From an uncultured Prevotellaceae bacterium (GTDB lineage Bacteria > Bacteroidota > Bacteroidia > Bacteroidales > UBA932): 64,000 nt of DNA. The DNA is taken from positions 186,001 to 250,000 of the forward strand of contig CAMVFZ010000001.1 of the NCBI GenBank assembly GCA_947166905.1, read 5' to 3'. This document shows positions 1 through 64,000 of this stretch, piece by piece. Position 1 is the stretch's first letter. Every line of letters starts with the position of its first letter. A model generated the notes under the pieces. The model did no database searches. It had not been told where the DNA came from and saw only the letters and a list, made by a program, of their open reading frames with translations. The position numbers and the translations under genes are program-made.

Positions 1-2
1 AC

Positions 3-506
3 GCTTCACGCTTTGTCAAGCTTTACAACTACAACGCCAAGGAAGACAAGATGGTAGAACAGACCGATGCCTACGAGCCCCGCAGCGAGCGCATCGCCAA
101 CTATAAGTTCGGTTACGACACACCCGTCTTCTCCCCCACCGGCGGCATGAAGATATCCGCATGCGATCTTGCCCGCTACATGATGATGCACATGGGTTGG
201 GGGACCTCTCCCGACGGCGTAACTCTCATTACCAAAGAGCATTCAGAGTCCATGCAGACTCCCCGTTCGGATGACGAGCACTACGGCCTAGCTATCTGGC
301 ACGATTTTGACAGGATTCCCGGCGTTGAACTGGTGGGCCACACCGGCGGAGCCTACGGACTTCGCAGCGCAATGTTCTGGGCACCGGACCGCAGCTTCGG
401 CCTTGTTATGATTAGCAGCGGCTGCAAGGTAGACGGAGAAGGCGAGCAGAACATTATCACCGGAACACTCAACCGCATGTACAATCACTTTGTTAAGACA
501 AAATAA
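3..506 (+). CDS. Serine hydrolase, beta-lactamase (class C) family, C-terminal part
   Basis: The reading frame is open from the window edge, so the N-terminus with the catalytic SxxK motif lies outside; about 167 residues remain. The visible part has the SPTGGMKIS stretch and a helix DLARYMMMHM typical of PF00144 serine hydrolases, then HTGGAYG, which fits the third active-site motif (HxG in place of KTG). Family members are exported penicillin-binding-protein-like esterases or peptidases, and the substrate cannot be told from this piece. The track's start at 51 is an internal Met. A thioredoxin-like gene follows after 9 bases and may be cotranscribed. Confidence 0.8.
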   Translation, partial: ASRFVKLYNYNAKEDKMVEQTDAYEPRSERIANYKFGYDTPVFSPTGGMKISACDLARYMMMHMGWGTSPDGVTLITKEHSESMQTPRSDDEHYGLAIWHDFDRIPGVELVGHTGGAYGLRSAMFWAPDRSFGLVMISSGCKVDGEGEQNIITGTLNRMYNHFVKTK

Positions 507-515
507 AGATACTCA

Positions 516-1028
516 ATGAAAAGAATACTTTCAGTTATAGTTCTGGTTGCAGCAATGGCTGCATTCATTCCTGCAAAAGCACAGGAAGAACTCAAAAAGG
601 TTTACGACGACGAGATTAATCCCATCGAGCAGATAGACAACGCCCTGGCCCAGGCCGGTGCAGAAGGCAAATTCGTAATTTGCCAGGTGGGCGGCAACTG
701 GTGCCCCTGGTGCCTTCGCTTCGCGGCATTCATCACCGCCGATGCCGACATCAGCAAGCTAATTGCCGACAACTTCGTTTACATCCATGTAAACTTCGAT
801 CCCAGGGCCAACAGAAAAGACCCGGCAAAGGCAGAACTCGCAGGACAGATGATGAAGAAGGTAGGCAATCCCGGCCGCTTCGGTTATCCTGTCTTCGTGG
901 TTCTTGATGCCACAGGCAAGGTACTGCACATCCAGGACTCAAGTTTCCTGGAAGAAGGCAAAGGCTACGACAAGGAAAAAGTTGTACGTTTCTTCAAAAA
1001 CTGGACGCCGTCTGCCGTTAACAAATAA
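516..1028 (+). CDS. Secreted thioredoxin-fold protein with CPWC active site
   Basis: The protein has 170 residues and begins with a signal peptide (MKRILSVIVLVAAMAAFIPAKA, cleavage near residue 22). The motif NWCPWCLRF near residue 66 is a thioredoxin CxxC active site, and the pattern downstream (residue loss of charge, GYPVFVVLD, then a C-terminal helix) fits the thioredoxin fold, close to the DsbD-gamma/DUF255-like exported thioredoxins. It is probably a periplasmic disulfide reductase or a maturation factor. It follows the serine hydrolase by 9 bases. The partner is unknown. Confidence 0.8.
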   Translation: MKRILSVIVLVAAMAAFIPAKAQEELKKVYDDEINPIEQIDNALAQAGAEGKFVICQVGGNWCPWCLRFAAFITADADISKLIADNFVYIHVNFDPRANRKDPAKAELAGQMMKKVGNPGRFGYPVFVVLDATGKVLHIQDSSFLEEGKGYDKEKVVRFFKNWTPSAVNK

Positions 1029-1036
1029 AAATAAAG

Positions 1037-1044
1037 TATATTTG
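1037..1044 (+). promoter_or_regulatory. Candidate -7 box for the parAB operon
   Basis: TATATTTG matches the Bacteroidota TAnnTTTG box. It lies in the 40-base gap before parA and would give a start near 1049 and a leader of about 20 nt. I see no good TTTG at the -33 spacing, so the support is the -7 box alone. Confidence 0.45.
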
Positions 1045-1068
1045 CAGATTGCATAAATAATACAGAAT

Positions 1069-1872
1069 ATGGGAAAAGTTATAGCAATAGCCAACCAGAA
1101 AGGCGGAGTAGGAAAGACCACTACGGCCATCAACCTTGCCGCATCCCTGGCTGTGCTGGAGAAGAAGGTTCTTGTCATAGACTCGGACCCCCAGGCCAAC
1201 ACCACGTCCGGCCTTAACTTCTCCCCTGAAGACGATCAGAAAAGAACTCTGTATGAGGTACTTATCGGAGAACTTGACATCCGTGACGCCCTCATCCAGA
1301 CAGAGATGAACAATCTGCATATGATCCCCTCCCACATCAACCTTGTGGGTGCGGAAATAGAAATGCTCAAAATAGATGACCGCGAGTCCGTTATGCGCAA
1401 AGCCCTTGCGCCGATTCTTAACGACTACGACTACATCATCATTGACTGCTCCCCTTCCCTGGGCCTTATTACGGTAAACGCGCTTGTCGCCGCCAACTCC
1501 GTAATCATTCCTGTTCAGCCTGAATTCTTCGCCCTGGAAGGCCTTGGCAAGCTGCTCCAAACTATCCGCATAGTCCAGAACAGCCTTAACCAGGACCTTA
1601 CAATAGAGGGTTTTGTAGTCACAATGTTCGACGGCCGCACCAAGGTTCACACCCAGGTGGTAGGAGAACTCAGGGAGCATTTCAAAGACATGGTCTTCAA
1701 GACCATCATCCAAAGAAACATCAGGTTGTCCGAGGCCCCGTCACACGGAAAGCCAATCATACTTTACGACGTGATGAGCAACGGTACGACCAATTATTTA
1801 AATCTAGCCAAAGAGGTACTGCAGCGTAACTCTGAGTACCCTATGGACGAAGACGGAGAAGACTATGAATAA
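1069..1872 (+). CDS. parA: Chromosome-partitioning ATPase ParA/Soj
   Basis: This is a 267-residue ParA/MinD-type ATPase. The deviant Walker A motif KGGVGKTTTAIN is at residues 10-21, the DSDPQANTT segment near residue 43 is Walker A', and IIIDCSPSLG near residue 124 is Walker B. ParA binds nucleoid DNA and is stimulated by ParB to move origin regions. The stop overlaps the parB start by 8 bases, so the two are translationally coupled. The length matches chromosomal Soj proteins rather than plasmid ParA with an N-terminal HTH. Confidence 0.95.
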   Translation: MGKVIAIANQKGGVGKTTTAINLAASLAVLEKKVLVIDSDPQANTTSGLNFSPEDDQKRTLYEVLIGELDIRDALIQTEMNNLHMIPSHINLVGAEIEMLKIDDRESVMRKALAPILNDYDYIIIDCSPSLGLITVNALVAANSVIIPVQPEFFALEGLGKLLQTIRIVQNSLNQDLTIEGFVVTMFDGRTKVHTQVVGELREHFKDMVFKTIIQRNIRLSEAPSHGKPIILYDVMSNGTTNYLNLAKEVLQRNSEYPMDEDGEDYE

Positions 1873-2794
1873 ACCCGTTCATGGCCTTGGAAAAGGCCTC
1901 GGAGCCCTTCTGGGCGACGTAGACAGCGTTCAGTCACTGCGCAAGCCTATCGGCTACGTCAACAAGGAAATCGCCGGAGCAAAGGAGCCCCAGGATACAT
2001 CGGACATCCTTCGTATCCCCATCGATATGATTGAGCCCAACCCTTTCCAGCCCCGTATGTCCTTCGACAAAGAGGCCCTGGAAGAGCTGGCAGAGAGTAT
2101 CCGCACCTTCGGCCTTATCCAGCCCGTGACGGTTCGTCATAAAGTCAACGGCAAATACCAGATTATCAGCGGTGAGCGCCGTTACCGCGCATGCCGCCTG
2201 GCAGGCCTGGACATGATTCCGGCCTATATCCGCGATGCCAACGACCAGGGAATGCTGGAGATGGCCATCGTAGAGAACATCCAGAGAGAGAACCTTGACC
2301 CTATAGAAGTGGCCATGAGCTACCGCCGCCTGATTGAGGAGTGCAACCTTACCCAGGAACAGATGGCAGAGCGCGTAGGAAAGAAACGCGTTTCCGTAAC
2401 CAACTATCTGCGCCTGCTCAAGCTGCCAGCAAAGGTTCAGCACGACATCAAGGTGGGCCTTCTTTCCGTCGGCCACGCAAAAGTCCTTCTTTCAGTGGAG
2501 GATCCTGTTGCCCAGGAGCAGCTCTGCGATCTTGTAATCAAGAATGACATGAGCGTCCGCGCCCTTGAAGACAAGCTCAAAAAACTTGCAAAAGGCGTAG
2601 AAGAGCCCGCTCCGGCAAAGGAGCAGGAGCTCCCGGAAGATTACTACAAGGTTCTGGAGCATCTTGGAAAGTACTTCGGCAACAACATAAGCCTCAAGCG
2701 TACTGCAGGCGGCAAGGGAACCATGACCGTCCGCTTTGACTCAGACGCAGAGATGCAAGCCTTCCTCAAGGCCCTGGAAGAATCAGGAATTTAA
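1865..2794 (+). CDS. parB: Chromosome-partitioning protein ParB/Spo0J
   Basis: The protein has 309 residues. It starts with the conserved GLGKGLGALLG box that contacts ParA. The ParB/Sulfiredoxin-type CTPase domain follows at about 55-145 (NPFQPR, SGERRYRACR, VENIQRENL). A helix-turn-helix of about 145-220 reads parS. The C-terminal 60 residues probably dimerise. It overlaps parA and is followed within 9 bases by the DUF5683 gene. I found no full parS palindrome in this window. Confidence 0.95.
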   Translation: MNKPVHGLGKGLGALLGDVDSVQSLRKPIGYVNKEIAGAKEPQDTSDILRIPIDMIEPNPFQPRMSFDKEALEELAESIRTFGLIQPVTVRHKVNGKYQIISGERRYRACRLAGLDMIPAYIRDANDQGMLEMAIVENIQRENLDPIEVAMSYRRLIEECNLTQEQMAERVGKKRVSVTNYLRLLKLPAKVQHDIKVGLLSVGHAKVLLSVEDPVAQEQLCDLVIKNDMSVRALEDKLKKLAKGVEEPAPAKEQELPEDYYKVLEHLGKYFGNNISLKRTAGGKGTMTVRFDSDAEMQAFLKALEESGI

Positions 2795-2803
2795 GGACGG
2801 CCG

Positions 2804-3733
2804 ATGCGTAAATTCCTGGTAATATCCATACTAGCCCTGTTCAGCCTGATTTTCAGTCAGGTTTTTTCCCGTGCGCAGAACTACGGAGAAAGCGGCTTCC
2901 GAAAGGATGCCTTCACCCAGAGTTATAACCAGGATACCTTGAGCCGCAGGGATACGTCGGACGTACTGTTTTCCTTCAGCGAATACTTTGGCGCAATCCG
3001 CGGCAAGAACCCTATCGACAACGGCAAACTCTTTGCTGGCTCCATGGTTTTCCTTGGCGGCCAGCAGATGTATAACCGCCAGTACTGGAAACTGCCGATA
3101 GTTTACGGTAGCATCGGCGCCGGTATCGGTCTTGGTGTGCACTACAATAAAAAATGGCATTCCACAGGGGATGACAGCTTCAGGAAAAAGAGAAACTGGT
3201 GCATAGCGGGGGCCGGAATCGCCTACTGGTGGATGCTGATGGACGGTACGTTCAATTATCACCGAGGAGAGGAAGATACCCACATAAGGGCCTCTAAGGC
3301 AACTGTTTACTCCCTGCTCTGCCCCGGCTTGGGACAGATTTACAACAGGGACTACTGGAAGATTCCCATCTACTATACGGGCCTTATCTTCACAGCCAGC
3401 TACTACCGCCACTGGAATATAAATTACAAGCGATACAAACGCATTTACAACGAGATTACCAATCCCGATATCGAATATACCGGACGTATAACAGAGTCCA
3501 CGGCACTGTACTACAGGAATATTTCACGCCGTTACAGGGACTACTTCGCGGCCGGTTTCATAGCGGTTTATCTACTGCAAGTAATTGATGCCAACGTATT
3601 TGCATTCATGCAGAACTTTGAGGTAGACGATAACCTGTCCATAGACATCAGCCCTACCGTACTGGCACCGGATAACTGCTATGCAAGCAATGCCTCCTTC
3701 GGACTGGGAATGAGAATCGGACTGACATTTTAA
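2804..3733 (+). CDS. DUF5683 domain envelope protein
   Basis: The 309-residue protein has an N-terminal signal (MRKFLVISILALFSLIFSQVFS) and the DUF5683 hallmark GLGQIYNRDYWKIPI near residue 172, followed by RYRDYFAAGF and a conserved C-terminal segment. A second, degenerate copy of the hallmark (GGQQMYNRQYWKLPI) occurs near residue 83, so the hydrophobic unit appears duplicated. The function of DUF5683 is unknown. Its place between parB and a lytic transglycosylase is typical of Bacteroidota and suggests an envelope role tied to division or segregation. Confidence 0.8.
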   Translation: MRKFLVISILALFSLIFSQVFSRAQNYGESGFRKDAFTQSYNQDTLSRRDTSDVLFSFSEYFGAIRGKNPIDNGKLFAGSMVFLGGQQMYNRQYWKLPIVYGSIGAGIGLGVHYNKKWHSTGDDSFRKKRNWCIAGAGIAYWWMLMDGTFNYHRGEEDTHIRASKATVYSLLCPGLGQIYNRDYWKIPIYYTGLIFTASYYRHWNINYKRYKRIYNEITNPDIEYTGRITESTALYYRNISRRYRDYFAAGFIAVYLLQVIDANVFAFMQNFEVDDNLSIDISPTVLAPDNCYASNASFGLGMRIGLTF

Positions 3734-3739
3734 CAACAT

Positions 3740-5347
3740 ATGAAGATTTACGAGAAGATTTTGGCCCTTGTTGCGGCCGCCGGCATTGTGACCGGTTGCG
3801 CCGTTTCCGGGAATTCACTTAAGAGCGAAAACACACGACTGCGTAATGAAATAGCCGCACTCCAGGCCCAGGTAGACGACCTTCTGGCAGAGCGCAACGC
3901 AACTGACAGCATCGCAGAAGAGATGATAATGGTGTACGAAGAGAACGAGGATCGCTCTTATTCCCAGGAAGAAGTGGACAGCCTTCTCAATCTCTGGTAT
4001 CTTCACCGCCAGGCCGGCGGAACCGAATCCCTTTTGGCCGCAGAAACAGAGATATTCTCTTCCAATGTGCCGGACAGCGTATTCATCAAGCGACTGGCCT
4101 CAATCAACTCATACATCACTCTTCCCTACAACGAGACCGTACGTAATTACATGATTATGTACGCAGAGAAGATGCCCAACAAGATGGCCAGCATGCTTAG
4201 CCTGGCAGAGTATTACTTCCCTATTTTTGAGGAAACCCTCAACGCCTACGACATGCCGCTGGAGCTCAAGTACATGGCTATAATCGAGTCTGCACTTAAT
4301 CCTACGGCCGTTTCACGCGCAAGGGCTAAGGGTATGTGGCAGTTCATTTACAATACTGCAAGATCCTACGGACTCAAGATAAACTCTTATGTTGACGAGC
4401 GCTTCGACCCCGTCAAATCAGCCGATGCAGCCGCCCGCTACATGAAGGACGCATACGACATCTTCGGCGACTGGAGCCTGGCGATATCGGCCTATAACTG
4501 TGGCTTCGGCAACGTAAGCAAGGCCATTCGCAGGGCCGGTGGCAAAAGGGATTTCTGGTCTATTTATCCTTATCTACCCAGGGAGACCAGAGGCTACATG
4601 CCTGCTTTCGTAGGCGCCATGTACGCCTTCAACTTCTACAAAGAGCATGGTATCCGCCCCGATGCTTCTCCGCTTCCCCCGCACGTAGATACCTTCTACA
4701 TCAACAAGAATCTCCACTTCAAGCAGATTAGCGAGGTCGTTGGCGTACCGGAGTCCGACCTGCACAACCTTAATCCGCAGTATATCAAAGACATAATCCC
4801 CGGTAACGAAGGCCGATGCATACTTCGCCTGCCCTCCAGGTTTACCAGCACCTTCATCGATTTCCAGGACTCAGTATACAATTACAAGGTTCAGGAGATA
4901 TTCTCTCCCGCCACTTTGGCCGATATCCACGACGGTGCATCCAGAGACTATGAGCGCGTTGTTTACAAAGTTAAGAGCGGCGACTATCTTGGCAGAATCG
5001 CAGCCCGCTACCATGTAACCGTGGCCCAGATCAAGAAGTGGAACAATCTGAAGAGCAACAACTTGCGTGTTGGCCAGAAACTGGAAATCTACCCCGGAGG
5101 CCGCGGTCCCGCAAAGGCATCAGAGACCAAGTCTTCAAAGAAAGAGACTACTGTCAAGGAGAGCACCACAGCCAAAGCTACAGCCAGTGGCGCAGAGTAT
5201 ACAATCTACAAGGTCAAGAAGGGAGATACCCTGTCTAAGATTGCCGCCAATTATCCCGGAGTTTCCGCCAAGAATATCATGGACTTCAACGGAATGAAGA
5301 GCAGCAAGATAAGCGTCGGACAGAAGATAAAGATTCCAAAGAAATAA
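3740..5347 (+). CDS. mltD: Membrane-bound lytic murein transglycosylase D with LysM repeats
   Basis: The 535-residue lipoprotein has a lipobox ending IVTGC at residue 20, then a coiled coil (residues about 28-60). An SLT transglycosylase domain spans about 150-310, with the catalytic Glu near residue 182 in AIIESALNP and the motif AKGMWQF. LysM repeats lie at about 406-450 (YKVKSGDYLGRIA) and 486-534 (YKVKKGDTLSKIA); residues 325-370 look like a degraded third LysM. It cleaves peptidoglycan glycan strands to 1,6-anhydro products at the cell wall. It is the last gene of the parAB operon, and a hairpin terminator follows at once. Confidence 0.9.
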   Translation: MKIYEKILALVAAAGIVTGCAVSGNSLKSENTRLRNEIAALQAQVDDLLAERNATDSIAEEMIMVYEENEDRSYSQEEVDSLLNLWYLHRQAGGTESLLAAETEIFSSNVPDSVFIKRLASINSYITLPYNETVRNYMIMYAEKMPNKMASMLSLAEYYFPIFEETLNAYDMPLELKYMAIIESALNPTAVSRARAKGMWQFIYNTARSYGLKINSYVDERFDPVKSADAAARYMKDAYDIFGDWSLAISAYNCGFGNVSKAIRRAGGKRDFWSIYPYLPRETRGYMPAFVGAMYAFNFYKEHGIRPDASPLPPHVDTFYINKNLHFKQISEVVGVPESDLHNLNPQYIKDIIPGNEGRCILRLPSRFTSTFIDFQDSVYNYKVQEIFSPATLADIHDGASRDYERVVYKVKSGDYLGRIAARYHVTVAQIKKWNNLKSNNLRVGQKLEIYPGGRGPAKASETKSSKKETTVKESTTAKATASGAEYTIYKVKKGDTLSKIAANYPGVSAKNIMDFNGMKSSKISVGQKIKIPKK

Positions 5348-5350
5348 AGC

Positions 5351-7039
5351 CTAAAAGTTATAAGCCATCGCAAGCCGCACTTCCGGTACCGATGGCTTTT
5401 TCTTTTGCCAATAGCCGGTGTACGACGCCCGCAGATAACAGGCCAGGGACTGCCTGCCCCCGAAGCGTATCTTGGTGTTAAGGTAGGCCGACAGTGCAAA
5501 GCCCCGGCCATAATAGGCTGGAATAAGGAAACTCCCAGGCGCATCACGCTCGTAGCTGTACACCCTGTCCGCCCATTTAACGGCGTCAAAAACTGTGACC
5601 CGCAGCCACAGCACACCCTTGTCCGCTTTTTCCAAAGCAGCTTCCAGATAGGCCAGAAGGCCATTATTGGCACTATGAACCCAATCGAGCCGGCCGTTAA
5701 CCTTAAGGCTGGTAGCGGAGTAACACAGGTCTGTCCGAAGGTCTGTACGTACCTTCTCGTTTCCGTAATTGCGATGCTTGCCAACAGCCCTGAGCTTCAG
5801 GGCCAGGGAGCTGCTTAACTTGAAAACATCCGTAATGCTTAGCTTTATCTGTTTCTGATTCTTGGACAGGCGGCTGGCGGCATCGGCTGCTATTGCAAGG
5901 TCCCCGGCTCCGTAGGACAGGGTCAGCCCGGACTCGTCCGCGGTCTTGCTCCAGGTCCTTACCGCCCCGGCATACTTACCCTTGAAAAGCCTTGGATAAC
6001 ACCTTGCCTGAAAGCCGATGCGGCCGCGCTCCCCCACCGGAAAAACCGCTCCGCCAAGGGCAGCGATCGCCCTTGACTCAGGCTCCCAGCAGGCCTCGGC
6101 GAATACATCCTTTCCAGCCAGGCAGAAGCGTCCGTCTACGGACAGCGCGGAACTTGTGCCGGTTAAGCCCAATTGCCCCTTTGGAAGCAATAAGGTCACG
6201 TTGCCGCCCGGGAAGACCTTAATCTCTGTTTTCCCACCCTGGCAGCGCTCCCTTAGTCCCGGAAAAGACAGGAACGGGGTTATTACCAGCCGGCCGACAG
6301 ATAGTGAAGCGGCAAGCCCCCTGTGAGACGCTCCGCTGTAAGAAGAGGTCCCGGAGAGAGGAGAGCCCCTCTTATATAGGGACAAAGGAGAGGTTATCCC
6401 GCTAAGGGACATTCCGCTCCAAAGGGCCAGCCCCTGGCCGAAGCGCAGGTTGAAGTCCCCGGCCACAAGCTTCCACCCGGCCATAGCCCATGCCCCGTAA
6501 ACGGCCCAAGATGATGGTGGAAGCAGCTTTTTGTCTGCATATACGCTGCGGGCGGCAATGGCGGCATCGGCATTCCCTGACTTAAGGGTAAAGCGAGCCG
6601 CCCAGGCTGGGGAACCATCCTTCCACAAAAACTTGCCAAGGGCGGATCCCTCAAGCCTGCTGCTTTGGGACGCACCGGAAGGAGCGAATGAAAGGAAGGG
6701 CGCCAGGACCTTGGCCATGTACTCCCCTATGCCGTCCACCAGGGCAAATTCCGCCACTGAAAGTATATCGCCCAGCCGCTCCCGATAATCCAGGATGGAT
6801 GCCGCCTGATAGGCAGAAAAGAGGCCGGAGTCCACAAGGCCCGTCCTGCCTGCGGAATTAATGGCCACGGGGCGCGAGACAAGGGATTCTATCCGCAGCA
6901 AATCTTCTTCAGAGAGTTCCTCTTCTGTCCCAAAGAAAGTGTATACTGCCTGCTCCTGCGCAGGGCAAGGAATTGGCACACAAGCATTTACAACTACAGC
7001 GAACGCAGTAGCAAAAACAAATCTTAAAGTATTTCCCAT
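5351..7039 (-). CDS. Helix-hairpin-helix protein with predicted outer-membrane beta-barrel
   Basis: The 562-residue protein has a signal peptide (MGNTLRFVFATAFAVVVNACVPIPCPA) and then, at about 38-118, two helix-hairpin-helix units of ComEA type (RPVAINSAGRTGL; GDILSVAEFALVDGIGEYMAKVL). The remaining ~440 residues are alternating short beta-like strands ending in AMAYNF, with the C-terminal Phe typical of outer-membrane barrels. Proteins of this architecture occur across Bacteroidota but I know no defined function. HhH units usually bind DNA backbone, so surface DNA binding or uptake is a guess. Its stop is 3 bases from the mltD stop. Confidence 0.65.
   Translation of the reverse strand: MGNTLRFVFATAFAVVVNACVPIPCPAQEQAVYTFFGTEEELSEEDLLRIESLVSRPVAINSAGRTGLVDSGLFSAYQAASILDYRERLGDILSVAEFALVDGIGEYMAKVLAPFLSFAPSGASQSSRLEGSALGKFLWKDGSPAWAARFTLKSGNADAAIAARSVYADKKLLPPSSWAVYGAWAMAGWKLVAGDFNLRFGQGLALWSGMSLSGITSPLSLYKRGSPLSGTSSYSGASHRGLAASLSVGRLVITPFLSFPGLRERCQGGKTEIKVFPGGNVTLLLPKGQLGLTGTSSALSVDGRFCLAGKDVFAEACWEPESRAIAALGGAVFPVGERGRIGFQARCYPRLFKGKYAGAVRTWSKTADESGLTLSYGAGDLAIAADAASRLSKNQKQIKLSITDVFKLSSSLALKLRAVGKHRNYGNEKVRTDLRTDLCYSATSLKVNGRLDWVHSANNGLLAYLEAALEKADKGVLWLRVTVFDAVKWADRVYSYERDAPGSFLIPAYYGRGFALSAYLNTKIRFGGRQSLACYLRASYTGYWQKKKPSVPEVRLAMAYNF
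5362..5404 (+). terminator. Rho-independent terminator of mltD, embedded in the opposing gene
   Basis: A perfect 9-bp stem AAGCCATCG / CGATGGCTT (5362-5370 and 5390-5398) with a 19-nt loop is followed by TTTCTTTT. It lies 15 bases past the mltD stop and inside the 3' coding end of the minus-strand gene 5351-7039, so that gene's C-terminus is constrained by a terminator on the other strand. Confidence 0.75.
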
Positions 7040-7079
7040 ACAACATAAGAACTATGTTGCTTTCCCCTGGGTTCTACCG

Positions 7080-7087
7080 CAAATATA
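7080..7087 (-). promoter_or_regulatory. -7 promoter box for the helix-hairpin-helix gene
   Basis: On the minus strand the sequence reads TATATTTG, giving a predicted start near 7075 and a leader of about 36 nt. The leader contains a small inverted repeat (AACATA-gttct-TATGTT). The box lies directly after the upstream gene's terminator, which supports an independent transcript. No -33 TTTG is evident. Confidence 0.5.
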
Positions 7088-7088
7088 C

Positions 7089-7118
7089 AAAAAAAGCGTC
7101 GCCGGAGCGACACTTTTT
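7089..7118 (-). terminator. Terminator of the outer-membrane protein gene 7117-8208
   Basis: The stem GTCGC / GCGAC with loop CGGA is extended past one mismatch by AAAAAG / CTTTTT, giving a hairpin flanked by A and T tracts. On the minus strand it is followed by a run of T. It overlaps the stop codon of 7117-8208. The symmetry means it could also stop plus-strand transcripts. Confidence 0.7.
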
Positions 7119-8208
7119 AAAACTTTATTCCTTCCAGATTGAATCTCAGCGAAACCACCTGCTGCCATCCCAGGAAACCGTCTTTGCCAAAGTGCGCCCG
7201 GGCTGCAACGCGCAGAGAAAGTGACTTGGTTAGCTGTGGCTCCCATGAGAGCTCTGCCCTGTCGTAAAAACCAGTGTAGAACGGAAGTCCGGGATAAAGG
7301 TTGTTTCCGTAGATTAGCCCGGCCTCGTCCCTCTCATGGTACATAGCCTGAAGATTATCTCCAAAATAGCTTATATTCCTGAAAATTATATTCTTACGCT
7401 GCGCCGTAAGGGTAATTTCCGCCCCAACCGGGAAATCCGGCTTATCCTGGATCTTCCTATTGCGCTGATAACCTGCAAGAACGCCGGCCTGGATAGAAAG
7501 CTCCTTCCATCCGGGTGCGTATCCAGAAAAATCGGCCTTGGCCCATGGCTCAAGAAGATGGTTGTCAACAACTCCGGGAGCCAATTCAGAGCAGGCGTAG
7601 TGATAAAAAACGCCGGTCCAGCCAAGTGTGAGCCAGTCTGAGGCCCTGTAACTACCGGCAGAGAAAAGCTGGAAGCGTTCCCTTACCTCGTGACCAAGTT
7701 TGCCCATCCAGTCGCAGCCAAACTCCGTATAAAAGTTACCCTTTTGCCACTTGAGCAATATACCTTCAAGATTGCGGTCATTGAAAACAAGGGAATCGGA
7801 GTAAAAGGCCTCTGAATAACTGCCCTCCATAAGGCGGCGCGGGAAAACACCGGCGAAGCCCTGGAACCTGCCGCCATCGGCATTGACATCGGCCTTATAG
7901 TAAATGACGGCCTCTTTGGCAACATGACGCCATGATGATTCACCCATGTCATGACGGAGGTCTACTCCGCCGATGATGCTATGCTTTGCATTGGGGTTTT
8001 GCAGCCATGAAAGGCCAAGGGTAGGAGTAAAAACAACTGCGTGCTCTGTATACGAAGGCGTTACCTTGTCACTGGAGGCAGAGAATTCTCGGTTGTCGAA
8101 GTGATACTGGAAATCTGCTCCATAATGAATTGTAACATCCTGACCGGACTGCGCCATCAGGGGCAGAGCGGCCAAAAACAAACCAAAACTTGCAATCCAT
8201 TTTCTCAT
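7117..8208 (-). CDS. Predicted outer-membrane beta-barrel protein, function unknown
   Basis: I take the Met at 8208 as start because the signal peptide MRKWIASFGLFLAALPLMAQ begins there; the track's longer start at 8301 adds an implausible leader that overlaps the promoter. The 363-residue product has regular alternating aromatic strands, no cysteine-rich or enzymatic motif, and ends in F, the usual last residue of outer-membrane barrels. I do not recognise a family. A -7 box ends 4 bases before the ATG (8213-8220), so the message may be leaderless. Confidence 0.6.
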   Translation of the reverse strand: MRKWIASFGLFLAALPLMAQSGQDVTIHYGADFQYHFDNREFSASSDKVTPSYTEHAVVFTPTLGLSWLQNPNAKHSIIGGVDLRHDMGESSWRHVAKEAVIYYKADVNADGGRFQGFAGVFPRRLMEGSYSEAFYSDSLVFNDRNLEGILLKWQKGNFYTEFGCDWMGKLGHEVRERFQLFSAGSYRASDWLTLGWTGVFYHYACSELAPGVVDNHLLEPWAKADFSGYAPGWKELSIQAGVLAGYQRNRKIQDKPDFPVGAEITLTAQRKNIIFRNISYFGDNLQAMYHERDEAGLIYGNNLYPGLPFYTGFYDRAELSWEPQLTKSLSLRVAARAHFGKDGFLGWQQVVSLRFNLEGIKF

Positions 8209-8212
8209 AGCG

Positions 8213-8220
8213 CAAAGATA
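8213..8220 (-). promoter_or_regulatory. -7 box placing the start point at the ATG (leaderless)
   Basis: TATCTTTG on the minus strand ends 4 bases from the ATG at 8208. If the spacing at the SRP RNA promoter (start 5 nt after the box) holds, the transcript starts on or next to the start codon. Confidence 0.45.
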
Positions 8221-8256
8221 GTGAAACAAAATGAATATTATTTCTGATAAAATACG

Positions 8257-8264
8257 TAACTTTG
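8257..8264 (+). promoter_or_regulatory. Candidate -7 box for hpt-adk-obgE
   Basis: TAACTTTG matches TAnnTTTG and lies 20 bases before the hpt ATG, giving a leader of about 16 nt. No TTTG stands at the -33 position. It forms a divergent pair with the box at 8213-8220. Confidence 0.4.
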
Positions 8265-8284
8265 AAAATCTTTTTACATAAACT

Positions 8285-8839
8285 ATGAAACCGGAAATCA
8301 AACTTTACGACAAAACTTTTGTCCCTTCTATCCCGTACGCAAGCCTTTGCGCTGCAATTGACGCGGTTGCAGACAAGATCAACACAGATTTTTGCGGCTG
8401 CTCTAAGCCCCCCGTACTTCTGTGTATTCTTAACGGATCAATCATGTTTACCGCAGAGCTCATGAAAAGGCTTAACTTCCTTTGTGAGCTGGCCTGCCTT
8501 AAAGTGGCGTCTTATGAAGGCACCCATTCTACCGGCAAGGTACATCAGGTAACAGGTTTCACCGGAAACATCAAAGGCAAGGATGTCATTATCATTGAGG
8601 ATATCATTGATTCCGGAAGGACTATCGAGTCCCTGGTTGACATTGTAAAGAACGAAGGCGCCAACAGCATAAGGATCTGCACCATGCTGTTCAAGCCCTC
8701 TGCATACAAGAAGGACATCCGCATTGACTATGCGGCTATGAACATTCCGGACGATTTCATCGTAGGATTCGGCCTTGACTACAACGACCTTGGTCGTAAT
8801 TACAAGGACATTTATGTACTTAAAGAAGAGAGTAAATAA
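8285..8839 (+). CDS. hpt: Hypoxanthine phosphoribosyltransferase
   Basis: The 184-residue enzyme belongs to the type I phosphoribosyltransferases. The PRPP-binding loop VIIIEDIIDSGRTIESL is at about residues 100-116, and the purine-site motif with DDFIVGFGLDY near residue 160 is typical of HPRT. It converts hypoxanthine or guanine plus PRPP to IMP or GMP in the cytoplasm. It is followed after 17 bases by adk and then obgE on the same strand, so nucleotide salvage genes sit together. Confidence 0.9.
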   Translation: MKPEIKLYDKTFVPSIPYASLCAAIDAVADKINTDFCGCSKPPVLLCILNGSIMFTAELMKRLNFLCELACLKVASYEGTHSTGKVHQVTGFTGNIKGKDVIIIEDIIDSGRTIESLVDIVKNEGANSIRICTMLFKPSAYKKDIRIDYAAMNIPDDFIVGFGLDYNDLGRNYKDIYVLKEESK

Positions 8840-8856
8840 TTAAACCGTAAATAGTT

Positions 8857-9438
8857 ATGAAATATTACATTCTATTTGGCCCTCCCGGAGCAGGCAAAGG
8901 TACCCATGCAGGTGCTCTGGCAGAGAAATATAACCTCAAGCACATCTCTACCGGTGAGCTTCTCCGTGCAGAGATTGCAGCAGGCACCCAGCTTGGCAAA
9001 GAGGCTAAGACTCTTATCGACGCCGGCTCTCTTGTTCCGGATTCAGTAGTTGAAGGTATGATAGAGAACGCCTTCGACACAATCAAGGGCGTAGACGGTT
9101 TCCTTCTTGACGGTTTCCCCCGCAACCTTTCCCAGGCACAGGATCTTGACAACATTCTTGCAAAACGCGGAGAGAAGGTTACCGCTGTCATTTCACTTAT
9201 GATTTCCGACGACGTTATCCGCCAGCGTATTGCCCACCGCGCCGCAATCGAAGGCCGCGCAGACGACGCTTCTGAGGCTACAATTACCAACCGCATCAAG
9301 ACTTATCACGCACAGACCGAGCCCCTTATCGAGTATTACAAGAAGGCCGGCAAATACTATGAGTGCGACGGCAACAAAGGCACCATAGAAGATAACCGCA
9401 ACCGCGTACTGGCCCTTGTCGCATCTATCAAGGCGTAA
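8857..9438 (+). CDS. adk: Adenylate kinase, short-LID form
   Basis: The 193-residue protein carries the P-loop GPPGAGKGTHA at 7-17, the NMP-binding region (LKHISTGELLRAE), DGFPRNLSQAQ near residue 87, and a short LID without the four-Cys zinc knuckle, as in the small bacterial adenylate kinases. It interconverts ATP + AMP and 2 ADP. It lies between hpt and obgE. Nothing unusual is seen. Confidence 0.93.
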   Translation: MKYYILFGPPGAGKGTHAGALAEKYNLKHISTGELLRAEIAAGTQLGKEAKTLIDAGSLVPDSVVEGMIENAFDTIKGVDGFLLDGFPRNLSQAQDLDNILAKRGEKVTAVISLMISDDVIRQRIAHRAAIEGRADDASEATITNRIKTYHAQTEPLIEYYKKAGKYYECDGNKGTIEDNRNRVLALVASIKA

Positions 9439-9459
9439 TAACAGTCTTCAAGCAATCAC

Positions 9460-10458
9460 ATGGCAGAGAGTAACTTCATAGACTACGTAAAGATCTTCTG
9501 TGCAAGCGGGCACGGCGGAGCCGGTTCCATGCATTTGCACAGGGCCAAATATGTGCCCAAGGGAGGTCCGGACGGCGGTGACGGTGGCCGAGGCGGCCAC
9601 ATCATATTGCGCGCCAATCCCCAGTTCTGGACACTTATCCACCTTAAGTACCGCAAAGTAGTCAAAGCAGAGGCCGGAGAGGCCGGCGGAGCTGCGCTCT
9701 GCAAGGGAAAACAGGGCACTGATATAGTCCTGGACGTACCCGTAGGCACCGTGGTCAAAGACGCAGAGACAGAAGAAGTACTCTTCGAGATGGTTACACC
9801 CGGAGAAGAAAAGATACTCTGCCCCGGTGGCAAGGGCGGTTGGGGCAACGATCACTTCAAGACAGCCACCAACCAGACTCCCCGCTATTCCCAGCCAGGT
9901 GAAGAGGGCGTTGAAGGCTGGTTCATCCTGGAACTTAAGGTTCTGGCCGATGTCGGCCTGGTCGGCTTCCCAAATGCCGGAAAGTCTACCCTGCTGGCAT
10001 CCATAACATCGGCAAAGCCCAAGATTGCAAACTACGCATTCACCACACTGGAGCCAAACCTTGGTATCGTCAAGTACTACGACGACAAGTCGTTTGTTAT
10101 GGCCGATATCCCCGGTATCATAGAGGGCGCCCATGAAGGCAGGGGCATAGGACTGCGTTTCCTGCGCCATATAGAGCGTAACTCCGTTCTGCTTTTCATG
10201 GTTTCCGCAGAAGAAGAAAACGTAAACGCAAGTTACAAGGTCCTTCTTAAAGAGCTTAAGGAGTACAACCCGGAGCTTCTGGCAAAAGACCGCGTTCTGG
10301 CAGTTACCAAATGCGACCTTGCTGACGAAGAGGCCCGCAAGAACATTAAGAAGCACCTTCCCAAATCTATCCCCACCGTTATGATATCCTCAGTAACAGG
10401 AGAAGGCCTTTCAGAACTGAAAGACCTTCTATGGGATGCGCTTAATCAGGAAAGCTAA
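9460..10458 (+). CDS. obgE: GTPase Obg/CgtA
   Basis: The 332-residue protein has the glycine-rich Obg fold (about 1-158; [12 protein letters not shown]) and a GTPase domain with G1 GFPNAGKST near 167, G3 [14 protein letters not shown] near 214 and G4 TKCD near 286. It takes part in 50S ribosome assembly and stress signalling. The protein ends right after the G domain, so the C-terminal OCT domain of firmicute Obg is absent; many Gram-negative Obg proteins share this. The stop overlaps the murF stop by 4 bases on the opposite strand. Confidence 0.92.
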
Positions 10459-11825
10459 AGAACAGGTATCACTTTTTCCATTTCCTGGCTTCTAGAGCCC
10501 TTGACAAGTACAACGGCACCCTTCACGGGGTGCTGTTTTACGTATTCGGCAAGCGATGCAGAATTGGTGAACCACTTAAGGCCGGGACGCACTTCTGCAG
10601 CCTCTGCGGGTGCGCTGCCAAATACCTTTTCAATAGCCTTGGCAAACTCTTCGCCCGTCAGGTAAACCTCCGGAAGCTCTTTTACAGCCTCCAGCACCTC
10701 TACATGGGCATCGAGTGAAATCACTCCGAGTTCACCCATCTGGCCAAGCATAACAGCCTTGCGCTCTGCATTTATATTAGCAAAGCTTTCAAGTGCCACT
10801 GCCATGCTGGAAGGGTTGGCGTTATATGCGTCTACGATAAGCGTATTATTCTCTGTATGAACCATTTGCGAGCGCTTGTTGGCAGGCTCGTACGCAGCGA
10901 TTGCAGCCATGGCATCCTCCAGCGATACGCCAAAATGCATACCCACAGCGATGGCAGCGAGTGCATTGGTGGCATTATAAGCTCCCACCAGCTTGGACTC
11001 AAGTACCGGCAGATTCTCTGATTCAGCCTCTGAGCCGATGTCCTCCGGGATGGCTATCCTCATGAAAGGATGGTTGGCGTCGGAAGGTAAAACAATTGAA
11101 TTCCAATAATTTACACCGTAAGGAACGATGGAAAGATTAGGCCTTTGGGAAGCCATCTCCGCCAACACGGAATCATCGGCATTAAGGAAAATAGTACCGC
11201 CTACGGAGGCGATAAAATCGTAGAGCGCGCCCTTGGCTGCCTTTACACCCTCGAAGCTACCGAAACCAAGAATGTGTGCTCTTCCAACATTGGTGATAAG
11301 CCCAAAGTCCGGAGCCGATACCTTTACAAGTTTGACGATGTCGTCAGGATGGCTGGCCCCCATTTCCACAACGGCGATTTCAGTATCCTGACCCATTCCA
11401 AGGATGGTGAGAGGCACGCCGATGTCGTTATTGAGGTTGCCTGCGGTTGCCACCACCTTGTATTTGGTTGCAAGGACTTCGCGGATCAGCTCTTTTGTTG
11501 TAGTCTTGCCATTGGTACCAGTAAGGCCTATTACGGTAAGATGCTTTTCTGTACCGAAGATATTGTCCCTGTGATAGCGGGCCAGCTGCTGAAGTGTGGC
11601 CAGGGTATCCTCTACGGGGATGAAACCTTCTCCGGTCAAACCGGAATCGGCAGATACTACTGCCTTGGCGGCTCCTGCCTCAAGGGCCTTTGCCGCATAG
11701 GCGTTGCCGTCGAAGTTCTCTCCTTTAAGGGCAAAGAAAAGTTCCCCGCCCTTGATGGCGCGGCTGTCCGTAGAAACGCGTCCGCCGCAAGCCTTATAAA
11801 TATTGTATAATTCCTCTATTTTCAT
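10455..11825 (-). CDS. murF: UDP-N-acetylmuramoyl-tripeptide--D-alanyl-D-alanine ligase
   Basis: The 456-residue protein has the Mur-ligase ATP loop [13 protein letters not shown] near residue 105, the central-domain motif [10 protein letters not shown], and the third-domain signature [10 protein letters not shown] near residue 334, which is characteristic of MurF. It adds D-Ala-D-Ala to the UDP-MurNAc tripeptide in the cytoplasm. It is the last gene of the minus-strand run tgt, lptF/G, dut, murF, 11 bases after dut, away from a dcw cluster. Confidence 0.93.
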
Positions 11826-11836
11826 GGTCCTGGTAT

Positions 11837-12271
11837 TTATTGTCTGCCGGTGCTGCCAAAGCCGCCGGCGCCGCGCTCTGTATCATCAAGTTCCTCGCAG
11901 GGCTCCCACTGAACCTGCTCATGACGGGCTACGACCATCTGGGCGATACGCTCTCCGTCCTCAACCACAAATGGCTCTTTGGAAAGGTTCACAAGAATAA
12001 CCTTGACTTCTCCGCGATAATCGGCATCAATGGTACCGGGAGAATTCAGTACGGTAACGCCTTTCTTGGCGGCAAGACCGCTGCGGGGGCGAACCTGGGC
12101 CTCATAGCCTTCCGGAAGTGCGATGTACAGGCCGGTAGGGACCAGGGCTCTCTGGAGGGATTCCAGTACTATCGGCTCATCCAGATTGGCCCTCAAATCA
12201 AGGCCTGCAGACAAAGAAGTCGCATACTCAGGAAGAGCGTGACGCGACTTGTTTATTACCTTAACTTTCAT
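11837..12271 (-). CDS. dut: dUTP diphosphatase
   Basis: The 144-residue protein shows the trimeric dUTPase motifs in order: AGLDLRAN (motif 1), [10 protein letters not shown] (2), [10 protein letters not shown] (3), GERIAQMVV (4) and the glycine-rich GAGGFGSTG at the C-terminus (5). It hydrolyses dUTP to dUMP and pyrophosphate, keeping uracil out of DNA. It lies 8 bases after the lptF/G gene and 11 bases before murF. Confidence 0.95.
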
Positions 12272-12279
12272 ATAATCAA

Positions 12280-13374
12280 TTATTTGGGAGCTATTCTATA
12301 CAATACCACCGCTATTCCCGCATAAATAATATTGGGGAACCATATCGCAAGCCCGGCGGGCATGGTATCCGTAAACACAAACATCTCGCTGAACCTCATG
12401 AACAGTATGTAAGAGAAACTGAGCGCGATGCCTGTGGCAAGGTTCCAGCCCAGGCCTCCCCTCTTCTTCTTGGAAGACAGGGATACGCCGATAATCGTAA
12501 GTATAAAGGCCGAAAACGGCAGGGCGAAGCGGTTGTGATACTCTATCAGAGCATATTTTATGTCCTTGTCGCCACGGAGTTCCTGCTTTGCGATTAGGTC
12601 TGTAAGCTGATCCTGCGGCAAATCCTGAACTGTATTGTTCCGTCGGTAAAAGTCCTCTACCGTTAGACTTAGCGTAGTATCCATTTCATCCCTCAAGTAA
12701 ACCTTGTCCCTGAGGATTCCGTTTTCCATCTCCCTGACGAAGCACTTTTTAAGGTGCCAGCAACGGGCTACGCTGTCCCATGCAGCGCTCTCTGCAGACA
12801 GTTTGGAAAGCAGGTTCTTTCCTTCTATCTTCTTGAGAGTGAACTTGTAAGCCGTGTTGTTCCATTTGCTAAAGGACTGTACATACACGTACTCACCGGG
12901 ATTTATCTGGTAATGGACATTCTCCGCCGCAAGGCTATTTCTCTTCTTTACGTAGGAATTCTCAAAGTCGTGCCGCACGGAATTCGCTCGTGGAATAACC
13001 CACAGGTTAAGGGTAAGCGACAGCATGGCTATTATGGTGGCGGAGAAAATGTATGGCACCATCATCCTGTGGAAGCTGACTCCGCATGACAATATGGCCA
13101 CAATCTCTGAGTTGGCCGCCATTCGCGAGGTAAAGAAGATAACCGTTATGAACACGAACAGAGGGCTGAACATGTTCATATAGTAAGGGATAAAGTTCAG
13201 GTAATATTCAAAGAAGATGGCCTGGATAGGAGCTTTCTTCTGGACGAAGTCGTCTACCTTTTCACTTAAATCGAAGATAATGATGATGCCGATGATAAGA
13301 AGCAGCGCCACGAAGAATGTCCCCATGAACTTCTTCGTGATATATACATCAAGTAGCTTCGGTTTAAAATTCAT
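12280..13374 (-). CDS. LptF/LptG-family permease (YjgP/YjgQ)
   Basis: I place the start at 13374, where ATG overlaps the tgt stop as TAATG; the track's 13416 start reads back into tgt. The 364-residue product begins with a cytoplasmic stub, has about three membrane segments in the N-terminal 120 residues, a periplasmic beta-jellyroll region (about 130-260) and three more segments at the C-terminus. This is the layout of LptF/LptG, which form the inner-membrane LPS-export ABC transporter with LptB. Whether it is F or G cannot be told from sequence. Confidence 0.85.
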
Positions 13375-14516
13375 TACAGTCTGGTCATTAAGCCCGGCAT
13401 TACGGAATCTTTCCATGCGGTGAAATCGCCTTCCTGGATGTGCTTGCGTGCCTGACGCACCAGATCCAGATAGAAGGCAAGGTTATGTTCGCTGGCGAGC
13501 ATCGCTGCAAACATCTCTCCGGCGATGAACAGATGGCGCAGGTATGCCCTGGAATAATGACTGTCTACGAAAGACGTGCCGTCCGGGTCTATCGGCCCGA
13601 AATCCTCTGCCCACTTCTTGTTGCGCATGTTCATCATGCCCTTCCAAGTGAACAGCATTCCGTTGCGGGCGTTGCGGGTAGGCATCACGCAGTCGAACAT
13701 ATCCACTCCGCGGGCTATACCCTCAAGTATATTAGCCGGCGTGCCCACGCCCATCAGGTACCGGGGTTTATCCTGCGGCAGCAAGGGGCAGGTGAATTCC
13801 AGCATCTCGTACATCTTCTCCGTGGGCTCCCCTACTGCAAGGCCGCCGATGGCATAGCCGCCACGATTGTCGCTATCCAGTGAAAGCGCATGCTCGACGG
13901 CTCTTTTCCTAAGGTCCGGATACACGCAACCCTGGATAATGGGGAACATTGTCTGGGAATAGCCATACAGGGGCTCGGTTTCGTCGAACCGCTTTGCATA
14001 GCGCTCCAGCCACGACTGGGTAAGTTTCAATGACTTTTCCGCATAGCGGAAATCCGCATCTCCGGGGCAGCATTCGTCAAAGGCCATGATAATATCGGCG
14101 CCGATGGTCCTCTGGACATCGACATTGTTCTCCGGGGTAAAGGTGTGCCTTGAGCCGTCGATGTGAGAAGAGAAGGTGCAGCCATCAGGGGTAAGTTTGC
14201 GGATACCCGTGAGCGAGAACACCTGGAAGCCGCCGCTGTCAGTCAAAATGGGCCTGTCCCAGCCGATGAACTTATGCAGACCGCCAGCCTGGTTAAGGAT
14301 GTCCAGACCCGGACGCAGATACAGATGATAGGTATTGCCCAGTATTATCTGTGCGCCGATGTCTTCCTTAAGATCCCTGTGGTAAACGCCTTTGACGGAA
14401 CCTACGGTTCCCACAGGCATGAAGATAGGGGTTTCGATATCTCCGTGGTCTGTAGAAAGCACTCCGCAGCGTGCGGAACTGTTTTTGTCTTTGGCGATTA
14501 CTTTGAATTTTGACAT
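13374..14516 (-). CDS. tgt: Queuine/preQ1 tRNA-guanine transglycosylase lacking the zinc cysteines
   Basis: The start is set at 14516 (MSKFKVIAKD...), giving 380 residues; the track start at 14636 runs through the promoter. Catalytic features are present: TPIFMPVGT, DSGGFQVFSL near residue 90 and GGLAVGEP. The region that normally carries the zinc ligands CxCxxC reads DPDGTSFVDSHYSRAYLRHL near residues 305-325, so all three cysteines are gone while the His of SEHNLAFYLDL remains. The enzyme exchanges guanine-34 in GUN-anticodon tRNAs for a queuosine precursor. It is the first gene of tgt-lptF/G-dut-murF. Confidence 0.92.
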   Translation of the reverse strand: MSKFKVIAKDKNSSARCGVLSTDHGDIETPIFMPVGTVGSVKGVYHRDLKEDIGAQIILGNTYHLYLRPGLDILNQAGGLHKFIGWDRPILTDSGGFQVFSLTGIRKLTPDGCTFSSHIDGSRHTFTPENNVDVQRTIGADIIMAFDECCPGDADFRYAEKSLKLTQSWLERYAKRFDETEPLYGYSQTMFPIIQGCVYPDLRKRAVEHALSLDSDNRGGYAIGGLAVGEPTEKMYEMLEFTCPLLPQDKPRYLMGVGTPANILEGIARGVDMFDCVMPTRNARNGMLFTWKGMMNMRNKKWAEDFGPIDPDGTSFVDSHYSRAYLRHLFIAGEMFAAMLASEHNLAFYLDLVRQARKHIQEGDFTAWKDSVMPGLMTRL

Positions 14517-14536
14517 AGTACGATTAAAATGGCTGT

Positions 14537-14575
14537 CAAAGATAGTTATTTTACAAGAATTTTTCCCTATTTTTG
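14537..14575. promoter_or_regulatory. Divergent promoter region between tgt and the nucleoside transporter
   Basis: On the minus strand TATCTTTG (14537-14544) would start tgt near 14532 with a 16-nt leader. On the plus strand TATTTTTG (14568-14575) would start the transporter gene near 14580 with a 40-nt leader. Neither has a clear TTTG at -33. Confidence 0.45.
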
Positions 14576-14619
14576 TAAGGTTTAACCCAAGATTATTTAA
14601 CAGAAAACTATAAAAACAT

Positions 14620-15900
14620 ATGAAAATCAAACCCATTTCATTAAAACTAATACTGATGAACTTCCTGGAGTTCGCAGTGTGGGGAGCCTACCTTACTTCA
14701 CTGGGCCGTTATCTTGGCGGCATCGGTATGACAAGTGAAATCAAATGGTTCTTCATGATGCAGGGCATAGTATCCATCTTTATGCCTACACTCATGGGTA
14801 TCATCGCAGACAAGAAAATCCAGGCCCAGAAGGTACTTTCCCTCTGCCATGGTTTTGCAGGATTGTTCATGATTGGCGCAGGCGTATACTGCAGGACAGC
14901 GGGTATGGACATTCAGTTCGGGCCGCTATTTACGTTGTATAGCTTGAGCGTAGCTTTCTTTATGCCTACCATTGCCATCGCCAACTCCGTAGCTTTCAAT
15001 GCACTTACAAAAGAAGGCATGGATACCGTAAAGGCGTTCCCGCCCATCAGGGTATTCGGTACCGTAGGCTTTATCTGCAGCATGCTGCTTACCAACTTCC
15101 TGGTAATTGACGGCCAGCAGATGCAGGATTCATACTTCCAGCTGATTTCATCCGGAGTACTCTCTCTGATTCTTTGCGGTTACGCACTTACCATGCCCCA
15201 GTGCCCCGTTAACAAGAGTACCGGAAAGACATCCCTGGCAGAGGCATTTGGCCTCAAGGCCTTCTCTCTGTTCAAGGACAAACAGTTTGCAATATTCTTC
15301 ATATTCTCCATGCTGCTTGGCGCATCCCTGCAGATAACCAACGGCTATGCAAACCTGTTCCTGGGTTCATTCGCCGATGATCCCAACCTTGCAGGAACCT
15401 TCGCAGTAAAGAATTCCAATGCACTTATATCCATTTCCCAGGCATCTGAAACACTTTGTATACTGCTGATTCCTTTCTTCATGAAGAGGTTCGGCATCAA
15501 GGTGGTTATGCTGATGTCCATGTTTGCTTGGGTGTTCAGGTTCGGCTTCTTCGGCCTTGGAACTCCGGACTTCCCCGGCGTGCTCCTCTTCATTCTGAGC
15601 TGCATCGTTTACGGTATTGCATTTGACTTCTTCAATATCTCCGGTTCCCTTTATGTAGAGCAGAAGACCGACACCTCCATCCGTTCCAGCGCTCAGGGCA
15701 TCTTCATGCTCATGACCAACGGCCTTGGTGCAACCATTGGAACATTTGCCGCCGGTATGGTTGTAGATGCAACCGTAGGCAAGGGCATGCCTTGGTCTAC
15801 CACATGGTACATCTTCGCAGCTTACGCTCTTGTAGTAGGTATCGCATTCATGTTCCTCTTCAAGAACCCCAACATCAAGGTTTCAGAAATCAAGCATTAG
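14620..15900 (+). CDS. NupG-type nucleoside:H+ symporter (MFS)
   Basis: The 426-residue membrane protein has about 12 hydrophobic segments. Its N-terminus (LILMNFLEFAVWGAYLTSLGRYL) is characteristic of the nucleoside:H+ symporter family (NupG/XapB). It probably imports purine or pyrimidine nucleosides across the inner membrane, which fits the nearby hpt and cdd salvage genes. It stands alone on the plus strand, with its stop 2 bases from the stop of the convergent DUF2116 gene. Confidence 0.85.
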   Translation: MKIKPISLKLILMNFLEFAVWGAYLTSLGRYLGGIGMTSEIKWFFMMQGIVSIFMPTLMGIIADKKIQAQKVLSLCHGFAGLFMIGAGVYCRTAGMDIQFGPLFTLYSLSVAFFMPTIAIANSVAFNALTKEGMDTVKAFPPIRVFGTVGFICSMLLTNFLVIDGQQMQDSYFQLISSGVLSLILCGYALTMPQCPVNKSTGKTSLAEAFGLKAFSLFKDKQFAIFFIFSMLLGASLQITNGYANLFLGSFADDPNLAGTFAVKNSNALISISQASETLCILLIPFFMKRFGIKVVMLMSMFAWVFRFGFFGLGTPDFPGVLLFILSCIVYGIAFDFFNISGSLYVEQKTDTSIRSSAQGIFMLMTNGLGATIGTFAAGMVVDATVGKGMPWSTTWYIFAAYALVVGIAFMFLFKNPNIKVSEIKH

Positions 15901-15902
15901 TA

Positions 15903-16289
15903 CTATTTAGGCATCTCAGTTACCAGTTCCATCAAGTATAATCTGGTAGCTGTCAGCCTGTACTGAATATCGAAACACATGTAAGTTTGTACTCTACCGG
16001 AGTGGATTATTCCGGTAGAGTACATTGTATTAAAGCCCAGGGCAAGAAGGCTGGGCATAGGTACGGCAGAGATGCCGGCTTCCATAAATGAATTCAGGAT
16101 ACGGTAGTTCTTTTCAAGAATATGCTGTATCCTGACTTTTATTAGCCTGGGGCCGATGTGATGATTGTTGTGATACTTGTTCTTGCATGACCGACTGCAA
16201 AACTTCCTGTCCGGACGTCCGTATGACATCTGTCGCCCGCACTGCTTGCAGCTGGGTCTGTGCAACTCATATTCATCTAATAGTTTCAT
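15903..16289 (-). CDS. DUF2116-type zinc-ribbon protein
   Basis: The 128-residue protein has a C-terminal-fold zinc ribbon at its start: CKQCGRQMSYGRPDRKFCSRSCKNKYHNN, with four cysteines in two CxxC/CxxxC pairs. The C-terminal half (LEKNYRILNSF..., YMCFDIQYRL) matches small Bacteroidota proteins usually filed as DUF2116 zinc ribbons. Function is unknown; nucleic acid binding is plausible. A perfect 14-bp inverted repeat lies inside the coding region. It converges with the NupG gene and diverges from ssb. Confidence 0.7.
   Translation of the reverse strand: MKLLDEYELHRPSCKQCGRQMSYGRPDRKFCSRSCKNKYHNNHHIGPRLIKVRIQHILEKNYRILNSFMEAGISAVPMPSLLALGFNTMYSTGIIHSGRVQTYMCFDIQYRLTATRLYLMELVTEMPK
15988..16024. 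repeat. Perfect 14-bp inverted repeat inside the DUF2116 gene
   Basis: TGTACTCTACCGGA (15988-16001), a 9-base spacer, and its exact reverse complement (16011-16024). It encodes part of the C-terminal half of the protein and is not followed by a T run. It could fold in RNA from either strand or be a protein-binding site. Confidence 0.7.
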
Positions 16290-16375
16290 GCCTTTAATTT
16301 CGGGAAACCGGCTTGATCCGGCAATAGTTCAAAAGAAAAAAAGTCCAGATTTTTACAAATTTTAATATTCTTCAT

Positions 16376-16409
16376 AAAATGACACTATCCCTGCCGGTAG
16401 TGTCATTTT
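16376..16409 (+). terminator. Strong hairpin with T tract between divergent genes
   Basis: AAAATGACACTA (16376-16387) pairs perfectly with TAGTGTCATTTT (16398-16409) around a 10-nt loop, followed by further T. It is a textbook intrinsic terminator in the plus direction. No annotated plus-strand gene ends just before it; the nearest is the NupG gene, 475 bases upstream, whose 3' extension would run antisense through the DUF2116 gene. The rest of the 16290-16546 gap holds only the ssb leader. Confidence 0.7.
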
Positions 16410-16463
16410 TTATCGATTCTTAAACTTTAACAAAACTTTCATTAAGATTTGTAAATGTCATGT

Positions 16464-16520
16464 TTTGCACTGGTTTTCCTTCTTTCTTTGTACGCGAACC
16501 GCAAAGCTGCAGATTGCGGT
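16464..16520 (+). promoter_or_regulatory. Weak promoter and leader hairpin upstream of ssb-fimbrial operon
   Basis: A TTTG at 16464 and a degenerate -7 TTTCTTTG at 16483-16490 are spaced only 15 bases apart, so the promoter is weak or uses another factor. Directly after it ACCGCAA (16498-16504) and TTGCGGT (16514-16520) form a 7-bp stem with a 9-nt loop in the presumed leader, 26 bases before the ssb ATG. Confidence 0.4.
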
Positions 16521-16546
16521 GATGTTTAATTTTAATTCACATTATT

Positions 16547-16870
16547 ATGGAACAATTCAATCGCGTAGAGCTACAAGGCATGGTTGGAAGCGTTAGGGTC
16601 ACAAATTTTCCAGACTCTACGCTGGCCAATATTTCTGTAGCGACTAATTACGTCTCAAGGATGAGAGAAAGTCAGGCCACGGTAGAGACCACATGGTTTA
16701 CAGTTCTGGCCAGGGTTGGCAAAGCCATGGATAAACCGGACTCCGTCAACAAGGGAGATGCGGTAAAGGTATTCGGGCGCCTGCGCTCGCGTACATATAC
16801 AGATTCAGAGGGCATCGAGCGAATGACCTATGACCTGATTGCAAACAAAATAGAGAAGTTGGCAGAGTGA
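16547..16870 (+). CDS. Short single-stranded DNA-binding protein
   Basis: The 107-residue protein is a bare SSB OB-fold: NRVELQGMVGSVRVTNF at the start, WFTVLAR in the middle and GDAVKVFGRLRSRTYTD near residue 72. It ends in IANKIEKLAE and lacks the disordered tail and acidic tip (DDDIPF-like) through which housekeeping SSB recruits repair proteins. Its TGA overlaps the GTG start of the next gene, tying it to the fimbrial operon. It may be a secondary SSB, not the essential one. Confidence 0.85.
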   Translation: MEQFNRVELQGMVGSVRVTNFPDSTLANISVATNYVSRMRESQATVETTWFTVLARVGKAMDKPDSVNKGDAVKVFGRLRSRTYTDSEGIERMTYDLIANKIEKLAE

Positions 16871-18744
16871 AACATTTGATTCTCACAGTGGCAGCCGTGG
16901 CGGCTGTATCAGGCTGCACCCATACAGGCAAGATAGACTTGCTTCGCAGCGGCAGCACATCTGCCACCATAACCCTTCCGGATGAAAGGCCGGCTCCTGA
17001 ATTCGACAGCATAGAACAGTCTTTAAGCGATACGTTGCGTGTAAGGGATGTTCAAGGAAATGAGTTGTTATTAATGAATGCTGTAAAGGACGAGAACGGG
17101 GAAATGGTAGCTCATGACGAGATTCGTGCGGCGGTTGTCTCTGCGAGATTCAGAAACGTGGCAGAACGTGACGGCAAGGTGGACATCGCCTTTGATGTTA
17201 CCGTGCCTGCAGCAATGACAGATTCGGACTGGATGCTGCGCTTCAAGCCGCTGCTAAGCGCCCCGGATGGCGTAAGGGAACTGGAGAACGTTCAGGTTAC
17301 CGGAGCCAGATACAGGAAAAGGCAGCTGAAAGGCTACGAAAGGTATCAGAAATTCCTCAGCAGCATAATAACGGACAGCACTAGGTTCATTGACATGCGT
17401 CAGCTGGAGATCTTTCTTAAGCGTAATTTACCGCAGGTTTACAGGTTCAGGCGTGATTCCTCGGAAGTCAGCGAAGTTGAATTCATGTCGGCCTACGGCG
17501 TGTCAGAGCAGGAGGCAGTCCGCCATTACACCAGGAATTATCTTGTCCGTCGCAACAGGAAACGCATGGAAATGAAGGATAAAATGCGGGAGAAATACAT
17601 CAAAATGCCCATCGGCATGGATGGATTAAGGATTGATACCGTCATAACCGATGGCTCTGGAGACATCGTCTACAGGTATGTTCAAACCATCGACGTCAAC
17701 AGCCGGATGAAGAAGGTATCAGTAATCCTTAGCGGAGAAATATACCGGGATGACAAGCTATTGCTTGAGATCCCCGGAAGCAAGCCGCTGGACTTTTACA
17801 TCAGCTCGCTTAGCACCCTCGCAGATGAAAGCCCGCACTACGTTTCCACCGTCGTTTACAGGAATGCCGAGGCCAACACGGCATGCTACATAGACTTTGC
17901 CCCCGGCAGCAGCGAGGTAGTGTCAACGCGGGAAAACAACTCAGAAGAGATTGACCGCATCAAACACAATCTAACTGAACTTCTGGAGAACGAGACTTAT
18001 CTTATGGATTCCATAGTGATTACGGCCTCATGCTCCCCCGAAGGCAGTTACCGCACCAACACTACGCTTGCATCGGCCCGGGCGGAATCGGTAAAGAAAT
18101 ACTTCCGCGACTTCGTGGGACGCAAGGCCATCAGTTTCAAGACGGCAAGCCAGCCGGAGAACTGGCCCATGCTGGACAATCTTGTGGCACGGGATAGCCT
18201 GCTTACAACCGCAGAAAAGGCCGATTACCTGACGCTGTCCGGAACTAAAGACCCGGACGACAGGGAGGCGGCGATGAAGGCCAAGTCCTATTACTCACAC
18301 CTTAGAAGTAATCTTTACCCACGGTTAAGGATAGTCAAATTCAACTTTTACCTGCATCGCAAAGGAATGATTAAGGATACCGTACACACAACTGTTCCTG
18401 ACACCGTTTATGCAAACGGAGTTGCAGCGATAAAAGACAGAGACTATAAAAGGGCCATTGAACTGCTCAGACCGTACAAAGACTACAATACTGCAGTGGC
18501 TTACTGCTCTGCAGGTTACAATGCCAGCGCAAAAGAGATTCTTGAGTCACTTCGCAAAAGCGACAAGGTCCTTTATATGCTGGCTATTATCTACAGCAGG
18601 ACGGGAAAGAAGCAGGAGGCGATTCAAAGTTACATCGACGCCTGCCGGCTTAACCCTTCTTTTATCAACAGAGGTAACCTTGATCCGGAAATATCATCCC
18701 TGGTCAAGGAATACTATCTGGAAGACTTGTTATTCAACAACTAA
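16867..18744 (+). CDS. OmpA/TPR lipoprotein of the fimbrial operon
   Basis: Translation starts at GTG 16867 inside the ssb stop (GTGA). The 625-residue product has a lipobox ending AVSGC at residue 17. The N-terminal half resembles the DUF3868-like proteins found before fimbrillin genes in Bacteroidales. An OmpA-like peptidoglycan-binding domain lies near 335-430 (CYIDFAPGSSEV..., ASCSPEGSYRTN) and two to three TPR-like helices near 515-610. It probably anchors or helps assemble the pilus at the outer membrane. It is followed after 10 bases by the fimbrillin gene. Confidence 0.7.
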   Translation: MKHLILTVAAVAAVSGCTHTGKIDLLRSGSTSATITLPDERPAPEFDSIEQSLSDTLRVRDVQGNELLLMNAVKDENGEMVAHDEIRAAVVSARFRNVAERDGKVDIAFDVTVPAAMTDSDWMLRFKPLLSAPDGVRELENVQVTGARYRKRQLKGYERYQKFLSSIITDSTRFIDMRQLEIFLKRNLPQVYRFRRDSSEVSEVEFMSAYGVSEQEAVRHYTRNYLVRRNRKRMEMKDKMREKYIKMPIGMDGLRIDTVITDGSGDIVYRYVQTIDVNSRMKKVSVILSGEIYRDDKLLLEIPGSKPLDFYISSLSTLADESPHYVSTVVYRNAEANTACYIDFAPGSSEVVSTRENNSEEIDRIKHNLTELLENETYLMDSIVITASCSPEGSYRTNTTLASARAESVKKYFRDFVGRKAISFKTASQPENWPMLDNLVARDSLLTTAEKADYLTLSGTKDPDDREAAMKAKSYYSHLRSNLYPRLRIVKFNFYLHRKGMIKDTVHTTVPDTVYANGVAAIKDRDYKRAIELLRPYKDYNTAVAYCSAGYNASAKEILESLRKSDKVLYMLAIIYSRTGKKQEAIQSYIDACRLNPSFINRGNLDPEISSLVKEYYLEDLLFNN

Positions 18745-18754
18745 ACCCTAAAAA

Positions 18755-20011
18755 ATGAAACTAATATCACTTATAGCACCCGCTGCCGGTGCATTGATGC
18801 TCTTTACCGCATCGTGTAAAAAAGAAGCGTCCATCCCGGTAAGCGAGCAAGCAAACGACAAGGCAAACGTCTCATTGTCAATTGTTTCCGCGCCATCGAC
18901 AAAGGCTGGGGAAACAGAGAGCAAGTTGAATTCCCTGGAAGTATTCATCTTTGATAACGGAGCCACATCCACGTCAAAAGGCTTCCTTGAAGCCTACAAA
19001 AAAGCAGCGGCGACAGACTTCCTGTCCGCCTCCAGCGCCAGCATGAACTTCAACGCCTCTACCGGATCAAAACACATTTACGTACTTGCCAACGCAATTG
19101 CAAGCATCGGGGAAACCGTAACTACAGAATCCCAACTGAAGGAAAAGATATCGGAGTTCAGCGATAACTCTGCTGATAATTTCATTATGGTGGGCGGAAC
19201 GGAGGTAACCCTCACGTCCGAGCACAACAACGAGATTTCCCTCTCATGCAGGCGCATCGTGTCCAAAATCAGCTTCGGACACATCCAGGGAGCATTCGAA
19301 TCCCCGGCAATGAGAAGCCTGAACTTTACCGTGAACAGGGTGTACCTGATGAATGTTCCCAAACGGGCGAAATTCATCAACGGAGACGCCCCGGATGTAT
19401 TCGGAACCATCGGCACGACGGCATTTACGGAAGGCTCAAGCTATCCAAGCATTTTCCAGCCCGCAATAAAGGAAGGCACAACACTTTTCCCTTATTACAA
19501 GTTTGCCGATCCTTCTGCCAGCGGAACTGCGGCTGACGGCTATTATAACTGGTTTGACGCAAGCGCATTCAGCACTTCAGGCACAGTTACCCTTGACACA
19601 ACCGCGGGTGCGATGACTACGGAAAACATCACTTCCGGCGTAGTTTATCCCGGCACTGGAACGGATCACAAGGTTACGCTGAACAAGAACTTCTATACCT
19701 ATCCAAATCCTGCAATCCACAGTTCCGCAGACAATGTGGCAGACAACACCACAAAAGTCATCGTGGAAACCACACTGCATATTAACGGAGCGGACAAGAA
19801 GTACTACTACCCTATCAGTATTCCCTACACCCAGCCCAACTATTTCTATAACATTGAGAGTCTTACAATTAAGCGACTGGGATCTGACAATCCGTCCCTG
19901 CCGGTTTCAAAGGCTGTTTGTGAATTTACAATTACCGTGAGGGATTGGGATACAGGCAATATCGTAGGCCAGTTCAACAACCAGACCTCGGAAGGCGTAT
20001 TTGAATTTTAG
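18755..20011 (+). CDS. Major fimbrillin, FimA/Mfa1 type (type V pilus subunit)
   Basis: The 418-residue lipoprotein precursor has a lipobox LFTASC ending at residue 21. The region 40-200 carries the fimbrillin signatures: SLEVFIFDN, GSKHIYVLANA, NNEISLSCRRIVSKI and VYLMNVP. Type V subunits are exported as lipoproteins, trimmed by an Arg-protease and polymerised by strand exchange; an Arg-flanked trimming site could be around RRIVSK or further upstream but cannot be fixed. It is the main structural gene of the operon. Confidence 0.88.
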   Translation: MKLISLIAPAAGALMLFTASCKKEASIPVSEQANDKANVSLSIVSAPSTKAGETESKLNSLEVFIFDNGATSTSKGFLEAYKKAAATDFLSASSASMNFNASTGSKHIYVLANAIASIGETVTTESQLKEKISEFSDNSADNFIMVGGTEVTLTSEHNNEISLSCRRIVSKISFGHIQGAFESPAMRSLNFTVNRVYLMNVPKRAKFINGDAPDVFGTIGTTAFTEGSSYPSIFQPAIKEGTTLFPYYKFADPSASGTAADGYYNWFDASAFSTSGTVTLDTTAGAMTTENITSGVVYPGTGTDHKVTLNKNFYTYPNPAIHSSADNVADNTTKVIVETTLHINGADKKYYYPISIPYTQPNYFYNIESLTIKRLGSDNPSLPVSKAVCEFTITVRDWDTGNIVGQFNNQTSEGVFEF

Positions 20012-20015
20012 CCTT

Positions 20016-20819
20016 ATGAAAAGCAAGACATTGTCTGCCCTGCTTGCCTTGGCCGCGCTTTCCTGCAGTGTCAAGGAAGATAGGGACGATTGTCCCTGCG
20101 TCCTTAGCATTTACCCGGACGGCAGCATGGAGCAGGGTATGTACAAAAGCATAAGTAACTCTTTCCTCATCTCCAACACGGATTCCGGCCAGCAATACTT
20201 CCAGGGATCGCTGGCAGGTGACAGCTTTGCCGGCGGCAAACCTTACAAAATAAGGCTTCCGAAATCCTCAGTAAACGTACACAGTGTCTTCGGGGTAAAA
20301 ACAATGAGAAGCACGGGGTCGGCCCTGAGGATTGGTGAAGGTGCGCAGGCAGACAGTGTCTTTGTTTACAGCAGCCAAATAGACTGCATGGGAGAGTTTG
20401 CCGCAGATACTCTTCATCTGGCAAAGCAATGGTGTTCAATGCGAATTTCTTTCAAACAGAGCGATTCATGGCAGGTGGACGACTGTTCCCTGAAAGGCGG
20501 TTGGGACGGCTTTGACACAGGCACTCTGGCCGCCACTAAAGGCAGCTTTTTCTTTGAAGCGGAAAGGCTTAAGGAGAACAGCTATGCAGCGCGTATACCC
20601 CGCCAAGGAGATGATTCTCTGATACTTACGATATCTTACGATAACAATAGATTTACGCGGCAGTACCCTATTGGACAATACATCGCAGAAGCAAGGTATG
20701 ACTGGGGCAAAAGGGAGCTGGACGACATTGTGGTGTTCATCGACCGTGCAGAAGTGCGGGTAGTAGTTGTAGTACCAACATGGGATAACGGAAACGATTA
20801 TGGAGAACTGGAAATTTAG
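20016..20819 (+). CDS. FimB/Mfa2-like fimbrial anchor lipoprotein
   Basis: I start at the ATG 20016, 4 bases past the fimbrillin stop, rather than the TTG at 20001. The 267-residue product has a lipobox ending AALSC and directly after it the motif CPCVLSIYPDG, typical of the FimB/Mfa2 family (PF08842), which caps and anchors the pilus and limits its length. The C-terminal half ends in a beta-rich EVRVVVVVPTWDNG strand. It overlaps the next gene by 20 bases. Confidence 0.82.
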   Translation: MKSKTLSALLALAALSCSVKEDRDDCPCVLSIYPDGSMEQGMYKSISNSFLISNTDSGQQYFQGSLAGDSFAGGKPYKIRLPKSSVNVHSVFGVKTMRSTGSALRIGEGAQADSVFVYSSQIDCMGEFAADTLHLAKQWCSMRISFKQSDSWQVDDCSLKGGWDGFDTGTLAATKGSFFFEAERLKENSYAARIPRQGDDSLILTISYDNNRFTRQYPIGQYIAEARYDWGKRELDDIVVFIDRAEVRVVVVVPTWDNGNDYGELEI

Positions 20820-21816
20820 TTTGATGGCAGCGGCGCTTACGCTTGCAGCCTGCGCAGATCTTGAGCCCCCGGTAATAGGCTGGGGGCAACCGGAAACAGC
20901 AAATACAAAGTCCGTAGTGGCGCTAAGGACCGCTACCGGCCTGACCTCCCTGTCCGTGTGGATAATTACCAGTAAAGACACCACTTATATTTCCGCTCCC
21001 GGCAGCGGACTCATTGCAGAGTGCACCGCCGATGACGCCCGAATCCTGGCCACAGGAAATATTGACGGGCAAGACGGCTCGCTCCCGCCAAGGTGCGATA
21101 CCGTTACCGCAAATCTAGCAAGGATGACAACTGGGCATATCGCTTGCTCTGCGACACTAAACCGGATCTTATTGCCAGGGGCCAACGAGCTGGAAATAGA
21201 AGTTCCCAGATCTATCTGCAAGATAAGCCTGGAAAAGGTGGAAAACCGCCTGACGGAGGGTGCCTATGCAGGAAAACCAATAAGGATAGAAAAGGTCTTC
21301 ATAGTTAACGGAATAGGTAGATACCGGGTATTCGGTAACGGTAGCCAGCAAAGGGCTCCCACTGCCGGCCGATGGTGGTTCAATCCATCCGGAATAGCGG
21401 CAGACAGTTGGGAAAATACCGGCGCGGAAGGCTTCATGGGTGCCCCGGATATGAGTTATGCATCACTGGACCAAATTTTAGCATACGAAGAGTCGGCGAC
21501 TTTGGATATAAACGTGTACACCTGTCCGAACAATACAGAAACCGACGCCTGGACCGGCTTGGATGAGGGGATCACCCCCGACACATGGACGCCCCGTAAG
21601 ACAAGGATGGTGCTGCAATGCCTAATTGACGGGCACCGCTGCTACTATCCGCTAACCATAGACAACCTGATGGCCAATTGCCATTATATTGTCAGGAAGC
21701 TGGTTATCACACGCTATGGAACGGACTCCCCTGACCAGCCATACGATTTCGCTACCGGTACCGCAGCCATATCCCTTACAAACTGGGATGGCCTGCTGAT
21801 TTCAGAAATAATATAA
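20800..21816 (+). CDS. Fimbrial accessory or tip subunit lipoprotein
   Basis: The 338-residue product begins with a short signal and lipobox (LTLAAC at residue 18). The middle segment RSICKISLEKVENRL and VFIVNGIGRYRVFG echoes the RRIVSKI/VYLMNVP core of fimbrillins, so it is probably a minor type V pilin or tip protein (the FimC-E/Mfa3-5 role). The alternative Met at 20824 would leave too short a signal. It ends the operon 37 bases before the SRP RNA start. Confidence 0.65.
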   Translation: MENWKFSLMAAALTLAACADLEPPVIGWGQPETANTKSVVALRTATGLTSLSVWIITSKDTTYISAPGSGLIAECTADDARILATGNIDGQDGSLPPRCDTVTANLARMTTGHIACSATLNRILLPGANELEIEVPRSICKISLEKVENRLTEGAYAGKPIRIEKVFIVNGIGRYRVFGNGSQQRAPTAGRWWFNPSGIAADSWENTGAEGFMGAPDMSYASLDQILAYEESATLDINVYTCPNNTETDAWTGLDEGITPDTWTPRKTRMVLQCLIDGHRCYYPLTIDNLMANCHYIVRKLVITRYGTDSPDQPYDFATGTAAISLTNWDGLLISEII

Positions 21817-21818
21817 AT

Positions 21819-21849
21819 TTTGCATTTATTCTAAAAAGCAGTACATTTG
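21819..21849 (+). promoter_or_regulatory. Consensus Bacteroidota promoter of the SRP RNA
   Basis: TTTG at 21819-21822, exactly 19 bases, then TACATTTG at 21842-21849. The first base that pairs in the RNA is 21854, so the start point lies 5 nt after the -7 box. This calibrates the other boxes in the window. Confidence 0.88.
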
Positions 21850-21853
21850 CAAC

Positions 21854-21950
21854 GGGAAAGTCGTACACGACCAGCTCCCTCCAAACTCCCCCAGGGCCGG
21901 AAGGCAGCAAGGGTAGGAGGTCGTAGCGGTGCGATGTACTAAGCTTTCCC
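21854..21950 (+). ncRNA. ffs: Signal recognition particle RNA (4.5S type)
   Basis: The apical domain CCAGGGCCGGAAGGCAGCA is the universally conserved SRP RNA loop that binds Ffh. The ends pair (GGGAAAG at 21854 with CTTTCCC at 21944) and the adjacent CGTAC / GTAC and CTCC / GGAGG segments extend the helix. Length is about 97 nt, the small bacterial form without an Alu domain. A T7 run follows directly and serves as terminator. The track ORF from 21929 reads into it only because it extends mnmA backwards. Confidence 0.92.
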
Positions 21951-21957
21951 TTTTTTT
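21944..21957 (+). terminator. SRP RNA 3' terminator
   Basis: The closing helix of the SRP RNA ends in CTTTCCC and is followed at once by TTTTTTT, so the RNA's own stem acts as the terminator hairpin. The mnmA ATG lies 17 bases further on. Confidence 0.65.
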
Positions 21958-21973
21958 GATTAAGCAGCATTCC

Positions 21974-23389
21974 ATGGACAAGACAACGGAAAACGCCAAA
22001 ATTAAGGTTTGCGTAGGCCTCTCCGGAGGTGTAGACTCCAGCGTTGCCGCCCTGCTGCTCAAAGAGCAGGGATACGACGTCTTTGCCATGTTCATGCAAA
22101 ACTGGAATGACGCAGAAACCACTCTTCACGGTGACTGCGAATGGGAAGAAGACCGCTTTGTAGCAGAAATGGTCGCCCGCAAGATCGGTATCCCCTTCTA
22201 CTTCATAGACCTTTCAAAAACCTACCGCAAAAGGGTTGTGGACTATATGTTCAGCGAATATGCAAAAGGCCGCACACCCAATCCGGACGTTCTTTGCAAC
22301 AGGGAAATAAAGTTTGATGCGTTTCTGGCAGCAGCCAAAAACCTTGGCGCAGACATGGTAGCCACAGGCCACTACTGCCGCAAAGAAACCACTGTCGATA
22401 AGGACGGCAACACCGTTTACCGTCTTCTGGAAGGCACAGACCCCGGCAAGGACCAGAGTTACTTCCTTTGCCAGCTTAGTCAGGAACAGCTTTCGCAGGC
22501 CCTCTTCCCCATCGGCCATCTTATGAAAAGCGAGGTTAGGGAAATTGCCCGCAAGGCAGATTTGATGTCGGCAGACAAAAAGGATTCCCAGGGCATCTGC
22601 TTCATCGGTAAAGTAGACCTACCCACCTTCCTTAAGCAGCAGCTGGAGCCAAAAGAAGGCCAGTTGATAGAAGTCTTTGACGCATACTACTCCCAGAACG
22701 CCCAATACAAGTTCCTGGAAGAGACCATGGCTTCTGTCACGGAGGGAGGAAAGGCCCAAATGATTACAAGCTATATATCTGAGGATAAGGAACTTCCGGC
22801 ATCGGCAGGAGCAAAACTCATCCCGGAAAAGATAGCCTCCCTGAGCGACGAAACCTTAATGAGACTAAGCCGCCCGGTAGACTACGATATAACTTTCCAG
22901 ACAGAGACTTACCGCAGCGGCAAGCATCACGTAAAGAAAACCCGCTACAAAGAGAATCCGTTCGGACGCATCATCGGCACCCATGAGGGCTGCCAGTTCT
23001 ACACCATCGGCCAAAGGAAGGGTCTTGGCGTAGGAGGGCACAAAGAACCGGTCTTCATCATTGAGACAGATCCCGTCAAAAATATAGTTTACGTGGGCGA
23101 AGGACATACTCATAAAGGCTTGTCCCGCAGTTGCTTACGCATTGCTCCGGAAGAGATTCACAAGCTTAGGCCGGACCTTCTTCCCGCCCCCGGAAGCATA
23201 GCCCGCTACGACGTCAGGATACGCTACCGCCAGCCGCTACAGAAGGCCTGGGCTGTAATGCGCCCCTGCGGGCTCTTCGTTATCTTTGACGCCGCCCAGA
23301 GAGGCATTACCCCCGGACAATTCGCCGCCTTGTATCTTGACGGAGAAATTATTGCCAGCGGCCCTATTTCAGACGAAAGAAATCAATAA
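21974..23389 (+). CDS. mnmA: tRNA-uridine 2-sulfurtransferase MnmA with large insertion
   Basis: The start is the ATG at 21974, just past the SRP RNA. The N-terminal PP-loop is GLSGGVDSSVAALLL, the first catalytic Cys lies in DVLCNREIKF, and the second in DSQGICFIGK. It thiolates U34 of tRNA-Glu/Gln/Lys. At 471 residues it is some 100 longer than usual: between EGQLIEVFD and GTHEGCQFYTIGQRKGLG there are about 85 extra residues where most homologues have only a short turn. The reading frame is intact and the codon use is like that of neighbours, so it is a true insertion. A MalY-type gene follows after 6 bases. Confidence 0.88.
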   Translation: MDKTTENAKIKVCVGLSGGVDSSVAALLLKEQGYDVFAMFMQNWNDAETTLHGDCEWEEDRFVAEMVARKIGIPFYFIDLSKTYRKRVVDYMFSEYAKGRTPNPDVLCNREIKFDAFLAAAKNLGADMVATGHYCRKETTVDKDGNTVYRLLEGTDPGKDQSYFLCQLSQEQLSQALFPIGHLMKSEVREIARKADLMSADKKDSQGICFIGKVDLPTFLKQQLEPKEGQLIEVFDAYYSQNAQYKFLEETMASVTEGGKAQMITSYISEDKELPASAGAKLIPEKIASLSDETLMRLSRPVDYDITFQTETYRSGKHHVKKTRYKENPFGRIIGTHEGCQFYTIGQRKGLGVGGHKEPVFIIETDPVKNIVYVGEGHTHKGLSRSCLRIAPEEIHKLRPDLLPAPGSIARYDVRIRYRQPLQKAWAVMRPCGLFVIFDAAQRGITPGQFAALYLDGEIIASGPISDERNQ

Positions 23390-23395
23390 CAGCAT

Positions 23396-24583
23396 ATGTA
23401 CAACTTTGACAAATTCGTAGACAGAAGAGGTTCAGGAGCCTATAAATACGACAGGCTTGACAGATACTTCGGTCGTACGGACCTTCAGCCCATGTGGGTT
23501 GCAGACATGGAATTCGAGACTCCGGACTTCATCACAGAGGCCCTTAAAGAAAGGCTGGAGCACCCTGTATTTGGTTACACAGTTACTCCGGATGCCTTTG
23601 CCACCAGCATCAAAAACTGGGAAAAGGAGCGCCACGGATGGGATATCGAGACGGACTGGGTCTGCTACATCCCCGGAATTGTCAAAGGCATAGGCATGGC
23701 TGTCCGTGCACTATTGGAAAAGGGAGACAAAGTAATCATCCAACCACCAGTTTACCATCCCTTCCGCCTGGTTCCGCAGGCCTGTGGCTTCGAGGTAGTG
23801 TACAATCCCCTGCTGCCCTGCGCCGACGGTGGCTATAAAATGGACCTGGAGGGCCTGGAAGCCCTAATCAAGGCCGATGATAAATGCAAACTCCTAGTGC
23901 TTTGCAATCCTCACAACCCTGTTGGAATAGTCTGGGACAAGGGCTCGTTGCAGCAGCTGGCAAGCATCTGCTGCAAATACGGGGTTACCGTGATATCGGA
24001 CGAAATCCACTGCGACATGGCACTCTTCGGCCACAAACACATACCCTTTGCCAGCGTTAGCGAGGAAGCAGCCAAAATCAGCGTCACATTTGCCGCTCCG
24101 TCCAAGACATTCAATGTCGCAGGAATAGTAAGCTCCCACGCCATTGTACCGGACAAGGCACTTCGCGAGAAGTTCTTCGGCTGGATGGAAGCTTGCGAGC
24201 TCAACGAGCACGACATCTTTGCCCCCATCACCACGATAGCCGCCTTCACCAAGGGAGAGCCCTGGCGCAAAGAGCTGATTAAATACCTGGAGAATAATGT
24301 GTTAGCCGTAGAGGAATTCTGTAAGGAACGCCTCCCGGAAATTAAGCCTGTACGGCCTCAGGCATCCTTCCTTGTATGGCTGGATTGCCGTGGCCTTGGC
24401 CTAAGCCAGAAGGAACTTGTGCGCCTGTTCATAGAAGAGGCTCATCTTGCCCTTAACGATGGCCAGATGTTTGGGAAAGAGGGAATCGGCTATATGAGGT
24501 TCAACATAGGCGCGCCCAAGAGCTTCGTTCTGGAAGCCCTTGAAAAACTGGAGAAAGCCGTGATTAAATGCTGTCGAAGATAA
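23396..24583 (+). CDS. MalY/PatB-type PLP-dependent C-S lyase or aminotransferase
   Basis: The 395-residue protein is a fold-type I PLP enzyme. The signature near the start (PMWVADMEFETPDFI) is typical of the MalY/PatB cystathionine beta-lyase subgroup. NPHNPVG near 173, DEIHCDMAL near 202 and the Schiff-base lysine in APSKTFNVAG near 236 complete the site. It probably cleaves cystathionine or cysteine to pyruvate, ammonia and thiol or sulfide. Such sulfur release could feed thiolation by the upstream MnmA, but this is inference from order only. Confidence 0.85.
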   Translation: MYNFDKFVDRRGSGAYKYDRLDRYFGRTDLQPMWVADMEFETPDFITEALKERLEHPVFGYTVTPDAFATSIKNWEKERHGWDIETDWVCYIPGIVKGIGMAVRALLEKGDKVIIQPPVYHPFRLVPQACGFEVVYNPLLPCADGGYKMDLEGLEALIKADDKCKLLVLCNPHNPVGIVWDKGSLQQLASICCKYGVTVISDEIHCDMALFGHKHIPFASVSEEAAKISVTFAAPSKTFNVAGIVSSHAIVPDKALREKFFGWMEACELNEHDIFAPITTIAAFTKGEPWRKELIKYLENNVLAVEEFCKERLPEIKPVRPQASFLVWLDCRGLGLSQKELVRLFIEEAHLALNDGQMFGKEGIGYMRFNIGAPKSFVLEALEKLEKAVIKCCRR

Positions 24584-25037
24584 ACGGCAGCATATCGTCT
24601 ACCTTTTCGAATTTCCAGATCTTATCCTTGCCGGTTAGTATTATACTCATCGGCTTGCGACCGATTTTCTGATATTCTGCCATAACCTGACGGCAGGCGC
24701 CGCAAGGCGTAGCGGGACTTTCACACAAGCCGAAGTCCGGGCCACCTGCAATAGCCATGCTTACCATAGCTACGCCGGGATAGGTTGCACCGGCGGCAAA
24801 CATTGCCGTACGCTCTGCGCATAGGCCGGAAGGAGAAGCGGCATTTTCCTGGTTGGAGCCCTTTACAACAGTGCCGTCCTCCAAAAGAACGGCAGCGCCC
24901 ACATTGAAGTGGGAATAAGGGGCATATGAAGATTTCTGGGCCTGACGCGCAGCTTGTATAAGCATACGGTCCTTTGCATCCAGTTCTTCTAGTGATGAAT
25001 ATTCCTTATAGTTTATTTCCAGTTTCTTGCCAATCAT
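24564..25037 (-). CDS. cdd: Cytidine deaminase
   Basis: The start is set at the ATG 25037, giving 157 residues; the longer track start lies upstream of the promoter's -7 box. The zinc site is complete: GLCAERTAMFAA and TPCGACRQVMAEY provide the three cysteines and the catalytic Glu of CAE. It deaminates cytidine and deoxycytidine for salvage. The last 20 bases overlap the end of the convergent MalY-type gene, with a hairpin over both stop codons. Confidence 0.92.
   Translation of the reverse strand: MIGKKLEINYKEYSSLEELDAKDRMLIQAARQAQKSSYAPYSHFNVGAAVLLEDGTVVKGSNQENAASPSGLCAERTAMFAAGATYPGVAMVSMAIAGGPDFGLCESPATPCGACRQVMAEYQKIGRKPMSIILTGKDKIWKFEKVDDMLPFIFDSI
24569..24592. terminator. T-less hairpin over the overlapping malY-like and cdd stops
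   Basis: TGCTGTCG (24569-24576) and CGGCAGCA (24585-24592) pair over eight positions with one G-U, loop of 8. There is no T tract, so a role in ending convergent transcripts is possible but unproven. Confidence 0.3.
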
Positions 25038-25064
25038 AAACTTATTAGTCTTTAGTGCTGATTC

Positions 25065-25096
25065 CAAATATAGCACTTATGACTGACAAAAACAAA
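25065..25096 (-). promoter_or_regulatory. Promoter of cdd
   Basis: On the minus strand TTTG (25093-25096) is followed after 20 bases by TATATTTG (25065-25072). The start would be near 25060, with a 23-nt leader. The -33 element lies just past the end of the upstream FAD-enzyme gene. Confidence 0.7.
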
Positions 25097-26773
25097 TTAT
25101 TGCTCAATTTCTTCACCCTGGAGCCACTTGCAGGCAGCTTCTGCACAGTTAATTCCGTCCAGTGCCGATGACACTATGCCACCCGCATAACCGGCACCCT
25201 CGCCGCAGGGGTAAAGACCAGGCATCTGTTCGCACTGGAAGTTCTCCTTATTCCTGACAATCCTAATCGGAGAGGATGTCCTTGACTCTACGCCAAGAAG
25301 CAGGGCGTCGCGGGTATAGTAGCCACGCATTCCGTGCATATCAACGGTAGGAAATACCTCCTGAAGCCTCTCTGCCACATTTTTAGGAAGGAGTTCATGA
25401 AGCGGCGCAGACACTGTTCCGGGATGATATGAGCTCTCCGGAAGAGTCTCAGAAAGTTCCCCTTCACAGAAATCGGTCATCCTCTGGGCAGGTGCGGCAA
25501 AGGGATTGCCGCCCTTGTTGTGCTTGGCCACATAATCGTACATTGCACGCTCGGTATCCTGCTGGAAGTCCATCAGCGAGAAGGCACCCGCAGCACGATA
25601 TTTCTCCGGTTCATCTCCGGGCTCTATGGAAACTACCACTCCGGCATTGGCCCACTTTGAATTACGGGCAGAATTGGACATACCGTTAAGTACGACTGTC
25701 TTATCCTCCGTAGAAGAAGGCACAAGAATACCACCGGGGCACATGCAGAAGGAATAGACACCCCTTTCTACCTGCTCTCCATCGGGTCCTTCGCCCATAA
25801 CCTGCTCTACAAAACTGTACTCTGCAGCCGGCATTCCGGGCTCCCAGTTACCGCGATAACGGATACGGTTGATGAGCGACTGGGGATGCTCTACGCGCAC
25901 ACCCAGTGCAAAGCCCTTGGCCTCAAGCTCACAGCCTTTAGCCTGCAGCATTTCATATACGTCGCGGGCAGAATGACCTGTAGCAAGAATAACGGCAACA
26001 GCCTTGTAAACAACTGAACCCGAAGGAGTTATAGCCTTAACTTCAAAGACGCCATCGGCCATTTTGGCAACATCGGCAACCTTGTTTTCAAAATGATATT
26101 CACCTCCGTGGGCAAGCACGCATTTGCGGATATTCTCCACCACCTTGGGCAGTTTATCAGTGCCGATATGAGGATGGGCATCGACGAGGATTGACCTGTC
26201 GGCACCGAACTCCACCAGCTGATAAAGGACCTCGCGGATATCGCCGCGCTTAGAAGATCGGGTGAAAAGCTTTCCGTCAGAGAATGTACCTGCGCCGCCT
26301 TCTCCGTAGCAGTAATTTGAATCCGGATTAAGGACTCCGTCACGGCTCAGTACGGCAATATCCTTTTTACGTGAGTGGATGTCCTTTCCGCGCTCCAGGA
26401 CCACCGGCTTAAGGCCAAGGTTAAGGAGTTTGAGCGCCGCAAACATTCCGGCAGGGCCACTACCTACGACAACTACCGCAGGAGCCTCTGTAACATCCTT
26501 ATACTCAGGAATTTCATACTCTTTGTAATCTTCATTTGCAAGATAGGCTTCTACCTTGTAGACCATCTTGGCATCTCCGCGAGCATCGATTGATTTACGC
26601 ACGATGCGGCAGGTGGCAGCCGCTCCGGCCATGGAAGGCTGGAATGACTTTGAAGGGTCGATTACGTTAATCACGGCGTTCCTGCGAAGGCGTAGTTCGG
26701 CTGCAGCCTTTACGCGGATGTCGTCTTGCCTGAGTTCACGCCCGAAGGGGCAGGATATATCGAAAGTTTTCAT
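25097..26773 (-). CDS. FAD-dependent oxidoreductase (uncharacterised dehydrogenase family)
   Basis: I use the ATG at 26773 rather than the upstream TTG. The 558-residue protein has an N-terminal ~95-residue domain, then the dinucleotide fold VVVVGSGPAGMFAALKL near residue 100, VLERG at the strand end, the CYGEGGAGTFSDGKLFTR segment and a C-terminal FAD motif GLYPCGEGAGYAGGIVSSA. These are hallmarks of the YtfL/AF_0393-like 'FAD-dependent protein' family, whose substrate is unknown. It lies 24 bases after tsaD on the same strand. Confidence 0.75.
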   Translation of the reverse strand: MKTFDISCPFGRELRQDDIRVKAAAELRLRRNAVINVIDPSKSFQPSMAGAAATCRIVRKSIDARGDAKMVYKVEAYLANEDYKEYEIPEYKDVTEAPAVVVVGSGPAGMFAALKLLNLGLKPVVLERGKDIHSRKKDIAVLSRDGVLNPDSNYCYGEGGAGTFSDGKLFTRSSKRGDIREVLYQLVEFGADRSILVDAHPHIGTDKLPKVVENIRKCVLAHGGEYHFENKVADVAKMADGVFEVKAITPSGSVVYKAVAVILATGHSARDVYEMLQAKGCELEAKGFALGVRVEHPQSLINRIRYRGNWEPGMPAAEYSFVEQVMGEGPDGEQVERGVYSFCMCPGGILVPSSTEDKTVVLNGMSNSARNSKWANAGVVVSIEPGDEPEKYRAAGAFSLMDFQQDTERAMYDYVAKHNKGGNPFAAPAQRMTDFCEGELSETLPESSYHPGTVSAPLHELLPKNVAERLQEVFPTVDMHGMRGYYTRDALLLGVESRTSSPIRIVRNKENFQCEQMPGLYPCGEGAGYAGGIVSSALDGINCAEAACKWLQGEEIEQ

Positions 26774-26797
26774 AATCAATTATTTAAGCCGATATTT

Positions 26798-27820
26798 CTA
26801 AAAATCGGACAGCCTTGAAACGGGGGCCACATCCAGCGGGGCACGCTCCCCTGCCAGGAATCTGAAGTAACCGGCGATAGCTATCATTGCGGCATTGTCC
26901 GTGGTGAATTTGAATTCCGGAAGATAGGTATTCCAGCCGCGCTTCTTGCCCTCAAGGGTTATCCTCTCGCGAAGTGCGCTGTTGGCAGAAACGCCGCCGC
27001 CTATTGCAATCTCCTTGATTCCGGTCTGCTTTGCAGCCTTTACTAGCTTATCCAGAAGTATATCGATCAGTGTCTTCTGGAATGAGGCGCAGATATCCTC
27101 CTTGTTCTTTTCCATGAAATCCGGGTCCTTTGCAATCTCGTCACGCACGAAGTACAGCAGAGAAGTCTTGACACCGCTGAAGCTGTAGTCCAGTCCTGGA
27201 ATGTGCGGCTTAGAGAATTTGAAGCGTTCCGGATCACCCTGTTTTGCCAGTTTGTCAATAATAGGACCGCCCGGGTATCCCAAGCCCATCATCTTGGAAC
27301 ATTTATCGAAGGCCTCACCCACCGCATCGTCTATAGTCTGGCCCAGAATCTCGTATTCCGTAGGGCTTGACACCTTGACTATCTGGGAGTTACCTCCTGA
27401 AACCAGCAGGCACAGGAAAGGGAAGGACGGTTCACAGACAGGCTTGTCGTACTGCCTTACAAAGCCGGCCAGAATATGGCCCTGGAGGTGATTTACCATC
27501 ACCATCGGCTTGTTAAGTGCAATAGAAAGTGTCTTTGCAAAGGATGTCCCGACCAGCAGTGAGCCCAAAAGACCGGGGCCGCGGGTAAATGCGATTGCGT
27601 CTATCTGGTCTGCCGTTACTCCGGCAAGTTCCAGGGCACGGCTTACTACCGGAACGATATTCTGTTCGTGTGCACGGGAAGCGAGTTCAGGGACGACTCC
27701 GCCGAAGTCCTTGTGCACGGCCTGGCTGGCAATGACGTTGGAAAGCAAATATGCATCCTTGACAACCGCTGCCGATGTATCATCGCAAGATGACTCTATT
27801 CCTAGAATAATATGGGACAT
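26798..27820 (-). CDS. tsaD: tRNA N6-adenosine threonylcarbamoyltransferase
   Basis: The 340-residue Kae1/TsaD ATPase-fold protein has ILGIESSCDDTSAAVV at the start, the metal-site region MVNHLQGHILAGF near residue 112, LVSGGNSQIV and the glycine-rich AIGGGVSANSALR near 265. With TsaB, TsaC and TsaE it makes t6A37 in ANN-decoding tRNAs. It diverges from tamB. mtaB, which methylthiolates t6A, lies 5 kb away on the other strand. Confidence 0.94.
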   Translation of the reverse strand: MSHIILGIESSCDDTSAAVVKDAYLLSNVIASQAVHKDFGGVVPELASRAHEQNIVPVVSRALELAGVTADQIDAIAFTRGPGLLGSLLVGTSFAKTLSIALNKPMVMVNHLQGHILAGFVRQYDKPVCEPSFPFLCLLVSGGNSQIVKVSSPTEYEILGQTIDDAVGEAFDKCSKMMGLGYPGGPIIDKLAKQGDPERFKFSKPHIPGLDYSFSGVKTSLLYFVRDEIAKDPDFMEKNKEDICASFQKTLIDILLDKLVKAAKQTGIKEIAIGGGVSANSALRERITLEGKKRGWNTYLPEFKFTTDNAAMIAIAGYFRFLAGERAPLDVAPVSRLSDF

Positions 27821-27848
27821 ATTTCAAAAGAACTGCTTTTTACGGGTG

Positions 27849-27886
27849 CAAATATACTAAATATCTATATAAAATGGTTATATTTG
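27849..27886. promoter_or_regulatory. Divergent -7 boxes for tsaD and tamB
   Basis: TATATTTG on the minus strand (27849-27856) would start tsaD near 27844 with a 24-nt leader. TATATTTG on the plus strand (27879-27886) would start the tamB message near 27891, only about 6 nt before its ATG at 27897. Neither has a clear -33 TTTG. Confidence 0.5.
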
Positions 27887-27896
27887 TAAATTGCAT

Positions 27897-30800
27897 ATGA
27901 AGCGCGCGCTAAAAATATCGGGTCTGGTAATCGCCATTATACTGACGGCGATTATCGCCTGCGGTGTACTGCTGATGTCGCCGCCGGTGCAGATGGCCAT
28001 CGCCAGAAAAGCGCTTGATATACTTCAGGAAAAAATAGACGGCAAGATCTCTTTTTCCTCCCTTTCCATCAGGCCATTCGACGCCATTGTTGTCAACGAC
28101 TTTACCCTGACGGACAACAATCCCCACTTCAGCCAGGACCTCCCTCATCTTGCAAAGGCGGATACGGTTATCAGCGCCAGGAATCTTAGCGTGTCCTTCA
28201 ACGCCTTCAGCATGCTCTTCGGAGAACCCGCTAAGGTTAAGGACCTGCGTATAAAAGACGGACAGTTCTTCCTGGTGAACGAGCCCGACGGCAACAATAT
28301 CAAACGAATCTTCTCCAAGAACAAAAAGAAGAAGAAAAAAGAGCCGATGAAGATTCCGGACATTGAATTCTTCAGGGCCGACTACGTGTGCATAGAGGGC
28401 TTCCGATACAGGATGATCAACTACAAGAACCCTAAGCCCCACAGGGACAGAGCCATGAACTGGACAGACCTGGATTTGCAGGATATCAAGCTGATAGCCA
28501 GGAATGTAAGCCTTAAGGGTATCGTCACAGAGGGCACCGTAGAGCATTTGGAAGCCAGGGAAAAGAGCGGCTACAAAGTCAATCACATAAGCGGCAAGGC
28601 AAGGGTTTACAACAAGCAGGTAACGGTAGAGAACCTGGTTATGCAAGACCTTTGGAGCGACATCCGCATACCGTCTTACAAGATGAGCTATGATAACGGA
28701 GTCCCTTCGCTAAGCCATTTTTTGGAGGAAGTACGCATCCAGGCCGATATCAAGGACTCCCGCGTAAATATGGAGAGCGTTGCCTATTTTGCACCCAACC
28801 TGCATAAGATGGACATCGTCGCCATCATAGAGGATGCCAGCATCGACGGATACATCAACGACCTTAAGGTACACCACTTCCGCTTCCATACGCCTGACGG
28901 AGCAGTCAAGGGTACGACTAGCGGAGAAATCATCGGCATACCCAACACCTTGATAATGACCACCAACTTTGATGTCGATGGCATTTCGTTTACGCCGCAG
29001 GGCATAGACAAGTTTGTCAAAGGATGGGCACCGGGAGTTAAGTTTGACTTTGCCCGCTTCTCCGCCGGCGACAGGATGACCTTTAAGGGAAAGATCCGCG
29101 GCCCGCTTAACAACGCCAAGATAAACGGCACCCTTACGGCCGATGATGGCGGTAAGGTGCATACCAACCTTCAGTTCGGGCACATGCTTGAAGGCCAGGG
29201 TATTATAAATATCGACGGAAACGTAGAAACCCACGAATTCAACGCAGGTGCGCTGGCCGGAACCACGGCACTGGGTCCCTGCACTATGCACGGAGGCTTC
29301 AAGACAAGAATTGGCGGCAGCACGGGTATATCGGTAAAACTGGATTCCCTCAAAATCGACCACCTGCGCGCACTGGACTACGATTACAAAGACCTTGTGG
29401 CGGCCGGAACATATAGCGGAAACGCCTTTGACGGCACTATATTCTGCAACGACCCCAACCTGAACTTCATGTTCAACGGACTGTTCACCCTGTCCAACAG
29501 GACGGGAGACGGAGCCTACAAGTTTGTAGCTGAACTTGCTTATGCCAACCTGAACGCCCTCAACATAGACAAGCGCGGCAGGTCAGAGCTAAGCATGCGC
29601 ACAACCGCCAACTTCAAGACCCTTACCGGCGGCGATATCCTTGGCAACATCCTTATAAGCAATCTTGTTCTGACAGATAATGACGGACGCCACAATATTG
29701 GCGACATTTCCATCAACTCTTACATGAAAGAGGGAGTCAATAAGATTAATCTGGATTCCAAATTCGCCACGGCAAAATACAGCGGAACCGGCTTTCTGGA
29801 CAGCTTTGCCCCGGATCTTATTGCGCTTAGCGCCGGCAGGGAATTACCCTCCATCTTTGCAAAGAAACCTGCGGACTGGACGGGCAACACCTATTCCCTG
29901 GACTTTGAGGCAATCGACACAAAGGATGTTCTCTCCTTCATAGCCCCTGGTATTTGGGTGGCCGATGGTACCAAGCTTTGCCTGAATGTAAACAAAGAAG
30001 GAGTGCTTAACGGCCGAGTCACTTCTCAGAGGCTCGCCATTAAGGATAAATACCTGAGAGACATCGATTTAAAGATAAGCAACGCCTCCGGCAAACTGGA
30101 GGGCGACCTTTACGCGGAAGAGCTTAAACTGGCTGCGATAAAGGCCCTGGACAACAAGCTTGCCCTGGTAGCATCGGACGATAAGATAAACGTAGATTAC
30201 TCTTACGACAACAAATCTGAGCAGGCCAACAAGGGCAGCCTGTCAATTGGCGGAAATCTTTTCCGCGAAGACGGCGCCATCGGCATCAAAGCCTCCCTTC
30301 TGCCTTCCCAGATTATGATGAACGACGCCCTGTGGACACTTGAATCTACACCGGTTAATGTTTCAAAGCGCGGAATCAGCCTTGAGAAACTGTCGGCGAA
30401 GAGTACCGGACAAAGCCTTATAATAGAGGGAGGCCTGTCTTCTTCCAGGACCGATACCCTGCGCTTTACCATGGATAACTTCAACATGGCAGCGTTGACG
30501 CCGTTCATGGGCGGTGTACTGCAGGCCGGCGGAAATGCCACCGGTCATGCCTATGTACTGTCCCCCACTACCGGCACTCCGGCCATCCTGGCCAACATGA
30601 AGATTGAGGATGCAAGCCTGGGTGGAGAAAAACTGGGTACCATCAAGATAGGATCCATGTGGGACGAAGAGCGAAAGGGCTACAAGGCCATCTGCCGCGG
30701 CCAGCTGGACAGCACCAGGACCATAGATTTCAGAGGCTTCCTCAGCCCGTCACAGAAGACCTTCAACGGAACTCTGGAGCTTGACCGCTTCAGCATCGGC

Positions 30801-32447
30801 TGCTTCCGCTCGCCCCTTGAATCGGTATTCAGCGACTTCGGCGGCTATCTGTCAGGCCATGTAATTGCAAACGGCACCTTCGGCGGTGGAATAGACATCC
30901 ACAGCGAAGGCCTCCATATCGATGACGGCAAGATTCGTATTGCCTTCACCAACGTTTTGTACAATGTTGACGGCGGCATCAGCCTCACTTCCGATGGTGT
31001 CAGATTCGACAGTGTAGACGTCCGTGACAAGGACGGGGCAAAGGGCCGGGTTGCTGGCGGCATCGGCTGGAAGAACTTCAAAGACTTCCTTGTAGACATC
31101 GATCTGGACATCGACAAAATGCGTGTCCTGGATCTGGAAGAGAATATGAATCCCGCCTTCTACGGCAGTATATCCGCCAGCGGAAAGGCTTCGCTGGAGG
31201 GGCCCTTCGATGCAATCCTTCTCAAGGCTGATGCGCAGACAGTTGGCAACGGAGAGCTTCATATCCCTATGAATGCCTCGGGCGGAATGGCTCGCAGCGA
31301 CCTTCTGGTCTTCAAGGCTCCGGAGCCGGAGAAGAAGCCCGACTTGTACGAGGAAATGCTGCTTAAGAACAAGATTAAGGAGAAGAAAGTCAATCGCTTT
31401 GCAACAGAGATTTCTGTGGTGGCCCACCCTGGCATAGAGGCCGTGATAGAGGTTGACAAGGCCTCTGGGAACGTACTCAAAGGCCATGGAAACGGAAAAA
31501 TCCAGCTGGAAGTTCAGCCGGCCACCGGTATCCTTAACCTTGGCGGAAACTTTACCGTAACGGATGGAACCTATCATTTTGCAGCCCTTGGTATAGCAAA
31601 GAGAGACTTTACCATAATGAACGGAGGTACGGTCAAGTTCGCCGGAGACGTAATGGAGACCGACCTGAACATCAGGGCCATGTACCGCACCAAGACCTCT
31701 CTTGCGACCCTGCTTTCAGATACTACAAGTACTGCATCCCGCCGCTGGGTAGAGTGCGGTATCAATATTACCGACAAGATAAAGTCGCCGCGAATTGAGT
31801 TTACCATCGATGTTCCGGATATAGACCCTACCACTGCGGCCAGGGTAGAGAGCGCCCTCAACACAGAGGACAAGATGCAGAAGCAATTCCTGTCCCTGCT
31901 TATTTCCGGCGGCTTCCTGCCCGATGAACCTTCCGGCGTGGTCAACAATTCCAGCATGCTTGGTACCACCGTGGCGGATATCATGGCCAGCCAGCTATCC
32001 AGCGTGCTGCAAAAACTGGATATACCAATAGACTTAGGTCTTGACTATCAACAGAATACAAGTGGAGCGGACATCTTTGAGGTGGCCGTATCCACGCAGC
32101 TGTTCAACAACAGGATAAGCATAAACGGAACCTTCGGCAACAGGCAGAACAGCGCTACGTCACATCAGGACGTAGTGGGTGACCTTGACGCAGAAATCAA
32201 ACTTACCAGGAACGGCAGTATTCGAGCAACGGCCTTCCACCGTACAGCAGACCAGTATACCAACTATCTTGACAACCTTAAGCGCAGCGGTGTAGGTCTG
32301 TCATTCCAGACAGAATTCAACACCATAGGAGAACTCTTCCACGGATTGTTCCCCTGGCTGTTCAAGAACGCAATCAAGAACGAGGACATACTGATAGAGG
32401 AAGAAGAGGAAGAAAGAACAGTTATTATTATCGAAGAGGATGACTGA
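27897..32447 (+). CDS. TamB/YtfN-family translocation and assembly module protein
   Basis: The start is ATG 27897; the track's TTG at 27891 adds two residues. The 1516-residue protein has one N-terminal membrane anchor (about 5-27), a long run of beta-strand repeats of AsmA/TamB type, and the conserved C-terminal DUF490 domain (about 1150-1480; NLGGNFTVTDGTYHF). TamB-like proteins bridge the periplasm and are thought to carry phospholipids to the outer membrane or to aid barrel assembly. The tail is highly acidic. The stop overlaps the next gene by 8 bases. Confidence 0.85.
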   Translation: MKRALKISGLVIAIILTAIIACGVLLMSPPVQMAIARKALDILQEKIDGKISFSSLSIRPFDAIVVNDFTLTDNNPHFSQDLPHLAKADTVISARNLSVSFNAFSMLFGEPAKVKDLRIKDGQFFLVNEPDGNNIKRIFSKNKKKKKKEPMKIPDIEFFRADYVCIEGFRYRMINYKNPKPHRDRAMNWTDLDLQDIKLIARNVSLKGIVTEGTVEHLEAREKSGYKVNHISGKARVYNKQVTVENLVMQDLWSDIRIPSYKMSYDNGVPSLSHFLEEVRIQADIKDSRVNMESVAYFAPNLHKMDIVAIIEDASIDGYINDLKVHHFRFHTPDGAVKGTTSGEIIGIPNTLIMTTNFDVDGISFTPQGIDKFVKGWAPGVKFDFARFSAGDRMTFKGKIRGPLNNAKINGTLTADDGGKVHTNLQFGHMLEGQGIINIDGNVETHEFNAGALAGTTALGPCTMHGGFKTRIGGSTGISVKLDSLKIDHLRALDYDYKDLVAAGTYSGNAFDGTIFCNDPNLNFMFNGLFTLSNRTGDGAYKFVAELAYANLNALNIDKRGRSELSMRTTANFKTLTGGDILGNILISNLVLTDNDGRHNIGDISINSYMKEGVNKINLDSKFATAKYSGTGFLDSFAPDLIALSAGRELPSIFAKKPADWTGNTYSLDFEAIDTKDVLSFIAPGIWVADGTKLCLNVNKEGVLNGRVTSQRLAIKDKYLRDIDLKISNASGKLEGDLYAEELKLAAIKALDNKLALVASDDKINVDYSYDNKSEQANKGSLSIGGNLFREDGAIGIKASLLPSQIMMNDALWTLESTPVNVSKRGISLEKLSAKSTGQSLIIEGGLSSSRTDTLRFTMDNFNMAALTPFMGGVLQAGGNATGHAYVLSPTTGTPAILANMKIEDASLGGEKLGTIKIGSMWDEERKGYKAICRGQLDSTRTIDFRGFLSPSQKTFNGTLELDRFSIGCFRSPLESVFSDFGGYLSGHVIANGTFGGGIDIHSEGLHIDDGKIRIAFTNVLYNVDGGISLTSDGVRFDSVDVRDKDGAKGRVAGGIGWKNFKDFLVDIDLDIDKMRVLDLEENMNPAFYGSISASGKASLEGPFDAILLKADAQTVGNGELHIPMNASGGMARSDLLVFKAPEPEKKPDLYEEMLLKNKIKEKKVNRFATEISVVAHPGIEAVIEVDKASGNVLKGHGNGKIQLEVQPATGILNLGGNFTVTDGTYHFAALGIAKRDFTIMNGGTVKFAGDVMETDLNIRAMYRTKTSLATLLSDTTSTASRRWVECGINITDKIKSPRIEFTIDVPDIDPTTAARVESALNTEDKMQKQFLSLLISGGFLPDEPSGVVNNSSMLGTTVADIMASQLSSVLQKLDIPIDLGLDYQQNTSGADIFEVAVSTQLFNNRISINGTFGNRQNSATSHQDVVGDLDAEIKLTRNGSIRATAFHRTADQYTNYLDNLKRSGVGLSFQTEFNTIGELFHGLFPWLFKNAIKNEDILIEEEEEERTVIIIEEDD

Positions 32448-33150
32448 AAAAGGTAAATTATATTTGATTCCAACCCCGCTTGGAGACTACGATCCGGCTT
32501 TGGTACTGCCTGCGCCGGTATTCGAGGTTATTTCCGGGCTCAAGACCTTCGTGGTAGAAGAAGTGCGCACTGCACGCCGCTTCCTGTCCGCTGCTGGTCT
32601 GAAGGGACACATCGGGGAACTGGAGTTCCATGAGCTTAACGAGCATACGGCCCCGGCAGAGGTGGACGCTTTTGCAAAACTTTTTGCGGATGGCAACAAC
32701 GTGGGTCTGCTCTCAGAGGCCGGACTTCCGGCAGTGGCCGACCCTGGCGCACTTCTGGTTGCCCTTTGCCACCGCGAAGGCATAGAAGTAGTGCCCCTTA
32801 CAGGGCCTTCTTCGCTTATGATGGCGCTGATGGCGTCGGGGCTCAACGGTCAGAGTTTCGCTTTCAACGGCTATCTTCCGGTCAAGCCGGAAGAGAGGCG
32901 CAACGCGCTTAAGACCTTGGAGAAAAGGTCTTCCCAGCTGCGCCAGAGCCAGATTTTCATTGAGACTCCCTATCGCAACGATTCCCTTTTGGCAGACATT
33001 CTTGCAAGTTGCGGCGGTCGTACCAAGGTATGTGTTGCGGCCGATATCACCCTGGAATCGGCATATATCAAGACCCGGACGGTAGAGCAGTGGAAGCGGG
33101 AGGTCCCTGTTATTGGCAAGAGGCCTTGTGTGTTTATTATTTTGGCTTAG
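32440..33150 (+). CDS. RsmI-like SAM-dependent methyltransferase
   Basis: The 236-residue protein belongs to the tetrapyrrole-methylase fold. LYLIPTPLGD at the start, GLLSEAGLPAVADPGALL near 90 and VPLTGPSSLMMALMASGL near 125 match RsmI, which 2'-O-methylates C1402 of 16S rRNA. It lacks about 50 C-terminal residues compared with E. coli RsmI, as is common for a second, shorter Bacteroidota form, so its exact target is unsure. It overlaps tamB by 8 bases. Confidence 0.8.
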   Translation: MTEKGKLYLIPTPLGDYDPALVLPAPVFEVISGLKTFVVEEVRTARRFLSAAGLKGHIGELEFHELNEHTAPAEVDAFAKLFADGNNVGLLSEAGLPAVADPGALLVALCHREGIEVVPLTGPSSLMMALMASGLNGQSFAFNGYLPVKPEERRNALKTLEKRSSQLRQSQIFIETPYRNDSLLADILASCGGRTKVCVAADITLESAYIKTRTVEQWKREVPVIGKRPCVFIILA

Positions 33151-33154
33151 GATT

Positions 33155-34402
33155 ATGAAGATAGCACTTCTTACACTTGGTTGTAAACTGAATTACGCCG
33201 AGACTTCTACATACGAGCGCGGCTTCAAGGCGGCTGGTCTGGAGGTCACCGATTGGCGTGATACCGGGGCCGATATCTACCTTATTAACACTTGTAGCGT
33301 TACCCAGCACTCCGACAATAAGTGCCGCAATATTATCCGCAAGTGTCACAGGACCAGTCCTGATGCTGCTATTGTGGTTACGGGGTGTTATGCGCAGTTG
33401 CGTCGCCAGGAGGTGGAGGCTATTGAGGGCGTGCGGCTTGTTTTTGGGGCGGATCAGAAAAAGCAGGTGGTCCCGGAGACCCTTGCAATGCTGGGAGCAG
33501 GCAGTCCCCTCAAAAGCCAAAATATTATGGCCGATGGCGTTTTGCCCGCATATAGCAGCGGGGAAAGGACGAGGTCGTTCTTGAAGGTGCAGGATGGTTG
33601 CGACAATTTCTGTGCGTATTGCACTGTGCCTTTCGCCCGCGGAAGAAGCCGCAATATCCCTATTTGCGAGCTGGTAAAGCAGGCGGAGAGTATTGCAGAG
33701 CAAGGTATTAAGGAGGTTGTGCTTACCGGAGTCAATACCGGAGACTTCGGGCGGACTACCGGAGAGTCTTTCCTTGATCTGCTAAAGGCGCTGAACGCGG
33801 TAAAAGGCATAGAGAGATACAGGATATCGTCTATTGAGCCGAACCTGATTACTGAGGAGATTGTAGACTGGATAGCATCCGGGACCAAGTTCCTCCCCCA
33901 CTTCCATATTCCCCTTCAGGTTGGTTGCGACAGGCTTCTTAAAGCTGTTGGCCGTAAATACGACACTACCCTCTTCGCTTCGCGAATTGATTATATCCGC
34001 AGCAAGATGGGGCCTTATATTTTCTTTGGAATCGACGTTATCGTAGGTTTACCCGGAGAGAGCGAGGAGGATTTCCAGCAGACATATAACTTCCTGAAAG
34101 ACAGGATTAAACCAGCCTTTATACACATATTCCCCTACTCCAAGAGGCCGGGAACCAGAGCGGCGCTCATGCCCGACCAGGTTCAGGACAGCATTAAGAC
34201 AGAGAGGGTAAAGAGACTGGAAGAGCTGTGCGACTCCCTGCACGCCGCATTCACGGAGTCCTGCAAGGGACTAACGGAGGATGTGCTTTGGGAGGGCGCA
34301 GAAAAAGGCGGCAAGATGGCCGGATATACCGGCAACTACTTACGCGTAGAACGGCCGTTCGATGCAGCCAAAATAGGAACGATTGAAAGGATTACATTAT
34401 AA
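33155..34402 (+). CDS. mtaB: tRNA t6A37 methylthiotransferase MtaB
   Basis: The start is ATG 33155, 4 bases after the previous stop; the track start reads back into it. The 415-residue radical SAM enzyme has the three N-terminal cluster cysteines (TLGCKLN, NTCSVTQ, TGCYAQ), the SAM motif CDNFCAYCTVPFARG near residue 150, and a C-terminal TRAM-like segment. It converts t6A to ms2t6A at position 37. It ends in TAATG, coupling it to the MBL gene. Confidence 0.9.
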   Translation: MKIALLTLGCKLNYAETSTYERGFKAAGLEVTDWRDTGADIYLINTCSVTQHSDNKCRNIIRKCHRTSPDAAIVVTGCYAQLRRQEVEAIEGVRLVFGADQKKQVVPETLAMLGAGSPLKSQNIMADGVLPAYSSGERTRSFLKVQDGCDNFCAYCTVPFARGRSRNIPICELVKQAESIAEQGIKEVVLTGVNTGDFGRTTGESFLDLLKALNAVKGIERYRISSIEPNLITEEIVDWIASGTKFLPHFHIPLQVGCDRLLKAVGRKYDTTLFASRIDYIRSKMGPYIFFGIDVIVGLPGESEEDFQQTYNFLKDRIKPAFIHIFPYSKRPGTRAALMPDQVQDSIKTERVKRLEELCDSLHAAFTESCKGLTEDVLWEGAEKGGKMAGYTGNYLRVERPFDAAKIGTIERITL

Positions 34403-35352
34403 TGCAGGCTAAACTCACATTCCTTGGAACAGGTACTTCATTGGGCGTGCCCATTGTGGGCTGCGACTGTCCCAAGTGCACATCGGCAGACCCTAAGGAC
34501 AAGCGCTTCAGGGCATCGGCCTATGTAGAATACGGAGGGTTGAGGATTCTTATCGATGCGGGCCCTGATTTCAGGGACCAGCTACTGCGTGCAGGCCTTT
34601 GCAACATGGATGCAATACTGCTTACCCACAACCATAAGGATCATACCGGAGGCATCGACGATGTCCGTGCCCTCAACTACATCGGCAAGCAGGCTGTGGC
34701 TATATGGTGCGAAGCCTCTGTATACGAGTCGCTTAAGAATTCATACGGATATATTTTCTCAAAGGTCAAGTATCCCGGAGCGCCGGAGGTCAACATCCAT
34801 ATAATTGATGATCAGCCGTTTGTAATGTATCCCGACCATGCCGGAAAGGTTCTGGAATGGGTTCGCGACGTTGGCTACAGATATCGTCTGCCGGATGGTT
34901 CACTGGTTCAGACAGGAGAGCCGGAGGCTATAGCAGAGAAGGTTGACGACCCGGATTATACCTGCCTGTGCAAGGGATCCAAGGGCGACGGAATGGAGAT
35001 TATCCCCATCCGCGGCCTACACGACAAGATGCCGGTACTTGGCTTCCGCTTTGGCCAGATTGCCTATATTACCGATATGAGTTTGATTCCGGAGTCGGAG
35101 TTTGCAAAACTGAGAGGGCTAAAGCATGTGACGCTGAATACCGTCAGCTACAGGCCCCACCATTCCCATTTTTCCCTTGACGAGGCCCTTTCACTAGCAG
35201 ACCGCATCGGGGCGGAGAATACATGGCTTACCCACCTTAGCCATACCTTCCCCTGCCACGAAGAGTTTGAACGGGACCTTGCCGTACTGTGCAAGGAGCG
35301 CAATATCCACTCCTGCGTAAGACCGGCATACGATGGATTGACAATAGTATAA
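34402..35352 (+). CDS. MBL-fold metallohydrolase, PhnP-like
   Basis: The 316-residue protein starts in the stop of mtaB (TAATG). LTFLGTGTSLGVPIVGCDCPKC is typical of PhnP-type hydrolases with a structural metal site, and LTHNHKDHTGGIDD near residue 75 is the HxHxDH motif of the catalytic metals. Family members act as phosphodiesterases on cyclic ribose phosphates or as lipoate/octanoate hydrolases. A middle insertion (residues about 130-200) is larger than in E. coli PhnP. The substrate is not known. Confidence 0.8.
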   Translation: MQAKLTFLGTGTSLGVPIVGCDCPKCTSADPKDKRFRASAYVEYGGLRILIDAGPDFRDQLLRAGLCNMDAILLTHNHKDHTGGIDDVRALNYIGKQAVAIWCEASVYESLKNSYGYIFSKVKYPGAPEVNIHIIDDQPFVMYPDHAGKVLEWVRDVGYRYRLPDGSLVQTGEPEAIAEKVDDPDYTCLCKGSKGDGMEIIPIRGLHDKMPVLGFRFGQIAYITDMSLIPESEFAKLRGLKHVTLNTVSYRPHHSHFSLDEALSLADRIGAENTWLTHLSHTFPCHEEFERDLAVLCKERNIHSCVRPAYDGLTIV

Positions 35353-35362
35353 ACCAAGTTAT

Positions 35363-36238
35363 ATGAAAAAATTATTGATCCTTTGCGCAGCAGCATTCCT
35401 AACGCTTGGCGCAGCAAATGCTCAGGAGAGCAGAAACAAAGTTCACGATCTCTTCCTTAACGAGATTATTTACGGTCACGAACAGAAGGAAGAAAAGTTG
35501 TCCACAGGCGAGGTCGTAGAAAAGGTACTGGAAACATTGGCTACCGGTGCCAATACCGTACAGGAAACGGCTCATTATGACGAGGTCAAGAATGGCGTTA
35601 TCGTAGGCCTTTCAAACGCAAAGCGCTTTAACCTGAATGACCGCGATGTCACCCCTGCAGACACCCTTGATCCGGAAAACCGCCTTGTAGACATCTTCGT
35701 CAGCAGCCTTACCAGCGAGTCCAAGATAGAAACCTACGGAAAAGGCAAGGATAAGAGAACCTATACCCATTACACAGTAAGGCTGGAGGTACTCCTTACC
35801 CTCAAGGATGTTGTGACAGGACAGATCAAACTTACCAAGAACTTCTCTGAGTATGCCACTGGTTCATCTTCATATAGCACAAAGGAAAAAGTCATTTACA
35901 ACGCTATCGGGTATCTGTCAAAGGATATTACGAAATTCATGAACAAACTTACCCCCTTCAATGCAACCATCCTGGAAGGTGGAAAGTTCAAGAAAGACAA
36001 GCAGCAGGAAGTTTACATCGACTTCGGTCTGTCAGAGGGTGCAGAAAAAGGTATGCAGTTTGACGTTTACTCTGTTCGCATTATTGCAGGCAGGGAGGCT
36101 AAGAACAAGGTTGGCAAGATCAAGATCATCGACGTACAGGGTGACGAGATCAGCCTTTGCAAAGTAACCTCCGGAGAGAAAGAAATCAAAGCTGCCCTGG
36201 ACGCAGGCATTGAACTGACACTGGTCAGCAAAGAATAA
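35363..36238 (+). CDS. Exported protein of unknown function
   Basis: The 291-residue product has a clear signal peptide (MKKLLILCAAAFLTLGAANA). The middle part (VRLEVLLTLKDVVTGQI) looks like the strand patterns of CsgG/LpoB-like periplasmic proteins. The last 90 residues (VYIDFGLSEGAEKGMQFDVYS...) resemble the C-terminal beta-domain of flagellar FlgT, though no flagella are expected here. I cannot assign a family. It may belong to the tamB-mtaB run, 10 bases after the MBL gene. Confidence 0.55.
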   Translation: MKKLLILCAAAFLTLGAANAQESRNKVHDLFLNEIIYGHEQKEEKLSTGEVVEKVLETLATGANTVQETAHYDEVKNGVIVGLSNAKRFNLNDRDVTPADTLDPENRLVDIFVSSLTSESKIETYGKGKDKRTYTHYTVRLEVLLTLKDVVTGQIKLTKNFSEYATGSSSYSTKEKVIYNAIGYLSKDITKFMNKLTPFNATILEGGKFKKDKQQEVYIDFGLSEGAEKGMQFDVYSVRIIAGREAKNKVGKIKIIDVQGDEISLCKVTSGEKEIKAALDAGIELTLVSKE

Positions 36239-36242
36239 CCGA

Positions 36243-38126
36243 TTAATCTATCGGATTGGGAACGAGCCCTTCGTCAATCAGTCGGCGGAGGGCTTTTGTC
36301 CACTCCAGCTCTGCGTAGCGGGACGGAAGGCCCATATGCTGCCTGATATCGGCCAAAGTATACCGCCCGCCTTTTTCATCAATGAAAGACTTGAGCTCCG
36401 CCTCCATCTCCACCTGAGAAGGGCCGGCCGGATGGCGGCGGCAAACGTCGCAAATGCCGCAGGCAGGAGCATCCGTCTGGCCAAAATAAGCCAGCAACTT
36501 GCGCGAGCGGCAAGTCTCCTCATCCCTCACATAATCCTCCATCGCAACGCACCTGGCATGATAACTATCCTTAAGCTGCTTGTAACGCATAGGAGAAAGA
36601 GCAACATTACCTGGCTCCAGGCGGGGATGCGCAATAGTCAGGATATCTGCCCTATCCTGTGGAATGTAATTGATTACGTGCATTACGGACAATTTGTACA
36701 ACATCTGATGGAACTGAGCGGTACCCATTCCAAGCCTGCTGCAAATATAATCCTCTTCAATCGGGACAGACCAGGAGAAAATGCCCTCGTAACGACGCAT
36801 CAGAATCTCCATAAGCTGCAGGGCCTGCGGATCTTCGTAATCAATGTCGTATAGTTCCTGGCGCGAAGCCCTTATTTTTACCCTGAGCTCCACTTCCATG
36901 TCTTCCGTAAGCGTCCAGTGCCCCTCACGCTCTATATATTTAATGGCATAGTAAGCTTCCTGACGGCCAAGAGAAAAGTGCTTGCAGAACTCCTCAAGAT
37001 TGAATTTCAGCATCCTCCCCTCTCCCGCGCCATAAGGAATCTCGTAGAAGGCATGGACCTTCTGGTAAATATCGGCCACATAATCCACCGGAGGGAAACT
37101 CACTTTTTCCAACTGACGCAGGCGCTGAAGGTCGGTAGAATTCCACAGCTGAACAGCATAGGACGTCTTACCGTCACGGCCCGCACGTCCCGCTTCCTGG
37201 AAATAGGCCTCAGGGCTATCCGGAAGATCCAGATGCACTACAAAACGCACATCCGGCTTGTCTATTCCCATGCCGAAGGCATTTGTACACACCATCACAC
37301 GAACCTTGTCCCGACGCCAGGCTTCCTGACGATCCGCCCGCATCTGATGGCCCAGTCCCGCATGGTAGAATGATGCCGATATCCCATTGGCGGTAAGCAT
37401 GGCCGCGATTTCCTCTGTCTTGGCCCTGTTCCGCACATATACGATTCCCGTCCCGGGCACTCCGTTGCAAACAGCCAGTAGCTGACCCAGTTTGTCATCG
37501 GCACGACGGACAATATAACAAAGGTTGGGACGGGCAAAACTACTGCCGATGATATTCTCTTTCCTGAAGCCCAGGCGTGCCATGATGTCCCTTGCCACGG
37601 AGGGAGTGGCAGTTGCCGTGAGCGCTATGACCGGCGCATCCACAACCTTACGGACCTCTCCGATTTTAAGGTAATCCGGGCGGAAGTCATATCCCCATTG
37701 GCTGATGCAATGGGCCTCATCCACCACTATATAGCTGACATTCATCTGCGGCAGATAACTCTGGAAGAGGAAGGTCGACAAGCGCTCCGGAGATATATAA
37801 AGGAACTTGAAGTCTCCGTAGCAGGCATTGTTAAGTATTGTATCCACTTCTTGCCTTCCCATGCCCGCGTGAATCGCCAAGGCCTTGATGCCTCTGTCCT
37901 GCAGGGTACGCACCTGATCTTTCATCAGCGCGATAAGTGGCGTAATGACAATGGCTATGCCGTCTTTCATCAGAGCCGGCACCTGGAAGCACACGGATTT
38001 TCCTCCGCCGGTAGGGAGAAGGGCAAGGGTATCGCGGCCGGCAACGGCAGACTCTATGATTTCCTGCTGCCTGGATCGGAAGCTGTCATACCCCCAATAT
38101 TCCTTAAGTACCTCAAGTGCTGTCAT
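36243..38126 (-). CDS. recQ: RecQ-family ATP-dependent DNA helicase
   Basis: The 627-residue helicase has motif I LPTGGGKSVCFQVPA near 38-52, the DEAH box VVDEAHCISQWGYDFRPDY near 135, motif VI QEAGRAGRDGK near 310, and a zinc-binding RQC region with cysteines at CRSRK and CGICDVC near 555-575. It unwinds DNA 3'-5' in recombination repair. The tail after the zinc site is a winged-helix-like segment; a typical HRDC domain is not seen. The stop is 4 bases from the convergent gene's stop. Confidence 0.9.
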   Translation of the reverse strand: MTALEVLKEYWGYDSFRSRQQEIIESAVAGRDTLALLPTGGGKSVCFQVPALMKDGIAIVITPLIALMKDQVRTLQDRGIKALAIHAGMGRQEVDTILNNACYGDFKFLYISPERLSTFLFQSYLPQMNVSYIVVDEAHCISQWGYDFRPDYLKIGEVRKVVDAPVIALTATATPSVARDIMARLGFRKENIIGSSFARPNLCYIVRRADDKLGQLLAVCNGVPGTGIVYVRNRAKTEEIAAMLTANGISASFYHAGLGHQMRADRQEAWRRDKVRVMVCTNAFGMGIDKPDVRFVVHLDLPDSPEAYFQEAGRAGRDGKTSYAVQLWNSTDLQRLRQLEKVSFPPVDYVADIYQKVHAFYEIPYGAGEGRMLKFNLEEFCKHFSLGRQEAYYAIKYIEREGHWTLTEDMEVELRVKIRASRQELYDIDYEDPQALQLMEILMRRYEGIFSWSVPIEEDYICSRLGMGTAQFHQMLYKLSVMHVINYIPQDRADILTIAHPRLEPGNVALSPMRYKQLKDSYHARCVAMEDYVRDEETCRSRKLLAYFGQTDAPACGICDVCRRHPAGPSQVEMEAELKSFIDEKGGRYTLADIRQHMGLPSRYAELEWTKALRRLIDEGLVPNPID

Positions 38127-38209
38127 AAAAAATTGTAATGTCCGGATAAATAATTGTTATAAAACATTTTAGCTCCGGAAAATTTGGGGCATAGCACAAA
38201 AATTGCAGT

Positions 38210-38258
38210 ACAAATTTAAAAAAAATACTATAGAAATCCGTGTTTTTGTGTAATTTTG
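38210..38258. promoter_or_regulatory. Divergent -7 boxes for recQ and pckA
   Basis: On the minus strand TAAATTTG (38210-38217) would start recQ near 38205 with a 79-nt leader. On the plus strand TAATTTTG (38251-38258) would start pckA near 38263 with an A-rich 34-nt leader. No strong -33 boxes are visible. Confidence 0.4.
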
Positions 38259-38296
38259 CAGGATAGAAAAGTCAAACTAAAAAATATAAAAAAACT

Positions 38297-39913
38297 ATGC
38301 CTAAATTCGATTTGAGCAAGTATGGTATCAAAGGTGTAAAGGAAGTTCTTTACAACCCTACCTACGAGGTTCTTTACAACGAGGAAACCAAACCCGGTCT
38401 TGAGGGTTATGACAAAGGTCAGGTTACCGAACTTGGTGCTATCAACGTAATGACCGGTATCTACACCGGACGTTCTCCTAAGGACAAATACATCGTTTAC
38501 GATCAGACCACCAAGGAAGGCAAACCCGGAGAGATCTGGTGGGACACCGAAGGCTATCACAACGATAACCACAAAATGTCTGTAAAGACCTGGAAGGCAG
38601 TCAAGAAGCTTGCTCAGCAGCAGCTTAGCGGCAAACGCCTCTTTGTTGTTGACGGTTTCTGCGGAACTCACGCAGACACCCGCATGAAGGTTCGCTTCAT
38701 TATGGAGGTAGCATGGCAGGCACACTTCGTTACCAACATGTTCATCCGTCCTCAGAACCAGAAAGAGTTCGACCAGGAGCCTGACTTCGTAGTATACTGC
38801 GCAGCTAAGGCTAAGGTTGACAACTATGCAGAGCTTGGTCTTCGTAGCGAGACCTGCGTTGCATTCAACGTTACTTCACGCGAGCAGGTTATCCTTAACA
38901 CCTGGTACGGTGGTGAGATGAAGAAGGGTATGTTCTCTATGATGAACTACTATCTTCCTCTTAAGGGCATCGCAGCTATGCACTGCTCTGCCAATACCGA
39001 TATGAACGGTGAGAACACCGCTATCTTCTTCGGTCTTTCAGGTACAGGTAAGACCACCCTTTCTACCGATCCTAAGCGTCTCCTTATCGGTGACGACGAG
39101 CACGGTTGGGACAACAAGGGTGTGTTCAACTTCGAAGGTGGTTGCTACGCAAAGGTTATCAAGCTTGACAAAGAGTCAGAGCCCGATATCTACAACGCTA
39201 TCCGCCGCGACGCTCTCCTTGAGAACGTTACCGTTGATGCAAAAGGTGTTATCGACTTCAACGACAAGAGCGTAACTGAGAACACCCGCGTTTCTTACCC
39301 TATCTATCACATCAACAACATCGTACGTCCTCTCAGCCACGGTCCCGCAGCTAAGCAGGTTATCTTCCTCAGCGCAGATGCATTCGGTGTTCTTCCTCCG
39401 GTATCCATCCTTGATCCTGAGCAGACCAAGTACTACTTCCTTAGCGGCTTCACCGCTAAGCTTGCAGGTACAGAGCGCGGTATTACCGAGCCTACTCCTA
39501 CCTTCAGCGCTTGCTTCGGCCAGGCTTTCCTTGAGCTTCACCCTACCAAGTATGCAGAGGAGCTGGTTAAGAAGATGAAGAAGAGTGGTGCTAAGGCATA
39601 CCTCGTAAACACTGGCTGGAACGGTACTGGCAAGCGTATCTCTATCCGTGATACCCGCGGTATCATCGACGCTATCCTCAACCACAGCATCGATGCTGCT
39701 CCCACCAAGAAGATTCCTTTCTTCAACTTCGTAGTTCCTACCAAGCTCGAAGGTGTTGATACTGGTATCCTTGATCCTCGCGACACTTACAAGAATGCCG
39801 CAGAGTGGGAAGAGAAGGCTAAAGACCTTGCAAGCCGCTTCATCAAGAACTTCCACAAGTACGAGTCCAACAAGGCTGGTAAGGCCCTCGTTAAGGCTGG
39901 TCCTCAGCTCTAG
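38297..39913 (+). CDS. pckA: Phosphoenolpyruvate carboxykinase (ATP)
   Basis: The 538-residue enzyme has the kinase-1a loop [13 protein letters not shown] near residue 248, the metal site [23 protein letters not shown], and [11 protein letters not shown] near the N-terminus. In anaerobic Bacteroidales it runs mainly as CO2-fixing PEP to oxaloacetate, making ATP on the way to succinate. Codon choice is strikingly different from its neighbours: T-ending GGT, GCT, CGT and CTT dominate, as in rpsA, pointing to very high expression. It stands alone with its own terminator. Confidence 0.95.
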
Positions 39914-39936
39914 GATTCTTACTTCCTACAATTAAG

Positions 39937-39982
39937 AAGGGAGTGACCTGAGTCAATCTGACTTTTGGTCACTCTCTTTTTA
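39937..39982 (+). terminator. Terminator of pckA
   Basis: GAGTGACC (39941-39948) pairs with GGTCACTC (39967-39974); the stem is extended by flanking A-T and G-T pairs, and an inner GAGTCA / TGACTT element stacks in the loop. TCTTTTTATT follows. It sits about 25 bases past the pckA stop. Confidence 0.85.
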
Positions 39983-40033
39983 TTGTACTAATTAGGAGAT
40001 AGCGGAGGAACAGGCACTCCGCTATCGGCCTTG

Positions 40034-42964
40034 TTACTTCAAAGCGTCGATTACGGAACGATTGGCTTTATGAAGGCGGTCGATGGGGAGCTTGGGAATA
40101 CGGTCATAAGTCATAAGGCCGTTGACCTCAATCTCAACATCAGTAGTCTGCGTATAAACAGCTGCAGAAACACCCTCGCTGACGGTTCCAGCCAGCTGGG
40201 CGGCAAACTCCTCGTACTTGGCTATAACCTCATCGGCAGTCTGGAAGCCGATGTAACCCCAGTTGCGGTCCGGCTGCCACAGATGCCCCTGAACCGGCAA
40301 GCCAAGGCCGCCGTATTCGCCAAGAACATCTATCTGCCGGCCGTCGCTGCGAAGCTTCATCACAGGCTCAGGATAATTATGGCTATCCAGGATATCGCCG
40401 CAAAGTCTGTGGCTGCCACCGGAAGCAGAATTAACCAGACGAGTCGGATCAAGACTCTTTGTATACTCCGCCACCTTCTCTGTATCGAACTGACTCCAGG
40501 CCTCGTTGAAAGGCACCCACACCACGATTGAAGGGAAGCATTTACGCTGGCCGATAATCTCTGTCCACTCTTTATAGTAAGTCTCTTTTGCCGATTCCGT
40601 AAGCGGATAATCATAACCCTCGCCATAAGCGTACATGCCCCACTGGGCAGGCTTGCCACCCTTGTTGGCCGTAAGCGAAGGCATATCCTGCCATACAAGT
40701 ATACCAAGGCGGTCACACCAGGTGTACCAGCGCTCAGGCTCAACCTTGATATGCTTTCGAATCATATTGAAGCCGAACTCCTTTGTCTTTTCAAGGTCGA
40801 AGCGTAGAGCCTCGTCAGTAGGAGCCGTGTACAAGCCGTCAGGCCACCAGCCCTGGTCCAGAGGGCCGAACTGGAACAGCGGCTTGCCGTTCAGGCCAAG
40901 GCGTTTAAAGCCTTTATCATCGATGGCCTCTGATACCGTGCGCATGGCAAGATAACCATGTACCTTGTCCAGTTCCTGGTCATTATCGTCATACGCAACA
41001 AGCTCAAGGGCATATAGATACGGGCTGTCAGGGCTCCAAAGTTTAGCATCGGGAAGTTGTACGAAAGCTTGGTCGCCAACCCTGATATCGGCACTGGAAA
41101 CCAGGTCTCCCATAGGATCAGACTCGCTGTTGTAACCGACTCCGCCCTGATACACGTTCACTGTTATATAGCCGCCTGCATCAAACACTTCCGGGGCATC
41201 CACAGTCACTGAGGCAAAGCCAAGGGAGGAATCCGCAAGGGCATAATATGAGTTGATTCGTTTAGCCGGAACGGGCTCCAGCCATACGCTCTGCCAGATG
41301 CCGGAAACGGCCGTATACCATATTCCATGGGGCTTCAGCACCTGCTTGCCACGGGGCTGCTCGCCATTATTGGTACCATCTTCAACCCTTACTGTTAGTT
41401 CATTCTGCCCGGGCTTAAGAAGGGATGTAATGTCATAGCTAAAGCTGGTGTATCCACCGGTATGGGTACCTGCCTCCTGTCCGTTCACATAGACTGTGGA
41501 CTTCCAGTCAACAGCTCCAAAGTGAAGTAGGACTCGCTCCCCTTCCGGAGCCGTGAAGGTCTTGCGATACCAAAGCACATCGTCCGGAGTAAGGGTTTTG
41601 CCAACGCCGGACAAGGCTGATTCAAGGCAGAAGGGAACCAGAATCTTACCGTCTGCGTACTGGGGGAACTGACCGTACTCTGCAATTCTTGGCATTATTG
41701 CATAGTCCCACAGGCCGTTCAGGCTGGCCCAGGCACAATCCCTGACCATAATAGGACGCGGGTATTCAGGATGGGCATTCTCAGGGGTAACATCTGCGGC
41801 CCACTGAGTCTTAATACGGTCCCCGGCAGGAGCCCATTCAGGCTCAACTCCAAAGCGATAAACTGCTGTGTGTGAGTACTTTTCGCCTGCCTTAAGAATT
41901 ACAGAAGGGAAGTTTTCATGGTTCACTGCATCAGGCCATTTCTGAGTTTCCAGTACAACGGCGCAGCGACGGCTGAAAGGCTTACCCAATTTACCGCAGT
42001 CCTTTCCGTCAAAGAAGTTTCCGCTGTAGAACTGAAGGCCAGGCTGGTCTGTCAGCACCTCTACGTAACGTCCTGTAACATGGTCTGTTACGCGTGCAGC
42101 AAATTCAAGGCTGTCGGCAGTCTTACGGTCCAGACACCAGTTGTGGTCATAACCATTGCCGTTCTGGAGCTGATAGTTGGGCTCATTTATAAACTGGCCG
42201 ATAGCATGGCCCCTGCGAAAGTCGAACGGCGTACCGTCAACGGACTCAACCTCACCGGTTGGTATCGACAGGTTGTTAATGGGCAAGTATGCCGATGCTG
42301 CTATCTGCAACTCGTATTCTTCTATGCTTGTTTCAGTATCGCCGCGAAGATTAAAAAACGGATGATGGGCCATATTAACAGGAGTATCCTTATCAGACTC
42401 GGCCCCCATCACAACCTTTAGGGAAGCATCGGCAAGAAGCTGATATTCAATGGTGTAAGCGGTGTTGCCAGGGAAGCCGTCTTCTCCGTCTTTCCACCCC
42501 AGCGACAGGCGGATTGTGGAGTCTGTCACGGACACGACGTCCCAGGCCCGCATATCCAGGCCTTTGAAACCGCCATGGAGGGTCTGCACGAAGTTGTTGT
42601 TGACATCGGTATGATATTCAACTCCGTTAAGGGTATAGGTTGCATTGGCGATACGATTGGCGACGGGGCCTACAGTCGACCCCAGAAAGCGTTCGCCGGC
42701 GTATGGATGTTGATAGGAGTCCAGGCTGTCGCGGCCAAGAACGATGTCGGCCAGATTGCCGTCACGGTCAGGGGTATAAAGGCTGACTACTCTTGCGCCG
42801 AAGTTTGTAATCTGCGCTGTTACGCCTCCGTTACTAAGCGTGTACAGTCCAATTTGCACACCATCAACCTCTCCTTTGAACGCCTCTTCCGACACCATAC
42901 GCAGTCCCCCACCGCCACATCCTGCCATCACCACTGCCACAAACATCCATAATACCCTTTTCAT
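40034..42964 (-). CDS. Aldose 1-epimerase::GH2 glycosidase fusion lipoprotein
   Basis: One open frame of 976 residues joins two enzymes. After a lipobox (VVMAGC, residue 16), residues about 30-378 are a galactose mutarotase: VGPVANRIANA, the catalytic AHHPFFNL near 197, GYDHNWCLD near 264 and the base Glu in LETQKWPDAVN near 340. Residues about 395-965 are a family 2 glycoside hydrolase: sugar-binding, Ig-like and TIM-barrel domains with acid/base Glu in VPFNEAW near 820 and nucleophile Glu in GEYGG near 883. The usual RxSHYP motif is replaced by MIRKHIKVEP, so specificity is unclear. Probable job: cleave a beta-linked galactoside (or similar) and convert the beta-sugar to the alpha anomer. 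It ends the nahK-GH109 operon. Confidence 0.85.
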   Translation of the reverse strand: MKRVLWMFVAVVMAGCGGGGLRMVSEEAFKGEVDGVQIGLYTLSNGGVTAQITNFGARVVSLYTPDRDGNLADIVLGRDSLDSYQHPYAGERFLGSTVGPVANRIANATYTLNGVEYHTDVNNNFVQTLHGGFKGLDMRAWDVVSVTDSTIRLSLGWKDGEDGFPGNTAYTIEYQLLADASLKVVMGAESDKDTPVNMAHHPFFNLRGDTETSIEEYELQIAASAYLPINNLSIPTGEVESVDGTPFDFRRGHAIGQFINEPNYQLQNGNGYDHNWCLDRKTADSLEFAARVTDHVTGRYVEVLTDQPGLQFYSGNFFDGKDCGKLGKPFSRRCAVVLETQKWPDAVNHENFPSVILKAGEKYSHTAVYRFGVEPEWAPAGDRIKTQWAADVTPENAHPEYPRPIMVRDCAWASLNGLWDYAIMPRIAEYGQFPQYADGKILVPFCLESALSGVGKTLTPDDVLWYRKTFTAPEGERVLLHFGAVDWKSTVYVNGQEAGTHTGGYTSFSYDITSLLKPGQNELTVRVEDGTNNGEQPRGKQVLKPHGIWYTAVSGIWQSVWLEPVPAKRINSYYALADSSLGFASVTVDAPEVFDAGGYITVNVYQGGVGYNSESDPMGDLVSSADIRVGDQAFVQLPDAKLWSPDSPYLYALELVAYDDNDQELDKVHGYLAMRTVSEAIDDKGFKRLGLNGKPLFQFGPLDQGWWPDGLYTAPTDEALRFDLEKTKEFGFNMIRKHIKVEPERWYTWCDRLGILVWQDMPSLTANKGGKPAQWGMYAYGEGYDYPLTESAKETYYKEWTEIIGQRKCFPSIVVWVPFNEAWSQFDTEKVAEYTKSLDPTRLVNSASGGSHRLCGDILDSHNYPEPVMKLRSDGRQIDVLGEYGGLGLPVQGHLWQPDRNWGYIGFQTADEVIAKYEEFAAQLAGTVSEGVSAAVYTQTTDVEIEVNGLMTYDRIPKLPIDRLHKANRSVIDALK

Positions 42965-43035
42965 AGCTGTTGATATATTTATTAGACAGTTATTGTTTTA
43001 GACAAAGCAATTGTTAGTCAGAGAGGCGTGGACTT

Positions 43036-44412
43036 TTACAAAGCATAAGAAAAACCTTTGACCTTATCCCACTCACCACGAGTAAAATCAGGAACCTCTA
43101 CCGGCGCACAGCCATTCTCAATAGAAATCCTGGAAAGCTCGCTCAAGCAACACCACTCCGCAAGATCATAAACATCCATATCAAGTGGCAAACCCCTCTG
43201 AAGGCAATAAATCAAACGATAATCCATAATGAAATCCATTCCACCATGACCACCAACCTTCTTTGCCACATCTTCAAGCTCCTGAGTAAGAATAGGAGAA
43301 CTGTACTGCGCCTGAAGAGCCTTGGCATCATCGCCCATAATCAGGGTCTCATTGCCGATGGAATTGGCATCAGCCTCCAGCTTCTCCCGCAGACAGAACA
43401 CATTCACAGGATACTTGGCAGCGTAGCCCTCTGTTCCGACAAGCTGATACATACGGCTATACGGCCTGGGAGTAAGGACATCGTGCTGAATAAGCATGGT
43501 CTTACCCTTGGCGGTACGGATCTGGGTGCTGGTGACATCGCCATTCTTAAAATCCGGACAAGGCTTGCCATCATAAAACTCTGCCGCCTTGGGGCCATTG
43601 AAAGGATCGGTATCCATGGATGTGAGGACAGTCATACGATCTCCCCTATGGATGTTAAGTGCCTGACAGATAGGGCCGATGCCATGTGTAGGATAGAGGT
43701 CTCCCCTGTTGGCCTTGTTGTAGTCAAGACGCCATGAATGCCAGTACTCATGCCAGAAAGGCTCAAGGTTATGATGATATGAACCCTCTGCATGGATAAT
43801 CTCTCCAAACAGACCGCTCTGGGCCATTGCAAGCGCATTCATCTCAAAGAAGTCGTACACGCAATTCTCCAGCATCATACAATGCTTGCGGGTACGCTCC
43901 GATGCATCGATAAGGGCCCAGATTTCATCAAGAGTCAAAGCCGCAGGGACTTCAATTGCAGTATGCTTGCCGCACTCCATCGCATAAAGGCCGATGGGAG
44001 CATGATTCAGCCAGTCAGTGCAGATGTAAACAAGATCTACGTCATCGCGCTCGCACAAGCCTTTCCAGGAATCCTTGTCCCCGCCGAAGCATTCCGGCTC
44101 CGGGAACCCATTCTCTACCAGCCAGTTGCACGAAGCCGCCACCCTATCCGGTTCAATGTCGCAGATTGCAGTAATCTCTGCACCGGGGACCTTGGTAAGA
44201 CGCCTTACTGCCGACGACCCCCTCATTCCAACGCCAACTACGCCGATGCGAACCGTGGGCAAAGGCTCCGCCGTAAGCCCAAGAACACTCTCCTGGCCAG
44301 CCGGGCGCTCAGGGACAGGGGTTTTGATGATATAGGATTTCTCCTCATTTTTGCAATTGCAGGAAAGCAGGGCAAAGGCCGCTGCCGCCATTAGCAAATA
44401 TCTGAGTTTCAT
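43036..44412 (-). CDS. GH109-type lipoprotein (Gfo/Idh/MocA fold), likely alpha-N-acetylgalactosaminidase
   Basis: The 458-residue product has a lipobox ending ALLSC (residue 18). A Rossmann fold with GVVGVGMRGSSAVRRL near 58 and CDIEPDRV binds NAD. EVPAALTLDE near 150, the His-rich YHHNLEPFWHEYW near 224 and the C-terminal MDFIMDYRLIYCL and DVYDLAEWCC match glycoside hydrolase family 109, which uses NAD and an oxidation-elimination cycle and retains configuration. Known members remove alpha-GalNAc from blood-group A and mucin glycans. It lies 11 bases after the kinase and 71 before the mutarotase-GH2 gene. Confidence 0.82.
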   Translation of the reverse strand: MKLRYLLMAAAAFALLSCNCKNEEKSYIIKTPVPERPAGQESVLGLTAEPLPTVRIGVVGVGMRGSSAVRRLTKVPGAEITAICDIEPDRVAASCNWLVENGFPEPECFGGDKDSWKGLCERDDVDLVYICTDWLNHAPIGLYAMECGKHTAIEVPAALTLDEIWALIDASERTRKHCMMLENCVYDFFEMNALAMAQSGLFGEIIHAEGSYHHNLEPFWHEYWHSWRLDYNKANRGDLYPTHGIGPICQALNIHRGDRMTVLTSMDTDPFNGPKAAEFYDGKPCPDFKNGDVTSTQIRTAKGKTMLIQHDVLTPRPYSRMYQLVGTEGYAAKYPVNVFCLREKLEADANSIGNETLIMGDDAKALQAQYSSPILTQELEDVAKKVGGHGGMDFIMDYRLIYCLQRGLPLDMDVYDLAEWCCLSELSRISIENGCAPVEVPDFTRGEWDKVKGFSYAL

Positions 44413-44423
44413 GATATTACGCT

Positions 44424-45500
44424 TTAGTTTTCTTCTATGAATTTCTTAATTTCCGGAAGGGCAGCGTTCACGCTGTCAAAGAGCTTCATCTGGGCGGCCG
44501 TGCGCACCAGGTTATGTTCAGGATACTTAATCTTGTAGTAAGTATCGCCATTGATATAATCTGCCAGGAAGCGCACAGCCTGCATGTACGGGAACAGCTG
44601 AACAGCATAAGGCAGGTTTTCTTTCTCTATCGGGGTAAGAAACGTAGCTTCCTTCAGATAGCCCTTGGCAAAGGACTTGAAGATTTCCATATTGAAGCCC
44701 ATCTTGTCCAGATCGGGCTCGTCCTCCGGAGCAGTTGCAGCTCCTGTACGCAAAAAGTCACCAAAGTCAGAGAAAACATAGCTGGGCATTACGGTATCAA
44801 GGTCGATGACGCAAAGTATGGAACCGTCGCCGTCAAAGAGGATGTTGTTGACCTTGGTATCGCAGTGGCATACTCGCTTGGGCAGTTTACCCTCGCGATG
44901 CAGGGCCTCTGCCTTGCACATTTCTTCTTTCCAGGGATGGATACGGGCAAGAAGCTCCTTGACTCGGGGGTCAGCCATCCTGCCGGCAGCATCGGCAGCT
45001 TCTGCCTCTTCAAGCTGACGGGCACGGAGTTCCATGTTATGGAAGTCCGGGATAGTCTCACCAAGGTCCTCGGGGATATCGGCCAGCATGGCTTCAAAAC
45101 GGCCGAAGGCCTCGCCGGCATAATAAGCGTACTCCGGATTTACGGCCTCGAATGTAAAGGCGTCCTTAATAAAGACAGAAAGGCGCCAGAATTTGCCGTC
45201 GGCAGACTGATAATAAGTCTTTTTGCCGTCCTTTAATGGCATGAATCTGAGCACCTTGCGGTCTAAATCCTTTTCTCCGGAGAGTTTTGCACGGATGTGG
45301 CTTGTTACTAATTCAAGATTCCGTTGCAGCAGGTCTACATCCTTGAAGATGGCATTGTTAATCCGCTGTAGAACATAATCCTGCCCACCATCCGTCTTAA
45401 CTTTGTAAGTGTCGTTGATTAGACCATTTCCAAGAGGTGAAATGTCCAATACTTTTCCGCAGATAGCAAACTGCGATACAATTTCAATTAAATGAGTCAT
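44424..45500 (-). CDS. N-acetylhexosamine 1-kinase-like phosphotransferase (NahK-like)
   Basis: The start is ATG 45500; the track's 45551 start is inside the promoter. The 358-residue cytoplasmic protein has the APH kinase fold: LGNGLINDTYKV near 24, catalytic HCDTKVNNILF near 211 and metal-binding VIDLDTVMP near 232. The segments ATAPEDEPDLDKMGF and KYPEHNLVRTAAQMKL closely resemble the bifidobacterial lacto-N-biose pathway kinase NahK/LnpB, which makes GlcNAc-1-P or GalNAc-1-P. It is the first gene of the operon and would capture sugars released by the two lipoprotein hydrolases. Choline or homoserine kinase activity is less likely. Confidence 0.82.
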   Translation of the reverse strand: MTHLIEIVSQFAICGKVLDISPLGNGLINDTYKVKTDGGQDYVLQRINNAIFKDVDLLQRNLELVTSHIRAKLSGEKDLDRKVLRFMPLKDGKKTYYQSADGKFWRLSVFIKDAFTFEAVNPEYAYYAGEAFGRFEAMLADIPEDLGETIPDFHNMELRARQLEEAEAADAAGRMADPRVKELLARIHPWKEEMCKAEALHREGKLPKRVCHCDTKVNNILFDGDGSILCVIDLDTVMPSYVFSDFGDFLRTGAATAPEDEPDLDKMGFNMEIFKSFAKGYLKEATFLTPIEKENLPYAVQLFPYMQAVRFLADYINGDTYYKIKYPEHNLVRTAAQMKLFDSVNAALPEIKKFIEEN

Positions 45501-45504
45501 AAAA

Positions 45505-45548
45505 AGTATATTTGGCAAATACAGTTGTCTGTACTTGCCAAATATACT
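45505..45548. promoter_or_regulatory. 20-bp near-perfect inverted repeat (candidate operator) over the nahK promoter
   Basis: The left arm (45505-45524, AGTATATTTGGCAAATACAG) and the reverse complement of the right arm (45529-45548) agree at 19 of 20 positions around a TTGT centre. The minus-strand -7 box (45539-45546) and the predicted start (about 45534) both lie inside it, as does a mirror-image TATATTTG on the plus strand. The size and overlap fit an operator for a dimeric repressor. It is followed by TTTTT on the minus strand, so a role as htpG terminator or attenuator is the main alternative. Confidence 0.75.
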
Positions 45549-45569
45549 CATTTTAAATCTTATTTCAAA
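45539..45569 (-). promoter_or_regulatory. Consensus promoter of the nahK-GH109-mutarotase/GH2 operon
   Basis: On the minus strand TTTG (45566-45569) is followed after exactly 19 bases by TATATTTG (45539-45546). The -33 box lies in the last codons of htpG. The start point would be near 45534, giving a 34-nt leader whose first 16 nt can fold (GUACAG-acaa-CUGUAU). Confidence 0.8.
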
Positions 45570-47494
45570 TAGGCTTCTCCCAATGCTTTACCGCAACGGC
45601 CAAGGAATTCGGAAAGATCCTTGCCTTTAAGCAAGCCGTTGGACAGCAGGGCAAGATCCGTAACCAGACGAACCAGGTTGCTGCTCTTTGCATAATCGGC
45701 GACGGCGCTCTTTCTGGCCTCCTTGTCTTCCGGCAGGGTCAGGGCCTTTTTCTCGTCGAATATCCTGGCCACAAGGGGATGCTCCATATTTACCGTGACG
45801 GTATAACTTGCAGGGGCATTTCCAAAGAAGTTCATACCTCCACCAAGGGCGGACATCTCGCGGTAACGGCGCATGAATTCGTTCTGGGTAAGAAGGATAG
45901 GATCGGACTCGGCGCCAAGGTTGTCGGCCTCTACGTTATACTCGAATTCAGAAGGCAAAACGGCCTTAAACAGCTCTGTAAAGTCGTTTTTATCTTCCTC
46001 TGAAAGTTGAGGCTTAACCCTCTCTTCCTTAACGATAAGGTGATCTACGGCATCGGAGTCTACCCTTGCGAAACGGGTCTTCTCTATCTTAGTCTCCAGC
46101 AGGTTTACAAAGTGGGAATCCAGCTCGCAGTCAAGAAGAAGCACACTGTATCCCTTTGCCTTGGCGGCATCAATAAATGAATACTGGGTCTGGAGGTTGG
46201 TTGCGTACAGCATGATGACATTGCCATCCTTGTCTGTCTGAGCGTCCTTTACGGCCTCCTTATACTCGTCCAGGCTGAAGAATTTGCCCTCTGTGTCCTT
46301 TACAAGAGCGAACTTCATTGCGCGCTCGGCGAACTTGTCGTCCGTGAGCATTCCGTATTCGATAAAGAGCTTGATATTGTCCCACTTGCTCTCGAGTGCA
46401 GGACGGTCCTCCTTGAATATCTCTTCCAGGCGGCCGGCCACCTTGTTGGTAATGTAGCCAGATATCTTCTTCACGGCAGCATCGGCCTGAAGATAGCTCC
46501 TGGATACGTTCAGAGGGATATCGGGGCTGTCAAGCACACCATGGAGCAGGGTGAGGAAGTCCGGGACAATGTTCTCTACATGGTCGGTTACGAACATCTG
46601 GTTGCAATAGAGCTGAATCTTGTTCTTGTCTATTGCCATGCGTTCCTTGATCTTGGGGAAGTAGAGAATACCGGTAAGGTGGAAGGGGAAATCCACGTTC
46701 AGGTGAATCCAGAACATTGGCTCTTCCTGCATGGGATAGAGGGCCTTATAGAAGTCCAGATAGTCCTGATCCTTGAGTTCAGAGGGCTGACGGGTCCAGA
46801 GCGGCTCTACGTTGTTGATAACGTCATCTTCATCAGTATCAACGTATTTACCGTCTTTCCACTCCTGCTTTTTGCCAAAGATAACAGGGACGGGCATAAA
46901 GCGGCAGTACTTCTCCAGAAGCTGGCGGATCTTGCCACGGATTGCAAACTCTTCTGCAGCCTCTTTATCCAGATACAAGGTGATGGTAGTACCCCTTTCG
47001 GAGCGCTTACCCTCTGACATCTCGTATTCCGGGCTGCCGTCGCATGACCACATGACAGGCTTTGCCCCATCCTTCCAGCTAAGGGAGTCGATGGTAACCT
47101 TTTCTGCAACCATGAAGGCAGAGTAGAAACCAAGTCCAAAATGGCCTATAATGCTGTCTATCTTATCTTTATACTTCTCCAAGAACTCTCCGGCCGATGA
47201 AAAGGCAATCTGGTTGATATATTTGTCAACTTCCTCTTCTGTCATGCCGATTCCGTTATCGGAAATTGTCAGTGTCTTGTGTTTTTCATCCAGGCCGATG
47301 GTGACCTGAAGGTTGCCAAGTTCGCCGGCAAAGTCTCCGCTGGCAGCCAGAGCCTTCATTTTCTGGCTTGCATCTACTGCATTTGCTACGAGTTCACGAA
47401 GGAAGATTTCGTGGTCTGAATAAAGGAACTGTTTGATAACCGGGAAGATATTGTCTGTACTTACACCGATTGTACCCTTGTTTGTCTTTGCCAT
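45560..47494 (-). CDS. htpG: Hsp90-family chaperone HtpG
   Basis: The start is ATG 47494 (MAKTNKGTIGVSTD), giving 644 residues; the track start adds leader sequence. The GHKL ATP-binding motifs are present: ELVANAVDASQK near 35, SDNGIGMTEEEV near 82 and GHFGLGFYSAFMVA near 121. Middle and C-terminal dimerisation domains follow. It is a cytoplasmic ATP-dependent chaperone. No HSP CIRCE element and no clean consensus -7 box stand before it, so its control may use an alternative factor. Strong inverted repeats bracket the gene on both sides. Confidence 0.94.
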   Translation of the reverse strand: MAKTNKGTIGVSTDNIFPVIKQFLYSDHEIFLRELVANAVDASQKMKALAASGDFAGELGNLQVTIGLDEKHKTLTISDNGIGMTEEEVDKYINQIAFSSAGEFLEKYKDKIDSIIGHFGLGFYSAFMVAEKVTIDSLSWKDGAKPVMWSCDGSPEYEMSEGKRSERGTTITLYLDKEAAEEFAIRGKIRQLLEKYCRFMPVPVIFGKKQEWKDGKYVDTDEDDVINNVEPLWTRQPSELKDQDYLDFYKALYPMQEEPMFWIHLNVDFPFHLTGILYFPKIKERMAIDKNKIQLYCNQMFVTDHVENIVPDFLTLLHGVLDSPDIPLNVSRSYLQADAAVKKISGYITNKVAGRLEEIFKEDRPALESKWDNIKLFIEYGMLTDDKFAERAMKFALVKDTEGKFFSLDEYKEAVKDAQTDKDGNVIMLYATNLQTQYSFIDAAKAKGYSVLLLDCELDSHFVNLLETKIEKTRFARVDSDAVDHLIVKEERVKPQLSEEDKNDFTELFKAVLPSEFEYNVEADNLGAESDPILLTQNEFMRRYREMSALGGGMNFFGNAPASYTVTVNMEHPLVARIFDEKKALTLPEDKEARKSAVADYAKSSNLVRLVTDLALLSNGLLKGKDLSEFLGRCGKALGEAYLK

Positions 47495-47556
47495 ATCTAT
47501 TGTTTTATATATTCTTTGCATACAAAGAGACAAATTATATTCCAATTGATTGAAAC

Positions 47557-47578
47557 TGACAAATTGTCACTATATTTG
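47557..47578 (+). promoter_or_regulatory. HAD gene promoter with adjoining 13-bp palindrome
   Basis: TATATTTG (47571-47578) would start the HAD message near 47583. Directly before it lies the perfect palindrome TGACAA-a-TTGTCA (47557-47569), placed between the -7 and -33 positions where a regulator could act. No good TTTG stands at -33, which fits an activator-dependent promoter. Confidence 0.5.
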
Positions 47579-47581
47579 TTT

Positions 47582-47640
47582 CTGGATAGCAGGTCAAAGG
47601 GCATCGGCCATATTTTCTGTCCTTTGACCCTGCTATCCAG
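47582..47640 (+). promoter_or_regulatory. Long 5' leader hairpin before the HAD gene
   Basis: CTGGATAGCAGGTCAAAGG (47582-47600) pairs with 47621-47640 over 19 base pairs with a single bulged C. The loop is 20 nt. The helix begins at the predicted start point, so the message would start with a very stable stem, followed by 20 nt to the ATG at 47661. There is no T tract after it. It may stabilise the mRNA, form a regulatory RNA, or act as a DNA site for htpG on the other side. Confidence 0.7.
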
Positions 47641-47660
47641 GAACATAGTATTTTAAAAAT

Positions 47661-48494
47661 ATGAGTAGAAAACCTATAGTTGCGCTGATTTATGACTTTG
47701 ACGGAACACTGTCACCGGGCAACATGCAGGAATTTGGCTTTATCCAAGCCATCGGCAGCACTCCGGAAGAGTTCTGGAGCAAAAGCGACGGCATAGCCAA
47801 GGGACAGGATGCCAGCAACATCCTGGCATACATGAAACTGATGTTCGACGAGGCCAAAAGCCACGGAATAAAGCTGCGCCGCAGTGAGTTCAAACGCTTT
47901 GGCAATCACGTAGAACTGTTCGAGGGCGTACGCAGCTGGTTCAAGGCAGTAAACGCCTATGGATCGGCCCAGGGTATAAGGGTAGAACACTACATCAACT
48001 CATCGGGCCTGAAAGAAATTATAGAAGGCACCCCTATCGCCCACGAATTCAAGCACATCTTCGCCTGCACATATCTATACAATGACGACGGAGAAGCCGA
48101 ATGGCCCGGAATCGCCGTAGACTACACGGCAAAGACCCAGTTCATGTTCAAGATAAACAAGGGCATCTTCTCTTCCCGCGACTCAAAACGCGTAAACGAG
48201 AGCACATCGGACGAGAACAAACGTATCCCCTTCCCCCAGATGATTTACTTTGGCGACGGAGAAACCGATATCCCTTGTATGAAGATAGTAACGATGTTCG
48301 GTGGCAACTGCATTGCAGTTTATAATCCAGAGAAGCCGGAGAAGCGCCAGATAGCAGAGAAGCTTAAGAAGCAGGGCCGAGTTACCTTCACGGCGCCTGC
48401 GCGCTACACTCCGGATAGCAAAGCCTTCCGTATTGTCTGCTCCATTATAGACAAGATAAAGGCGGACAAAGAGTTAAAACGACTGGCGCGATAA
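47661..48494 (+). CDS. HAD-superfamily phosphatase
   Basis: The 277-residue protein has HAD motif I YDFDGTLSPGN at 11-21 with both aspartates, a likely motif II in HYINSSGLKEI near 113 and motif III YFGDGETDIPCMKI near 196. It is related to the phosphoserine phosphatase-like HAD group with a small helical cap. The substrate cannot be told. It is a single gene with a hairpin leader and a shared terminator after it, facing the ompA gene. Confidence 0.75.
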   Translation: MSRKPIVALIYDFDGTLSPGNMQEFGFIQAIGSTPEEFWSKSDGIAKGQDASNILAYMKLMFDEAKSHGIKLRRSEFKRFGNHVELFEGVRSWFKAVNAYGSAQGIRVEHYINSSGLKEIIEGTPIAHEFKHIFACTYLYNDDGEAEWPGIAVDYTAKTQFMFKINKGIFSSRDSKRVNESTSDENKRIPFPQMIYFGDGETDIPCMKIVTMFGGNCIAVYNPEKPEKRQIAEKLKKQGRVTFTAPARYTPDSKAFRIVCSIIDKIKADKELKRLAR

Positions 48495-48510
48495 TCTAAA
48501 GACAATAAAA

Positions 48511-48540
48511 AAACGGGCGGCAATGCCGTCCGTTTTTATT
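48511..48540. terminator. Bidirectional terminator between the HAD and ompA genes
   Basis: AAACGGGCGGC (48511-48521) and GCCGTCCGTTT (48525-48535) form an 11-bp stem with one G-U pair and an AAT loop. T-rich sequence follows on the plus strand and a run of A precedes it, so it serves both convergent genes. Confidence 0.9.
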
Positions 48541-48558
48541 TGACCTCTGTTGTTACAA

Positions 48559-49713
48559 TTATTTGATAACAACGCAGCGGTTAAGCTGGTAAGGAGTGTC
48601 GAAGAGGTTGTTGTTTGCACCCTCGTTAACAACTTCGATGCGAGCCTCGTCTACGCCCTTGCTTACGAGGTAATCCTTAACAACCTGAGCGCGCTTGCCG
48701 GCGATCTTGTTGTTGATAGCCTCGGTGCCAGTCTTCTTGTCAGCGTGACCGTAAACGGTAACCTTGTTAGAAGTGTTGGCGAGAACGTTCTCGATGTAGT
48801 AATCGAGGTGAGCTTTCTCACGTACGCTAAGCTTAGCGCTGTTGCTGTCGAAGTAGAGAGTAGCAGGAGTAGAAACTGCAACATCCCTGTAAACAACCTC
48901 GGGAGCCTTAGCCTTGAGGGCAGCGATTTCATTCTTAAGAGCAGCATTCTCAGCCTCAAGAGCGTTTACGCGATCCTGGAGAGCGTTGTACTGGTCAAGA
49001 GTGAAAGGAAGGGGAACAACAACGGGAGTGATTGAGCTGTGACGATCCCAGTTGGTCTTGCCAAGGTTGAACACCAAACCTGCGGTAGCAGCGAGAAGGT
49101 GTGCATACTTCTTACCATTAACTTTGTAAATCTCACCACGGGTCTCTACGAGGTTAACGTCAACGAAGAAGTCAACGCGCTCGCCAAGACGGAAGGTGTT
49201 GAGGAGACCTACACCTGCACCGAACTCAGTGTCCTTGGTGTTGCCAGTAAGCTTAAGAAGGCCGAACTGAGCGTAAGGGATAAGGTTGTAGAAACGGGTC
49301 TCTTTGTAACCGTCGATAGACTCGAACATGTTCCACATAGCGTCTACGTGGAAGAAGTGCTGATTCCACTCACCGTCCTTGATAGCGGTTCTCTTACCGT
49401 TCTTAAGGTCGATGGCGTTCTGGATACCACGGTAACCTGCGCGGAGACCGAAGGTAGGGGTAAGCCACTTACCAACGTTAGCGTCTACTGCGAGACCGCC
49501 GATCTTGAAGTTCATGTCGCTGCCTACAGTTGCGTTAACACCTGCGCCAACACCGATGAACCAGTTGTCCCAGAATTTGTTAGACTCGTAAGAACCGCGA
49601 ACAACGTTTCCGTTCTCGTCACGGTTGTTGTTCTCCTGTGCGCTAGCGCTGAAGGAGACACTGAGGAGGCTTGCTACTGCAAGAGCTCCGAGAATAGTTT
49701 TGATACCTTTCAT
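48559..49713 (-). CDS. OmpA-family outer-membrane protein
   Basis: The 384-residue protein has a signal peptide (MKGIKTILGALAVASLLSVSFSASA), an 8-stranded barrel region at about 40-235, a short coiled coil near 243-268 (ALQDRVNALEAENAALKNEI) and a C-terminal OmpA domain at about 280-384 (ATLYFDSNSAKLS, VYGHADKKTGTEAINNKIAGKRA) that binds peptidoglycan. Codon use is strongly biased, in line with an abundant structural porin. A perfect palindrome TTATTGCAATAA lies 3 bases upstream of its ATG. Confidence 0.92.
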   Translation of the reverse strand: MKGIKTILGALAVASLLSVSFSASAQENNNRDENGNVVRGSYESNKFWDNWFIGVGAGVNATVGSDMNFKIGGLAVDANVGKWLTPTFGLRAGYRGIQNAIDLKNGKRTAIKDGEWNQHFFHVDAMWNMFESIDGYKETRFYNLIPYAQFGLLKLTGNTKDTEFGAGVGLLNTFRLGERVDFFVDVNLVETRGEIYKVNGKKYAHLLAATAGLVFNLGKTNWDRHSSITPVVVPLPFTLDQYNALQDRVNALEAENAALKNEIAALKAKAPEVVYRDVAVSTPATLYFDSNSAKLSVREKAHLDYYIENVLANTSNKVTVYGHADKKTGTEAINNKIAGKRAQVVKDYLVSKGVDEARIEVVNEGANNNLFDTPYQLNRCVVIK

Positions 49714-49788
49714 AATTTATTGCAATAATTATTTAAGTTATTGTCAATTTTTCCGTCAAGTCCGCCTAATATCGAACAGACTCAAATA

Positions 49789-49796
49789 CAAAGGTA
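49789..49796 (-). promoter_or_regulatory. Promoter -7 box of the ompA-like gene
   Basis: On the minus strand TACCTTTG (49789-49796), with an imperfect CTTG 18 bases upstream. The start would be near 49784, giving a 71-nt AT-rich leader that contains the palindrome at 49717-49728. The remainder of 49797-49902 shows nothing I can name. Confidence 0.5.
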
Positions 49797-49902
49797 TGAA
49801 AAAAATTATAAAAACAAGCATTCTTATGGAAAAAAGCGCCATTTGGAGCCTTATGAGCGCATTATAAAACATTTTAAGGGTGGATAGTTGCGCATTTTTG
49901 AC

Positions 49903-49910
49903 TATATTTG
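49903..49910 (+). promoter_or_regulatory. -7 box directly before the uvrB ATG (leaderless candidate)
   Basis: TATATTTG ends 3 bases before the ATG at 49914. With the 5-nt spacing seen at the SRP RNA, transcription would start on the start codon. No TTTG stands at the standard -33 distance. Confidence 0.5.
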
Positions 49911-49913
49911 TAT

Positions 49914-52043
49914 ATGCAATTCAAACTACAGGCACCATACCAGCCTTCCGGTGATCAACCGGCGGCAATCAAGGGTCTCACAGAGGCTCTCAGGGACGGC
50001 GCACCGGCTGTTACACTGCTGGGCGTAACCGGTTCAGGCAAGACTTTCACCATGGCAAACGTCATAGAAAAGCTTCAGCGGCCGGCCCTGATTCTGAGCC
50101 ATAACAAGACTCTTGCGGCGCAGTTGTACGGAGAATTCAAGGCCTTTTTCCCGGACAATGCGGTAGAGTACTTCGTCTCCTATTATGATTATTATCAGCC
50201 GGAGGCTTACATCCCCGTGACCGATACCTATATAGAAAAGGACCTCAGCATCAACGAGCAAATAGACAAGCTTAGGCTTAGTGCGGCATCGGCTCTGATG
50301 TCCGGGCGCAGGGATGTGATTGTAATATCAAGCGTGTCCTGCCTTTACGGTATCGGCAATCCTGAAGACTTCCACACCCAGACAGTAGTGGTTCGCAAAG
50401 GAGAGAAACGTAGCCTTACGGCGCTGCTGTACATGCTGGTGGAAGGCCTTTACAGCCGCACGGAGACCGATTTCAAACGCGGAACCTTCCGCGTTCGCGG
50501 AGACACGGTCGATGTTTTCCTGGGCGGGGCCGACGAGGCTGTGAGGATAGAGTTCTTTGGCGACGAGGTTGACGACATTTCCCTGATAGACCCTGTCACC
50601 GGGGCCACCTACGAGCATTTGCAGGAGGTCCCCATCTATCCTGCCAAGAACTTTGTGACCACTCGCGAGCAGAGCAACCGTGCCGTGAGCATGATTCAGG
50701 ACGACCTTGTAAAGCAGGTGGAATTCTTTGAATCCATCGGCAAGGGGCTGGAGGCCAAGAGGCTAAAGCAGAGGGTGGAATACGACCTGGAGATGATAAA
50801 GGAAATGGGTTACTGCCCCGGAATAGAGAATTACTCCCGCTATCTGGATGGCCGCAAGCCTGGACAGAGGCCGTTCTGCCTTATAGATTACTTCCCGGAC
50901 GACTTCATTACATTTATAGATGAGAGCCATGTTACCCTGCCCCAGATTCGCGCGATGTACGGAGGAGACCATTCCCGCAAGAGCGTTCTGGTGGAATATG
51001 GATTCCGGCTCCCGGCTGCGGCAGACAACAGGCCGCTGACTTTTGACGAGTTCGAATCCATCACTCACCAGATGGTTTACGTAAGTGCGACTCCTACTGA
51101 GTACGAGCTTGAAAAATCAGAGGGCCTGATGGTGGAACAGGTGGTGCGTCCTACCGGACTTCTTGACCCTCCTATCGAGGTGCGGCCGATAAAGAACCAG
51201 GTAGACGATCTTCTGGAAGAGATTCGCAAGCGCGCAGAGGTGGACGAGCGCGTTCTGGTGACTACCCTGACCAAGCGTATGGCGGAAGAGTTGGACGGAT
51301 ATTTTTCCAAGGTTGGAGTTCGTTGCCGATATATTCATTCCGACATTGATACTACTGAGCGCGTAGAGATTATAGAGGATTTCAAGAATGGTCTATTTGA
51401 TGTGCTGATTGGAGTTAACCTTTTGCGCGAAGGCCTGGACATCCCGTCCGTATCCCTTGTCGCCATTCTGGATGCGGATAAGGAGGGCTTTCTGCGTAGC
51501 GGACGCGCGCTTACTCAGACTGCTGGACGTGCGGCGCGTAACGTGCACGGCCTTGTAATAATGTATGCGGATAACATTACCAGCAGCATGCAGGAAACTA
51601 TTTATGAGACCGACCGCCGCCGTAGCAAACAGATAGAATACAATAAGTTACATAATATTACGCCTAAGCAGGTAGAGACCAAGCACAATATTCTGGCCGG
51701 GGAGCTTGGTGGCCGCGTTAGCGCAGCCAATTCTTACGACGATCCTACTTATATCCCTAATCCGTCGGATCTTGGCAAGGGCAGAATCAGCGTTGGTCTG
51801 GGACACGATTCCAAGCGCGAGTCCAATACGGCTTACGAGGGCGGCCATATCAAGGCGGATCTTGCTGCTGTGCTTCAGGATCCTGTTATTCGCTCTATGA
51901 CTCGCGAGCAGGTAGAAAAGGCTGTAGAGGAGGCTAAGCGCAAGATGCAGAAGGCTGCCGCAGATCTTGACTTCTCCGCAGCCGCCGCCTTCCGCGACGA
52001 AATGTGGGCCCTGCAACAATATTTGAAAGTTTGGAAAGATTAG
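49914..52043 (+). CDS. uvrB: Excinuclease ABC subunit B
   Basis: I use the ATG at 49914; the track's TTG start lies within the -7 box. The 709-residue protein has Walker [14 protein letters not shown] near 38-50, the beta-hairpin [12 protein letters not shown] near 93, DESHVTLPQ near 337, helicase motif [11 protein letters not shown] near 540 and a C-terminal UVR motif ([13 protein letters not shown]). It loads onto damaged DNA with UvrA and then recruits UvrC. It heads a tight plus-strand run with three envelope/stringent genes. Confidence 0.95.
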
Positions 52044-52071
52044 TTATCTTTGACGAAATTGGCTTTTTGAT

Positions 52072-53043
52072 ATGAATGTAAGGAAGCACATATCTTCTCT
52101 GATTATCAGTCTTGCGGCCCTGATTGGCCTTGGGGCGGCTACGACAGGCGATACTCCGCAACAAAAGTATATCGACAAATATAAGGATATGGCAATCAGG
52201 GAGATGCACCGTAGCGGCGTGCCGGCCAGCATTACCCTGGCCCAGGGCCTGTTGGAATCCCGTTACGGACTTTCTGAGCTGGCCAGCAAGGGCAACAACC
52301 ACTTTGGAATCAAATGCCATGGCTGGACAGGCAAAACCATGCGCGTTGATGACGACGAGCGCAACGAGTGCTTCCGCGTGTACAGTGACCCTGAACAGTC
52401 TTTCCAGGACCACTCTGACTTCCTGCGTTTCCGCCAGAGGTATAAATTCCTCTTTGACCTTGATCCTACCGATTACAAGGGTTGGGCCCACGGCCTTAAG
52501 AAAGCCGGTTATGCGACAGACCCCGGATACGCCAACAAACTTATCAAGTACATAGAAGACTATCAGCTGTATCGGTTTGATACAGGGGAAGATATACCGC
52601 CTTCCCCGCTCAAGATAGAAGAACCGGTGAAGTATACTCCCAGCGGACGGGAGACCTTTAGTTTCTCTTTGTCCCGCCAGATGTTCTCCCTTAACGGCGT
52701 AGCTTTTGTTTATTCCGTCGAGGGCGAAACCTACGACGATATCGCCCGGGAATTCGACCTTTTCAAGAAGGAAATCCTAAAGTTCAACGACCTTAAGATG
52801 GCGGAGACCCTACTTCCCGGCACCATCGTTTATGTGCAGGCAAAGAAGAAGGATTCCGCAAAGGGTCTTGAGAAGTATATAGTAGAGGAAGACGGAGAAA
52901 GCCTTAGGGAGATATCCCAGCGCTATGGCATCAAGCTTTCCGCCCTACTGAAGAAGAACAAATTGCCGGAAGATTACGTTACAAAAGAGGGCGACGAGCT
53001 CATACTTCGCGGCAAGGGAGTTAAGAAAAGAGTATTGTTCTAA
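52072..53043 (+). CDS. Exported glucosaminidase-domain peptidoglycan hydrolase with LysM-like tail
   Basis: The 323-residue protein has a signal peptide at 1-25, then a GH73-type glucosaminidase domain at about 35-165 with the catalytic Glu in AQGLLESRYGLSEL near 62 and GNNHFGIKCHGW. Two degenerate LysM modules occupy the C-terminal half (EGETYDDIAREFDL near 223; EDGESLREISQRYGI near 275). It hydrolyses peptidoglycan glycan bonds. The next gene, 6 bases on, is mltG, so the pair remodels the wall. Confidence 0.85.
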   Translation: MNVRKHISSLIISLAALIGLGAATTGDTPQQKYIDKYKDMAIREMHRSGVPASITLAQGLLESRYGLSELASKGNNHFGIKCHGWTGKTMRVDDDERNECFRVYSDPEQSFQDHSDFLRFRQRYKFLFDLDPTDYKGWAHGLKKAGYATDPGYANKLIKYIEDYQLYRFDTGEDIPPSPLKIEEPVKYTPSGRETFSFSLSRQMFSLNGVAFVYSVEGETYDDIAREFDLFKKEILKFNDLKMAETLLPGTIVYVQAKKKDSAKGLEKYIVEEDGESLREISQRYGIKLSALLKKNKLPEDYVTKEGDELILRGKGVKKRVLF

Positions 53044-53049
53044 GCATCT

Positions 53050-54099
53050 ATGACAAAGAAGAAAAAAATAGTTCTGAGCGTTGTTGGTGGCGTATTTGCA
53101 GTTATCCTGGTGGCCGGATGGTTCATCGGCCGTAAGGTTTATGACCGCAAGGCGAACAACTTTGGACGCACCATGGAACTGTTTGTGGATAAAGAGGCCA
53201 CATGGGATTCTGTAACCAGCTTTATCATAGATAGTTGCGATGTAAGATGGGAGGCCAGCTTAAAGCGCTGTGTGGCAGAGGAATCGGCCCGCAGCAGCCT
53301 TAAACCCGGTCATTACGTTGTTGAGGCCGGCCAGACATCCACCCATGTTGCCAGGATGCTTTCCCATGGCTGGCAGACACCGGTGAAACTTGTTCTCTCC
53401 GGCACTATGCGCCAGCAGGGGGCGATTGCCCGCAAGATATCGGCCCAGATGATGTTGGATTCGGCCGATGTCATCACGGCCCTGCGTGATTCCGCCCTGC
53501 TTGCAAGCCTGGGCTTCACGCGAGAGAACGTATTCTCCCTGTTCATGCCGGACACCTACGAGGTCCTATGGACAGACGATATGCCAGAGATTCTGGCCCG
53601 CCAGAAGAAGGCTTACGATGCCTTCTGGACCGATGAGAACAAAGAAAAAGCCCGTCTGCAGGGACTGACTCAGGAGCAGGTTTCAATTCTTGCATCCATA
53701 GTAAAAGGTGAGACAAACTACGAGCCGGAGATGCCAAAAATCGCAGGCGTATACCTTAACAGACTGCGCATCGGCATGAAGCTACAGGCAGATCCTACAA
53801 TTGCCTATTGTTTTGATTATCAGCTAAGCAGAATATTCAAAAGGCATCTGACTGTAGATTCTCCGTTCAACACATATATGAATATCGGTCTGCCGCCGGC
53901 ACCTATCTGCGTACCCACAAAGGCTTGCCTGGAAGCAGTATTGAATCCCGATACAGCGGATGGATATCTGTATTTCTGTGCAAATTCCAGCTTCAACGGC
54001 TCACATAAATTCGCATCTACTTATACAGAGCACCTTAAGAATGCCCGTGAATTCCAGAGGGCACTTACTATCAGGCAGAAAGAGGCTGCAGCTAAATAA
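53050..54099 (+). CDS. mltG: Endolytic murein transglycosylase MltG
   Basis: The 349-residue protein has one N-terminal membrane anchor (residues 6-27), a LysM-like subdomain and the YceG domain. LFMPDTYEVLW near 165, IAGVYLNRLRIGMKLQADPTIAYCF near 232 and DSPFNTYMNIGLPPAPIC near 275 are typical. In the active-site helix the usual SIVEKET reads SIVKGET: one Glu is kept and one is changed to Lys. MltG cuts nascent glycan strands to set their length. It lies 6 bases after the glucosaminidase and 12 before the RSH gene. Confidence 0.9.
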   Translation: MTKKKKIVLSVVGGVFAVILVAGWFIGRKVYDRKANNFGRTMELFVDKEATWDSVTSFIIDSCDVRWEASLKRCVAEESARSSLKPGHYVVEAGQTSTHVARMLSHGWQTPVKLVLSGTMRQQGAIARKISAQMMLDSADVITALRDSALLASLGFTRENVFSLFMPDTYEVLWTDDMPEILARQKKAYDAFWTDENKEKARLQGLTQEQVSILASIVKGETNYEPEMPKIAGVYLNRLRIGMKLQADPTIAYCFDYQLSRIFKRHLTVDSPFNTYMNIGLPPAPICVPTKACLEAVLNPDTADGYLYFCANSSFNGSHKFASTYTEHLKNAREFQRALTIRQKEAAAK

Positions 54100-54111
54100 C
54101 ATCAGAGGATT

Positions 54112-56244
54112 ATGGGCGTAAATGTAAAAGACATATTTCCTCACCTTGAAGGAGAGGAAATATCCCTCGTGCAGAGGGCATACGATATCGCTGCCACTTC
54201 ACTTGAAGGGCGGCTGAGGGATAGTGGAGCGCCGTTTCTGGAGCATCCGCTGGGGGTCGCACGCATAGTTGACGCAGAGATCGGCCTGCAGCCGGTTTGC
54301 GTAGCCGCCGTCTTTCTACACGAGGCATCCCGTATGAATCCGGAGGCCAAGGCCATGATTTCCGGCTTCCCGCAGGAGGTGATGCAGATAGTGGACGGCC
54401 TTGACAAGATTTCTACCATCAATCCCAAGGATACAAGACTTGAGGCAGAGAACTATAAGCGCCTGATTGTACAGTATTCCACAGACCCCCGAGTGACGGT
54501 AATCAAGATTGCCGACAGGCTTGAGGTGATGCGTAACCTTTCCAGTATGCCAAAGGGCGTACGTGAGCGTAAGTGTCTGGAAACCTTGATGTTGTACATT
54601 CCTTTGGCTCATCAGCTGGGGCTTTACAATATTAAGAGCGAGATGGAGGATATATACTTCCGTCATGTTTATCCAGAGGAATACCGTACCATCAACAATA
54701 AGCTTAAGGCAACTGAAAAAGACAGGGAAAAGCTTACGGCAGAGTTCATCGAGCCCCTTAAAAGAAAGCTCTCGGATGCCGGAATCAACTATAAGCTTAA
54801 GATACGTACCAAGACTGCATGGTCAATCTTCAAGAAGATGCAGAAGCAAAAGGTACCCTTCGAAGGCGTATACGATGTATTTGCAATCCGCTTCATCATT
54901 GATTGTGAACCGGTTAGGGAGAAGGAGCTTAAGCTTTGCTGGGACGTTTATTCTTATGTGACGGAAGAGTACGAGCCGGATACAAAGCGACTTCGCGACT
55001 GGCTTACCAAGCCTAAGGAGAACGGCTACGAGTGCCTTCATATTACCGTCAAAAACAAAGAGGGAGCTTATCTAGAGGTTCAGATACGTTCCAAGAGGAT
55101 GGATGATGTTGCAGAGAATGGCAACGCCGCCCACTGGTCTTACAAGGGAATCAGCCACGAAGCCACCATGGACCGCTGGCTTACATCTGTGCGCTACGCC
55201 CTTGAACACCCCCATTCCACCAAGACCGATGACCTTCCGACGCCTCCGCCGGACGAGATTTTCGTGTTCACCCCTACCGGCGAGCTTAGGATTCTTGCAG
55301 CAGGTTCCACCGTGCTTGATTTTGCCTTCAATATCCACTCCAATGTGGGCGTTAAGTGCACCGGAGCGCTTATCGGCGGCAAGCCGGTGAGTATCCGCGA
55401 GCAGCTCCATACCGGAGATGTGGTGGAGATTCTTACCGGAAAGAACAGCAAGCCGTCGGCCGACTGGCTTAACTTTGTGGTTACGTCAAAGGCCCGCAGT
55501 AAGATTCGCCAAGTACTTAAGGATCAGGAATATAAGCTGTCTGCGGACGGCAAGGAGCTACTGGAGCGCCGCCTAAAGAACTGGAAGCTTGAGTTTACGG
55601 ACGAGATGCGCGGAGACTTCATGAAGAAGCACCGCTATCCGTCTGTGAAGGAGATGTATGCCGCCATCGGCGAGGGCACGTTGGATGTCAATGTGGTTAA
55701 AACCTTTATCCAGGATTGGGGTAGCGGACAGCAGCAGGAAGAGTCGGGCAAGGAGAAGAAGGAGCAGTGGGCTGCTACTTCCGGGTCCGATGATATCCTG
55801 GTCATCAATGCCCAGGGCCTGAAGGGGCTGGATTATAAGATGGCCAAGTGCTGCAATCCGGTGTTTGGGGACGATGTTTTTGGCTTTGTTACAAGGGATG
55901 CGGGTATTAAGATTCACCGTATGTCCTGCCCTAATGCGGCCAGACTTATGGAGATGTATCCGTATCGCATTCAGCGAGTGCGGTGGACGGATACTCCGTC
56001 TGGAAGTGGCTTCCAGGTGTCTCTGAAGGTGGTTGCTTCTACGGAGTCTGGTATTACGGGCCAGATTATGGCGATTATTGATTCTTTCAAGACGTCTTTG
56101 AGGTCGTTCAATATGAATGAGAATCCGCGTGAGGGGCTGTACTATATTACGCTTAAACTCTCCGTGCCTTCCGGTTCAGAACTAGACAAAGTAATCTCCC
56201 AAATCCGAAATCTTAAAGGTATCGTAAAAGTTTCCCGTCTGTAG
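54112..56244 (+). CDS. RelA-like (p)ppGpp synthetase with degenerate hydrolase domain
   Basis: The 710-residue protein has the long RSH layout: HD-type domain (about 25-190), synthetase (about 215-340; YDVFAIRFIID, GYECLHITV, LEVQIRS), TGS (about 380-445), helical/zinc-finger region (CCNPVFGDDVFGFVTRDAGIKIH near 582) and a C-terminal ACT domain. In the hydrolase region the HD pair reads HE (VFLHEASRMN near 67-73) and the following ED motif is absent, so ppGpp hydrolysis is probably lost while synthesis is kept. It is cotranscribed with mltG by position. A bifunctional SpoT is expected elsewhere. Confidence 0.85.
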   Translation: MGVNVKDIFPHLEGEEISLVQRAYDIAATSLEGRLRDSGAPFLEHPLGVARIVDAEIGLQPVCVAAVFLHEASRMNPEAKAMISGFPQEVMQIVDGLDKISTINPKDTRLEAENYKRLIVQYSTDPRVTVIKIADRLEVMRNLSSMPKGVRERKCLETLMLYIPLAHQLGLYNIKSEMEDIYFRHVYPEEYRTINNKLKATEKDREKLTAEFIEPLKRKLSDAGINYKLKIRTKTAWSIFKKMQKQKVPFEGVYDVFAIRFIIDCEPVREKELKLCWDVYSYVTEEYEPDTKRLRDWLTKPKENGYECLHITVKNKEGAYLEVQIRSKRMDDVAENGNAAHWSYKGISHEATMDRWLTSVRYALEHPHSTKTDDLPTPPPDEIFVFTPTGELRILAAGSTVLDFAFNIHSNVGVKCTGALIGGKPVSIREQLHTGDVVEILTGKNSKPSADWLNFVVTSKARSKIRQVLKDQEYKLSADGKELLERRLKNWKLEFTDEMRGDFMKKHRYPSVKEMYAAIGEGTLDVNVVKTFIQDWGSGQQQEESGKEKKEQWAATSGSDDILVINAQGLKGLDYKMAKCCNPVFGDDVFGFVTRDAGIKIHRMSCPNAARLMEMYPYRIQRVRWTDTPSGSGFQVSLKVVASTESGITGQIMAIIDSFKTSLRSFNMNENPREGLYYITLKLSVPSGSELDKVISQIRNLKGIVKVSRL

Positions 56245-56245
56245 C

Positions 56246-56286
56246 GGAAGGGCGGCCACACCCCTCAGGGGTGTTGTGCCCCTTCC
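56246..56286. terminator. Two-tier hairpin between the convergent RSH gene and rnz
   Basis: GGAAGGG (56246-56252) pairs with CCCTTCC (56280-56286), and inside it ACACCCC (56258-56264) pairs perfectly with GGGGTGT (56268-56274) around TCA. There is no T tract on either strand, so it is an atypical terminator or a REP-like palindrome that blocks 3' decay of both messages. Confidence 0.5.
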
Positions 56287-56287
56287 T

Positions 56288-57205
56288 CTAGATCTCAAAG
56301 ATATCTCCGTCGGTAGCGGCGTAGGTTTCGGGGAAGATGGTGCGGCATTCGTCCTGGTAAAGGGCGATGTCCTTTTCGCGCGAAGAATAGTGACCGATAA
56401 TGAGCTTTTGTACGCCGGCATCCCTGGCTACGGTAGCAGCCTGGAGAGTGGTAGAATGATGCCTCTTGGCGGCCTGATCTTCAAGGCCGGAAAGATAAGT
56501 GGCTTCGTGATACAGAACGGTAACGCCCTTGAGCCAGCCGGAAAGCTCCGGGAATGGAGCAGTATCGCTGATATAAGCATACCCGGATGGCTGGTATGGC
56601 AAATAAGTGCAACGTTCCACGGTAAGCACGGTACCATCGGCACGTGAAACGTCCTCTCCCCTCTTAAGAGCGCCAATCTCAGTAAGGCTGAGCCCGAAGG
56701 CCTCAACAGCCCACTTATGCACATTAAGCATGGGCTCCTTTTCACGGAAAATATATCCGTAAGTCTCAATACCATGATTCAGCGGCAAAGCCACAACTTC
56801 AAGAGTCTTGGTATCATAGATAAGCTCCGGCGCCGATCCCTTAAGCGGAACGAACCTGATTTCATAGGACAAGCCCTCTCCATAATAAGAAAGGAAGAAC
56901 TTGATGATGGGCCCCAGGTTCGCAGGGCCGTAAATGTTCATTGCAGCAGTCCTGCCCTTCATTCCAAGGGTGGAGAGCAGGCCAAAGAGACCGAACACAT
57001 GATCTCCGTGGATGTGGGTGATGAAGATGGAATCAATCTTCATCATGGGAACTTTGAGGGCGGTCATCTGCTGCTGTACGCCCTCTCCGCAGTCTATCAG
57101 AAAATAGCGCCCGTGTACGGAAAGTACCTGGGCGCTCTGATATTTACCGGAGACAGGCATGGCCGAAGCCGTGCCCATCATCCGAACTTGAAAGTCTTTA
57201 CTCAC
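56288..57205 (-). CDS. rnz: Ribonuclease Z
   Basis: I choose GTG 57205, which overlaps the rpsA stop as GTGAGTAA; the longer track start runs far into rpsA. This gives 305 residues starting MSKDFQVRMMGTASAMP, in line with RNase Z N-termini. The metal motif FITHIHGDHVFGLFGLL is near residue 65, and HEATY and HSTTLQAA provide further ligands. It trims the 3' ends of tRNA precursors. Coupling with rpsA links two translation genes. Confidence 0.88.
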   Translation of the reverse strand: MSKDFQVRMMGTASAMPVSGKYQSAQVLSVHGRYFLIDCGEGVQQQMTALKVPMMKIDSIFITHIHGDHVFGLFGLLSTLGMKGRTAAMNIYGPANLGPIIKFFLSYYGEGLSYEIRFVPLKGSAPELIYDTKTLEVVALPLNHGIETYGYIFREKEPMLNVHKWAVEAFGLSLTEIGALKRGEDVSRADGTVLTVERCTYLPYQPSGYAYISDTAPFPELSGWLKGVTVLYHEATYLSGLEDQAAKRHHSTTLQAATVARDAGVQKLIIGHYSSREKDIALYQDECRTIFPETYAATDGDIFEI

Positions 57206-58985
57206 CTTTCTCCAGTTTGTTCTTGAGGGCTGCGAGCTCAGAGATGTCACCAAGGGTGGTCTTCTCTATGCTGCTGTTAACCTTCTTAACTGCCTTCTTG
57301 GTGGTGTCTACCTCTGCAGCTACCTTCTCTGCCTTAGCCTCTGCATAAGTGCGAGTGTGGCTGAGGAGGATTCTGCGGGTGCTGCGACGGAGCTCAACTA
57401 CCTTGAAAGGAAGAGTCTCGCCTACAACTGCGGTCTTGCCATCTTCCTTAACGAGGTCACGGCTGAAGCAGAAGCACTCGGTGCCGTCCTCAAGGGTAAT
57501 GGTAGCGCCCTTGTCTGTAGTAGAAGTAACCTTGCCCTCTACAGTTGCGCCTGCAGGATATTTAGCCTCGAGCTGATCCCAAGGGTTAGGGAGAAGCTGC
57601 TTGTGACCAAGGCTGAGCTTGTGGTTAGCCTCGTCGAAGTCAAGGATAACAACCTCGATCTTGTCACCGGGCTGAACCATCTCTGAAGGATGCTTGATCT
57701 TGTCCCAGCTGAGGTCGCTGATATGAACGAGACCCTCGATACCATCCTCAAGCTCTGCGAATACACCGAAGGTGGTGATGTTACGTACGGTTGCGGTCTG
57801 CTTGCTGCCTACGGGATAACGCTCGCGGATGTTCTCCCAAGGATTCTCTACAAGCTGCTTGAGACCAAGAGACATCTTGCGGGCCTCGCGGTCAAGTGAG
57901 AGTACCTGTGCCTCTACCTCGTCGCCAACCTTAAGGAAGTCCTGAGCGATGCGGAGACGGGGGCTCCAGCTCATTTCTGAAACGTGGATGAGACCCTCTA
58001 CACCAGGCATGATCTCTACGAATGCACCGTAGTCTGCGATAAGAACAACCTTACCCTTTACCTTGTCACCAACCTTGAGGTCAGGATCAAGGGCGTCCCA
58101 AGGATGAGCTGAAAGCTGCTTGAGACCGAGGGCGATTCTCTTCTGCTGCTCGTTGAAGTCGAGTACAACAACTTTGATCTTCTCGTCAAGAGAAACGATC
58201 TCCTCAGGGTTGTTGATACGGCCCCAAGAGAGGTCAGTGATGTGGATGAGACCGTCTACACCGCCGAGGTCTACGAATACGCCGTAGTTGGTGATGTTCT
58301 TAACGGTACCCTCAAGGATCTGGCCTTTCTCGAGCTTGCTGATGATCTCGCTCTTCTGCTTCTCGAGCTCTGCCTCAAGGAGAGCCTTGTGAGAAACAAC
58401 TACGTTGCGGAACTCCTGGTTGATCTTAACGATCTTGAAGTCCATGGTCTGGTCTACGAATACGTCGTAGTCGCGGATAGGCTTGATGTCGATCTGGCTA
58501 CCAGGGAGGAAGGCCTCGATGCCGAATACATCTACGATCATACCACCCTTGGTGCGGGTCTTAACATAACCCTTGACAACTTCGCCCTTATCGAAGGCTG
58601 CGTTAACCATATCCCATGAACGGAGCTGGCGAGCCTTCTTATGTGAAAGAAGCAACTGACCTTTGCGGTCCTCTGCAGACTCTACGTAAACTTCTACCTT
58701 ATCACCTACTTTGAGGTCAGGATTGTAACGGAACTCAGGAGCGGGGATTACACCCTCGCTCTTGTAACCGATGTTAACGATAACCTCTCTCTTGGAGATA
58801 GCGGTAACTACACCCTCTACAACGTCGTTCTCTACGACCTTGGAAAGAGTCTGATTGTAAGCGGCCTCAATTGCAGCCTTATCTTCTGCACCGTAGAGGT
58901 CTGCGCCACTTTCGAATGCATCCCAGTCAAATGCCTCGGGAGCTACGGAAGCGTTAAGCTGCGCCTTTTTGATTTCTTCTGACAT
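57198..58985 (-). CDS. rpsA: 30S ribosomal protein S1
   Basis: The 595-residue protein contains six S1 RNA-binding domains, starting near residues 55, 140, 225, 310, 395 and 480, with typical motifs such as GVFVDLGGVDGLIHITDLSW and GAFVEIMPGVEGLIHVSEMSW. It is an acidic, strongly codon-biased, highly expressed protein that unfolds and docks mRNA on the 30S subunit. The promoter is a perfect consensus and the leader is 72 nt, long enough for autogenous control. The rnz start overlaps its stop. Confidence 0.95.
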   Translation of the reverse strand: MSEEIKKAQLNASVAPEAFDWDAFESGADLYGAEDKAAIEAAYNQTLSKVVENDVVEGVVTAISKREVIVNIGYKSEGVIPAPEFRYNPDLKVGDKVEVYVESAEDRKGQLLLSHKKARQLRSWDMVNAAFDKGEVVKGYVKTRTKGGMIVDVFGIEAFLPGSQIDIKPIRDYDVFVDQTMDFKIVKINQEFRNVVVSHKALLEAELEKQKSEIISKLEKGQILEGTVKNITNYGVFVDLGGVDGLIHITDLSWGRINNPEEIVSLDEKIKVVVLDFNEQQKRIALGLKQLSAHPWDALDPDLKVGDKVKGKVVLIADYGAFVEIMPGVEGLIHVSEMSWSPRLRIAQDFLKVGDEVEAQVLSLDREARKMSLGLKQLVENPWENIRERYPVGSKQTATVRNITTFGVFAELEDGIEGLVHISDLSWDKIKHPSEMVQPGDKIEVVILDFDEANHKLSLGHKQLLPNPWDQLEAKYPAGATVEGKVTSTTDKGATITLEDGTECFCFSRDLVKEDGKTAVVGETLPFKVVELRRSTRRILLSHTRTYAEAKAEKVAAEVDTTKKAVKKVNSSIEKTTLGDISELAALKNKLEKGE

Positions 58986-59061
58986 AGTGTTTAATTAATT
59001 AAAAACTAGTTGTTTAACATTATACCTTGTGCTTTTGCCCCATTCGGAGCCAAAAAGCCTG

Positions 59062-59092
59062 CAAATATAGACACAATTCCTTTAATATCAAA
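59062..59092 (-). promoter_or_regulatory. Consensus promoter of rpsA
   Basis: On the minus strand TTTG (59089-59092), exactly 19 bases, then TATATTTG (59062-59069). The start would be near 59057. The 72-nt leader contains GGCUUUUUGGCUCC...GGGGCAAAAGC, which can fold into an imperfect hairpin. Confidence 0.85.
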
Positions 59093-59152
59093 GCATAACA
59101 TGATTTTTAGAAAAAATCTCTCAAAAATCTATGAAATATGTAACGTTTTTTA

Positions 59153-59160
59153 TAATTTTG
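59153..59160 (+). promoter_or_regulatory. -7 box for the dipeptide epimerase gene
   Basis: TAATTTTG matches TAnnTTTG; the start would be near 59165 and the leader about 27 nt. The -33 position is AT-rich without TTTG. Confidence 0.45.
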
Positions 59161-59191
59161 AAGACTGGAACAACTTAACACTAACTTATAT

Positions 59192-60340
59192 ATGCAAAGG
59201 AGAGACTTTCTTAGGACAGCAGCACTGGCAACAGCCGGAGCAGCCGTTATGGGCACTGCAGCCGCCTGCGGTAAAAAAGAAGAAAACAAACCCCGCGCCT
59301 ACAAGGTTGGCGGTATAGCCAGGATGAAACTCCGCTGGGAGCGCTACGAGCTTAAGCTCGCCCACGTTTTCACAGTTGCTTCATATTCCCGTACCACCAC
59401 CCCGGACATCCAGGTTAAAATCGAATACGACGGATACACCGGTTACGGCGAGGCCTCAATGCCCCCTTATCTTGGCCAGACCTACGAAAGCGTAGAAAAC
59501 TTCCTTGCAAAGGTAGATCTGGAGCAGTTCAGCGACCCCTTCCAGATTGACGACATCCTTACATATGTAGACAGCCTGTCAGAGGGTGACGGAGCAGCAA
59601 AAGCAGCCGTCGACATTGCCCTTCACGACCTTGTAGGCCAGCTCATCGGCCTGCCGTGGTGGAAGATTTGGGGCCTCAACGCAGCAAAGGCTCCCAACAC
59701 AACCTTCACCATCGGAATCGACACCCCCGAGGTTGTGCTTGAAAAGACAAAGGAATGCGCAGACAAATTCAATATACTTAAGGTAAAGGTAGGCCTTGAC
59801 AACGACTACGAGATGATTGAAACCATCCGCAAGGTGACCGACCTCCCCATCGCAGTCGATGCAAACCAGGGTTGGAAAGACAAACAGAAGGCTCTGGACG
59901 AGATCTTCTGGCTCAAGGAGCACGGCATCGTAATGGTAGAGCAGCCTATGCCCAAGGAGATGCTGGACGAGACCGCATGGCTCAAGGAGCGCAGCCCGCT
60001 GCCCATCTATGCTGACGAGGCCATCCAGAGACTCAAGGATATTCCCAGAATCAAAGGTGCTTACCACGGCATCAACATTAAACTTATGAAATGTACTGGT
60101 ATGCGCGAAGCCTGGAAGATGGCCAACTACGCACGCTCAGAGGGTATGGACGTAATGGTTGGATGTATGACAGAGACCTCCTGCGCAGTATCCGCCGCCG
60201 CTCAGCTCTCCCCTGCAGTTGACTTCGCCGACCTTGACGGAAACCTGCTCATCGCAAACGACCGCTTCAAGGGTATGGTTGTAGAAAAGGGCAAGATTAC
60301 CCTTTCTGAGCTTCCTGGTTTGGGCTTGCAGTTACTTTAA
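59192..60340 (+). CDS. Exported L-Ala-D/L-Glu (dipeptide) epimerase, enolase superfamily
   Basis: The 382-residue protein starts with a twin-arginine signal (QRRDFLRTAA) and a lipobox-like AAAC near residue 28, so it seems to be exported folded and perhaps lipidated. The enolase-superfamily residues are present: KVKVG near 193, the metal ligands in VDANQGW, EQPMP and YADEAIQ, and NIKLMKCTG as the second catalytic Lys. Such enzymes epimerise L-Ala-D-Glu from murein. Most are cytoplasmic, so an exported form is unusual. A transglutaminase-fold gene follows after 53 bases. Confidence 0.85.
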   Translation: MQRRDFLRTAALATAGAAVMGTAAACGKKEENKPRAYKVGGIARMKLRWERYELKLAHVFTVASYSRTTTPDIQVKIEYDGYTGYGEASMPPYLGQTYESVENFLAKVDLEQFSDPFQIDDILTYVDSLSEGDGAAKAAVDIALHDLVGQLIGLPWWKIWGLNAAKAPNTTFTIGIDTPEVVLEKTKECADKFNILKVKVGLDNDYEMIETIRKVTDLPIAVDANQGWKDKQKALDEIFWLKEHGIVMVEQPMPKEMLDETAWLKERSPLPIYADEAIQRLKDIPRIKGAYHGINIKLMKCTGMREAWKMANYARSEGMDVMVGCMTETSCAVSAAAQLSPAVDFADLDGNLLIANDRFKGMVVEKGKITLSELPGLGLQLL

Positions 60341-60393
60341 AAACAATACGCAAGACGTATTTTGCCAAAACAAGTGTTTACCTGAATAGAATA

Positions 60394-61812
60394 ATGCAAA
60401 GACGTCTATCAATATTATTCTTAGTTCTGGTCGTAGTCTCCTGCGGCCAGAATAAGTATTCCTGGGACAAGGATCTGGAATACAGGCTTGGCGTGGACTT
60501 CTGCCGCACAAGGGAACAGGTTAAGGAGTACATTATAAAGTACATCCCGGACGTTACAGAGCAGCAGATTGACGCATGGACGGCTTCCGGCAAACTGGAA
60601 GCAATGGAAATAGGCGGCAAAACAATGTACTTCCGCAACGCCGCTCCCAATCTCTTCCGCATAGACAAGGAGTGCAAGGCCATCAAGGACGCTGCGCTTC
60701 TGGCCGATGACAGCTCTTCCTACACACTGTCCGGCAACGGACTTAACGGCGAATACGACGTAGACAAGGTCAACCTTCCGGAAATCCTTGCAACGGCAGA
60801 TCGTGATGGCCAGAGCACCATCGCCGCCCCCAAGCGGATGAGGGTAAAATATACCATCACCGTAAATGCCGATGCCGTCCCCGATGGCGAGACTGTCCGC
60901 TGTTGGCTTCCCTACCCCAGGGCCGATGTCTCCCGTCAGACTGACATCCGGTTCATTCGCGCTGAAGCCAAGGCTTCCAGCGACCATAGTTTCTACACAG
61001 AAACAACTGATTCTGAGCTGGTTAAGTTTGCTCCCGCTGATTATTCCCACAGCACGCTTTATATGGAGATTCCGGCATGCAAGGGCATGCCCGTCACTTT
61101 TACGGAAGAGTTTGAATACACCAGCGCCGGAGAATATTTCCGCGACTTGGAAAGCCGCGTAAAACCGTACGACAAAGAATCCGCAATCTACAAGGCCTTC
61201 ACTACAGAACGTGAAAAGCACGTGATATTTACCCCCAGGATCAAGGCCGTAGCAGATTCCCTTACCGCCGGCATCGACAATCCTTACCTTCAGGCAAAAG
61301 CCATTTTCACATGGATTGACGCAAACTTCCCGTGGGCATCGGCACGTGAATACTCCACACTGGAGAATATCCCTGAATATGTGCTGGCAAACGGCCACGG
61401 AGACTGCGGCCAGGTTACGCTGACATTTATTACAATGTGCAGGTACAAAGGCATTCCCTGCCACTTCCAGAGCGGCTTCATGATGCATCCGGGCGCCTGG
61501 AACCTGCATGACTGGGCAGAAGTTTACTTCGAGGGCGTAGGCTGGGTACCGGTAGACCAGAGCTTCGGACGGCCGCCGTATGCAGACCAGAACTACCTGA
61601 AACTTTACCCAGAGGCCGAATACTTCTTCCTGGGAGGCATAGACTCCTGGAGAATGACTGTAAACCAGGACTTCGGCATGGATCTTTATCCCGCCAAAAC
61701 TTATCCGCGCAGCGAAACCGTAGACTTCCAGCGCGGAGAGGTGGAATGGGAAGGCGGCAATCTTTATTTCCCTTACTGGAATTACGACATGGATATTACT
61801 TATTTAAATTGA
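60394..61812 (+). CDS. Transglutaminase-fold lipoprotein
   Basis: The 472-residue lipoprotein has a lipobox ending VVVSC at residue 17. The transglutaminase-like domain lies at about 290-400, with the triad Cys in GHGDCGQVT near 336, His in NLHDWAEVYF near 369 and Asp in WVPVDQSFG near 384. In bacteria this fold mostly serves peptidases or amidases rather than cross-linkers. The N-terminal 280 residues include an Ig-like module. It lies 1 base before the next gene. A role in trimming peptides for import by the TonB receptor downstream is inferred from context. Confidence 0.8.
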   Translation: MQRRLSILFLVLVVVSCGQNKYSWDKDLEYRLGVDFCRTREQVKEYIIKYIPDVTEQQIDAWTASGKLEAMEIGGKTMYFRNAAPNLFRIDKECKAIKDAALLADDSSSYTLSGNGLNGEYDVDKVNLPEILATADRDGQSTIAAPKRMRVKYTITVNADAVPDGETVRCWLPYPRADVSRQTDIRFIRAEAKASSDHSFYTETTDSELVKFAPADYSHSTLYMEIPACKGMPVTFTEEFEYTSAGEYFRDLESRVKPYDKESAIYKAFTTEREKHVIFTPRIKAVADSLTAGIDNPYLQAKAIFTWIDANFPWASAREYSTLENIPEYVLANGHGDCGQVTLTFITMCRYKGIPCHFQSGFMMHPGAWNLHDWAEVYFEGVGWVPVDQSFGRPPYADQNYLKLYPEAEYFFLGGIDSWRMTVNQDFGMDLYPAKTYPRSETVDFQRGEVEWEGGNLYFPYWNYDMDITYLN

Positions 61813-61813
61813 T

Positions 61814-62578
61814 ATGAGAGCTTTACCTAAAACCCTCATTGCCCTGGCTGCGATGGTCGCAGTATTGACGGTGGCATCGGCCCAAGATCAAAAAGACAAA
61901 GAGGCTACCGTCCTTTACGAGGAAGCCGGAGGCTGGGACATTCCCCTTTACAGGGGCAAGCAGATGCCGGAATACAACTACCGGTTCAACGGTACCTACT
62001 TCTGGGACAACACGGGATTCCGCAGAGGAGATATCTGCTACGGAGGCAAAATGTATTACAACGTACTGATGAACATAGATGCCTACAGAAAGGCCCTCTA
62101 TGTAAGATATCAGGACAAAGTCCAGACCTGGGAACTTGACAGGGACCTTATCGACTGGTTCACCATTATGGACTGGCTCACCGGACAGCCCGTTAAGTAC
62201 GTGAACCTTAAAGGCAGGGGCGTAAAAAAGGCCCCGGAAGGCTTCATGGAGGTGATTCACGAAGGCGAAGACTGCATCTTTCGACAGGTTGTCAAATCCT
62301 ATAGGGAATCCGTAGAGATTAGCGGATACAACAGGATTGGCTACGAAGATCGCAACTACAACGAGAACGTCTTCGTATTCTTTGACTACAAAGAGACCTT
62401 CTACTTCCTTGGAAGGGACGGCAAACTGGAGAAGTTCTCTTCACAGAGGTTCCTTTTGAACAAGTATCCAAAGCTTAAGAAAGCTCTTCGCATGCAGATC
62501 AAATACAACAACTGGGGCGATATGCCTTTTAAAATCTGGTGCAAGAATATCATGAATTATGTAGAAAGCGCAAAATGA
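61814..62578 (+). CDS. Exported protein of unknown function upstream of a TonB receptor
   Basis: The 254-residue product has a signal peptide (MRALPKTLIALAAMVAVLTVASA). The rest is rich in Tyr, Trp and Phe with strand-like alternation (YNYRFNGTYFWDN; FVFFDYKETFYFLGRDGKL) and no lipobox or recognisable catalytic motif. I do not know the family. Its stop overlaps the start of the TonB receptor as ATGA, so the two are coupled and probably work together in the envelope. Confidence 0.6.
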   Translation: MRALPKTLIALAAMVAVLTVASAQDQKDKEATVLYEEAGGWDIPLYRGKQMPEYNYRFNGTYFWDNTGFRRGDICYGGKMYYNVLMNIDAYRKALYVRYQDKVQTWELDRDLIDWFTIMDWLTGQPVKYVNLKGRGVKKAPEGFMEVIHEGEDCIFRQVVKSYRESVEISGYNRIGYEDRNYNENVFVFFDYKETFYFLGRDGKLEKFSSQRFLLNKYPKLKKALRMQIKYNNWGDMPFKIWCKNIMNYVESAK

Positions 62579-64000
62579 GAAAACTGTTTTTGACAATTAC
62601 AGCCCTAGTGGCCGCCTCGTTCTGCGCAATTGCCCAGAATGATATTTCCGTAAGAATGGTTTCCGCCGATTCCCTTGTAAAGGTGATAAGGGCAGTCAGC
62701 GGCAACCGTATCCACATCGCCGGAGCAGAGAAGGATGACAGTTTCTACAGCCTGGACGCATCGCCCAAGGATTTTGTAGAGAAAGCCCTTGCCAAGCTTC
62801 GCGAAGGAGGCTACACAGTATCCGAGTTCAACGGTATACTGTTCGTAGCCAAGGGACGTAGTATGACTCCGGCCCTGCCTGCCACCTGGTTTGTAGCAGA
62901 GAATGTTCCAGCCACTACCACAGATATGGCCAAGGAACAAACCCAGGCTGCGGTTTACCAGAACAAAACCTATGAAATTGGCCAGGAACGCAACTTCAAG
63001 TCTGGCCGCAAAGCCACAATCCACGGTTATGTAAAAGACGCCTCCAACGGCGAGCCTGTTGTGGGAATTTCCGTATATGACGGAAACACAAGCACTTACA
63101 CCATGACCGATGCCTATGGATTCTGGAAACTTTATCTACCCACCGGCCGCAATACCCTTAACTTCAGCGGCTATCCGATGGAGGATGTAAACCTGGACAT
63201 CATCATCTACGAAGAAGGTGGCCTGGACATCACCATGAAGGAAAAGGTTACCACACTTAAGGCTGCAACCGTAAGCGCAGAGTCTGTTGCCAACCATAGG
63301 ACTGCGCGTCTTGGCCTTGAAAAGATCCAGATAGAGAGAATCAAGAAGATACCTACAGCCTTCGGCGAGGGCGATATCCTTAAGGCCGTGCTGGCCCTGC
63401 CGGGCGTACAGTCCGTAGGCGAAGCCTCTTCCGGATTCAACGTACGAGGCGGTTCAGTAGACCAGAACCTGATTCTGTTCAACGACGGTACCGTATACAA
63501 TCCCAACCATCTCTTCGGCCTGTTCTCTACCTTCAATTCCGATGTTGTCAGCCACGCGGAGCTTTACAAGAGCTCAATTCCCGCAGAATTCGGCGGCCGC
63601 ATTTCTTCTGTGCTTGACATTCACGCACGCGAGGGTAACAAGAAGAAGGTACAGGGCTCCCTTGGCATCGGACTTCTTACCAGCCGCGTAGAGTTGGACG
63701 GCCCTCTAGGGGAAAAGACCTCCTTCATAGTAAGTGGCCGTACAACCTACTCCAACTGGATAATGAACATGATTCCGGACGAGAGCCACTACCACGACGG
63801 AAAAACCCAGTTCATGGACTTCAACGCAGGTATCAGCCATCGTTTTGACGAAAAGAACACTCTGTACGTAAATGGCTACTGGTCCAGGGATAAATTCTCC
63901 TTCAGCGCAGATACAACCTTCAAATACAGCAACTTGAATGTATCGGCAAAACTGCGCAGCCTGCTGTCTGTAAAGACAACCATGGAGTTGGTAGCAGGTT
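62575..64000 (+). CDS. TonB-dependent receptor with STN-like and carboxypeptidase-regulatory domains, 3' truncated
   Basis: This gene is missing from the ORF track because it runs off the window. Translation from ATG 62575 stays open for 475 codons. It has a signal peptide (MRKLFLTITALVAASFCAIA), an STN-like domain (about 22-95), a CarboxypepD_reg-like beta-sandwich (about 145-222; GYVKDASNGEPVVGISVYD), a plug domain (about 250-350; LALPGVQSVGEASSGFNVRGGSVDQN) and the first barrel strands. The STN-like domain suggests signalling through an anti-sigma factor. The ligand is unknown; neighbours suggest peptides or murein fragments. Confidence 0.85.
   Translation, partial: MRKLFLTITALVAASFCAIAQNDISVRMVSADSLVKVIRAVSGNRIHIAGAEKDDSFYSLDASPKDFVEKALAKLREGGYTVSEFNGILFVAKGRSMTPALPATWFVAENVPATTTDMAKEQTQAAVYQNKTYEIGQERNFKSGRKATIHGYVKDASNGEPVVGISVYDGNTSTYTMTDAYGFWKLYLPTGRNTLNFSGYPMEDVNLDIIIYEEGGLDITMKEKVTTLKAATVSAESVANHRTARLGLEKIQIERIKKIPTAFGEGDILKAVLALPGVQSVGEASSGFNVRGGSVDQNLILFNDGTVYNPNHLFGLFSTFNSDVVSHAELYKSSIPAEFGGRISSVLDIHAREGNKKKVQGSLGIGLLTSRVELDGPLGEKTSFIVSGRTTYSNWIMNMIPDESHYHDGKTQFMDFNAGISHRFDEKNTLYVNGYWSRDKFSFSADTTFKYSNLNVSAKLRSLLSVKTTMELVAG

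Follow-up and report, generated by a model that had tools for sequence, protein, structure and literature searches.

The closest described relatives of the mutarotase reported here are the GalM enzymes of human (GALM, PDB 1SNZ) and Lactococcus, which have in common with it a full-length domain and the conserved catalytic Arg, His, His, Asp and Glu residues, whereas the domain described here comes after a lipobox and shares its chain with a glycosidase. A mutarotase joined to another sugar enzyme is also found in the bifunctional GAL10 protein (1Z45), the mutarotase part of which matches as well; its fusion partner, however, is UDP-galactose 4-epimerase and not a glycosidase.

Group III of glycoside hydrolase family 2 (GH2) is the group with furanosidase activities, comprising β-D-galactofuranosidase and α-L-arabinofuranosidase (PMC12243196). 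The β-D-galactofuranosidase of Streptomyces sp. JHA19 (9J6M/9J6N, CAZy GH2_18) resembles the glycosidase half of our protein in sequence (41% identity over the GH2 domain), in fold (TM 0.93) and in its acid/base and nucleophile motifs, but it has no mutarotase domain. A GH2 protein of Bacteroides cellulosilyticus deposited as β-galactosidase (7SF2; 51% identity, TM 0.95) differs likewise in being without a mutarotase; no characterisation of it was found in a literature search. With respect to the enzyme classes encoded together, the closest described system is BT4240-BT4243 of B. theta, in which a kinase, a GH2 enzyme, a transporter and a GH109 enzyme are encoded in one PUL; the kinase BT4240 phosphorylates O1, and BT4243-GH109 acts on the T-antigen only after BT4241-GH2, a β-1,3-galactosidase (PMC11992087). 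The terms mutarotase and epimerase are absent from the main text of that paper.

Here, we describe a fusion of the two enzyme types in an uncultured gut bacterium of the Bacteroidales (Prevotellaceae), taken here to belong to the genus Cryptobacteroides. The window analysed is a stretch of 64,000 nucleotides (GCA_947166905.1, contig CAMVFZ010000001.1, positions 186,001 to 250,000), and all coordinates refer to it.

The Fusion Gene and Its Two Domains

The fusion gene starts with ATG and runs through 976 codons with zero internal stops (Table 1), the GH2 domain beginning a few residues past the end of the mutarotase domain. The whole fused chain was modelled confidently by AlphaFold2, with a pLDDT of 90.9 and a pTM of 0.86. 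A sequencing error or mis-join of two genes was ruled out, as both domains share a single frame, in the same order, in 12 genomes; 10 of the 11 further fusions of this order showed 57-84% identity to the window protein in full-length alignment. Judged by these data, the fusion is a real and recurrent bifunctional enzyme made from two known families, for which a literature search retrieved no characterisation.

Table 1: Features of the fusion gene and its apparent operon in the window.
Feature	Coordinates	Strand	Basis and remarks
Mutarotase-GH2 fusion gene	40034..42964	(-)	976 aa; ORF call, Pfam, AlphaFold2 model
Signal peptide and lipobox (VMAG-C16)	42917..42964	(-)	Read directly from sequence
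Aldose 1-epimerase (mutarotase) domain, residues 21-372	41849..42904	(-)	PF01263; 1SNZ match; fold match
GH2 domain of group III (residues 374-976); closest characterised subfamily, GH2_18	40037..41845	(-)	PDB sequence matches and fold
GH109-like gene, lipobox-like N-terminus	43036..44412	(-)	Glyco_hydro_109_C; PDB 6T2B, 276 bits; 71 bp upstream of the fusion, apparent same operon
N-acetylhexosamine 1-kinase-like (APH family) gene	44424..45551	(-)	Pfam APH; 4OCU NahK, 232 bits; 11 bp upstream of GH109, apparent same operon

The Pfam family Aldose_epim matches residues 40-369 over almost its whole profile (E 3e-76, profile positions 2-298 of 299). Residues R104, H130 (in LHGG), H201 (HHPFFNL), D273 (DHNW) and E339 (LETQKWPD) align to the catalytic residues of human GALM, which matches the domain with 242 bits and, on the basis of the fused-chain model, with a TM of 0.94 by target length. 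The score against the galM_Leloir equivalog TIGR02636 (283.9 bits) is below the curated cut-off of 397.65, that against the subfamily PRK11055 (258.1 bits) above the cut-off of 240, and by these profiles the domain is placed in the wider GalM-type aldose 1-epimerase family, outside the TIGR02636 equivalog.

The GH2 half contains Glyco_hydro_2_N (residues 462-562), Glyco_hydro_2 (629-675) and Glyco_hydro_2_C (718-958), with the acid/base E821 in WVPFNEAW (NE motif) and the nucleophile E883 in VLGEYGG. The half does not conform to a classical LacZ-type β-galactosidase: the characteristic RxxHYP (RxSHYP) is missing, IRKHIKVEP standing in that position, and the LacZ equivalog profiles score far under their cut-offs. 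Matches in the PDB were instead obtained with 7SF2 (653 bits), 9J6N/9J6M (~442) and 7XYR (265), all other GH2 entries reaching at most 91 bits. Based on this difference in bits between structures of GH2_18/GH2_19, which make up group III, and any other GH2, the glycosidase half groups with group III, the characterised members of which cut furanosides. The TM scores given above for 7SF2 and 9J6N were obtained, likewise by target length, with the fused-chain model, the only one of our models that was compared with the PDB. In group III a Thr is conserved at the position of the -1 subsite Trp of other GH2 enzymes; the segment YTQTTDVE of the fusion, which matches YTEITDVE of 9J6N by sequence, may contain the corresponding column. 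Since the GH2 half falls in group III, the sugar it frees is probably a furanose, either β-D-galactofuranose (Galf) or α-L-arabinofuranose (Araf), and not a β-pyranose.

At the N-terminus, a lipobox (VMAGC, Cys16) was identified by inspection of the sequence. It is followed by GGGGL, and an acidic lipoprotein export signal was not apparent by eye. The fusion product is probably a lipoprotein facing the periplasm, a location predicted from the lipobox alone.

A preliminary description of this DNA had proposed a single chain of mutarotase and GH2 enzyme in an uninterrupted 976-codon frame, with the mutarotase motifs HHPFFNL, DHNW and a terminal Glu, complete GH2 acid/base and nucleophile motifs but no RxSHYP, and one lipobox ahead of both domains, all of which our analysis confirmed. 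Its suggestion that the GH2 enzyme might have a new substrate was not supported, as this half falls in the furanosidase group, and the β-sugar it assumed to be freed is, from the same placement, less likely to be a β-pyranose than a furanose.

Distribution and Gene Neighbourhood

This type of GH2 enzyme was detected in 254 of 400 Cryptobacteroides genomes. The mutarotase-GH2 order in one frame is present in 12 of the 400, including that of the window (G000, G321, G187, G344, G379, G189, G105, G034, G100, G262, G402, G075), and a junction query detected the reverse order, GH2-mutarotase, in one frame in 15, six of which were read as full sequences. A further reverse-order fusion was found at locus L195 of the genome collection, and that of genome G018 was also modelled confidently by AlphaFold2, with a pLDDT of 87.9 and a pTM of 0.88. 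Outside the genus, no fusion of the window's order was found among the 256 other genomes of an order-wide sample, and none of the reverse order among 217 other Bacteroidota genomes sampled. The preliminary description had held that it would be refuted if an architecture search showed the fusion to be common and characterised before. Half of this applies: the architecture recurs within one genus, but the papers searched yielded no characterisation of it.

The mutarotase tree separates the two fusion orders into different clades. Neither order is monophyletic in this tree or in that of the GH2 domain, and the reverse order needs at least two changes. More than one event must therefore have taken place, although for the order seen in the window the trees do not separate gains from losses.

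Separate genes encode the two enzymes in isolates of Dysgonomonas (D. alginatilytica, D. macrotermitis), Bacteroides sp. 51 and Albibacterium, the mutarotase gene preceding the GH2 gene with a gap of 3-30 bp and each product carrying a signal-like N-terminus of its own. In Proteiniphilum and Flavobacterium both genes occur in one cluster, with other genes, including GH43, in between. Counts of such neighbourhoods from the genome collection are biased upward, the collection having been ranked in favour of loci with both genes. The GH2 part of the fusion starts approximately where the unfused GH2 protein follows its signal peptide (W-x-P-x-G-D/N-x-I). Being fused in both orders and encoded by adjacent genes in other families, the mutarotase and the GH2 enzyme very probably work together. 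The fusion itself probably arose from a tandem gene pair that is still separate in other Bacteroidota.

Several further arrangements were observed. Genome G366 encodes a GH109-GH2 fusion of 1061 aa (L105:8727-11912) without a mutarotase, at a locus syntenic to the window operon, between HtpG-kinase and RecQ-PEPCK. In G411 (L116:6915-10079) and also at L145, a GH2 enzyme of the same type is joined to a 3-keto-disaccharide hydrolase domain (PF06439) and ~280 aa without Pfam match, and in G244 (L121:7083-9482) it carries a C-terminal extension of ~200 aa that appears SGNH/GDSL-like by eye. In addition, a groEL gene lies beside or near this GH2 gene, the mutarotase gene or the fusion at six loci of genus genomes (L021, L025, L028, L043, L045 and L046).

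Operon Context

The order kinase-GH109-fusion is conserved in the window and in the neighbouring lineages G321 and G187, and the kinase-GH109 pair also recurs without the fusion. As in BT4240-BT4243, an N-acetylhexosamine 1-kinase, a GH109 and a GH2 enzyme appear to be encoded together in one operon, but the GH2 enzyme of B. theta is a β-1,3-galactosidase, whereas that of the window groups with furanosidases. Characterised relatives of the operon kinase act on GalNAc/GlcNAc, sugars which this GH2 type is not known to release. The genome of the window contains a second mutarotase, signal-less and located 4.7 kb from galK, so that an exported fusion would not be needed merely to feed galactokinase. 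With an export signal on the fusion, cytosolic kinases and this other mutarotase near galK, the earlier idea that the fusion directly supplies galactokinase or a 1-kinase appears doubtful.

Proposed Mechanism and Alternative Explanations

From the intact fusion, its active-site motifs, the group III placement, the recurrent linkage and the operon-like context, as read from the sequence, we infer a lipoprotein with two active sites, a group III furanosidase and a mutarotase acting on the freed furanose, and we assign this explanation a probability of about 0.5. As a retaining enzyme acting on a glycan or glycopeptide, the GH2 domain would remove a terminal β-D-galactofuranosyl residue or its stereochemical equivalent α-L-arabinofuranosyl. 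On release of the furanose, the attached GalM-type mutarotase would speed ring opening and interconversion, and the sugar would thereby reach the anomer or ring form taken by the importer, most likely galactopyranose. Such a protein would have originated when tandem mutarotase and GH2 genes lost the stop codon and the second signal peptide that had kept them apart. It seems to us rather unlikely that the fused GalM is a dedicated furanose mutarotase, to which freshly released Galf is passed from the other active site and which turns it into galactopyranose extracytoplasmically; the protein would then be a one-protein furanosidase-to-pyranose converter.

The same architecture could serve L-arabinofuranose, with an α-L-arabinofuranosidase and an L-arabinose mutarotase as in arabinan-type loci, given that group III holds both activities. 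For Dysgonomonas and Bacteroides sp. 51, the loci of the unfused pairs do point to L-arabinofuranose, as they contain SusCD-like genes and GH43 genes, one of the latter being closest to endo-arabinanases. Moreover, a mutarotase of the same wider family adjoins an AraA-like gene in an arabinose-type operon (L056; genes named by eye). In the genus of the window the evidence differs. An L-arabinose isomerase (AraA) domain was found in 0 of the 12 mutarotase-GH2 genomes, that of the window included, and in 1 of 27 with either order, compared to 57 of 227 other carriers of the GH2 gene, a contrast with a nominal Fisher p of 0.013 that is uncorrected for shared ancestry and includes many incomplete MAGs. 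In the genome of the window, which is 99% complete, no AraA match was found and GalK is present. Galactokinase was detected in 25 of the 26 genomes searched (12 mutarotase-GH2, 13 reverse-order and G366), the sole exception, G402, being 70% complete. Since AraA is mostly missing and galactokinase nearly universal in fusion genomes, D-galactofuranose is favoured over L-arabinofuranose as the substrate sugar. In addition, the genome of the window contains a single GH43 gene, and no GH43 or SusCD gene was found among the annotated window neighbours. We therefore regard L-arabinofuranose as a rather improbable substrate of the window's fusion. A literature search found no paper on an arabinofuranose mutarotase.

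A salvage operon for O-glycans and GalNAc similar to BT4240-BT4243, in which the GH2 enzyme uncaps GalNAc, GH109 frees it, the kinase produces GalNAc-1-P and the mutarotase acts on whatever sugar the GH2 enzyme has released, would be in line with the conserved gene order, the kinase-GH109 pairs that occur without the fusion and the GH109-GH2 fusion of G366 at the same locus, as well as with the dependence of the B. theta GH109 on prior GH2 action and the phosphorylation of O1 by its kinase (PMC11992087). It is nevertheless not a likely explanation, considering the difference between the β-1,3-galactosidase activity published for BT4241 and the furanosidase-type grouping of the window enzyme, and the fact that the other fusions examined are not adjacent to kinase or GH109 genes. 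There is a somewhat better, though still less than even, chance that two neighbouring genes have simply come to be read through as one, neutrally and without kinetic coupling. Adjacency in several relatives would make such a fusion mechanically easy, and the same GH2 enzyme has joined other partners, namely GH109 (G366), the 3-keto-disaccharide hydrolase (G411) and the SGNH-like extension (G244). On the other hand, fusions occur in both orders, the proteins that were read have retained the motifs, and the genes are neighbours in several families, which argues for one pathway even without channelling. Both GalNAc salvage and neutral read-through can be compatible with the furanosidase-mutarotase explanation, so that our confidences in them are not exclusive.

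The group III placement also bears on GH2 annotation, as 7SF2, deposited as β-galactosidase, and 7XYR, deposited as β-glucuronidase, are together with 9J6M nearest to the group III furanosidases and may be misnamed. By both fusion orders and by gene neighbourhood, a mutarotase is tied to one furanosidase-type subfamily, which makes a neglected question testable, namely whether a bacterium that has cleaved off Galf or Araf must accelerate the furanose-to-pyranose interconversion.
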